Origin: Candidatus Levybacteria bacterium RIFCSPHIGHO2_01_FULL_38_26
GTDB lineage: Bacteria; Patescibacteriota; Microgenomatia; Levybacterales; UBA12049
Assembly: GCA_001782075.1 (NCBI GenBank)
Contig: MFNO01000034.1
Span: forward strand, 1-32,757
Reading direction: 5' to 3'
DNA: 32,757 nucleotides
The translations under genes and the position numbers were made by a program. Each line of letters opens with the position of its first letter. Position 1 is the first letter of the stretch. The notes below the pieces were generated by a model. It was not told the DNA's origin. It worked only from the letters and a program-made list of their open reading frames with translations, and did no database searches. This document shows positions 1-32,757 of this stretch, piece after piece.

Positions 1-834
1 AACTTTTTCAAATTCCTCGACAGATCTTTGATAATCACCAATATTATGTAAAGCGACAGACAAATTAAATCTTGCATAAATATCATTTGGATTTCGGTTT
101 ACTTCTGATTCTGAAATAGAGACAGCTTTTTGCCAGGCGGTTTTTTCATCGGCATCTTCACCCAAAATAGTCCTTGCAATTTCATCTTTTTCTTGAGGAA
201 CCAATACCAAATATTCATAACTGAATTGCTTCCAAACTGCATTAAAATCATCGTAAGTATATCTCAAGTTTTTTCCCTGAAGAGAGTCGTCCTGGATTAT
301 TTCTTGCGTTGCTTCATCATAACCCTTTATTATTCTGTAATGACCTATATCTTCATTTACCGTTGTCCATGTACGAGTGATGAGCGGTATATCATAGGTG
401 ATGAATTTTTTGATAAGATCTATATTTCCAAGAGGCCTATGGTAGGGAATGAATCCGTATTCTTTTGATTTTTCCGCCAGTTCTTCAAGGGTTACGGATT
501 TATCATCATTATCGCCACCTGGGATTTGATATGGCCTAAGGTCATTGCCTAGCTTTTGCTGAGATTCAAAGATTGCATAATATGAAAGAGCCATAGACAG
601 CGATGCCGGACCGCAGTTGTTGAACGATTGAAATATATGGTAGTCATTTTGTAGGGTTTTACTTAGTGGCGGCTGTTGAAGAGTTGGTGTGGGAGTAGAA
701 GTCGGAGTCGGAATATTTGTTGGCGAAGGCGTAACAGACAACAAATTACCCTGCGGTTTTTTAACCACAAAAAATAAGACCGTAAAGGCTGATATTACGG
801 TTAAAGACAGTAATAACAAAACTAATTTTTGCAT
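1..834 (-). CDS. Membrane-anchored C39-like cysteine peptidase with TPR (3' end cut by window)
   Basis: Reading the minus strand from ATG at 834 gives 278 codons with no stop before the window edge, so the C-terminus is missing. Residues 4-24 are one hydrophobic anchor, followed by a Thr-Pro linker (about 35-58). The peptidase_C39_2-like domain follows: FNNCGPASLSMAL gives Cys74, EDIGHYRIIKGYD gives His165, and IIQDDSLQG gives Asp182, a complete papain-like triad. From about residue 240 a tetratricopeptide-like helix pair begins (YARFNLSVALHNIGDYQRS). The family cleaves or binds peptides, here probably outside the membrane; the substrate is unknown. A -10-like TAAAAT (complement of 841-846) lies 6 nt before the ATG, so the mRNA may be leaderless. 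Domain identity is confident; the biological role is not. Confidence 0.85.
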   Translation of the reverse strand, partial: MQKLVLLLLSLTVISAFTVLFFVVKKPQGNLLSVTPSPTNIPTPTSTPTPTLQQPPLSKTLQNDYHIFQSFNNCGPASLSMALSYYAIFESQQKLGNDLRPYQIPGGDNDDKSVTLEELAEKSKEYGFIPYHRPLGNIDLIKKFITYDIPLITRTWTTVNEDIGHYRIIKGYDEATQEIIQDDSLQGKNLRYTYDDFNAVWKQFSYEYLVLVPQEKDEIARTILGEDADEKTAWQKAVSISESEVNRNPNDIYARFNLSVALHNIGDYQRSVEEFEKV

Positions 835-880
835 TGTTGTATTTTACCAAATTATTTGATATTTTGGGTAGAATGGGATT

Positions 881-914
881 ATGGCCCCACTTCGCCAAGG
901 CTACGAGGGGCCAT
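881..914. repeat. GC-rich hairpin between divergent genes
   Basis: Eight-base perfect arms ATGGCCCC (881-888) and GGGGCCAT (907-914) enclose a loop containing CTTCGCCAAGGCTACGAG, in which TCG/CGA can extend the stem. It is GC-rich in an AT-rich gap between the divergent C39-like and L,D-transpeptidase genes. It could be a dispersed repeat or a structured leader. Confidence 0.5.
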
Positions 915-966
915 GTCTCCGAAGTGTATGTTGGATAAAGAAAATGTTTTTACAGAAAGGAGTGTA

Positions 967-990
967 TTTACATCCACAATGTGGTGTAAA
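967..990. repeat. Leader hairpin upstream of L,D-transpeptidase
   Basis: TTTACATCCAC (967-977) pairs with GTGGTGTAAA (981-990) apart from one bulged base. It lies 12 nt before the 1003 start and just after a purine-rich AGAAAGGAG at 953-961. It could be an mRNA hairpin or an operator. Confidence 0.4.
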
Positions 991-1002
991 TAGCGAAGGG
1001 GC

Positions 1003-1587
1003 ATGGGAAAAATTTTTGTGCTTGTAGTTATAGTAGCCTTGGGGATTCTTGCATACATACAAAGACCTATTGAATCTTCAAGGGAGGTTTTATCGACAAC
1101 TCAAACAGAGTCGGTTCATTGGCTCTCACTTCATAGAAAATCAAATATAGAGTATTTGTATGAAGGCGTCCCGGGACGAAAGGAGCAGAGTAGATTAATA
1201 AAAACATTTAAAGTCAAGACAGGAATTTCTGGTCAGAGTCCCACACCGCTTCCTAAACTTTTAGGCAGAAATTACTGGTTGATTACAGATAAAACTGATT
1301 CTAGCGACAATCCAGAAACCGCGCCATATTTTATTTCGTTGGATATTCCCGTCTCGGAAGAGTATCCGTATGGTCCAATTCCTTATGATGAATGCAATGG
1401 TGAGTGCAATTGGGAGATTCCAGGATATTTCGGACTTCATGGGGTAAATGGTGATATGGAAAAATTATCAGAGCAAAGTCCTGGAAGCTTGGGTTGCATC
1501 CGACACAGCAATGAAGACATAACTTATTTGTTTAATCTTCTCGATCCGAAAAAAGAGGAGATAAGATATTACATAGAAGATATTTGA
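1003..1587 (+). CDS. L,D-transpeptidase (YkuD family), membrane-anchored
   Basis: This 194-residue protein has an N-terminal membrane anchor (residues 4-18) and a YkuD-type catalytic domain. The family forms 3-3 peptidoglycan cross-links or attaches proteins to peptidoglycan outside the membrane. The catalytic signature is visible: His146 in GLHGVNG, then SLGCIRHSNED with Cys165 and Arg167. The usual SHGC has Leu in place of His, which other family members tolerate. Cys131 and Cys135 (DECNGEC) are an extra pair. The domain is short for the family and has no LysM or Ig domain. The ATG is preceded by GAAGGGG. The cupredoxin and DUF1761 genes follow on the same strand after 43 and 16 nt, so the three may be co-transcribed. 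Confidence 0.87.
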   Translation: MGKIFVLVVIVALGILAYIQRPIESSREVLSTTQTESVHWLSLHRKSNIEYLYEGVPGRKEQSRLIKTFKVKTGISGQSPTPLPKLLGRNYWLITDKTDSSDNPETAPYFISLDIPVSEEYPYGPIPYDECNGECNWEIPGYFGLHGVNGDMEKLSEQSPGSLGCIRHSNEDITYLFNLLDPKKEEIRYYIEDI

Positions 1588-1630
1588 TAATTATGTTACA
1601 CTATTATTAATTAAGGAAGGGGGTGAGGAC

Positions 1631-2080
1631 ATGAATAAGGCATTGATGATTCTAGGAGTTTTGGTTTTGGTCGTAATTGGAGGAGTTTTGCTTCTTGGGA
1701 ATTCTTCGAGCGATCAACAATCTTTCCAGGAGACAGTGGAAGAACCTGAAGCTAATATGCAGTCTAACGACACTATTGAATCAACAGATTCAGAGGCGCA
1801 AGCGAATCTAAAAGAATTCACCATTGAAAGCAGAGGTCTAAGCTTTACTCCCGATGAGATTAGGGTAAACGTAGGAGATACAGTAAGGATTAAATACAAA
1901 AATACTGTTGGGACGCACGATTTCACAATTGAAGAGCTTGGTGTTCAGTCGTCGTTAATTGATGCTGGGGAGGAAGCAACGGTGCAATTCGTGGCAGACA
2001 AAGCAGGAGCATATGAATTTTTCTGCTCTGTTCCTGGGCACAGAGAGGCTGGAATGAAAGGGACATTGGTAGTTGAGTAA
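1631..2080 (+). CDS. Membrane-anchored cupredoxin (type 1 copper protein)
   Basis: This 149-residue protein has one hydrophobic anchor (5-23), an acidic Ser/Glu-rich linker (25-60) and a plastocyanin-like domain. All four type 1 copper ligands are visible: His96 (VGTHDF), then Cys132, His137 and Met142 in FFCSVPGHREAGM. Such proteins carry single electrons on the outer face of the cytoplasmic membrane. A likely partner is the multicopper oxidase encoded about 14 kb away, but that is inference. The start is fixed by a strong Shine-Dalgarno region (AAGGAAGGGGGTGAGG) just before the ATG. The downstream DUF1761 gene begins 16 nt after its stop. Confidence 0.92.
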   Translation: MNKALMILGVLVLVVIGGVLLLGNSSSDQQSFQETVEEPEANMQSNDTIESTDSEAQANLKEFTIESRGLSFTPDEIRVNVGDTVRIKYKNTVGTHDFTIEELGVQSSLIDAGEEATVQFVADKAGAYEFFCSVPGHREAGMKGTLVVE

Positions 2081-2096
2081 AAGGGGGTGATAATGA

Positions 2097-2519
2097 GTGA
2101 ATGTTGAAGTAAATTATCTTGCAATTATTTTTGCAGGCGTTTTTTCTATGGCTATAGGTTTTCTGTGGTACTCAAAAATGCTTTTCGGCAAGCCTTGGAT
2201 GAAGCTCTCAGGTTATACGGAAGAGGGTATAAAAAAAGCTCAAAAAGAGATGGGGAAGTTATATGCTTTAAGTTTCGTGGCCACGCTAGTCAGTGCCTAT
2301 GTCTTGTCTCATGTTATAGTGCTTTCTGAAAATTTCTATGACTACAGTAGATTGGCAACAGGAATCAGCAGCGCATTTTGGATGTGGTTTGGATTTATAA
2401 TGCCGGTTCAGTTGACGGGAGAAATTTTTGGTAGTAAAAAATGGACTCTCTTTGCAATAAATACCGGCTATCAATTGACAGCCATTTTGGCAATGGGATT
2501 TGTGATCGCGGTTTTATAA
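2097..2519 (+). CDS. DUF1761 integral membrane protein
   Basis: This 140-residue protein has about four membrane segments and matches DUF1761: an N-terminal VNYLAIIFAGVFSMAIGFLW, then WYSKMLFGKPW, and a later FWMWFGFIMP. Its function is unknown. I choose GTG at 2097 because the nearby ATG at 2093 is out of frame and stops after four codons, while GGGGGTGATA gives a well-placed ribosome-binding site for the GTG. It probably belongs to an operon with the cupredoxin upstream. Confidence 0.85.
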   Translation: MNVEVNYLAIIFAGVFSMAIGFLWYSKMLFGKPWMKLSGYTEEGIKKAQKEMGKLYALSFVATLVSAYVLSHVIVLSENFYDYSRLATGISSAFWMWFGFIMPVQLTGEIFGSKKWTLFAINTGYQLTAILAMGFVIAVL

Positions 2520-2554
2520 ATTTTGTATAATGTTAATGTTGTAATGTATAGTAC

Positions 2555-3493
2555 ATGAAAGCTGCACAGTATAATCGGTATGGTGGACCGGAAGTAATCG
2601 AGATTAAAAATGTCCAAAATCCAATTCCTAAAAAAGGGCAGGTGCTTGTTGAAGTTCATGCAGCTAGTCTAAATCCGTTTGACTACAGACTACGTTTGGG
2701 CTACATGAAAGAAAATATTCCTCTAGACTTTCCTTTTACTATTGGCGGTGATTATTCGGGTGTTGTTACTGATTTAGGAGAAGATGTTTCCGAGTTTAAA
2801 ATAGGGGATGAAATTTACGGGCAAGCACTTGTTTTAATTGGCGCATCCGGAGCTATTGCGGAATTTACCGCGGCAAATGCTGAGAATTCTGCTCTTAAGC
2901 CGGAGAACGTTGATTTTATTCAGGCAGCGTCTTTGCCTCTTGTTGGTTCCAGTGTTATACAAGCTCTTGAAGAACACATAAAACTAAAAAGCGGCGACAA
3001 AATCCTTATTCATGGAGGGGCTGGGGGGATTGGTCATATAGCAGTTCAATTAGCCAAACATCTAGGAGCATATGTCGCGACAACTGCGGGTGGCGATGAT
3101 ATAGAATTTGTTAAAAGTTTTGGAGCCGATGAGGCGATTGATTATAAAACTCAAAAATTTGAAGAGCTACTTCACGACTTTGACGCTGTGTTTGACACCG
3201 TGGGAGGAGAAACAGTAGAGAGGTCGTTTAAAGTTCTTAGAAAAGGCGGGGTCATTGTCTCGATGTTGGGGCAGCCTAATCCTGATCTTGCAAAAGAGCA
3301 GGGTATTACTTCAATAGGGCAAAATACAAAAATAACTTCAGAAAGACTCAAGCGTCTGGGAGAGCTGGTTGATAACGGAGCGATTAAGCCACATGTAGAT
3401 AAAGTGTTTTCGCTTGAAAAAACAAAAGAGGCATTCGAATACCTCGAATCCGGCCACCCCAAAGGAAAAGTAGTTGTGAAGATCAGGGCTTAG
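2555..3493 (+). CDS. NADP-dependent zinc-less MDR oxidoreductase (quinone oxidoreductase-like)
   Basis: This 312-residue protein covers the full medium-chain dehydrogenase/reductase fold. The N-terminal GroES-like part begins MKAAQYNRYGGPEVIEI and contains SLNPFDYRLRLGY. The Rossmann nucleotide-binding motif is HGGAGGIGHIAVQLAKHLGA (about 149-168), and the C-terminus ends in HPKGKVVVKI. I see no catalytic or structural zinc cysteines, which fits the quinone oxidoreductase/enoyl reductase branch that reduces quinones or activated alkenes with NADPH. The exact substrate cannot be told. A TATAAT lies at 2526-2531. Its end overlaps the convergent DUF4260 gene by 4 nt. Confidence 0.88.
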   Translation: MKAAQYNRYGGPEVIEIKNVQNPIPKKGQVLVEVHAASLNPFDYRLRLGYMKENIPLDFPFTIGGDYSGVVTDLGEDVSEFKIGDEIYGQALVLIGASGAIAEFTAANAENSALKPENVDFIQAASLPLVGSSVIQALEEHIKLKSGDKILIHGGAGGIGHIAVQLAKHLGAYVATTAGGDDIEFVKSFGADEAIDYKTQKFEELLHDFDAVFDTVGGETVERSFKVLRKGGVIVSMLGQPNPDLAKEQGITSIGQNTKITSERLKRLGELVDNGAIKPHVDKVFSLEKTKEAFEYLESGHPKGKVVVKIRA

Positions 3494-3834
3494 AGTTTGT
3501 GGATATGGGTGTCTTTGAAATTGGTAGGATATTTTAGACCGAATCCAAAGAACCGATCTATTCCTACATGAGCAATTAGTATTACGCCTAAGTAAAGAAG
3601 GATATCTTGGAATAAAATTCCCACAAAAATTAATAGAGTTGCCAGAATATAATTATGAACAAAATTGTAAATTGTTGCACCCAGTTTTTTGTCTTTTAAG
3701 TATCCGGTCATTGATAGATCGGGGATCAGGAACAAGATTACAAACAATAACCAGTTGCCGTTTGAGAGAAAATAAAAATACAAAGCCGCAAGGAATACAA
3801 ATAGCCCTTCAAGTCTTACAATATTTTTAACCAC
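3490..3834 (-). CDS. DUF4260 family membrane protein
   Basis: This 114-residue hydrophobic protein has four membrane segments. Family hallmarks are the N-terminal RLEGLFVFLAALYFY, PDLSMTGYLKDKKLGA in the middle, YNFVHNY, and the C-terminal IDRFFGFGLKYPTNFKDTH. The function is unknown. The start is GTG (complement of 3832-3834), and TAAACT lies 6 nt upstream on the minus strand, giving a leaderless arrangement. Confidence 0.87.
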   Translation of the reverse strand: MVKNIVRLEGLFVFLAALYFYFLSNGNWLLFVILFLIPDLSMTGYLKDKKLGATIYNFVHNYILATLLIFVGILFQDILLYLGVILIAHVGIDRFFGFGLKYPTNFKDTHIHKL

Positions 3835-3881
3835 AAACTTAGTTTACTAAATTTGATAAAATTTATACAGCGGTACCAAGT

Positions 3882-4430
3882 ATGAATATTACAAGAGTTT
3901 TTTACGCGAAAAATAGAGAGCAGTGGAGGAAATGGTTTGAGGAGAATCATGATAAAGAAAAGGAAGTTTGGCTTATAAATTTCAGAAAGATTTCTGGAAA
4001 AAGAAGTATTCCATATAACGATGCGGTTGAAGAGGCGCTTTGTTTTGGCTGGATAGATTCTACTGTTAAAAGCTTTGATAAAGAATCAACAGTACAGCGC
4101 TATACACCGAGAAACCCGAAGAGCAACTGGTCTCAGTTGAACAAAGAGCGCGCCAGAATGCTTATCGAACGAGGATTGATGACACCAGCCGGACTTTCGA
4201 AATTGGGAAATGTTTTGGACGAGAAGTTTGAGATGCCAAAAGATATATTAAAAAAGCTGAAAAAAGATAAAGAGGCCTGGGGTAATTTTAAAAAATTTCC
4301 TGAAAGATATAAGAGGATTAGAATTGCTTTTATCGATGGTTCAAGAGTAAGGCCGGAGGTTTTTGAAAAAAGATTAAATTACTTTATAAAAATGACAAAG
4401 TTAAATAAAAAATTTGGTATGGTGCAGTAG
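3882..4430 (+). CDS. YdeI/OmpD-associated (OmdA) family protein
   Basis: This 182-residue soluble basic protein starts FYAKNREQWRKWFEENH and contains the family core VWLINFRK, PYNDAVEEALCFGWIDSTVK and RYTPRNPKSNWSQLNKERA. Related proteins are annotated as bacteriocin-protection or YdeI-like, but the molecular role is unsettled. The gene stands alone, with a weak -10-like TATACA about 12 nt before the ATG. Family assignment is sound; function is open. Confidence 0.85.
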   Translation: MNITRVFYAKNREQWRKWFEENHDKEKEVWLINFRKISGKRSIPYNDAVEEALCFGWIDSTVKSFDKESTVQRYTPRNPKSNWSQLNKERARMLIERGLMTPAGLSKLGNVLDEKFEMPKDILKKLKKDKEAWGNFKKFPERYKRIRIAFIDGSRVRPEVFEKRLNYFIKMTKLNKKFGMVQ

Positions 4431-4437
4431 ACGGATC

Positions 4438-4466
4438 TTGATTAATTGCAGAAAGTGTGTTAAATA
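4438..4466 (+). promoter_or_regulatory. Sigma70-type promoter for a leaderless mRNA
   Basis: TTGATT (4438-4443), a 17-nt spacer, and TAAATA (4461-4466). The ATG at 4473 lies 6 nt after the -10 box, so transcription would start at or next to the start codon. Confidence 0.6.
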
Positions 4467-4472
4467 GTAATT

Positions 4473-5630
4473 ATGTCGAAAGTATTTTTTGGCATTTTAT
4501 TTACCTCGTTTTTATTCCTCATACTGATTCCCACATTTGTTTTTGCACAGGAAAATCTCAGATCTGATGAAGTTGCGACTCTTGAAAAAGACGAAGTTAT
4601 AGACAGTGATTATTTTTCAACCGGTGAGAAAGTTGTCTTGTCAGGGACTGTAAATGGAGACGCGTATATCGCGGGGGGAAATGTAATAGTTGATGGTGTT
4701 GTAAACGGAGATCTTTTGGTTGCTGGCGGAAATATTTCCGTACTTGGAAAAGTGGCGGGTGACATACGGGCTGCGGGCGGAAACATAAATATTTCAGGCG
4801 TAGTAGACGGTAATGTTACGACAGTAGGCGGGAATATAGATATAGAACAGAGTTCAAATATTGTCGGTAGCATGGTCGGAGCTGGGGGGAATATTCAGGT
4901 TTTTGGACCAATCGGTAGGGGATTAACAGTTGGAGCAGGGGCACTTACCATAAATAATACAGTTGGTTCTGACATCTTGGCAGGCGTTGGAGAATTTGAT
5001 CTTTCTTCAAACGCGAGAGTTAATGGAGACATTATTTACGCAAGCGAGCGGGAGATAAATATCGCAAATGATGCCACAGTGTCTGGTGAAGTAACACAGC
5101 ATATTGTTCCCAGAGTCGATGTTCCAAAGAAAGAAGGAATCTTGGCTGCTATAAATTTTGGTTGGAATCTTTATACATTTTTAGGGACATTTTTTGTAGG
5201 TGCAATTTTGATTATTTTTGGCCCCAACTATACCCGAAAAGTTGTGGCAAAAATAAATGATAGGCCTTGGATGAGTATGGGAATTGGTTTTCTTGCTCTT
5301 ATCATCACACCTATAATAATTGTTTTATTGTTTATTACTATAATTGGAATTCCTCTTTCAATTTTGCTTCTTGTTTATTACATATTTGTCGTTATGTTCG
5401 CAAAGGTCTTCACAGCTGTATTTTTGGGAGGAAAAATTTCCGGATTCCTAGGTCAGAAATATAATTTATTTATAACTTTTCTTTTTGGGCTAGCAGCCCT
5501 TTCTATTGTAGGACTCATTCCAATTGTTGGAGGTATAATATCATTTGTTGCAATGCTAGCAGGATTTGGAGCTGTTGTCTTAACAAAGAGAGAGCTATTT
5601 TTGAATCTTCGTTCTAAAAAAATAATTTGA
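4473..5630 (+). CDS. Bactofilin-like repeat protein with signal peptide and C-terminal membrane segments
   Basis: This 385-residue protein begins with a signal peptide (1-25, ending FVFAQ). Residues about 50-205 are a beta-helix-like series of short repeats of the kind VNGDAYIAGGNVIVDG and VAGDIRAAGGNINISG, as in polymer-forming/bactofilin domains. Four to five membrane segments occupy about 225-375. The repeat domain should therefore be outside the membrane, unlike cytoplasmic bactofilins. Its role is unknown; a surface or envelope-shape function is inference. The promoter at 4438-4466 implies a leaderless message. Confidence 0.8.
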   Translation: MSKVFFGILFTSFLFLILIPTFVFAQENLRSDEVATLEKDEVIDSDYFSTGEKVVLSGTVNGDAYIAGGNVIVDGVVNGDLLVAGGNISVLGKVAGDIRAAGGNINISGVVDGNVTTVGGNIDIEQSSNIVGSMVGAGGNIQVFGPIGRGLTVGAGALTINNTVGSDILAGVGEFDLSSNARVNGDIIYASEREINIANDATVSGEVTQHIVPRVDVPKKEGILAAINFGWNLYTFLGTFFVGAILIIFGPNYTRKVVAKINDRPWMSMGIGFLALIITPIIIVLLFITIIGIPLSILLLVYYIFVVMFAKVFTAVFLGGKISGFLGQKYNLFITFLFGLAALSIVGLIPIVGGIISFVAMLAGFGAVVLTKRELFLNLRSKKII

Positions 5631-5635
5631 TAAAT

Positions 5636-6259
5636 TTACTGGTTTAGTACGAAATTAAATTCCGCCTGCATTACGTTTTCACTTGCTTCCACCGTCATTA
5701 TAAGCTCCTGGTTGAAAATAGAATCAGTTTGGTTTTTGGGGTCATTTGGGAAATAAATCTGGGAAGTTAGAATAGGTCCGTTTGGAGGCATTACTTTTAC
5801 ATGTATGTGGGCGGGTCTTGATCCGTATTGAGCCGGTACAATAGTTTCGAGCCTGTACATTCCTTTTTCATCAGCGAATTGATGTCCTCTAAGTCGGTAT
5901 CTGGCATTGTCATAAACGCCATTGCTATCTGCCTGCCAAAAATCAAGCCACGCATTGGAAATCGGATTGCAATTTTTGTCGTAAATATAACCGGTAATAA
6001 TTAATATCTCGCCGCTAATTCCTTCGGCTATGTTGTTTCTCAAGGGAGACCCCGATTTGTAATAAGGTCCTTCTGTTTGGGAAGGAGTAGGGTTTTCAGT
6101 ACAATCTGTTGAGTCTGGTTGAGCTGGAGCGGAAGTAACACTTGCCGATTCTTGTGTTTGGTGGGTTGGCGCGATTGATGTTTGCCTTCCCAAAATAAAA
6201 TATACACCGCCTACAATAAATATTGCAACAAATACGTAGATTAATGATTTATTTTTCAT
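5636..6259 (-). CDS. Membrane-anchored intradiol ring-cleavage dioxygenase-like protein
   Basis: This 207-residue protein has an N-terminal anchor (7-23), a low-complexity linker, and an intradiol dioxygenase-like domain from about residue 56 (PTPSQTEGPYYKSGSPLR). All four non-haem Fe(III) ligands known from protocatechuate 3,4-dioxygenase are visible: Tyr116 in NGVYDN, Tyr145 in VPAQYG, and His151 and His153 in RPAHIHVKV. The family opens catechol-type rings with O2. The extracellular, anchored form and the absence of any aromatic catabolic genes nearby suggest another substrate. It lies 11 nt downstream of the amidase gene on the same strand and may share its message; a -10-like TATAAT also precedes it. 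It converges with the bactofilin-like gene. Confidence 0.87.
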   Translation of the reverse strand: MKNKSLIYVFVAIFIVGGVYFILGRQTSIAPTHQTQESASVTSAPAQPDSTDCTENPTPSQTEGPYYKSGSPLRNNIAEGISGEILIITGYIYDKNCNPISNAWLDFWQADSNGVYDNARYRLRGHQFADEKGMYRLETIVPAQYGSRPAHIHVKVMPPNGPILTSQIYFPNDPKNQTDSIFNQELIMTVEASENVMQAEFNFVLNQ

Positions 6260-6270
6260 AAGCGATATTA

Positions 6271-7038
6271 TTATAGCTCCAATAATCCTTCTGATTCAAG
6301 GTAAGTCATAATTCCCTCGGCAATTCCCTTAGCAGAGATTTGGGGATTGTCAACGATAATTTTCCGGTCGGAAGCACTAGTCAAAAATCCAGTTTCAAGA
6401 ATAGCAGAGGCTGTCATTGGGTGAACAGCATGTTCGTATCGCCAATAGGAAAACGCGTAGTATCCGCGCATATTCCTTGAAACATTTGGGTCTTTAGGAA
6501 GGCTTGTTGTTTCTTGATAAGTCATTTCCATTTTCTCAACAAGGCTATTTGCTTTTCCGCTCATGTCTCTTCGCGGTGCTGCCGCTTTAAACCCCGATTT
6601 ACTTGGATCAAGACTTCCATCCGCGTGGATTGAGACAAAAACATCAGCCCAATACTTTGGAGGAATAGTTGCAGGAAGAACATCGACCACAATTCCATTT
6701 TCTTCTAAAATTTTTTTTGTTTCCTCTACTATTTCATAGTTTACCTCCCATTCGGATTTGCCCCCGCCTGAAGAGCCCGTATTATTGCGTAGTCGTCTTA
6801 GCTCATCCGGTACTTCTTCGCTTTTCCAGTGTCCAACCTGGAGTCCGACTTTTGGCGGACCATCAGGGCGTTCCCAATTTTCAAGCCAGGGATAATCGAA
6901 GTTATTCGGGAGTTGTTCGTCCAATGGATCATAAGGAGGAGCGCCGCTAATTTGATGGGATGTTTTAAAAAAGGAAATATTTGTGACTATCAATATTACT
7001 ATAAAAAGAGAAGTGAGGATGAATAGACTTTTTTTCAC
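6271..7038 (-). CDS. N-acetylmuramoyl-L-alanine amidase (Amidase_3 family)
   Basis: This 255-residue protein has an N-terminal anchor or signal (4-22) and an Amidase_3 domain from about residue 63. Zinc-binding and catalytic residues fit: His70 (GLQVGHW), Glu98 (SEWEVNYEI), His138 (VFVSIHADG) and catalytic Glu215 (ILETGFLT). The family cuts the amide between muramic acid and the stem peptide. The start is GTG (complement of 7036-7038). TATACT lies 9 nt upstream on the minus strand, within a 64-nt divergent promoter region shared with the hydrolase gene at 7103. Confidence 0.9.
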   Translation of the reverse strand: MKKSLFILTSLFIVILIVTNISFFKTSHQISGAPPYDPLDEQLPNNFDYPWLENWERPDGPPKVGLQVGHWKSEEVPDELRRLRNNTGSSGGGKSEWEVNYEIVEETKKILEENGIVVDVLPATIPPKYWADVFVSIHADGSLDPSKSGFKAAAPRRDMSGKANSLVEKMEMTYQETTSLPKDPNVSRNMRGYYAFSYWRYEHAVHPMTASAILETGFLTSASDRKIIVDNPQISAKGIAEGIMTYLESEGLLEL

Positions 7039-7067
7039 AATTTATTAAGTATACCAAAAATACCTTA

Positions 7068-7096
7068 TTTATTCCTGGTAATACCTGCGGTATACT
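7068..7096 (+). promoter_or_regulatory. Promoter for a leaderless mRNA (hydrolase gene)
   Basis: TATACT (7091-7096) is followed 6 nt later by the ATG at 7103. A weak -35 TTTATT (7068-7073) lies 17 nt upstream. An imperfect palindrome AATACC/GGTATA surrounds TGC at the -10 element and could be an operator. Confidence 0.5.
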
Positions 7097-7102
7097 AATA
7101 GG

Positions 7103-8218
7103 ATGGAAAATTTTTCATCTGATCAAAACACTCTGCCCGATCCCTACTACAACAAGCCCGTTTATCGTAAAAAGACGTGGTTTTATTTGGGGTTTTTTGT
7201 AATTTTCTGTCTCTTTTTATTGACAGTAGTATTTGTGTTTATAAAAAAACCTGCTCAGATCGCTAATGAACCTTTTGCATCAAGCGGTAATGTCATGGCG
7301 ACTCCTACGCCAACTCCTATGCCCTTTTATGAAATTACTATTCCGTATCTGCGTGAAAGGGAATATAAAAGCAGCCTTGGTGATCTCCAAAAGACCTATG
7401 AAACTCAAAATTACTCTGCGTATGTGACAAGTTACGATTCAGATGGATTGAGAGTAAATGGTTTACTGACTCAGCCAAAATCAGAGATGCCAGTTGGAGG
7501 ATGGTCCGCGATTATTTTTGTGCATGGATATATCCCTCCAAAATCATATCAGACAACCCAAAATTATTATGATTATGTGGATTTTTTGGCTCGAAACGGA
7601 TTTGTGGTTTTTAAGATAGATCTTCGGGGACACGGAACTTCGGAAGGAGAAACGGGAGGGGCGTATTATTCATCCGATTATATTGTTGATACGCTAAATG
7701 CTTATTCTGCTTTGCAAAGTTCTTCATTTATAAATCCCGAAAAGATAGGGTTGTGGGGACACAGTATGGCTGGGAATGTTGTCATGCGAAGTTTTGCGGC
7801 AAAACCTGAGATACGTGCCGTAGTAGTTATGGCAGGCGCTGTTTATTCTTATATAGACTTTAGGGAATATGGGATAAATGACTCAAGCTACAGACCGCCC
7901 GAGATGAGCTCTGAGAGGGTGAGAAAAAGACAACAGCTTATCGATACATATGGACAGCCAAGCAGAGAAAGTGTTTTTTGGCAGCAGGTCGCGCCGACAA
8001 ATTATCTGTCTGATCTGAAAGGCGCGATTCAGATCCATCATGCTACAGATGATCCTGTTGTGAGTATCGATTACAGCAGGAATCTAATTTCTTTGCTTAA
8101 TACAAAGAATGTTTTAAACGAGTTTTATGAATATCCAAGCGGAGGACATAACTTAACCGGAACCAGCTTTACTCAATCAATGCAAAGAACTGTAAATTTC
8201 TTTACAAATAATCTATAA
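7103..8218 (+). CDS. Membrane-anchored alpha/beta hydrolase (S9/dienelactone hydrolase-like)
   Basis: This 371-residue protein has a cytoplasmic N-terminus, one membrane segment (27-47), a Thr-Pro linker (67-75) and an extracytoplasmic alpha/beta hydrolase domain. The oxyanion strand is IIFVHGY (137-143). The nucleophile elbow is GLWGHSMAGN (Ser221), the acid is Asp317 in HHATDDPVV, and the base is His349 in SGGHN. FKIDLRGHGTSEG is typical of the prolyl-oligopeptidase/dienelactone hydrolase group, which hydrolyses peptide or ester bonds. The substrate is unknown. The divergent neighbour is a peptidoglycan amidase. Confidence 0.88.
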   Translation: MENFSSDQNTLPDPYYNKPVYRKKTWFYLGFFVIFCLFLLTVVFVFIKKPAQIANEPFASSGNVMATPTPTPMPFYEITIPYLREREYKSSLGDLQKTYETQNYSAYVTSYDSDGLRVNGLLTQPKSEMPVGGWSAIIFVHGYIPPKSYQTTQNYYDYVDFLARNGFVVFKIDLRGHGTSEGETGGAYYSSDYIVDTLNAYSALQSSSFINPEKIGLWGHSMAGNVVMRSFAAKPEIRAVVVMAGAVYSYIDFREYGINDSSYRPPEMSSERVRKRQQLIDTYGQPSRESVFWQQVAPTNYLSDLKGAIQIHHATDDPVVSIDYSRNLISLLNTKNVLNEFYEYPSGGHNLTGTSFTQSMQRTVNFFTNNL

Positions 8219-8228
8219 TTATTCAACT

Positions 8229-8651
8229 ATGAACATGTTCAAGCCAACTTCAGCAAAAACTCCGGAAGAGTATATTGACCTAATTGCAGAACCACGAAAA
8301 TCAGAAATCATAAAGCTTCATAAATTTATACAAAAGTGCATCCCAAATCTAAAACCGCATATTTTATACGGAATGATAGGCTATGGTAGTTATCACTACA
8401 AGTATGCAAGCGGCAGAGAGGGAGAATGGTCGGTTGTTCTTCTTGCATCTCAAAAAAATTACATATCTGTCTATGTTTGTGGAGTCAAAGACGGTAAGTA
8501 TATAGCGGAAGCACACAAAAAAGATTTTCCAAAAGCAAGCATCGGAAAATCATGCATAAGATTTAAAAAGATAGATGATATAGACGTTAAAGTTTTGGAA
8601 AAAATTATAAAAGAATCCGAAAAATCTCCTCTTGGCTACAGCAAAACATGA
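8229..8651 (+). CDS. DUF1801 (YdhG-like) protein
   Basis: This 140-residue soluble protein matches DUF1801: TPEEYIDLIAEPRKSEIIKLH, LYGMIGYGSYHY, then a strand-rich core ending in SCIRFKKIDDID. The fold resembles frataxin-like or YdhG proteins; the function is unknown. It starts 10 nt after the hydrolase stop. TATAAT (8214-8219) overlapping the end of that gene gives it a possible promoter of its own, 9 nt before the ATG. Confidence 0.85.
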   Translation: MNMFKPTSAKTPEEYIDLIAEPRKSEIIKLHKFIQKCIPNLKPHILYGMIGYGSYHYKYASGREGEWSVVLLASQKNYISVYVCGVKDGKYIAEAHKKDFPKASIGKSCIRFKKIDDIDVKVLEKIIKESEKSPLGYSKT

Positions 8652-8701
8652 CCACTTGTTTTAGGTTCTGAAATTTGGTAATTTTAAGTTAATACCGTAA
8701 T

Positions 8702-8884
8702 ATGGAAAATACAAAATACGATTTCCTGAAACAAATTTTTGGAGATTATTTAGGATCGATTTTGATTAAGCTTGCTCAAAACGAGCAACGAATGGGAATT
8801 TTTTTCGCGTTGGTTATATTTTTGTTTGTAGTACTTGCAATACTTATTGTTTCTGCAATTGTAAGTCTGGGTTCTATACTCTAG
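8702..8884 (+). CDS. Small single-pass membrane protein, unknown
   Basis: This 60-residue ORF has a charged N-terminal stretch (MENTKYDFLKQIFGDYLG) and a long hydrophobic segment (about 32-56). I do not recognise a family. There is no ribosome-binding site. A weak TTAATA about 7 nt before the ATG fits the leaderless pattern seen elsewhere here. It stands between DUF1801 and the sortase locus and ends just before a strong promoter. It is probably real because of its membrane-protein composition, but evidence is limited. Confidence 0.55.
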   Translation: MENTKYDFLKQIFGDYLGSILIKLAQNEQRMGIFFALVIFLFVVLAILIVSAIVSLGSIL

Positions 8885-8888
8885 CGTC

Positions 8889-8917
8889 TTGACAATCAGT
8901 CTGCTTTGGGTTAGAAT
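8889..8917 (+). promoter_or_regulatory. Strong sigma70-type promoter upstream of sortase-substrate gene
   Basis: TTGACA (8889-8894), a 17-nt spacer, and TAGAAT (8912-8917). Transcription would start near 8924 and meet the terminator-like hairpin at 8931-8956 almost at once. Confidence 0.75.
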
Positions 8918-8930
8918 CACAGAACAAATT

Positions 8931-8956
8931 AAAACTGCCTAAATGGCAGTTTTTTT
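8931..8956 (+). terminator. Intrinsic terminator or attenuator hairpin
   Basis: AAAACTGCC (8931-8939) pairs perfectly with GGCAGTTTT (8945-8953) around a 5-nt loop, and the T-run reaches 8956. It ends 10 nt before the ATG at 8967. It can end transcription from upstream, but because it lies downstream of the 8889 promoter it would also attenuate the sortase-substrate message. Confidence 0.8.
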
Positions 8957-8966
8957 GTATAAATAA

Positions 8967-9569
8967 ATGAAAACCTCAAATAAAATCAAATATCTTGCCG
9001 TATCAATGTTTCTTGTTTTTCTAGTTTTAGTTGCAGGAAAAGTTTACAGTCAGAATTTGGATGTTTCAGACAATGTATCTGGTTCAAATAATTCCATAAA
9101 TATTAACCAATCAGAATCGTATACTTCAAATCAGAAAAGTTCTGCAAATATCAACAATGACGTTGAAGCAGGAGCGGACACGGGAGGAAACTGGGCAAAT
9201 GACAATGTTGGTGGATCAAATATTACAACAGGAGACGCGGGTACAAATGTTGAGATAAAAAATGAATTTAACAAAAATGTCGGAGGCGTTGATTGCAAAG
9301 ACAAAAAATGTCCAACCCCAACGCCAAAGCCATCGCCAAAAGCAAAAGCCTCGCCTACTGTTACACCAACAGCTACTTTGACTCCAGTTCCTTCGGGAAA
9401 CGGAGACGGTGACGGCGGAAACGGTGGAGGAGTGGGCGGTCCTGACCAAGCGGGAGAAGTATTGGGACTTCCATCGGCAAGCGGGGAAAAGTCTTTATTG
9501 CACTTTCTGCCTGGATTTTTGTTTGTAGCATTCGGTTTTGGTCTGCTGAGAAGAAATGCTGAAAGATAA
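8967..9569 (+). CDS. Secreted surface protein with sortase-type C-terminal signal
   Basis: This 200-residue protein has a signal peptide (1-28), an Asn/Gly/Ser-rich repeat-like domain (about 30-106, with NNSININQSES and GGSNITTGDAG), a cysteine pair (Cys110, Cys115) and a Pro/Thr/Lys linker (116-142). After a Gly-rich spacer it ends with LPSASG (168-173), a hydrophobic stretch (177-194) and a basic tail RRNAER. That tripartite tail is the layout of a sortase substrate, with LPSASG in place of LPXTG. The sortase gene overlaps its end by 14 nt. Being the substrate of that sortase is inference from layout and adjacency. Transcription is from the promoter at 8889. Confidence 0.78.
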   Translation: MKTSNKIKYLAVSMFLVFLVLVAGKVYSQNLDVSDNVSGSNNSININQSESYTSNQKSSANINNDVEAGADTGGNWANDNVGGSNITTGDAGTNVEIKNEFNKNVGGVDCKDKKCPTPTPKPSPKAKASPTVTPTATLTPVPSGNGDGDGGNGGGVGGPDQAGEVLGLPSASGEKSLLHFLPGFLFVAFGFGLLRRNAER

Positions 9570-10176
9570 AAAAATAATATATAGAAAAAAAAGAGAAAAC
9601 CCCCCAAAAAAAGTAGCATCTAAGTCAAATATCAATAGGACATTGTTGGGAATTGTTTTTATTCTCGTAGGATTTGCGTGGTTTATACTTATATTTGGAA
9701 CATCGGGTGTTCAGAGCCAAAAGGAAGATGCTGCCAAAGAACCCATTGTCGCGGACGAGGCTTTTGAAAAGAAGACGAACGAATCTGTCGTGAGAAATAT
9801 AATCATACCAAGATTAAATATTGACTTATCCATTACACCCTCAAAGATTAAAAATGGATATTGGGAAGTTTCAGAAACTACTGCGTCGCATGGGGAGGGA
9901 AGCGCAAATCCGGGCGAAGGTGGAAACGTGGTTGTTTTTGCCCATGCAAGAGAGGGTTTGTTTTTGGGACTGCGTGATGTCAAACAGGACGATGCTGTGT
10001 ATGTTTTGACCAACGATCAATGGTATAAATATAAGGTTTCTGAGACTGTTGATGTTTACCCAAGCGATATTACAACAGTTGCTCCGACAGATTCAGAAGT
10101 TCTCACTCTTTTTACCTGCTCTGGATTTTTTGACGAAAAAAGGTTGATTGTAAAAGCCATCCCGGATCGTCAATAG
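9556..10176 (+). CDS. Sortase (class D/E-like transpeptidase)
   Basis: This 206-residue protein has a basic N-terminus, one membrane segment (30-48) and a sortase domain from about residue 80 (NIIIPRLNIDLSI). The catalytic triad is His130 (VVFAHAREGLF), Cys188 (LFTCSGFF) and Arg196 (KRLIVKA). The family cleaves a sorting signal and joins the protein to the cell wall or another amine. It overlaps the upstream surface-protein gene by 14 nt, so the two are almost surely co-expressed. Class D/E is judged from the single N-terminal membrane segment and compact size. Confidence 0.9.
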   Translation: MLKDKKIIYRKKRENPPKKVASKSNINRTLLGIVFILVGFAWFILIFGTSGVQSQKEDAAKEPIVADEAFEKKTNESVVRNIIIPRLNIDLSITPSKIKNGYWEVSETTASHGEGSANPGEGGNVVVFAHAREGLFLGLRDVKQDDAVYVLTNDQWYKYKVSETVDVYPSDITTVAPTDSEVLTLFTCSGFFDEKRLIVKAIPDRQ

Positions 10177-10221
10177 AGTTCCACGGGATCGGAATAGCTT
10201 TGCGATGTGGGAAAGATGAGT

Positions 10222-10250
10222 TTGATTGGAGAAAAAATGTTTGTTAAAAT
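10222..10250 (+). promoter_or_regulatory. Promoter for leaderless Crp/Fnr mRNA
   Basis: TTGATT (10222-10227), a 17-nt spacer, and TAAAAT (10245-10250), with the GTG start 6 nt later. An in-frame TAA at 10245-10247 inside the -10 box excludes any upstream in-frame start. Confidence 0.7.
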
Positions 10251-10256
10251 ATATCA

Positions 10257-10877
10257 GTGGATTTAAAAATACAGAAAAAAATTGATGAATTTTTTACCAG
10301 ATTCAAATATCAGAAATATAAAAAGGGAGAGATTTTGGTTAGGGCCGATGATGATCCTCCCGGAATTTTTTACCTCAAAAGCGGACGTGTAAAAGAATAT
10401 GCGATTTCAAAAAAAGGCGACGAATTGGTGGTGAATATGTTCAAGCCGATTTCATTTTTCCCAATGTCTTGGGCTATAAATAATACTCCCAACATGTATT
10501 TTTTTGAAGCCATAATAGATATTGAAGTTTGGCGAGCACCGAAGGATAAAGTTTTGGAGTTTATCAAGGCGAATCCGGATGTGCTTTGCGATTTATTAAG
10601 CCGGGTTTACAGAGGAACAGACGGGATGATGACTAGAATGACTTATCTTATGGCTGGAAATGCTTATGCAAGGCTTATTACAGAACTTATAATTCATGCA
10701 AAACGGTTTGGCAATCCTCTTCGAATTTCTGAAAAAGATTTGGCAGCAAGCAGCGGCATGACAAGAGAAACAATTAGCCGGGAAATGAAGACTCTTAAAG
10801 ACAAAGGGCTAGTTTCTTTTCAGAAGAATACTCTTACAATAAAGAATTTGAAAGAACTTGAAAACGAGCTATTTTAA
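10257..10877 (+). CDS. Crp/Fnr-family transcriptional regulator
   Basis: This 206-residue protein has an N-terminal cyclic-nucleotide-binding-like beta barrel (about 15-110, with GIFYLKSGRVKEYAISKKGDE), a long dimer helix, and a C-terminal winged HTH (about 155-195). The recognition helix is GMTRETISREMKTL; Glu171, Ser174 and Arg175 match the E-x-x-S-R triad with which E. coli FNR reads TTGAT half-sites. It has one cysteine (Cys111), so it cannot carry an FNR-type Fe-S cluster, and the ligand is unknown. The start is GTG, leaderless, since an in-frame stop lies 12 nt upstream. Candidate target sites are at 11765 and 15374. It overlaps the convergent DoxX-like gene by 9 nt. Confidence 0.9.
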   Translation: MDLKIQKKIDEFFTRFKYQKYKKGEILVRADDDPPGIFYLKSGRVKEYAISKKGDELVVNMFKPISFFPMSWAINNTPNMYFFEAIIDIEVWRAPKDKVLEFIKANPDVLCDLLSRVYRGTDGMMTRMTYLMAGNAYARLITELIIHAKRFGNPLRISEKDLAASSGMTRETISREMKTLKDKGLVSFQKNTLTIKNLKELENELF

Positions 10878-11348
10878 TATCGGATATTTTCGTACAAGCA
10901 TTGTTTGTCCCCACCATTTTCCCAGTCCAAACCAGTCTCCTGCGTTCGTTTGATACAGCATTATCAGTAGAAGCGCGTAAATAATATGATCATCCAAAAA
11001 CGGATTGTTTTTGGGAGGCAGGAGAGCAAACCACATTAAGAGTAAAAGAAGTGTTCCGGAATAAGCCGCGATTCTCATTCCGATGCCAAGAATAAGAGCT
11101 ATTCCCAAGCCCAGCAGTCCGATCATGAACAACCAGTCTACCAACGGATTCCCCGCGAGGCTTTCAAAGAAAGGCTTAAGCGGGCCGTATGCTCCAAATT
11201 TAAGGAAACCAAATGTCGGAGAGACGCCGTCAAGCCAAGCTTTACCGGATTCAGTTGCAAAACCGAGCCCCAAAAGCTTGTCAAAAAAAGGCCAGAGGAA
11301 AGTCCAACCCAGCCCAATTCTAAGCGTTGCTAAGACAGCGTATTTCAT
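10869..11348 (-). CDS. DoxX-like membrane protein
   Basis: This 159-residue protein has about four membrane segments and strong similarity to the DoxX/DoxD-like family: LRIGLGWTFLWPFFDKLLGLGFAT at the N-terminus, GVSPTFGFL, WLFMIGLLGLGIALILGIG, then PPKNNPFLDDHIIYALLL. Relatives are linked to thiosulfate:quinone oxidoreductase subunits or are simply of unknown function. It follows the unknown 11354-11707 gene after 5 nt, so the two form an operon, and it converges with the Crp/Fnr gene. Confidence 0.85.
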   Translation of the reverse strand: MKYAVLATLRIGLGWTFLWPFFDKLLGLGFATESGKAWLDGVSPTFGFLKFGAYGPLKPFFESLAGNPLVDWLFMIGLLGLGIALILGIGMRIAAYSGTLLLLLMWFALLPPKNNPFLDDHIIYALLLIMLYQTNAGDWFGLGKWWGQTMLVRKYPILK

Positions 11349-11353
11349 AGTTA

Positions 11354-11707
11354 TTATTCCAGACTTCTTGTTATAGCCTCTTTTGTTGGAATTATCCTTA
11401 CTCTTTTATCATCTACAGTCGGGAGCCCTTTTGTCAATAGGTATCCCTGCCAGACTCCATCTCCGGCCAAAAGTTCCAAGTGGAGAAGATCGGTTAGTTT
11501 GGGTTCGTCTTTTACTCCATATATCCTGTACCTGCCTACGGTCAAAATGTGATCGGCTTTATGGGGACTATGGGATGCAACCAAAATTTCTCCTATCGCA
11601 CCTGCGTTGATCCATGCATACGATCTCTTATCTTCCAGAATCAATATCTTTATCTGTCTTTTTGTTTCGATAAGTCTGTATGTCCCACGTTCAATAAGTT
11701 TGATCAT
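11354..11707 (-). CDS. Conserved-looking unknown soluble protein
   Basis: This 117-residue protein has mixed alpha/beta composition, starting MIKLIERGTYRLIETKRQIK. It has no membrane segment, no cysteines and no motif I can name; HLELLAGDGVWQGYLLTKGL is its most distinctive stretch. It is the first gene of a two-gene unit with the DoxX-like protein. On its strand a TATAGT lies 11 nt before the ATG, and it is divergent from the ribosome-protection operon across a 108-nt region containing the Crp/Fnr-like box. Function unknown. Confidence 0.7.
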   Translation of the reverse strand: MIKLIERGTYRLIETKRQIKILILEDKRSYAWINAGAIGEILVASHSPHKADHILTVGRYRIYGVKDEPKLTDLLHLELLAGDGVWQGYLLTKGLPTVDDKRVRIIPTKEAITRSLE

Positions 11708-11764
11708 GTTTAAAATGTACTATAGTAAGTTGTCAATAGCATTGATCCTGGTCACAGGTTTTTC

Positions 11765-11806
11765 TTGACACAAATCAATGCATTAGATGAAATTAATTAG
11801 TATAGT
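11765..11806 (+). promoter_or_regulatory. FNR-like box and -10 element of ribosome-protection operon
   Basis: TTGACACAAATCAA (11765-11778) matches TTGAT-N4-ATCAA at nine of ten positions. A -10 TATAGT follows at 11801-11806 with no good -35. The box centre is 29.5 bp before the -10, which places it at about -41.5 for a start near 11813, the class II Crp/Fnr activator position. The same spacing recurs at 15374-15415. Confidence 0.6.
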
Positions 11807-11815
11807 TTTATTAAC

Positions 11816-11914
11816 ATGAAAAGAATAATTTTAAACATACTTCACAATTTAATAACAGATCTGAAAATGATAGTAAATTTTATAATTGCTTTTTATACAA
11901 ACACGGTAATTTAA
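11816..11914 (+). CDS. Tiny ORF (32 aa) heading the operon
   Basis: ATG at 11816 opens 32 codons (MKRIILNILHNLITDLKM...), a hydrophobic, amphipathic peptide with no recognised family. The ATG lies 9 nt after the -10 TATAGT, so it could be translated from a near-leaderless mRNA. The next ORF starts 12 nt after its stop. It could be a leader peptide or a real small protein; evidence is position and composition only. Confidence 0.4.
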   Translation: MKRIILNILHNLITDLKMIVNFIIAFYTNTVI

Positions 11915-11926
11915 TAGGAGAATTAT

Positions 11927-12100
11927 ATGAAGACAATAACAGAAGAGCTAAAGAATAATTGGAAATATGCGCATCCCGTTTTGAAAATTGCCTATACCAT
12001 TGAAGATTGGATCGAGAATATAGGGCTGAATTTAAAAAGATATGTGAATTTTTTGACAGAAATTTTGTTGCACAAACAAATTCATAAAGGAGGTGTATAA
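11927..12100 (+). CDS. Small basic protein (57 aa), unknown
   Basis: ATG at 11927 follows a good ribosome-binding site (TAGGAGAATTAT) and opens 57 codons, MKTITEELKNNWKYAHPVLK to the end HKQIHKGGV. It looks helical and is rich in Lys, Asn and Trp/Tyr. I do not recognise it. The zinc-ribbon gene starts 1 nt after its stop, and that gene's Shine-Dalgarno AAGGAGGTG lies inside this coding end, implying translational coupling. Confidence 0.65.
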   Translation: MKTITEELKNNWKYAHPVLKIAYTIEDWIENIGLNLKRYVNFLTEILLHKQIHKGGV

Positions 12101-12101
12101 A

Positions 12102-12338
12102 ATGACTTGTCCGAAATGTGATGAGGGAAAAATAGTAAAAGTGAAGATCAAAAAGACTGGAAAAGTTGCATTTATGTGTGATTTTTGCGAGAGGATATGG
12201 TTGGAGGGAGAGGATATCGGGCGAGATCCGGGCCACGTGATGGGAACGAATCGAAATGGAGAACGTGAGTATACTCTCGATGATCTTGAAGAAAAAGATC
12301 AGGAGCACAAATCTGCAAGATTACCAACCGACAAATAA
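12102..12338 (+). CDS. Zinc-ribbon protein (78 aa)
   Basis: This 78-residue protein opens MTCPKCDEGKIVKVKIKKTG and continues VAFMCDFCERIW. CPKC (Cys3, Cys6) and CDFC (Cys26, Cys29) form one zinc ribbon, followed by an acidic tail. Such short ribbons bind nucleic acid or protein. I choose ATG at 12102 rather than GTG at 12093 because a perfect AAGGAGGTG sits 7 nt upstream. The context, before a hibernation-factor-like and a release-factor-like gene, suggests a ribosome-related role, but that is inference. Confidence 0.8.
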   Translation: MTCPKCDEGKIVKVKIKKTGKVAFMCDFCERIWLEGEDIGRDPGHVMGTNRNGEREYTLDDLEEKDQEHKSARLPTDK

Positions 12339-12348
12339 GGAGAAAGAT

Positions 12349-12732
12349 ATGCGTTTTATAATTGCTACCAAAGACTGTGCTCTTTCAACTGCATCCAAAG
12401 AATATGTGGGGCAACATACAAAGAAACTATCAACGCTTCTGTCCAAACGATCACTTAGCCCATCTCTATTGGATATTCTCATCAAAAAACACAAGAGAGT
12501 GACCTCTGCGTCCGACCGTTCTTCTGTTGACAATCCCATATATTATGATGGAACCATCAAGCTTGTTCTTCCCAAAAAACCTCTTGTTGTCAGAATGATT
12601 GGGAAGACCATAGATGAGGCAGTCAAAAATTCATTTGCAAAACTCACGAAAAAACTCGAAACATATAAAGGAAAACACATTTCAAGCAACAGCAAATATC
12701 TGGATCACTCAACAATCAGAAAGGGAGGATAA
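12349..12732 (+). CDS. Ribosome hibernation-promoting factor-like protein
   Basis: This 127-residue protein matches HPF/RaiA in general shape: an N-terminal helix (EYVGQHTKKLSTLL), a strand region, and a basic C-terminal section with GTIKLVLPKKPLVVRMIGKT and IDEAVKNSFAKLTKKLETYKGKH. HPF binds the decoding region of the 30S subunit and silences ribosomes. The long HPF dimerisation domain is absent, so it is a short form. The start at 12349 is set by AAGGAG upstream. Its stop overlaps the next ATG by 1 nt. Similarity is moderate and is read from sequence pattern only. Confidence 0.7.
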   Translation: MRFIIATKDCALSTASKEYVGQHTKKLSTLLSKRSLSPSLLDILIKKHKRVTSASDRSSVDNPIYYDGTIKLVLPKKPLVVRMIGKTIDEAVKNSFAKLTKKLETYKGKHISSNSKYLDHSTIRKGG

Positions 12733-13562
12733 TGGAAAAAACAATACGAAAACTATTATCATACAAAAATTCTTCTTATCCAACATTGTCTGTTTATTTA
12801 GGAGTGGCAGGAGCACGCGATAAGAAGTCGTCTCTAAAAACTATGTTAATGACGCAATTTCATTCATTGATACATCAGCTTTCTTCAAGCGAGAAAAAAG
12901 TATTCCGCGAAGATTTGAGAAGGATAGAAGAGTATTTAGAGGACTCTTTTGACACAAGAGGAACACGAAGTGTGGTATTTTTTACAGCAGGAAGAAATCT
13001 TTGGGAAGTATTAAGTTTTGAGTTTTATCTGCCGAATCTTTTGAAAGTTTCGAATTCTTGTTATCTCTCTCCTCTTGTTGATGATGTAAAAAGACACAAG
13101 AAGTATATGGTGATTCTTGTGGATCGAAAAAAAGCAAGATTTTTTATAGTGTATCTTGGTGAAATTGTAGAACATGAAGATGTCGTTGATCAAGCAGTTC
13201 CGCAAAATGTTCGAAAAATTCACGAGGCGTGGAAAAGACAGGATAAGATATTTCGTCATATAGAAGAACATCTTCATCGGCATTTTAAGATGATTGCATC
13301 GGTTGCAGAAAGTCTTGTTAGGAATAATAATGATATTCACTTCATTATCATAGGAGGACATGAGGAGAATATTCATAAGTTAAAGAAACATCTTTCTGGA
13401 GCTCTTCAGAAAAAAGTGCTGGGAGAATTTATTACAGAACTTAACATTCCTCTTAACGATGTGCTTTTGGAAAGCAAAAGAGTTGCGGAAATGATAGAAG
13501 AAAAACAAAATTGGAAGATAAAGCCTATTTTTGTAAAAGAGCTAAGGGGGCAATTGCAATGA
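12732..13562 (+). CDS. baeRF (Vms1/eRF1-like) release-factor family protein
   Basis: This 276-residue protein fits the bacterial/archaeal eRF1-like (baeRF) family: SYPTLSVYLGV near the N-terminus, TRGTRSVVFFTAG, PLVDDVKRHKKYMVILVDRK, ARFFIVYLGEIVEHEDV, and FIIIGGHEENIHKLKKHL. Relatives are proposed to act at stalled ribosomes or on peptidyl-tRNA, as eukaryotic Vms1 does. The catalytic details cannot be settled by eye. It is coupled to the HPF-like gene (1-nt overlap) and to the GTPase gene (4-nt ATGA overlap). Confidence 0.78.
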   Translation: MEKTIRKLLSYKNSSYPTLSVYLGVAGARDKKSSLKTMLMTQFHSLIHQLSSSEKKVFREDLRRIEEYLEDSFDTRGTRSVVFFTAGRNLWEVLSFEFYLPNLLKVSNSCYLSPLVDDVKRHKKYMVILVDRKKARFFIVYLGEIVEHEDVVDQAVPQNVRKIHEAWKRQDKIFRHIEEHLHRHFKMIASVAESLVRNNNDIHFIIIGGHEENIHKLKKHLSGALQKKVLGEFITELNIPLNDVLLESKRVAEMIEEKQNWKIKPIFVKELRGQLQ

Positions 13563-14896
13563 GAAGAACGAGGGTAATTATCATGGGTGCTGCGGGGCGA
13601 GATTTTCATAACTTTAATGTATTTTTTAGAAACAAGAAAGCGTATGAGGTCGTCGCCTTTACTGCAACCCAAATTCCGGGGATAGAAAATAAGGTTTACC
13701 CGGCAATTCTTTCTGGCAAACTATATCCAAAAGGAATTCCAATTTATTCAGAATCACAGCTTTCTACACTTATTGAGGACAATAATGTTGAAAAAGTGGT
13801 ATTTGCCTATAGCGATATTTCACACGAGGAGGTTATGCATAAAGCTTCCCAAGTTATTGCGGCAGGCGCTGATTTTTGGCTGTTGGGAACGCACAGTACG
13901 ACCCTTCATACACACGTACCGGTAATTTCTATTGGCGCTGTTAGGACAGGAAGCGGAAAGAGCCAGACATCTCGCAAAGTGGCGTCAATATTGCGCAAAC
14001 TTGGAAAACGTGTGGTAGTTATCAGACACCCCATGCCGTATGGCGATTTATCAAAACAGATCGTACAAAGGTTTGCTACTTATAAAGATTTAAATAAAAA
14101 TAAATGCACGATTGAAGAAAGAGAAGAATACGAACCGCATATTGATCTTGGCGCGATTGTTTACGCGGGAGTTGATTACGAGAAGATTTTAAGACGAGCT
14201 GAAAAAGAAGCAGACACGATTGTTTGGGATGGAGGGAATAATGACTTTTCGTTTTACAGACCCGATTTGCACATTGTTATTGCCGACGCGCTGCGGCCAG
14301 GCCATGAACTAAGATATCATCCTGGAGAAGCAAGCCTTCGTATGGCTGATATTGTAATTATCAACAAAGTAAATGACGCATCATTTACAGCAGTCGATCA
14401 GATTCGGGAAAATATACGGAAGGTAAACTACGATGCGGTTATAATTGAGGCTAATTCTCATATAACTGCTGAGAAGAAAGAGCAAATCCGGGGAAAACGG
14501 GTGCTTGTTATCGAAGATGGACCAACTCTTACTCATGGGGGCATGACGTACGGTGCAGGTTTTGTTGCTGCCAAGATTTATCATGCAAAAGAGATTGTTT
14601 CTCCGCTCTCTTATGCTGTCGGATCAATCAAGGATGTTTTTGAACGTTATCCCCACACAAGAGACGTATTGCCCGCGATGGGGTATAGCAGCGAGCAAAT
14701 AAAGGAACTTGAGAAGACAATTAACAGCATGCCAATTGATCTTGTTGTGATTGGAACGCCTGTTAATTTGCAAAAGGTTCTAAAAATTAAGAAACCATCG
14801 GTTAGGGTGCATTACGAGCTTGAGGAAATCACAAAGCCCAATTTAGAAGAAGAAATAAAAAGTTTTTTAGAAGTAGAGGAAAAAACTAGGGAATAA
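13559..14896 (+). CDS. COG2403 GTPase, cyclic 2,3-diphosphoglycerate synthetase-like
   Basis: This 445-residue protein starts with a Rossmann-type IIMGAAGRDFHNFN (7-20). A P-loop VRTGSGKSQTSR (128-139), HPMPYGDLSKQ, EEREEYEPH and VWDGGNNDFSFYRPD follow. This pattern is highly typical of COG2403, whose archaeal members make cyclic 2,3-diphosphoglycerate. Whether this bacterial protein does the same is unproven. The G4-like motif is NKVN rather than NKxD. The ATG at 13559 overlaps the previous stop (ATGA), so I reject the longer ORF from 13511. It ends the operon and overlaps the convergent flavin-like gene by 11 nt. Confidence 0.85.
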   Translation: MRRTRVIIMGAAGRDFHNFNVFFRNKKAYEVVAFTATQIPGIENKVYPAILSGKLYPKGIPIYSESQLSTLIEDNNVEKVVFAYSDISHEEVMHKASQVIAAGADFWLLGTHSTTLHTHVPVISIGAVRTGSGKSQTSRKVASILRKLGKRVVVIRHPMPYGDLSKQIVQRFATYKDLNKNKCTIEEREEYEPHIDLGAIVYAGVDYEKILRRAEKEADTIVWDGGNNDFSFYRPDLHIVIADALRPGHELRYHPGEASLRMADIVIINKVNDASFTAVDQIRENIRKVNYDAVIIEANSHITAEKKEQIRGKRVLVIEDGPTLTHGGMTYGAGFVAAKIYHAKEIVSPLSYAVGSIKDVFERYPHTRDVLPAMGYSSEQIKELEKTINSMPIDLVVIGTPVNLQKVLKIKKPSVRVHYELEEITKPNLEEEIKSFLEVEEKTRE

Positions 14897-15356
14897 TTTG
14901 GTGAAAGACTTCCTCTTCTTTTTCAGATGGATTTGAATAGTCAGCATAACGAAGCCACGTTGGTGTTATTTTAAGAACTACTATTTCTCCTTTTTGAATT
15001 TTTGAGAGAGGCGGCGGCCAATAGGATATTCCTCCTACTACACTTTTTTCTGCCAGAGCCTCAACTATTCTTGTTGTAATATCAGTATCTGTAATTTTTT
15101 CTACAGTTCCTTTGACCTGAACTGTTTTTATTGTGTGGGCGTCTATGGTTGCAAGCGCGACATTTTTATTATGTTCTAAATTTAGAAATTTCTGCGTAGA
15201 TGATTTTGTCATAAGATAAAAGTTAAGATCCTCATCTGTTGTGAAAAAAACAGTTGCTGTATAAGGAGTATTATCAGAGCCAACTGTAGCAAGAACAGCA
15301 AGAGAGAGATCAGTCAGATAGCTATGAATATCTTTGCGGCTCGGTTTGTGATGCAC
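14886..15356 (-). CDS. Pyridoxamine 5'-phosphate oxidase-like flavin-binding protein
   Basis: This 156-residue protein has the split-barrel flavin-binding pattern: SLAVLATVGSDNTPYTATVFF, LNFYLMTKSSTQKFLNLEHN, NVALATI and VQVKGTVEKI. The family includes PNPOx-like proteins that bind FMN, F420 or haem. The ligand here is unknown. It is convergent with the GTPase gene and divergent from the Cys-rich set at 15449, across a region holding the second FNR-like box. Confidence 0.82.
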   Translation of the reverse strand: MHHKPSRKDIHSYLTDLSLAVLATVGSDNTPYTATVFFTTDEDLNFYLMTKSSTQKFLNLEHNKNVALATIDAHTIKTVQVKGTVEKITDTDITTRIVEALAEKSVVGGISYWPPPLSKIQKGEIVVLKITPTWLRYADYSNPSEKEEEVFHQIIP

Positions 15357-15373
15357 TATTTATCTTATATCAT

Positions 15374-15415
15374 ATGATTTAAATCATTGCAATGTGACAT
15401 TATCTGCTTTATGAT
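15374..15415 (+). promoter_or_regulatory. FNR-like palindrome with -35/-10 of Cys-rich copper-island operon
   Basis: ATGATTTAAATCAT (15374-15387) is a perfect 14-bp palindrome matching TTGAT-N4-ATCAA at eight of ten positions. TTGCAA (15387-15392), a 17-nt spacer and TATGAT (15410-15415) form the promoter. The box centre is 29.5 bp before the -10, exactly as at 11765, giving about -41.5 for a start near 15422. Confidence 0.6.
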
Positions 15416-15448
15416 GGATTTGTTGTATAAAAGGGAGGTGAGAGACAT

Positions 15449-15586
15449 ATGATGGGACAGTGGGGATATGGAGACATGATGGGCTGGGGCGGAGGAAATC
15501 TTTTGGGATTCCTATTCTTGATTTTAGTTCTTGTTAATCTAATTCTTCTTGCCGTTTGGCTTTGGAAACAGGTTCAGAAGAAATGA
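15449..15586 (+). CDS. Tiny Met/Trp/Gly-rich membrane protein (45 aa)
   Basis: ATG at 15449 with Shine-Dalgarno GGGAGGTG (15433-15440) opens 45 codons. Residues 1-16 (MMGQWGYGDMMGWGGG) are very rich in Met, Trp and Gly, followed by one membrane helix (18-38) and a basic tail KQVQKK. Four Met and three Trp outside the helix could offer soft-metal ligands. Similar tiny MMG/W proteins occur near copper genes in other bacteria. It heads a three-gene unit; the next gene starts 3 nt after its stop. Confidence 0.75.
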   Translation: MMGQWGYGDMMGWGGGNLLGFLFLILVLVNLILLAVWLWKQVQKK

Positions 15587-15589
15587 CAA

Positions 15590-15859
15590 ATGGTTAGTAA
15601 GCTATTTTTTGTTCTATTAGCACTTGTAGCGCTAGTGGGTGGGAATACTTTGCTTGGAATTGCAGGCAGCGGTTGCGCGGCGTGCGGCCTGCCTGTTTTC
15701 TCTATCCTTGGTTTAAGCGGAAGCATTCTTGCTTTACCCTTCCATGGTCTTGAACTTTCATATTTGGCGGTCGTTCTTTTGTCAATTTCTTTTTATCTTT
15801 TATTAAGATCGGTTTTTGAAAAAGAATACTGCGCGATTCCATTGAGAAAAAACATATGA
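15590..15859 (+). CDS. Small membrane protein with GCAACG (CxxC) motif
   Basis: This 89-residue protein has about three hydrophobic segments. Its notable motif is SGCAACGLPVFSILGLSG (Cys29, Cys32), with His52 in LPFHGLELSYLA and Cys81 near the C-terminus. A membrane CxxC plus His suggests metal transfer or redox activity, but I recognise no named family. It starts 3 nt after the tiny Met/Trp protein and overlaps the Cys-rich gene by 4 nt (ATGA), so the three genes form one translational unit. Confidence 0.75.
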   Translation: MVSKLFFVLLALVALVGGNTLLGIAGSGCAACGLPVFSILGLSGSILALPFHGLELSYLAVVLLSISFYLLLRSVFEKEYCAIPLRKNI

Positions 15860-16431
15860 AGAAAAATCTTTTACTATTCACACTGCTTATTCTTACAGGT
15901 TTCCTTGGTTATATGGCGTTTTTTTGGAATGGAGAACCTTCGGAAAAAGGCACAATTAACAATCCGTTGTTTGCTCGCTTTCAAGTTTTGGCTTCGGAAG
16001 GGAATTCTTCCTGTTCGGGAGCATTTACTGATTCTATATCCTCAATGACGGATGATTCCAGAATCAAAGGCTCCTGCTGCAGCCCTATGAGTTGGCATAG
16101 ATACGAGGAGCAGGTGGAGGGATTGAAAAAATATAAAGATATTTCTGAAATTCCACCTGATCCTTACGATATAGACGCCGAACTTGCCAAGAAATTAAAG
16201 AGTCATTATGATGATGTGCTTTCAGAAGAAGAACAAAAAGCATATGACTACGCAATGGCAAATTCTCACGAGAAAGGACCGTGCTGCTGCAAATGTTGGC
16301 GATGGTATGTTTATGGAGGACTGGCAAAGTTTTTGATTAAAGAAAAGGGTTTTGGTGGAGAGCAAATTACAGAAGTTTGGAATCTCTCGGACGGTTGCGG
16401 AGGAGAAGGAGACCACGTAGACCATTCTTAA
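15856..16431 (+). CDS. Cys-rich extracytoplasmic protein, unknown
   Basis: This 191-residue protein has a signal or anchor (3-23) and then a soluble domain with eight cysteines: Cys53, Cys74-Cys75 in KGSCCSPMSWHRY, Cys143-Cys145 and Cys147 in KGPCCCKCWRWYVYGGLAKF, and Cys181, with His187 and His190 near the end. Between the clusters is a conserved-looking IPPDPYDIDAELAKKLKSHY. I recognise no Pfam family by eye. The ligand density suggests binding of copper or another soft metal outside the membrane. It is translationally coupled to the CxxC membrane protein, and a multicopper oxidase follows. Confidence 0.75.
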   Translation: MKKNLLLFTLLILTGFLGYMAFFWNGEPSEKGTINNPLFARFQVLASEGNSSCSGAFTDSISSMTDDSRIKGSCCSPMSWHRYEEQVEGLKKYKDISEIPPDPYDIDAELAKKLKSHYDDVLSEEEQKAYDYAMANSHEKGPCCCKCWRWYVYGGLAKFLIKEKGFGGEQITEVWNLSDGCGGEGDHVDHS

Positions 16432-16443
16432 CAAGACTTAGCG

Positions 16444-16449
16444 TATAAT
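16444..16449 (+). promoter_or_regulatory. -10 element for leaderless multicopper oxidase mRNA
   Basis: Consensus TATAAT at 16444-16449 lies 7 nt before the ATG at 16457. No clear -35 is seen. This gene may also be read from the operon upstream. Confidence 0.5.
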
Positions 16450-16456
16450 AATTGTT

Positions 16457-18010
16457 ATGAGCAAAGCGAATAGAATATTTATTGCAATTCTTATTGGGAT
16501 AGTTTTGATTGGCTTGGGAGTATATTTCTATGTTGGTAAATTTTCATCTCCAACAAATTTTCCATTGGTAAAAGAGCATGAAATAGTAGAGCTTAGAGAT
16601 GGTCAAAGTTATGATATTACTGCGAGTTTTGTGATAAATGAAATAAACGGTCAGAGAGTAAAGATGCTTGCTTATAACGGTTCGATTCCCGGTCCTTTGA
16701 TAAAAGTTCCTCAAGAGGCAGAAATAACGATAAATTTCAAAAATGATGCCGATGTTGATTCGACTATTCATTCTCACGGAATAAGAGCAGAGAACAAATT
16801 TGACGGAGTTCCCGATGTGACTCAGAAACCGGTTAAACCGGGAGAGAGTTTTACCTATAAACTAAAATTTCCGGACGCTGGAGTTTACTGGTATCATCCT
16901 CATGTACGTGAAGATTATGCTCAGGAATTAGGGCTCTATGGGAATTTTATAGTCACGCCAAACGAGAAAGATTATTGGGCAGAGGTTGATCGGGAAGAGG
17001 CAATTTTTTTGGACGATATTCTTATGCTAGATGGACAGATTGCGCAGTTTAATAAAGATATAGTAGATCACACGCTTATGGGAAGATTTGGTAATGTAAT
17101 GCTTGTGAATGGGAGAGATGATTATAAATTGGACATCAAGCAAGGAGAAAGAGTTCGGTTTTATGTTACAAATTCTGCCAACACAAGGGTTTTCAACTTT
17201 TCTATTCCCAATACCCGCATGAAATTGGTTGGAGGAGACAATGGTAAATACGAGCGTGAAGAATGGGTCGAATCAGTAATTTTAGGGCCATCAGAGCGAG
17301 CAGTTGTGGAGATTTGGTTTGAGGAGAATGGAGAATATCAAATTGTACACAAGACGCCTGATAAAACTTATGAGATGGGAATAATTGCGGTTGCAGAACA
17401 ACCTGTTACTGTTTCTTATCTTTTAATCCCTAGAGAAAATCAGGATTTTATCGATTCTCTTAATTCTATCCGTTCTCTTTTTGGAAAACCTGCTGATAGA
17501 GCCTTAAATTTAACAATCGACATGATGGGTGGAATGACGAGTCAAGAAGGTGGGCATATGATGCCGGATGGATCTATGATGAGTAATAGCATGATGATGG
17601 GAGATTCAGATGAAAAAATTGAATGGGAAGATGAGATGGGCATGATGAACGCGATGTCTACAAACAAGACTTTAAAATGGAAACTGGTTGATGGTGAGAG
17701 CAGAAAAGAAAATATGGATATTGATTGGGAATTCAAAAAAGGAGATAAAGTAAAACTAAAACTTTTTAACGATCCCGAATCAGACCATCCAATGCAGCAC
17801 CCGATTCATATTCACGGTCAACGCTTTCTGGTCGTAAAAACAAATGGAGTCCAAAACCAAAATCTGGTATGGAAAGATACGGTTTTAGTTCAAAAAGGAG
17901 ACACTGTTGAATTACTGGTTGACATGGATAATCCAGGAGATTGGCTTGTCCATTGTCATATTCCGGAACATATGGAATCTGGCATGATGAGCGAATTTAA
18001 AGTAATTTAA
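16457..18010 (+). CDS. Multicopper oxidase (CueO-like), membrane-anchored
   Basis: This 517-residue protein has an N-terminal anchor (7-27) and cupredoxin domains. All copper motifs are present: HSHG (His105, His107), WYHPHV (His147, His149), HPIHIHG (His448, His451, His453), and HCHIPEHMESGM (His499, Cys500, His501, His505, Met510). The trinuclear and type 1 centres are therefore complete. A Met-rich insert (356-400, for example MMPDGSMMSNSMMMGD) resembles the Cu(I)-oxidase segment of CueO. The likely job is oxidation of toxic Cu(I) outside the membrane, using O2. It has no Tat motif. It sits between the Cys-rich set and the csoR/copB genes. Confidence 0.94.
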   Translation: MSKANRIFIAILIGIVLIGLGVYFYVGKFSSPTNFPLVKEHEIVELRDGQSYDITASFVINEINGQRVKMLAYNGSIPGPLIKVPQEAEITINFKNDADVDSTIHSHGIRAENKFDGVPDVTQKPVKPGESFTYKLKFPDAGVYWYHPHVREDYAQELGLYGNFIVTPNEKDYWAEVDREEAIFLDDILMLDGQIAQFNKDIVDHTLMGRFGNVMLVNGRDDYKLDIKQGERVRFYVTNSANTRVFNFSIPNTRMKLVGGDNGKYEREEWVESVILGPSERAVVEIWFEENGEYQIVHKTPDKTYEMGIIAVAEQPVTVSYLLIPRENQDFIDSLNSIRSLFGKPADRALNLTIDMMGGMTSQEGGHMMPDGSMMSNSMMMGDSDEKIEWEDEMGMMNAMSTNKTLKWKLVDGESRKENMDIDWEFKKGDKVKLKLFNDPESDHPMQHPIHIHGQRFLVVKTNGVQNQNLVWKDTVLVQKGDTVELLVDMDNPGDWLVHCHIPEHMESGMMSEFKVI

Positions 18011-18025
18011 CCTTCGCTGAATTAA

Positions 18026-18054
18026 TATCGTACATCGTAGGTACGTTAACGATA
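18026..18054. repeat. Hairpin between convergent genes
   Basis: TATCGT (18026-18031) pairs with ACGATA (18049-18054), and CGTAC (18029-18033) pairs with GTACG (18041-18045); the two stems overlap and compete. No T-run follows on either strand. It may be a terminator-like or repeat element in the 74-nt gap. Confidence 0.35.
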
Positions 18055-18084
18055 CGGGATTGTTATAGATATAACACATCGGTA

Positions 18085-18795
18085 TCAGGCCTGTGTATCC
18101 TTTGGTTCTTCCTCCGCCAAAACAAACCTCGCCCGAATATCTTTAAGTTTTTCTTGATCAAATGGTAATCCCAGACTAAAACCCTCCAGCGCTAGAACAT
18201 TTGTGTATTCATTTGAAGTAGCTAGAGGCCCAAAATCAGCAGGGTAATACTCTAAAAAGAGTATCTCACCATGATTACTTAAGAAGTACTGGTCAGGTCG
18301 TGCTTCAAAACGGCCCCTCCCAGGTATATTTATTAATACTCTCAATCTTTTTAATAAATCTTGCATTTCTCCAGGAAATTCCAACTTCTTGTCTTCTAGT
18401 TCTTTATTAAATCCAACTCTTTTTAATTCATGTGTATCCGACCATATGAATAGAAGCACTGAATTGTCTGCTGTATTTATATCTATGGGTTTTTTTAATT
18501 CGTCCCGCATACGCTCTACCTTTTCTATTCTGGTCTTAATGTTGAAATCTGCAGGATCTATTGGGTAGCCTTCTTCTGGGTTAAATGGAAGTATATAATT
18601 TTCTCTCTCTGGATCATCCATATCCAAGCCTAGCATAGCAGATATTTCTAGAGGAATTTTCAGTCGTTCTCCAATATTTAGCTTAATTGCGCATGTAAAA
18701 CCTGGTGCATATTCTGGATCAAATGGATTAATGTCTTCACCAAGTGAGACTTCTCTTTCTGATTTAGGCTGTTCTTTTTCTGGAGTACTGTCCAT
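18085..18795 (-). CDS. Unknown soluble acidic protein
   Basis: This 236-residue protein has one Cys (FTCAIKLNIGERLKIPLE), many Asp, Glu and Pro residues and no membrane segment. I recognise no family. TAAAAT (complement of 18802-18807) lies 6 nt before the ATG, with TTGCAA 18 nt further upstream, giving the leaderless pattern. It interrupts the copper island on the opposite strand, and nothing in it suggests metal binding. ORF length and promoter make it likely real. Confidence 0.65.
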   Translation of the reverse strand: MDSTPEKEQPKSEREVSLGEDINPFDPEYAPGFTCAIKLNIGERLKIPLEISAMLGLDMDDPERENYILPFNPEEGYPIDPADFNIKTRIEKVERMRDELKKPIDINTADNSVLLFIWSDTHELKRVGFNKELEDKKLEFPGEMQDLLKRLRVLINIPGRGRFEARPDQYFLSNHGEILFLEYYPADFGPLATSNEYTNVLALEGFSLGLPFDQEKLKDIRARFVLAEEEPKDTQA

Positions 18796-18957
18796 GATGT
18801 TATTTTACGTTTTCTGATCGTCAAATTGCAAATTTTCTAGGTTGTGTCTGCAGGTATTTACTTCAAGCTTAACATAAACATAAACAAACATACTATATCA
18901 TCGTGTTAATTCTGCCATGACATAAATTAGACGATAATATAGTAATCGTTGTTTGTC

Positions 18958-18986
18958 TTGACAAATCCCCCTAGGGGGGATATAAT
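18958..18986 (+). promoter_or_regulatory. Consensus promoter with CsoR-type operator in the spacer
   Basis: TTGACA (18958-18963), a 17-nt spacer, and TATAAT (18981-18986) form a perfect sigma70-type promoter. ATCCCCCTAGGGGGGAT (18965-18981), with a perfect 12-bp core palindrome CCCCCTAGGGGG, fills the spacer. G/C-tract palindromes around TA are known CsoR operators, so bound CsoR would block polymerase. The ATG at 18995 is 8 nt from the -10. Confidence 0.88.
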
Positions 18987-18994
18987 TTTTTCAT

Positions 18995-19264
18995 ATGTAT
19001 AGACCTAAAAATACACAAGAAAGAATTCTTCATAGACTTAAAATTGTTCAAGGGCATCTGGGAAAAGTAATTGGCATGGTTGAAAGCGACCAATACTGCA
19101 TTGACGTGATTCACCAATCCCAGGCAGTTCAGAGAGCACTGGAAGAAGCGGATGCGGTAATTTTGGAAAATCATCTTAAAACATGCGTTGTTGACCATAT
19201 AAAAAAAGGTAATGTAAAAGTTTCAACAGAAGAAGTAATGAAAGTTTTCAGAAAGTCCGCCTAA
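18995..19264 (+). CDS. csoR: CsoR copper-sensing repressor
   Basis: This 89-residue all-helical protein matches CsoR. The Cu(I) ligand triad is Cys35 (SDQYCIDVIHQ), His60 and Cys64 (ENHLKTCV), the same spacing as in known CsoR. Cu(I) binding releases DNA. The ATG lies directly after its own promoter, whose spacer contains a GC palindrome that should be its operator, so autoregulation is likely. It is the first gene of a probable unit with 19342-22726. Confidence 0.93.
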   Translation: MYRPKNTQERILHRLKIVQGHLGKVIGMVESDQYCIDVIHQSQAVQRALEEADAVILENHLKTCVVDHIKKGNVKVSTEEVMKVFRKSA

Positions 19265-19269
19265 GCTTG

Positions 19270-19307
19270 CTTCAGCGCTTTTCAGTATTATTCATAGCGC
19301 CCTGAAG
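19270..19307 (+). repeat. Hairpin between csoR and the next gene
   Basis: CTTCAGCGCT (19270-19279) pairs with AGCG-CC-CTGAAG (19296-19307) with a two-base bulge. The sequence AGAGCGCTTGAGCGGCGGAC follows. It could tune read-through from csoR or be a degenerate dispersed repeat; no T-run is present. Confidence 0.45.
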
Positions 19308-19341
19308 AGCGCTTGAGCGGCGGACAAAGGGAGGTGATTTT

Positions 19342-19572
19342 GTGAAAAACATTGATGAAATGATGTATGAATTGCCGATAGTTGGTATTGTGATGAGAAG
19401 AAATTATGCCTATTTCAAACAAAATACGGCTATAGCCAATTTGATGCACATAACATTTGGTCTTGGAATAGGATTGCTTTTAGCAAACAGGGATTTATTG
19501 GGATTAGGATTAATATTTATTTTCATAAGTCTTTCGGGTCATATTTATGCGTTCGTGAAAGGAGGGAAATAA
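19342..19572 (+). CDS. Small membrane protein, unknown (76 aa)
   Basis: GTG at 19342 follows a strong AAAGGGAGGTGATTTT. The 76 residues hold two membrane segments (about 33-50 and 53-72) after a polar N-terminus MKNIDEMMYELPIVGIVMRR. I cannot assign a family. It lies between csoR and the flavin reductase, 5 nt before the latter, so it is part of the copper unit. Confidence 0.7.
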   Translation: MKNIDEMMYELPIVGIVMRRNYAYFKQNTAIANLMHITFGLGIGLLLANRDLLGLGLIFIFISLSGHIYAFVKGGK

Positions 19573-19577
19573 GAAAC

Positions 19578-20642
19578 ATGCATGGACACTTTCCGCCTAA
19601 TCATTCTGGATCTTCAATGAAGAAGGTGGCATTTGAAGTCGCTTTGAAGGGTAAAAAACAAATAGCAAAGGGAACGATGGCTTTTGTTTTTGAGAAGCCG
19701 AAAGGGTTTCATTTTAGAGCAGGCCAGCATATACGAATGACTCTCATTGGTCCTCCTGCCAGCCCGCCTGCCGAGCAGAGCGAGGCGGCCAGGGAAACAG
19801 ATAGCGAGGGCAACAGTCGATTTTTTTCACTTGCAAATTCTCCCCAAGAAAAAGAATTGGTTATCGCGCTCAGAATGCGGGATACGGCATTCAAAAGAAC
19901 TCTTAGAAATATGCAAATTGGAGACAAAGTACGCATAGAGATACTACTGGATAGTCCGCACGGATCATTTGCAATGCATGATGATTCTTCAATTCCAGCG
20001 GTTTTCTTGATCGGAGGAATCGGAATAGTTCCCGCGTTCTCTATGATCAAAGACGCAATAGAAAGAAAACTGCCGCATAAAATCTTTTTGTTCTATTCAA
20101 ACAGGCGGCCGGAGGACGCTGCGTTTTTAGGGGAGCTTAAAAATTTGGCAAAACAAAACCCCTCCTTCAAATTAATTTCAACCATGACTGAGGTCCAAAA
20201 GTCAGCAGTAGCATGGCGAGGAGAAACTGGATATATAGATTACGAGATGCTAAAAAGATATGTGGATGATCTTAAGTCCCCGATTTATTATATTTCGGGA
20301 CTGCCGGAAATGGTTAGCTCGATGAAGACAATGCTTACAGACGAAGGCATAAGTGAAAACAATATACGCGCTGAAGAGTTTACAGGATTCAATCTGAATG
20401 AAATTCAAAATTCCACCAATCAAAACAGGAAGAGCCATTTTGCACTCATTGCAGTAGTATTGGTTATCTTCGTGGTGGCTGTTCTGCACTTCTTTGCCGC
20501 TAGTTCAGTATTCAAATCAGGCATTGATACACCCTTCCTTAAAAATCCGATTTTCTATTTCATGATTGTTTTAATACTTATCGTTATTCCGTTCAAGTTT
20601 AAGCATTTACTGGGTTTCATGAATAGTAAAAGGAAAAAATAA
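19578..20642 (+). CDS. Flavin reductase-like (FNR-fold) protein with C-terminal membrane tail
   Basis: This 354-residue protein has an FAD-binding domain (HFRAGQHIRMTL at 45-56, RFFSLANSP at 81-89) and an NAD(P)-binding domain (VFLIGGIGIVPAFSMI at 142-157, YYISGLPEMV). Two membrane helices follow (289-310, 325-341), which is unusual for the family. No Fe-S domain is present. It could pass electrons from NAD(P)H to a membrane acceptor. Residues 61-72 (ASPPAEQSEAAR) interrupt the usual MTLIGPP-ETDSEGN link and come from an 81% GC insert at 19758-19793. ATG at 19617 is an alternative start. Confidence 0.85.
   Translation: MHGHFPPNHSGSSMKKVAFEVALKGKKQIAKGTMAFVFEKPKGFHFRAGQHIRMTLIGPPASPPAEQSEAARETDSEGNSRFFSLANSPQEKELVIALRMRDTAFKRTLRNMQIGDKVRIEILLDSPHGSFAMHDDSSIPAVFLIGGIGIVPAFSMIKDAIERKLPHKIFLFYSNRRPEDAAFLGELKNLAKQNPSFKLISTMTEVQKSAVAWRGETGYIDYEMLKRYVDDLKSPIYYISGLPEMVSSMKTMLTDEGISENNIRAEEFTGFNLNEIQNSTNQNRKSHFALIAVVLVIFVVAVLHFFAASSVFKSGIDTPFLKNPIFYFMIVLILIVIPFKFKHLLGFMNSKRKK
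19758..19793 (+). repeat. 36-bp GC-rich in-frame insert, repeat-like
   Basis: The 36 bp encode twelve extra codons between GPP and ETDSEGN of the flavin-binding domain, where relatives usually read PPETDAEGN directly. They are 29/36 G or C in an AT-rich gene and imperfectly palindromic (CCTGCC.AGCCCGCCT against AGGCGGCCAGG). This suits a mobile palindromic repeat tolerated as coding sequence. Confidence 0.6.
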
Positions 20643-20653
20643 TTGCAAAAACT

Positions 20654-22726
20654 GTGAAAACTTATACCTGTCCGATGGATCCGGATGTTGTCAGTGAAAA
20701 ACCGGGAGATTGTCCTAAGTGCGGAATGAAGCTGGTTCAGATGGCATCCTCTCATGAGGATCATGGAGAACATCATGCTTCGATGGAAATTGAGTTTAGG
20801 AACCGTTTTTTTATCACTCTTCCTTTTGTAATTCTCGCGATTATCCTGTCACCGAATATCCAAAAATGGCTTCATTTCAATCTTGATTTTTTCGGGCGTG
20901 AACTTGTACTTTTTGCAATTGGCACTTTTATATTTTTTATAGGTGGAATTCCTTTTTTTAAAGCAGCAAGAGGCGAAATTTCGCACAAAAATCCCGGAAT
21001 GATGACTCTTGTAGCATTTGCTATAACTGTCGGGTACACATTTTCTGTTGCCGCGACTTTTCTTTTTCCCGGAGAATCACTATATTGGGAGATCGCGACG
21101 CTTATTTCTGTTTTTTTACTCGGACACTGGCTTGAGATGCGGGCTGTCAGGGGTACAACAGGCGCACTTTCCGAGCTTGCAAAACTCATACCGATTCAGG
21201 CTCACTTATTAAAGAACGGAAAAATAAGCGACGTTAAAACAAGTGAGGTTCAGATTGGGGACAGGCTTTTGGTAAAGCCTGGTGAAAAAGTTCCGATTGA
21301 CGGGATAGTAATTGAAGGTGAGAGTTCTGTTAATGAGTCGATGGTGACTGGAGAATCACGGCCTGTTGGCAAAAGAAAAGAGGACAAGGTAATAGGAGGG
21401 ACTCTGAATCAAGACGGATCACTTACAATTGAGATTTCAAAGACCGGATCGGATACCGCTATTTCTCAGATCATGAAACTCATCCGTGAAGCGCAAGGAT
21501 CAAAACCGAATGTTCAGCATTTGGCAGATCAGGCAGCAGGAATACTATTTTATATTGCGGTTTTTGCCGGGATGGGCTCATTTATTTTCTGGCTTTTTTT
21601 ATTTCCTCATGGCGCAATCTTTGCCGCGACAATCGCGGTCGCGGTTGTTGTTGTTGCCTGTCCTCATGCTTTGGGTCTTGCGATTCCGACGGTCACGACT
21701 ATCACATCAACGCTTGGCGCCAAAAATGGGATTTTGATAAAGGATATGAAAGGTCTTGAGATAGCCAGAAAGGTTAATTACGTTGTTTTTGACAAAACAG
21801 GAACATTGACAAAAGGAGAGTTTGGAGTCTCAGAAATCATAATTAATTCAAAATTCAGAATTCAGAATTTAGAATTGTTGAGGTTGGCTGCCGGGATCGA
21901 AAGTCATTCTCAACACTCAATTGCTCAAGGAATCATAAAGGAGGCAGAGGATAAAAAATTAAAAATACCGGATGTTGAAAATTTTAAATCCTTTCCCGGA
22001 CGAGGCGCGACCGGCGCCATTGATAACAACAGAGTTACAGTTGGAAATTCAAGAATGATGAGAGATGAGGGAATTAAAGAGGATGCAATTAAAAAACTTA
22101 AGACAACAAGAGTCGGAACTATAGTATATGTGGCAGTTGATAAAGAATTAACAGGCGCTCTTGTGTTGTCGGATCTTATTCGGGATGAATCAAAAGAAGC
22201 GATTGAAAAACTGCACGGGATGGGAATAAAAGTGGCGATGCTTACAGGAGATGTTAAAGATGTTGCGGATGACGTAGGGAGGAAATTAAATTTAGATACT
22301 GTTTTTTCGCAAGTTTTGCCTGATGACAAAGTAAATAAGGTGCGGGAGCTTCAAAGAGATGGAAATATTGTCGCAATGGTTGGAGATGGCGTGAATGATG
22401 CTCCGTCTTTGACTCAGGCACATGTTGGGATCGCGATCGGAGCAGGAACAGATGTCGCGGTAGAGTCCGCCGATATAGTTCTTATGAAAAATAATCCGAT
22501 GGATGTTGTAAAAGCGATATCTCTTAGTCGAAAGACAAACGATAAAATGGTGCAAAATCTTGTCTGGGCTACAGGATACAATGTTTTTGCAATTCCAACT
22601 GCCGCAGGAATTCTTTATCCGTCGTTTGGCGTACTTCTTCGTCCGGAATGGGCGGCGATTCTGATGAGCGCCTCATCAATAATTGTTGTATTCAACGCTC
22701 TTCTTTTACGCAGGACCACGTTATGA
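20654..22726 (+). CDS. copB: Copper P1B-type ATPase, CopB-like
   Basis: This 690-residue protein has a short N-terminal metal-binding motif (TCPMDPDVV then CPKCGM; Cys6, Cys20, Cys23) and a His-rich strip (34-41). TGES is at 232-235, the membrane motif is CPH at 336-338 (ACPHALGLAIP), phosphorylation is at Asp380 in DKTGTLTKG, and the hinge is MVGDGVNDAP (576-585). CPH with C-terminal GYN and MSASSIIVVFNA is typical of CopB-type copper exporters. The normally conserved HP is HS (His421-Ser422 in SHSQHSIAQ). A repeat-derived segment lies at 398-408. The start is GTG, 11 nt after the previous stop, with no Shine-Dalgarno. Confidence 0.92.
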   Translation: MKTYTCPMDPDVVSEKPGDCPKCGMKLVQMASSHEDHGEHHASMEIEFRNRFFITLPFVILAIILSPNIQKWLHFNLDFFGRELVLFAIGTFIFFIGGIPFFKAARGEISHKNPGMMTLVAFAITVGYTFSVAATFLFPGESLYWEIATLISVFLLGHWLEMRAVRGTTGALSELAKLIPIQAHLLKNGKISDVKTSEVQIGDRLLVKPGEKVPIDGIVIEGESSVNESMVTGESRPVGKRKEDKVIGGTLNQDGSLTIEISKTGSDTAISQIMKLIREAQGSKPNVQHLADQAAGILFYIAVFAGMGSFIFWLFLFPHGAIFAATIAVAVVVVACPHALGLAIPTVTTITSTLGAKNGILIKDMKGLEIARKVNYVVFDKTGTLTKGEFGVSEIIINSKFRIQNLELLRLAAGIESHSQHSIAQGIIKEAEDKKLKIPDVENFKSFPGRGATGAIDNNRVTVGNSRMMRDEGIKEDAIKKLKTTRVGTIVYVAVDKELTGALVLSDLIRDESKEAIEKLHGMGIKVAMLTGDVKDVADDVGRKLNLDTVFSQVLPDDKVNKVRELQRDGNIVAMVGDGVNDAPSLTQAHVGIAIGAGTDVAVESADIVLMKNNPMDVVKAISLSRKTNDKMVQNLVWATGYNVFAIPTAAGILYPSFGVLLRPEWAAILMSASSIIVVFNALLLRRTTL
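21845..21876 (+). repeat. Tandem AATTCA-type repeat inside copB
   Basis: Four consecutive units, roughly AATTCAA, AATTCAG, AATTCAG and AATTTAG, encode NSKFRIQNLEL in a surface loop between the phosphorylation site and the nucleotide-binding domain. The reading frame is kept. The low-complexity repeat contrasts with the rest of the gene and may be an inserted dispersed repeat. Confidence 0.5.
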
Positions 22727-22738
22727 TAAAATCTTGAG

Positions 22739-23401
22739 ATGCTACGGATAGAGAAATTTGATTTTTTGGTTTCTGTTTACATTTTTTGTATATGCGTTTC
22801 AGAGCTGATGGGCGCGAAGACATTTCCGCTGGTTAATCTCTTTGGCTACCAACTAAACGCGAGCGTCGCAATTTTTGTCCTGCCGCTTATTTTCACAATA
22901 AACGACATAATCACAGAGGTTTACGGCAAAGAAAGAACAAGAAGCGTAATAAGGTCAGGACTTATCATAATAGGATTTATTTTGATATTTTCTCTTTTTG
23001 CAACGTCTCTTCCTCCATCCGTCAGATTTGAAAATTCAGAGTCAGCATACGACATAGTATTTGGGTTATCTGCTCGTATTGCAGCAGCTTCGCTTACTGC
23101 TTTTGCGATTGCCGAATTTTTGGATGTTTTTATATTTGTCAAAATAAGACAGGCTTTTGGGAAAAAAGCGTTGTGGCTTCGAAATAATGCCTCTAATTTT
23201 ATCTCCCAATTTGTAGACACAACTATTTTTATGTTCCTGGCTTTTTATGCTTTTGACAAACCATTTGATAATAATATTATTTTTTTAGTAAGCCTTATTC
23301 TTCCATATTGGCTTTTAAAATGTTTTATGTCGGTTATAGAAACACCTCTTGTGTATGTAGGCGTGCAATGGCTGAAAGCAAAAAATACTAGGGTATCCTA
23401 G
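22739..23401 (+). CDS. VUT/YhhQ family queuosine-precursor transporter
   Basis: This 220-residue protein has about six membrane segments. The family signature is clear: ELMGAKTFPLVNLFGYQLNA, ASVAIFVLPLIFTINDIITE, VYGKERTRSVIRSG and the later FVDTTIFMFLAFYAF. Relatives import preQ0/preQ1 for queuosine made on tRNA. Extended -10-like TGATAAAAT (22724-22732) ends 6 nt before the ATG, giving a leaderless arrangement. It is not functionally linked to the copper genes as far as I can see. Confidence 0.9.
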   Translation: MLRIEKFDFLVSVYIFCICVSELMGAKTFPLVNLFGYQLNASVAIFVLPLIFTINDIITEVYGKERTRSVIRSGLIIIGFILIFSLFATSLPPSVRFENSESAYDIVFGLSARIAAASLTAFAIAEFLDVFIFVKIRQAFGKKALWLRNNASNFISQFVDTTIFMFLAFYAFDKPFDNNIIFLVSLILPYWLLKCFMSVIETPLVYVGVQWLKAKNTRVS

Positions 23402-23430
23402 GGTGCAGCCTTGTAGTCACCCCTGGGGTG
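23388..23430. repeat. Competing small hairpins/direct repeat after VUT transporter gene
   Basis: CTAGGGT occurs twice (about 23388-23403). GGGTG (23401-23405) can pair with CACCC (23418-23422), and CACCCC (23418-23423) also pairs with GGGGTG (23425-23430). The two alternatives compete; no T-run is seen. Confidence 0.4.
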
Positions 23431-23450
23431 TCTGAAGCACTGTATGTTTT

Positions 23451-23981
23451 ATGAAAGTTATCTTGGTCGCGGTTTCTTCTGTCAATGGAAAGCTGACAAA
23501 AGGGAATGAAACCAATATTTATACTTGGGCGTCGAAAGAAGACTCCGAAATATATTTCTCTTTGATAGAAAAACACAATTTGATTGTGATGGGGAGCAAG
23601 ACTTATGAAGCAGCTCGAAAAATTATCAAACTTAAGGCTGATAAATTAAGAATTGTCCTGACAAGAAATCCTGAGAAATTTAAAGACGATATTGTCAAAG
23701 GAATGCTGGAGTTTAGCAGCGAGTCTCCAAGAGAACTTATTAATCGATTGGGAAAACAAGGATATACAAAAATGTTATTAGTTGGAGGAGTAGAGATTAA
23801 CACAATTTTTTTGAAAAATTCTCTTGTTGACGAATTGCAATTGACAATCGAACCACTGATCTTTGGACAGGGTAAAAATTTAGTTTCAGATGAAGAGCTA
23901 GATTTATCATTAGAGCTTATTAACATTAAAAAACTAAACAAGAAAGGCACGATACATTTAATATATAAAGTTAATAAGTGA
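23451..23981 (+). CDS. Dihydrofolate reductase/RibD C-terminal-like protein
   Basis: This 176-residue protein has the DHFR/RibD reductase fold: MKVILVAVSSVNGKLTKGNE, LIVMGSKTYEAARKII, TKMLLVGGVEINTIFLKNSLVDEL, EPLIFGQGKNL. The family reduces folate- or pterin/pyrimidine-type substrates with NADPH. The lack of standard DHFR residues and of other folate genes leaves the substrate open. Its stop overlaps the small ORF at 23978 by 4 nt. Confidence 0.82.
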   Translation: MKVILVAVSSVNGKLTKGNETNIYTWASKEDSEIYFSLIEKHNLIVMGSKTYEAARKIIKLKADKLRIVLTRNPEKFKDDIVKGMLEFSSESPRELINRLGKQGYTKMLLVGGVEINTIFLKNSLVDELQLTIEPLIFGQGKNLVSDEELDLSLELINIKKLNKKGTIHLIYKVNK

Positions 23982-24169
23982 AATCAACAAAAACATTTCT
24001 TCTTTATTTCAAATTTCCTATAGGAAGACTTGACAGCGATAATGCCTTTGATTTGCTTATGGATTTTGAAGATATTTTAAGAGAAATTGTCGAATCTTCG
24101 TATGTTCCATGTTTACCAGGATCATATGTACTGAAGGATGCAGATAGAGAAAAGTATATTTTTATTTGA
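23978..24169 (+). CDS. Small protein, unknown (63 aa), coupled to DHFR-like gene
   Basis: GTG at 23978 overlaps the previous stop (GTGA). The 63 residues read MKSTKTFLLYFKFPIGRLDS, then FDLLMDFEDILREIVESSY, then a C-terminal LKDADREKYIFI. It is mixed alpha/beta with no membrane segment. I recognise no family. The abrupt ending may mean a truncated longer domain. The coupling makes expression likely. Confidence 0.55.
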   Translation: MKSTKTFLLYFKFPIGRLDSDNAFDLLMDFEDILREIVESSYVPCLPGSYVLKDADREKYIFI

Positions 24170-24180
24170 AGTTTTATATC

Positions 24181-24206
24181 AGTTCAATAGTTCGAACTAT
24201 TGAACT
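24181..24206. repeat. Perfect 26-bp palindrome
   Basis: The 26 bases at 24181-24206 equal their own reverse complement; each half is AGTTCAATAGTTC or its complement. It lies in the 133-nt gap after the small ORF and 60 nt before the 24266 promoter. Candidate roles are an operator or a bidirectional terminator hairpin, though no T-run follows. Confidence 0.7.
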
Positions 24207-24265
24207 ATAAATAAAGCATCACAAATTTCGCTCCAGCAGAAATTGCGCGGTTTTCTTGTTCCTAA

Positions 24266-24294
24266 TTGACAAAGCAACTTAGTCTATGTAACAA
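24266..24294 (+). promoter_or_regulatory. Promoter for leaderless gene at 24303
   Basis: TTGACA (24266-24271), a 17-nt spacer, and TAACAA (24289-24294), 8 nt before the ATG. The -35 is consensus and the -10 is weak. Confidence 0.55.
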
Positions 24295-24302
24295 TTTTTG
24301 TA

Positions 24303-24956
24303 ATGGAGAATAATATTGGTACAGATCCTATTCAACAGCCATCTGTTCCTCAAAGTTCACCCCACTCTTCAAAAACATTTATCATTCTTATTGTAGTAAT
24401 TCTTATTGCGGCAGTTGGGATGGGAGGATATTTTCTTGGAGCCAACCAAAATCAAGTTGTTCAGCCCCCAACTCAACCAATTGTCCCAGCCACTCAATTT
24501 TCTCCAACCCCAGTTGATGAAACTGCAAACTGGAAAACATATACGAACACAAAAGTTGGTTTCCGAATTAAGTATCCCTCTCGTTATTCAAAACCAACTG
24601 TTCCGGGCAGCGATGGACCAATGGATACCGATGGAAATGAAGACAACATTTCTATAGTGTTTGGCGATGATTCGTCAGACCAAATTACCTTAAGTGTTAT
24701 TCCATTCAATGGCAATATAAATCAACTACTAGAATTTATTAACAGTCCAGATGCTGAAGTATCATTAATAAAAAGTCTGAAGGCCGATGGTCAAGATGCA
24801 TTCTGGTATCTTATAAAAGATGAGTATGAGCTTGAACCTTATTCCTATATTCTTTTTATAGGAAAGGACCACGGATTTACTCTTGAGCCACAAAATACTA
24901 ATTATTCTAAAGAAGAAATTGAGCTTATGCTCTCCACCTTCAAATTCACTAACTAA
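24303..24956 (+). CDS. Membrane-anchored extracytoplasmic protein, unknown
   Basis: This 217-residue protein has a cytoplasmic Pro/Ser-rich N-terminus, one membrane segment (26-46), a Pro/Thr/Gln linker and an extracytoplasmic domain beginning WKTYTNTKVGFRIKYPSRY. The domain start resembles PsbP-like or Cu-resistance-type beta proteins common in CPR bacteria, but function is unknown. The Thr-Pro/Gln linker resembles those of the C39-like and hydrolase genes. A promoter at 24266 and a repeat element at 24961 flank the gene. Confidence 0.75.
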   Translation: MENNIGTDPIQQPSVPQSSPHSSKTFIILIVVILIAAVGMGGYFLGANQNQVVQPPTQPIVPATQFSPTPVDETANWKTYTNTKVGFRIKYPSRYSKPTVPGSDGPMDTDGNEDNISIVFGDDSSDQITLSVIPFNGNINQLLEFINSPDAEVSLIKSLKADGQDAFWYLIKDEYELEPYSYILFIGKDHGFTLEPQNTNYSKEEIELMLSTFKFTN

Positions 24957-24960
24957 ACCC

Positions 24961-25041
24961 TTGTCATTGCGAGGCTGAAGGCCGAAGCAATCTGTGTAAT
25001 GTAAGGTCGCTATGCTTGTTCATGCTTACTCGCTATGACAA
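24961..25041. repeat. MITE-like element with 13-bp terminal inverted repeats
   Basis: TTGTCATTGCGAG (24961-24973) and CTCGCTATGACAA (25029-25041) are inverted repeats with one mismatch, 81 bp end to end. The first half continues GCTGAAGGCCGAAGCAATCT. This TCATTGCGAG...GAAGCAATCT pattern recurs as a dispersed palindromic repeat in many unrelated bacterial genomes. It lies just after the 24303 gene stop. Confidence 0.75.
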
Positions 25042-25094
25042 TACTCCAATACTACCAAGTATTAAAGTTTTGTTCAGATTTGTTCCAAAGCAAG

Positions 25095-25355
25095 TTATAT
25101 ATCTATATCTCCTGGGGGAATGTCGAGGGGTTCGTTTGGAAGCCTGCGTCTTAGTTCTTCTAGTTGATTTGGAGTTAGGCTACTTGGAATTCTTCTGCTA
25201 ACAAGATACAAGCAGACATCATCAACAACGCCTTCGCAACTGTATCTTCCCAACATCTCTGTTTTTGGGAATCTACATCCAGATTCTTGACTCCAAAAAC
25301 GGCAATTTCTGCCAAGGTTTTCTTCTCTGGGCGAAAAACGATCACGCTCTCTCAT
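25095..25355 (-). CDS. Small Cys-containing protein, unknown (86 aa)
   Basis: This minus-strand ORF of 86 codons starts MRERDRFSPREENLGRNCRF and continues SGCRFPKTEMLGRYSCEGV and VDDVCLYLV. Four cysteines could bind a metal. The C-terminus is Leu/Arg/Pro rich. TGTAAAAT lies about 12 nt before the ATG on its strand. The opposite strand here only offers an N-terminal extension of the adaptor gene without family features, so I prefer this ORF. Function unknown. Confidence 0.55.
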   Translation of the reverse strand: MRERDRFSPREENLGRNCRFWSQESGCRFPKTEMLGRYSCEGVVDDVCLYLVSRRIPSSLTPNQLEELRRRLPNEPLDIPPGDIDI

Positions 25356-25385
25356 GTGCTTTCGGTAATTTTACACTATTTTTGT

Positions 25386-25391
25386 TATAAT
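25386..25391 (+). promoter_or_regulatory. -10 element before adaptor gene
   Basis: Consensus TATAAT (25386-25391) lies 6 nt before the ATG at 25398, supporting that start and a leaderless message. No good -35 was found. Confidence 0.55.
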
Positions 25392-25397
25392 TTCATC

Positions 25398-26594
25398 ATG
25401 GGTAGAATGTTTGGTCGTTTCAAAAAGTTGTCTTTAAAGAAAAAAATTGTTGTTATCACAGTTTTGATTTTAGTTATATTTTTTGTTTGGGGCAGAATTA
25501 GTGGAGGAGGAACTGATAATTACATAATCGGTGAGGTTTCACGCTCAACAATTACTCAAACCGTGGCAGAAACAGGAAATATAGAAGGCGGAGCAAGTGT
25601 AGCCGTAACTTCACCATCAACAGGTATCGTAGAAGAAGTTTATGCAGGTAATGGAGACGGGGTAAATGTAGGTGACCTTCTGTTCAAAGTTCAAAGCAGT
25701 GCTACAGAGCAGGAAAAATCACAAGCCTACTCAAACTATCTTACCTCTGTTTCTACTCTTAACGTTGCTAATTCAACTGCAAATAGCCTGAAATCCACAA
25801 TGCTTTCTAAATGGAAGACTTTTTATGATCTTGCCACAAATTCTACTTATGAGAATGATGACGGTACACCAAAAGATGAAAATAGAATTCTGGTTGAATT
25901 CAACACGGCAAAAGAAGACTGGCTGAGTGCTGAGGCAAAATACAAAGACCAACAAACAGCAATAGCTCAGGCACAAGCTGATGTAAATTCAAAATGGATT
26001 TTGCATCAGGCAACTCAAAATGCACAAGTAAAAGCCACTGTCAATGGAATTATTGCTAATCTTGCAGTTGCGGTAGGGGGCTCGGTTAAGTCAAACGACA
26101 CAACACTTGTCATTATCTCAGAAAGCAAAGAGCAGTTTGTTAAAGTGGCAATAAATGAAATTGATATACCAAAAATCAAAGAAGGACAGCAAGCAGAAAT
26201 CGACATAGACGCAATCGATGGCAAAAAATTCAAAGGCGAAGTTGCGCGAGTTGACAAAGTCGGAACCAATACGCAAGGAGTAATTACTTACAGTGTTTAT
26301 GTTACACTTGTTGATTCGGATCCATCTTTGCGCGACCAAATGACAGCCAATGTAGAGATACATACAGATACCAAGAGAAATGTTCTTTCAGTCCCAAATA
26401 GCGCGGTGAAGCCATACCAGGGTGGAAGAGCGGTTCAGGTTCTGGACGGAAAGGAGTTGACGAACATTCCCGTTACGGTTGGCATCAGAGGAGATGAGCG
26501 GACGGAAATAGTCAAAGGCCTTGAAGAAGGACAAGAAATAATAGTTGGGGAGAAAAATGGAAATAGTCAAAGTCGCGGACCTTTTGGTTTTTGA
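25398..26594 (+). CDS. HlyD/MacA-like efflux adaptor
   Basis: This 398-residue protein has a basic N-terminus, one membrane helix (about 18-32), a lipoyl/barrel-sandwich half (TVAETGNIEGGASVAVTSPS, GIVEEVYAGNGDGVNVGD), a coiled-coil-like helical hairpin (about 100-190), the second half (VKATVNGIIANLAVAVGG) and a beta-barrel region (VKVAINEIDIPKIKEGQQAE). It should link the ABC transporter to its substrate outside the membrane. I place the start at ATG 25398, because upstream codons to 25287 lie across the opposite-strand ORF and a TATAAT is 6 nt before 25398. The ABC ATPase gene follows after 15 nt. Confidence 0.88.
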   Translation: MGRMFGRFKKLSLKKKIVVITVLILVIFFVWGRISGGGTDNYIIGEVSRSTITQTVAETGNIEGGASVAVTSPSTGIVEEVYAGNGDGVNVGDLLFKVQSSATEQEKSQAYSNYLTSVSTLNVANSTANSLKSTMLSKWKTFYDLATNSTYENDDGTPKDENRILVEFNTAKEDWLSAEAKYKDQQTAIAQAQADVNSKWILHQATQNAQVKATVNGIIANLAVAVGGSVKSNDTTLVIISESKEQFVKVAINEIDIPKIKEGQQAEIDIDAIDGKKFKGEVARVDKVGTNTQGVITYSVYVTLVDSDPSLRDQMTANVEIHTDTKRNVLSVPNSAVKPYQGGRAVQVLDGKELTNIPVTVGIRGDERTEIVKGLEEGQEIIVGEKNGNSQSRGPFGF

Positions 26595-26609
26595 TTTTAA
26601 TAAAAAGAC

Positions 26610-27308
26610 ATGCCTAAAAATGGACAACCTCTTATACATTTGCAAGACATAAAAAAATATTACCTTCTTGGAGACGGAAGTCACTATAAGGCTCTAAATG
26701 GAATTACTCTAAAGATCGAAAAAGGAGAATTTATAGCAATCATGGGACCATCGGGATCTGGAAAATCAACTCTAATGCATATTCTAGGAGCGCTTGATGT
26801 ACCAACAGGAGGAAAATATTTTTTTAATGGAAAAGATATCGGAAGCTTTTCAGACGATGAGTTAGCAGAGATTCGAAACCGCGAGATAGGTTTTGTTTTT
26901 CAAGCATTTAATTTACTCGCAAGAACAACTGTTTTTAAAAATGTGGAGCGTCCCATGATGTATTCAAATATTCCGCGAAAAGAGAGAGAAGAGAGAGTAA
27001 TGGAAGCATTAAGACTGGTAGACCTTTCTGATAAAGCGCATAGTCTGTCAAACAGAATTTCCGGCGGACAAATTCAACGAGTGGCTATCGCACGCGCTCT
27101 TATAATGGATCCATCTGTTATTTTAGCTGACGAGCCGACAGGAAATCTGGATACCAAAACGTCTGTTGGAATAATGAACTTTTTAAAAGAATTAAACAGG
27201 AAGGGAAGAACCATTATCGTTATCACACACGAGGAAGATATAGCAAGATTTGCGAGAAGAAGAATAAGATTGGTGGATGGGAAGATTTTATCAGACAAGA
27301 GAAATTGA
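26610..27308 (+). CDS. ABC transporter ATP-binding protein (MacB/LolD type)
   Basis: This 232-residue ATPase has Walker A GPSGSGKST (46-54), a Q-loop in FVFQAFNLLARTTVFKNVE, signature ISGGQ (150-154), Walker B VILADEPTG (170-178) and switch His207 (VITHEED). This is the LolD/MacB/FtsE-like branch, partnered with the permease at 27397. It drives mechanotransmission or export of a peptide, lipoprotein or drug; the substrate is unknown. Its stop lies inside the structured spacer at 27305-27376. Confidence 0.93.
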   Translation: MPKNGQPLIHLQDIKKYYLLGDGSHYKALNGITLKIEKGEFIAIMGPSGSGKSTLMHILGALDVPTGGKYFFNGKDIGSFSDDELAEIRNREIGFVFQAFNLLARTTVFKNVERPMMYSNIPRKEREERVMEALRLVDLSDKAHSLSNRISGGQIQRVAIARALIMDPSVILADEPTGNLDTKTSVGIMNFLKELNRKGRTIIVITHEEDIARFARRRIRLVDGKILSDKRN

Positions 27309-27376
27309 CCTAATTGATCTAATTAACCTAATTTCTAAACTTGGCGTTGGAAACGATTAGGTCAATTAGAAATTAG
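27305..27376 (+). repeat. Interleaved inverted repeats (pseudoknot topology) in ABC operon
   Basis: TTGACCTAAT (27305-27314) pairs with ATTAGGTCAA (27356-27365), and CTAATTTCTAA (27328-27338) pairs with TTAGAAATTAG (27366-27376). The order A-B-A'-B' permits either two alternative hairpins or an H-type pseudoknot. The sequence is built from CTAATT-like units. It lies between the ATPase stop and the permease start and could set their expression ratio. Confidence 0.65.
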
Positions 27377-27396
27377 TAATTAGAAATTTTCAGGAT

Positions 27397-28614
27397 ATGG
27401 AATATAGAGAATTATTTTTAGAAGCAATTCAGTCACTGCGAAAAAATGTTTTAAGAACAGGGTTAACTATGCTTGGCATTGTTATAGGTATCTCGGCTGT
27501 AATTCTTATTGTTTCTATTGGCCAGGGAGCAGTGCAGTTTATCACCAACGAATTGACTACATTTGGTACTAATTTTTTCCAGATAAATCCGGGGACTAGT
27601 GCAGTAGCCCAATTTGCCGCCGGTCCGAAAAACCTCACTCTTGACGACGCAGAGGCAATAGAAGCTGACTCATCGTTAACAAATGTTGAAACAGTTATTC
27701 CTTTTGCCGCGGCAAACGTTGGAGTTACGGCAAATGGAATAGACAAAAATCTTCTCATTTACGGAATGAACCATAAAGCTGTTGAGATGTTAAACCCGAC
27801 TATTTTAAGCGGAGAGTTTTTAGCAGAGGAGCACATATTGACTTCAGCAAGAGTAGCGGTGATGGGAAAAGACGCGGCTTCTGATTTTTTTGGGCAAGAT
27901 TCTGATCCAGTAGGTGAGATCATAAGAGTTGACAACAAGCCGTTTAGAGTGATAGGGGTTATAGAGTCATCGAGCGGATTTTTTGGAGGATTTTTCAATA
28001 ATACTATTTATATTCCAATAGAAGTTGCCCTGAACCAAATAATTGGTCCAGACGAGGGAATTCAGGAGATAGACGTTGGAGTTTATGATACGGATTTGAT
28101 TGATCAGACAATGGAGGATGTAAGAATTCTTTTGCGAGATCGTCATAATCTTGATATAGAGGATGAAGACGATTTTATTATGCAAAGTTTTCAGGACGCT
28201 CTCTCGACTGTGCAGACAATAACAGGTCTTCTGACTCTGGTTGTCGCGGCGATTTCCGGGATTTCTCTGGTGGTTGGAGGAGTTGGCGTTATGAATATAA
28301 TGTTAGTTACTGTAACAGAGAGGACAAAAGAAATCGGTCTTCTTAAAGCAATCGGAGCCAAGCAAAAAGATATTTTGTCTCAATTTTTGATGGAGGCGGT
28401 TGTGATTACTCTTATTGGCGGAATTGTCGGAATCGCAATTGGAATTTCCGGGGCTTTTTTAATAACTCTTTTTGTCCCCATACCATTTGTCGTAAATATA
28501 CCATCTGTTATTGTCGCGGTAGGAGTTGCTATACTTGTAGGAGTAGTTTTTGGTCTCTATCCTGCCCGCCGCGCAGCCAAACTTTCACCAATTGATGCGT
28601 TGAGATATGAATAG
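27397..28614 (+). CDS. MacB-like ABC transporter permease
   Basis: This 405-residue protein has the MacB layout: an N-terminal helix (about 20-45, LRTGLTMLGIVIGISAVILI), a large extracytoplasmic domain with ERTKEIGLLKAIGAKQKDIL in the following cytoplasmic loop, and three C-terminal membrane helices (about 274-300, 329-356, 370-390) ending in YPARRAAKLSPIDALRYE. It is the partner of the preceding ATPase and adaptor. No TolC gene is seen, which suits a one-membrane cell. Its stop overlaps the next gene by 8 nt. Confidence 0.92.
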   Translation: MEYRELFLEAIQSLRKNVLRTGLTMLGIVIGISAVILIVSIGQGAVQFITNELTTFGTNFFQINPGTSAVAQFAAGPKNLTLDDAEAIEADSSLTNVETVIPFAAANVGVTANGIDKNLLIYGMNHKAVEMLNPTILSGEFLAEEHILTSARVAVMGKDAASDFFGQDSDPVGEIIRVDNKPFRVIGVIESSSGFFGGFFNNTIYIPIEVALNQIIGPDEGIQEIDVGVYDTDLIDQTMEDVRILLRDRHNLDIEDEDDFIMQSFQDALSTVQTITGLLTLVVAAISGISLVVGGVGVMNIMLVTVTERTKEIGLLKAIGAKQKDILSQFLMEAVVITLIGGIVGIAIGISGAFLITLFVPIPFVVNIPSVIVAVGVAILVGVVFGLYPARRAAKLSPIDALRYE

Positions 28615-29482
28615 CTTTCAACAAAACTCTCTAAAAAAACATGAGTTAATTCTTGGATTGAGCGGATTGTTTTTATTTATCTTTTCGACTTATGCATGGC
28701 TAACAATCGGAAATGTGCTTTTCGTAATACTTCATTTGTTTGGAATGTCGGTTTTTTTAGAAGCGTTGGTAACCGTTGTAGGAATCAGGAATATTTTTAA
28801 TGATACTCCAAAAAAACTTAAATATCTTTTAAAAATATTTTTGTTGGGTGGTATAGTTGGGATAGTATTTTTTGATTTTATTTCAGTTTTTCTTTTCGGT
28901 ATCTGGGAGTACGATCGAATTTTTTCACCAAGCGAAAACATTCTTGTCTACATTTTCACAGCTTTTCCAGCATGGGGATTTTATTTTTTAATATTTCATC
29001 AGAGCTATCAATTGTTTCACAGAATAATACATAGAAAATATCATTTTAGGGATAGAAAAATTCAAAAATACTCTGCATGGATTGGAGTTTCCGGAATAGC
29101 ACTATTTCTAATAGGCGTTACTCTCCCGAAGTTAAATATTGAACCATTTATAGCAGCTACTCTTGCTGCATTTGGTGGTTGGTTTATCCTAGAAGGATTT
29201 GAACTTTCTAGAAAAAGACCAACTCTACTATCGGATATAGTAAACGGAAATTTTCGTCCTCTTGTCGCAATTGTTTTGGGAGCTATAATTTTAGGTTTTA
29301 TTTCAGAATATACAAACCTTGTCGCACCAGTTCAGCAATGGAATTACTATGGAATACCATTTGAGAACATCGCAATTGCTGGAATACCTGTTTTACTTCT
29401 TATTTCTTGGTCTTGGATGTATATTGTTTTTCTATCTCTTGAAAACGTAACGCTGATCAACAAAGAAGAATTTTGGGACTAA
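28607..29482 (+). CDS. Polytopic membrane protein, unknown
   Basis: This 291-residue protein has about eight membrane segments, with conserved-looking FGIWEYDRIFS, FPAWGFYFLIFHQSYQLFH and GIPFENIAIAGIPVLLLISW. I see weak resemblance to lycopene cyclase-type membrane proteins but cannot assign it. It overlaps the MacB-like permease by 8 nt, so it is very likely in the same operon and may be part of the export system or its substrate pathway. Confidence 0.75.
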   Translation: MNSFQQNSLKKHELILGLSGLFLFIFSTYAWLTIGNVLFVILHLFGMSVFLEALVTVVGIRNIFNDTPKKLKYLLKIFLLGGIVGIVFFDFISVFLFGIWEYDRIFSPSENILVYIFTAFPAWGFYFLIFHQSYQLFHRIIHRKYHFRDRKIQKYSAWIGVSGIALFLIGVTLPKLNIEPFIAATLAAFGGWFILEGFELSRKRPTLLSDIVNGNFRPLVAIVLGAIILGFISEYTNLVAPVQQWNYYGIPFENIAIAGIPVLLLISWSWMYIVFLSLENVTLINKEEFWD

Positions 29483-29561
29483 AAAGTGGATTGAATATCG
29501 TTGGCGATTATGAGTAAAATCCTCATTGATTTATACTCCTGAAAGCTTCATACTATTTTCG

Positions 29562-31238
29562 ATGGAAAAACAGTCTTTGGATACTTTATGGTTTAAGGAC
29601 GCGGTTTTTTACGAACTGCACGTGCGCACATTTAAAGACAGCACAGAAGATGGGATGGGGGATTTTCCGGGCTTAATCAGCAAGCTTGATTATCTAGCTC
29701 GACTTGGAATTGATTGTATATGGTTATTGCCGTTTTTTCCCTCTCCACTTCGTGATGACGGATATGACGTGTCTGATTTTTACAACGTTCATCCGGATTT
29801 AGGGACGCTTGAGGATTTCAAAATGTTTATCAAAGAAGCCCACAAGAGAGGCCTTCGAGTTATCGCTGATATGGTCTTCAATCATGTTTCGGTAGAGCAT
29901 AATTGGTTTCAAGAAGCACGCCAGGGCCCATCTAACCCTAAATATAACTGGTTTGTATGGTCTCAGTCTTCCAAAAAATATTCCAACGCACGGATAATTT
30001 TTAGCGATATAGAAACTTCTAATTGGGCATGGGACCCAGAAGTTAAAGCCTATTACTGGCACCGCTTTTATAATCATCAGCCTGATTTGAATTATGAAAA
30101 TCCAGAAGTCAGAGAGGAAATGAAAAAAGTTGTCAGATTTTGGCTGGATTTGGGGCTTGACGGATTTCGCTGCGACGCGGTTCCTTATCTTTTTGAAAAG
30201 GAGGGAACAAAATGCGAAAATCTACCCGAAACACACGGATTTTTTAAAGAAGTCCGAGCGATGATGGAGCAAGGTTACCGTGATAGGATTCTTCTTGCTG
30301 AGGCCAATCAGTGGCCTACGGACACTATTGAGTATTTTGGAGATGGCGATGAATTTCATATGGTATTCAATTTTCCACTAATGCCTAGGATTTTTATGTC
30401 TTTGGCCAGAGCAAATCGGCAGGCAATTGTTGATATAATTCAGCAGATTTCAAATATTCCCAAGAACTGCCAATGGGCAACGTTCTTGAGAAACCATGAT
30501 GAGCTAACGCTTGAAATGGTAACCACAGAGGAGCGTGAGTTTATACTTACAGAGTACGCCAAGCATCAAAAAATGAGAATAAACTTGGGAATTAGAAGAA
30601 GGCTCGCTCCGCTTTTGGATAATGACCGTCTTACAATGGAGCTTTTGACAGCGCTGCTTTTGTCTTTGCCCGGAAGCCCGACTATTTATTATGGCGATGA
30701 GTTGGGAATGGGAGACAATACTTATTTGGGAGACAGAAATGGCGTTAGGACTCCTATGCAGTGGTCGCCTGACGCAAACGCGGGGTTCTCTGAGGCTGTT
30801 GACCCAGAGTATTTGTATATGCCTCCGGTTGTAAATCCTAGTTATCATTATGAGTCTATAAATGTTCGCACGCAGGAAAAAATGCCGTATTCGTTTCTAA
30901 ACTGGAACAAAAAAACTATCGCTATTCGCAAAAAATCTCAGGCATTCGGCAGGGGAGGATTTCGAGTTTTAGGTTCTGAAAATGAAAAGATACTGGCATT
31001 TCTTAGGGAATATAAAGACGAAAGAGTTTTGTGTATTTTTAATCTTTCGAGACAACCGACGTTTTTTCACCTGGATTTATCGGAATTTGCCAATCTTATA
31101 CCGGTTGAGATGGCAAATGATACTAGATTCCCCAGGATAAAAGCAGAACGACCATATTTTTTTACTCTAACAGGGCATAGATTTATGTGGTTTAAAATTG
31201 TTGAGCCTCATCTCGCACCTCCTAAATCATTCGAATAG
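29562..31238 (+). CDS. treS: Trehalose synthase (GH13_16, maltose alpha-D-glucosyltransferase)
   Basis: This 558-residue protein carries the full GH13 set: region I DMVFNH (103-108), nucleophile Asp205 in GFRCDAVPYL, acid/base Glu247 in LLAEANQWP, and Asp313 in FLRNHDEL. EGTKCENLPETHGF and EANQWP are characteristic of TreS, which isomerises maltose and trehalose. The usual C-terminal beta domain is present and no maltokinase is fused. ATG at 29562, with TACTAT 5 nt upstream, is preferred to a TTG at 29526. No other trehalose or glycogen genes are in the window, so it may act alone on imported maltose or trehalose. Confidence 0.92.
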   Translation: MEKQSLDTLWFKDAVFYELHVRTFKDSTEDGMGDFPGLISKLDYLARLGIDCIWLLPFFPSPLRDDGYDVSDFYNVHPDLGTLEDFKMFIKEAHKRGLRVIADMVFNHVSVEHNWFQEARQGPSNPKYNWFVWSQSSKKYSNARIIFSDIETSNWAWDPEVKAYYWHRFYNHQPDLNYENPEVREEMKKVVRFWLDLGLDGFRCDAVPYLFEKEGTKCENLPETHGFFKEVRAMMEQGYRDRILLAEANQWPTDTIEYFGDGDEFHMVFNFPLMPRIFMSLARANRQAIVDIIQQISNIPKNCQWATFLRNHDELTLEMVTTEEREFILTEYAKHQKMRINLGIRRRLAPLLDNDRLTMELLTALLLSLPGSPTIYYGDELGMGDNTYLGDRNGVRTPMQWSPDANAGFSEAVDPEYLYMPPVVNPSYHYESINVRTQEKMPYSFLNWNKKTIAIRKKSQAFGRGGFRVLGSENEKILAFLREYKDERVLCIFNLSRQPTFFHLDLSEFANLIPVEMANDTRFPRIKAERPYFFTLTGHRFMWFKIVEPHLAPPKSFE

Positions 31239-31352
31239 TTTTGAAGGTTCTTTCTTTTTTCTTACCCAATTATGTTTTTGTTTTTAATTCTTGGGAGTAC
31301 TGTATAAGAATACATAAGGTCAGTTTAAAGGGCTATTTAAGAGAGGATAAAA

Positions 31353-31601
31353 ATGACAATACTGGATATTTTATATTTGATTTTAGCTTTGGGGTTTTTG
31401 GTAATAGTGTCAAGCGTGGTTTTCCTGACTGTCAAAATTTCCCGAACGATGGATATGTTGAAGCTTTTATTAGAAGATTTTGAAGATACGACCAAAGATA
31501 TTAGGGGCTTGAAGAATAGCATTAAATTGGGGTTTTTAAGTACAGCAAGCATATTACTTAGATTGATTTTTGGAAAAAGGGGAGGTGATTATAATGTTTG
31601 A
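31353..31601 (+). CDS. Small membrane protein with coiled-coil tail (DUF948-like)
   Basis: This 82-residue protein has one N-terminal membrane helix (about 6-26) and a charged alpha-helical tail (KISRTMDMLKLLLEDFEDTT...), as in DUF948-like proteins often paired with YtxH. Shine-Dalgarno GAGAGGAT precedes the ATG. Its stop overlaps the YtxH-like start by 8 nt, implying coupling. Confidence 0.72.
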   Translation: MTILDILYLILALGFLVIVSSVVFLTVKISRTMDMLKLLLEDFEDTTKDIRGLKNSIKLGFLSTASILLRLIFGKRGGDYNV

Positions 31602-31824
31602 TAATCAAAATAGAAGCATTGGATCTGCGACAGCCATGATAATTGGAGCAGCTTTTGGCGCACTGGCAGTATTGATGTTAGATAAGGAAAACCGCGGGAA
31701 ACTTAGAAGGACTTACAACCAAATTCGGGAAGGCGGACAAAAACTCAAGGAAAAGGCCACGGATAAAACTGAGGAGCTTGGAAAGGAGTTATCCGACGAA
31801 TCAAAAAAGCGGCTTAAGGCTTGA
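31594..31824 (+). CDS. YtxH-like envelope-stress protein
   Basis: This 76-residue protein has an N-terminal hydrophobic/Gly-rich segment (SATAMIIGAAFGALAVLML) and a charged Lys/Glu helix (EKATDKTEELGKEL), typical of YtxH-like proteins. A strong GGGGAGGTGAT just before fixes ATG at 31594. The longer reading from 31570 would put eight codons inside the upstream gene without support. It forms a pair with the previous gene. Confidence 0.8.
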   Translation: MFDNQNRSIGSATAMIIGAAFGALAVLMLDKENRGKLRRTYNQIREGGQKLKEKATDKTEELGKELSDESKKRLKA

Positions 31825-31853
31825 ATAGGAGACATGAAAGGAAGTGAAACGAA

Positions 31854-31980
31854 ATGGCAAAAATGATAATTGGTGTGGGGTGCTTACTGGTTTGGGAATA
31901 GCAAGAAGAGATGCGGTAGAGTATGAAGAGAGCCGAGTCCACGCAGCATGCCGTCGGCAGCCTCTACTCAGGTTTATCCC
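31854..31980 (+). other. Structured or decayed region after ytxH-like gene
   Basis: AAAGGAAGTGAAACGAA precedes ATG at 31854, which opens only 15 codons (MAKMIIGVGCLLVWE) before TAG, possibly a gene remnant. Downstream, GTAGAG (31916-31921) can pair with CTCTAC near 31963-31968, and GCCGA near 31932 with TCGGC near 31954. The rest of the 255-nt gap up to 32079 holds only the promoter of the next gene. It may be a small RNA or a degraded gene. Confidence 0.3.
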
Positions 31981-32079
31981 TCAAGTAATAAAAGTTTACA
32001 TTATCCACTTTGGTAAGAAAACAACTTTGACTTTGGAAAATTTTTATTTTTCTGTTAAAATATAGATTGGGTTTAGTTT

Positions 32080-32673
32080 ATGATAAAAAAAATACTTTTT
32101 TTATACAGAAATCTGCCTAGTAAGAAACAGCATATAGAATTTTTTAGCGCAATTCTTACTGTTCCTGTGCTTCTCACGGTTATTCTCCTTAATGTCAACA
32201 ATTTAAAAGCAGAAAAGGCAGTAGAGCCATCCAGTCTTCCAAAGGAAGAAAAAATTGTGATTTCCGTGCCGACTATTTCTGTTCCAACATCTAGCGACAA
32301 AGAAGGGGAGTCAGCTTCTAAATCTGTGGAGCAGTGTAAAAAAGAAATTGCACCCATTGAAATAGTTTCTCCTAAAGAGGGAGAGGCTTTGTCGGACAAT
32401 CCGGTTTCTGTAAAGATATTGTACGAACAGGGAGAATATTGCTCATCTGTATGGGCATATAGAATAAATGGCGGAAAATGGTCTGAATACGGCGACCAAT
32501 CGATTTCTTTGTATAATTTAGATCGAGGAGTTGTTTCTTTCGAGCTTCGGGTAAAAAGCATTGTTACCGGTGAGGAGAAGATTCTAAAAAGGAATTTTGA
32601 ATACAGCGGCGAATCAATCTCCGCGACCCCAACTCTTTCGGAAGATCAAACAAGTTCAAATTCAGCCAACTAA
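32080..32673 (+). CDS. Membrane-anchored Ig-like surface protein, unknown
   Basis: This 197-residue protein has an N-terminal membrane helix (about 22-38), a Ser/Pro/Glu-rich linker, and an extracytoplasmic domain with IEIVSPKEGEALSDNPVSVK, WAYRINGGKWSEYGDQ and VVSFELRVKSIVTGEEK, which reads as a bacterial Ig-like fold. Cys83 and Cys119 could form a disulfide. Promoter TTGGAA, 17 nt, TAAAAT (32056-32061) precedes it by 18 nt. Its role is unknown, perhaps surface binding. Confidence 0.75.
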   Translation: MIKKILFLYRNLPSKKQHIEFFSAILTVPVLLTVILLNVNNLKAEKAVEPSSLPKEEKIVISVPTISVPTSSDKEGESASKSVEQCKKEIAPIEIVSPKEGEALSDNPVSVKILYEQGEYCSSVWAYRINGGKWSEYGDQSISLYNLDRGVVSFELRVKSIVTGEEKILKRNFEYSGESISATPTLSEDQTSSNSAN

Positions 32674-32714
32674 TTGCCTCAATTTAGTGTTGGCATGATT
32701 TTTTTGAGGAGTTA

Positions 32715-32757
32715 ATGACTAAAAGTTATTCCTATTCTATTGCAAGCCCATTCTTGA
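32715..32757 (+). CDS. Start of next gene, cut by window end
   Basis: ATG at 32715 follows GAGGAG (32706-32711) and reads MTKSYSYSIASPFL to the window edge without a stop. The reading frame is too short to identify. The ribosome-binding site is the main support. Confidence 0.4.
   Translation, partial: MTKSYSYSIASPFL

Follow-up and report, generated by a model that had tools for sequence, protein, structure and literature searches.

The stretch of DNA analysed here (the window; 32,757 nucleotides of a Candidatus Levybacteria contig, MFNO01000034.1) carries within a copper island a short gene set whose core encodes C191, a membrane-anchored extracytoplasmic protein of 191 aa with eight Cys (15856-16431, + strand), which we rate as belonging to a new and uncharacterised family, though one of a familiar functional type. 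The copper linkage, the invariant thiols and the MerT-like membrane partner (family B) of C191 point to soft-metal capture at the outer face of the membrane. On this evidence, which is drawn from sequence comparison, we give about even chances to the reading that C191 is an extracytoplasmic soft-metal capture protein working with its partner B, in this island for Cu(I) from the exporter CopA.

Three short genes, all on the + strand, occupy positions 15449-16431, as described in an earlier note on this DNA, and encode proteins of 45 aa (A45, 15449-15586), 89 aa (B89, 15590-15859) and 191 aa (C191). They stand before a gene for a multicopper oxidase (MCO) of the CopA/CueO type (16457-18010, + strand), the probable co-transcribed partner. 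The translational coupling proposed in that note is real, with a 3-nt gap between the A45 stop and the B89 start, a 4-nt overlap of B89 and C191 (ATGA at 15856-15859), and 25 nt between C191 and the oxidase. The three ORFs are not a chance pattern, since a scan of GTDB genomes with six peptide patterns, a procedure that favours close relatives, gave 84 confirmed C191 relatives (80 loci kept), the best of them 71-74% identical. The same note had treated the trio as a unit, and in this it did not hold up: only the 89/191 pair is conserved, with a B protein in 50 of 81 loci, mostly abutting C191, while relatives of the 45-aa gene occur in about 8 loci.

To judge from its ORF call and its relatives, A45 is an optional companion, a Met/Trp/Gly-rich membrane peptide with one strong hydrophobic helix (residues 18-36). 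Its relatives are free-standing in loci L001 and L038, and an A45-type Met-Gly helix forms the tail of longer Met-rich secreted proteins in L005, L046, L058, L065, L071 and L072, some of which contain SHOCT. A45 and B89 share one reading frame, separated by a single TGA; given the complete, separate copies in L001, this is probably chance. Stop-codon readthrough fusing the two was judged unlikely, as L001 has a complete A45 gene 2.2 kb from a complete B. A perfect 14-bp palindrome, ATGATTTAAATCAT (15374-15387), lies between a divergent PNPOx-like gene and A45 and is a possible operator; no second copy within two mismatches was found across the window.

C191 begins with a hydrophobic helix (residues 5-23), and its Cys are arranged as C, CC, CCCxC and C. 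The earlier note had drawn attention to the Cys clusters, and they proved to be conserved throughout: all eight (Cys53, 74, 75, 143, 144, 145, 147 and 181) are invariant across an alignment of 77 bacterial and archaeal sequences, as are K146, W148, R149, W150, M78, P100, D102 and P103. The stretch GPCCCKCWRW is nearly invariant, and rhizobial copies carry Q instead of K146. The bacterial holders of C191 are many patescibacterial phyla, Chloroflexota, Devosia and another Hyphomicrobiales bacterium (Alphaproteobacteria), and its archaeal holders belong to the DPANN (Woesearchaeota, Aenigmatarchaeota, Pacearchaeota, Micrarchaeota) and the Nitrososphaeria (Nitrosotenuis, Nitrosotalea, Nitrosarchaeum). 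Homologues were also found in 13 plasmid records; 11 of these come from Sinorhizobium, Ensifer or Microvirga, and in two the match is short. The phyla are intermixed in the C191 tree, and this, together with the distribution, fits horizontal transfer, without proving it. The alphaproteobacterial copies (L095, 6935-7600; L059, 4916-5485) have twin-arginine-like leaders (SRRDLSF and NRRALIL), which would mean that these proteins fold before export.

That the 191-aa protein falls outside the named families, as had been suspected, was borne out, no Pfam or NCBIfam model matching it above its cut-off. Scans of the single sequences assigned A45 and B89 to no Pfam or NCBIfam family either. The AF2 model of C191 (mean pLDDT 90.2, pTM 0.78) is of high confidence and helical except for two short strands; its comparison with the PDB by Foldseek gave nothing below E 2.9, and a profile search against PDB entries gave no match. 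The open literature that was searched yielded no experiment on any member, and nothing relevant on the motifs or on DUF5714.

The proteins of family B, typically about 180 aa (about 160-200 aa), are membrane proteins that stand directly before or after C191, and in L003 B and C191 are encoded as one fused protein; in a joint alignment this fusion was misaligned with the rows of separate B and C191 proteins, and it was left out of structure prediction. Their CxxC is invariant and, with the topology estimated from hydropathy alone, placed in a helix, and a C-terminal Cys is present in over 90% of members. B89, a shortened member with GCAACG inside a hydrophobic segment, matches no Pfam family above its cut-off, the MerT (PF02411) gathering cut-off included. 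A distant relationship of family B to MerT is nevertheless suggested by profile comparison (hhalign), which gave P 3.7e-5 (probability 71%) for B and P 1.4e-5 (80%) for a B-X fusion, against a background whose best value among 40 families was P 1.4e-3 and a positive control of known relatives, MerT and MerF, at P 3.5e-9 (96%). The similarity spans about 70 columns. Among 9,667 ORFs from these loci, B or B-fusion proteins made up five of the six that a MerT model ranked highest, and one of 24 B members matches PF02411 in Pfam (E 2e-4). MerC (PF03203) and MerE (PF05052) were rejected as identities of B (profile probability about 0.1%; the MerE profile consisted of two sequences, one with a doubtful frame).

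The fusion partner X is an unnamed Cys-rich domain of about 300 aa (RPCCxNSTxFxDCNHG, with a GGGxCGV end), which occurs near C191, free or fused to B (L003, 10880-11854; L009, 6615-8084; about 29 more loci), the B-X fusion being present in over 20 loci. Domain X has no PDB or Pfam match, and a structure model of a B-X fusion (mean pLDDT 77) found none in the PDB.

The remainder of the copper island lies downstream on the + strand. A perfect TTGACA-17-TATAAT promoter (18958-18986) precedes the gene for a CsoR-type copper-sensing repressor (PF02583; 18995-19264) and encloses a G/C palindrome, ATCCCCCTAGGGGGGAT (18965-18981), which is likely the CsoR operator and has three weaker matches elsewhere in the genome. 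A 76-aa membrane protein of no family (19342-19572) and an FNR-like NAD-binding flavoprotein reductase (19578-20642), which could be a metal reductase, are encoded between csoR and the gene for the copper-exporting P1B-type ATPase CopA (20654-22726; above the TIGR01511 cut-off). Counted against a metal role, this CopA lies 4 kb from C191 under the separate CsoR promoter; no CsoR-like operator was found before A45.

Across the loci, the neighbours of C191 fall into a copper class (CopA, CsoR, multicopper oxidase), a mercury class (MerA, ArsR, MerC-like) and a thiol-redox class (DsbA, CcdA). Copper or mercury genes stand near C191 in 38 of 81 loci; the other 43, many of them on short contigs, have no such marker within 6 kb, which also counts against the metal reading. 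CopA is directly beside C191 in eight loci of both domains (gaps of -24 to +41 nt), including those of Nitrososphaeria, Woesearchaeota, Curtissbacteria and Gottesmanbacteria. Among patescibacterial loci, CopA occurs within 6 kb in 14 of 50, compared with about 0.9 expected from the whole-genome counts of the same genomes, a comparison that ignores the kinship of the loci. Nine loci have MerA within 6 kb, and the four MerA copies that were tested score above the TIGR02053 cut-off. In five loci the first few bases of C191 also belong to the gene of an ArsR-type regulator. Two operon layouts are typical: [BlaI-BlaR]-DsbA-B-C191-H181, with copper genes after it, and ArsR-C191-(B-X), with MerA close by. 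The earlier note's idea of a soft-metal module gains from the copper and mercury linkage and from the MerT-like partner; a thiol-redox role is the less likely alternative.

Several further elements recur in these loci. In three of six loci the BlaI gene is preceded, at a distance of 14-18 nt, by BlaI/CopY-type boxes (TACAATATGTA, TACACTATGTA; L001 about 3384, L004 about 3391, L046 about 1685), of which 0.013 are expected per 160 bp. BlaI-BlaR, missing in the window, would seem to control the fuller operon. H181 is a membrane-anchored His-rich protein (GxHWHP...HTHD; L010, 6578-7105, and 18 other loci) encoded directly 3' of C191 in 13 loci, and Cys141 is a small Met/Cys-containing membrane protein (CPFxAGQxAxCQM, ending in ILNPKIY; L013, 5454-5864, and 14 other loci) encoded upstream of DsbA-B-C191 or of C191; neither has a Pfam family.

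The thiol-redox neighbours bring in the first alternative, that C191 is chiefly a thiol-redox protein which stores no metal, with B, like CcdA, moving electrons across the membrane, the DsbA-like protein swapping disulfides with C191, and C191 repairing or reducing oxidised envelope proteins under copper stress. Of the 81 loci, 28 have a DsbA-like gene and 14 have CcdA; seven of these 14 lack B. On the Sinorhizobium plasmids (order DsbA, CcdA, C191, in copper clusters with SCO, CusA, MCO or DUF411 genes) CcdA occupies the exact position of B. A DsbD/DsbA-type relay serving copper tolerance is moreover known in ScsB/ScsC (PMC8900818). However, B itself has three conserved Cys and not two pairs, and its profile resembles MerT; CcdA/DsbD was rejected as its identity, since two CcdA clusters gave a profile probability of at most 5%. 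Thiol-redox chemistry alone also leaves the linkage to CopA, MCO, CsoR, MerA and ArsR unexplained, and no DsbA adjoins C191 in the window. We regard this alternative as unlikely, although it is the strongest of the rivals.

Less probable still, at a low though real likelihood, is that B and C191 form an uptake pair in the manner of MerT and MerP, C191 catching the metal outside and B importing it, in mercury loci to MerA and in copper loci to either CopA or a buffer in the cytosol. The match of B to MerT takes in the first Cys pair, the B-X fusion adding a second Cys motif after the following helix, and ArsR, C191, B-X and MerA occur together in L007, L009 and L017 (ArsR-C191-MerA in L008). 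Import is, however, hard to square with copper islands, where CopA exports; C191 lacks a MerP-like (HMA) domain, and B89 of the window lacks half of the family B length.

The origin of this short form can be traced by comparison with L001. DNA similarity between the window and L001 begins at 15635; the genes that L001 has between A45 and the corresponding point (BlaI, BlaR, DsbA and the N-terminal half of B) are absent from the window. B89 retains the C-terminal, Cys-bearing core of family B, and its N-terminal stretch (15587-15634) has no detectable match to the full-length B of L001; the deletion junction probably lies within these positions, the new N-terminus being read from there. By this comparison, the B89/C191 pair of the window is a cut-down form of the larger operon DsbA-B-C191-H181. 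That it is a decaying, functionless remnant, stripped of BlaI/BlaR, DsbA, H181 and half of B, is the least probable of the alternatives considered, for although the losses are visible in the DNA and close relatives often lack the gene (it is held by 11 of 73 genomes of the window's own family), the B89 and C191 frames are intact with every Cys kept, and their dN against L001 (0.14 and 0.19, similar to that of the oxidase, with dS saturated) indicates cores evolving under constraint.

Under the soft-metal capture reading, C191, anchored on the outer face of the cytoplasmic membrane, would catch soft, thiophilic ions through its eight invariant Cys. In this island the ion would most likely be Cu(I) delivered by CopA, which C191 might shield or hand over to the adjoining multicopper oxidase for oxidation to Cu(II). 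B89, predicted to be a MerT-like hairpin that holds its CxxC within the membrane and has another Cys, its third, close to the C-terminus, may be the membrane partner through which C191 exchanges soft-metal ions, or possibly reducing equivalents, with the opposite side of the membrane. Where the operon is larger, the DsbA-like protein and, in rhizobia, CcdA replacing B would keep the Cys of C191 reduced.

A broader and more tentative proposal, which we think has somewhat less than an even prospect, is that C191 is the founding member of a poly-thiolate soft-metal protein family with a fold of its own, both of them new, and forms, with its MerT-superfamily partner and the B-X sister fusions, a general extracytoplasmic Cu/Hg system, common to ultra-small bacteria, DPANN, ammonia-oxidising archaea and rhizobial resistance plasmids, and distinct from MerP, CueP, CusF and Csp. 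The GPCCCKCWRW stretch and the eight Cys are almost unchanged between bacteria and archaea, and C191 must therefore do something exacting. Patescibacteria and DPANN have small genomes, yet they hold C191 and appear to exchange the gene. If C191 binds Cu(I) or Hg(II), it would supply a missing extracytoplasmic part of metal resistance in these mostly uncultured groups. The family can be tested at the bench, as it is carried on conjugative plasmids of cultivable Sinorhizobium, including pSinB, a described metal-resistance plasmid (PMC6115938) from a gold mine.

Among known families, DUF5714 (PF18978) shares a short PCCK-like motif with C191, and 15 of 66 C191 members match it weakly (best E 7.6e-4). 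However, the profile match covers 34 columns, the remaining domain being unlike, none of the 66 members reaches the family cut-off, and the window C191 does not match at E 0.1. PCYCGC (PF13798) was not among the matches of the 66 members, nor was it found in ten genomes. A probable distant relative is the likewise unnamed and uncharacterised 'CysX168' family (CEYCCG...ACGCAHSYAMRGLAKYLI), which has profile similarity to C191 in a C-terminal Cys-helix module (probability 93%, P 3.7e-7) but a different Cys spacing, and is represented by three sequences only.

With the mercury systems the resemblance is greatest in the membrane partner. Like MerT and MerF (PF02411, PF11431; profile P 1e-5 to 4e-5), B is predicted, with topology estimated from hydropathy, to be a helix hairpin whose first helix holds a Cys pair and whose second is followed by more Cys, and MerA is encoded in the same locus as some B proteins. 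In MerT, a Cys pair in the first helix passes Hg(II) on to a second pair on the cytoplasmic side (PMC5715351). By contrast, B has CxxC rather than CC, one C-terminal Cys in most members, extra N-terminal helices at full length, and C191 in place of MerP as its partner. MerP, too, is an extracytoplasmic Cys protein beside a MerT-type membrane protein, but C191 differs in its nearly all-helical model and eight Cys, and none of 66 members matched the HMA domain (MerP/HMA, PF00403).

By analogy, the closest known logic for C191 is that of CueP, a periplasmic thiolate copper protein of Salmonella proposed as the acceptor of Cu from CopA (PMC13201067), which interacts with ScsC, itself kept reduced by ScsB (PMC8900818). 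C191, too, is predicted to be an extracytoplasmic thiolate-type protein, and its genetic linkage is to CopA and to a multicopper oxidase; as with CueP, a DsbA-like protein is involved in the full operon, together with a thiol relay in the membrane. Neither the profile search nor Foldseek matched C191 to a solved CueP structure in the PDB, and C191 is set apart from CueP by its different pattern of eight Cys, its membrane anchor and its occurrence in Patescibacteria and archaea.
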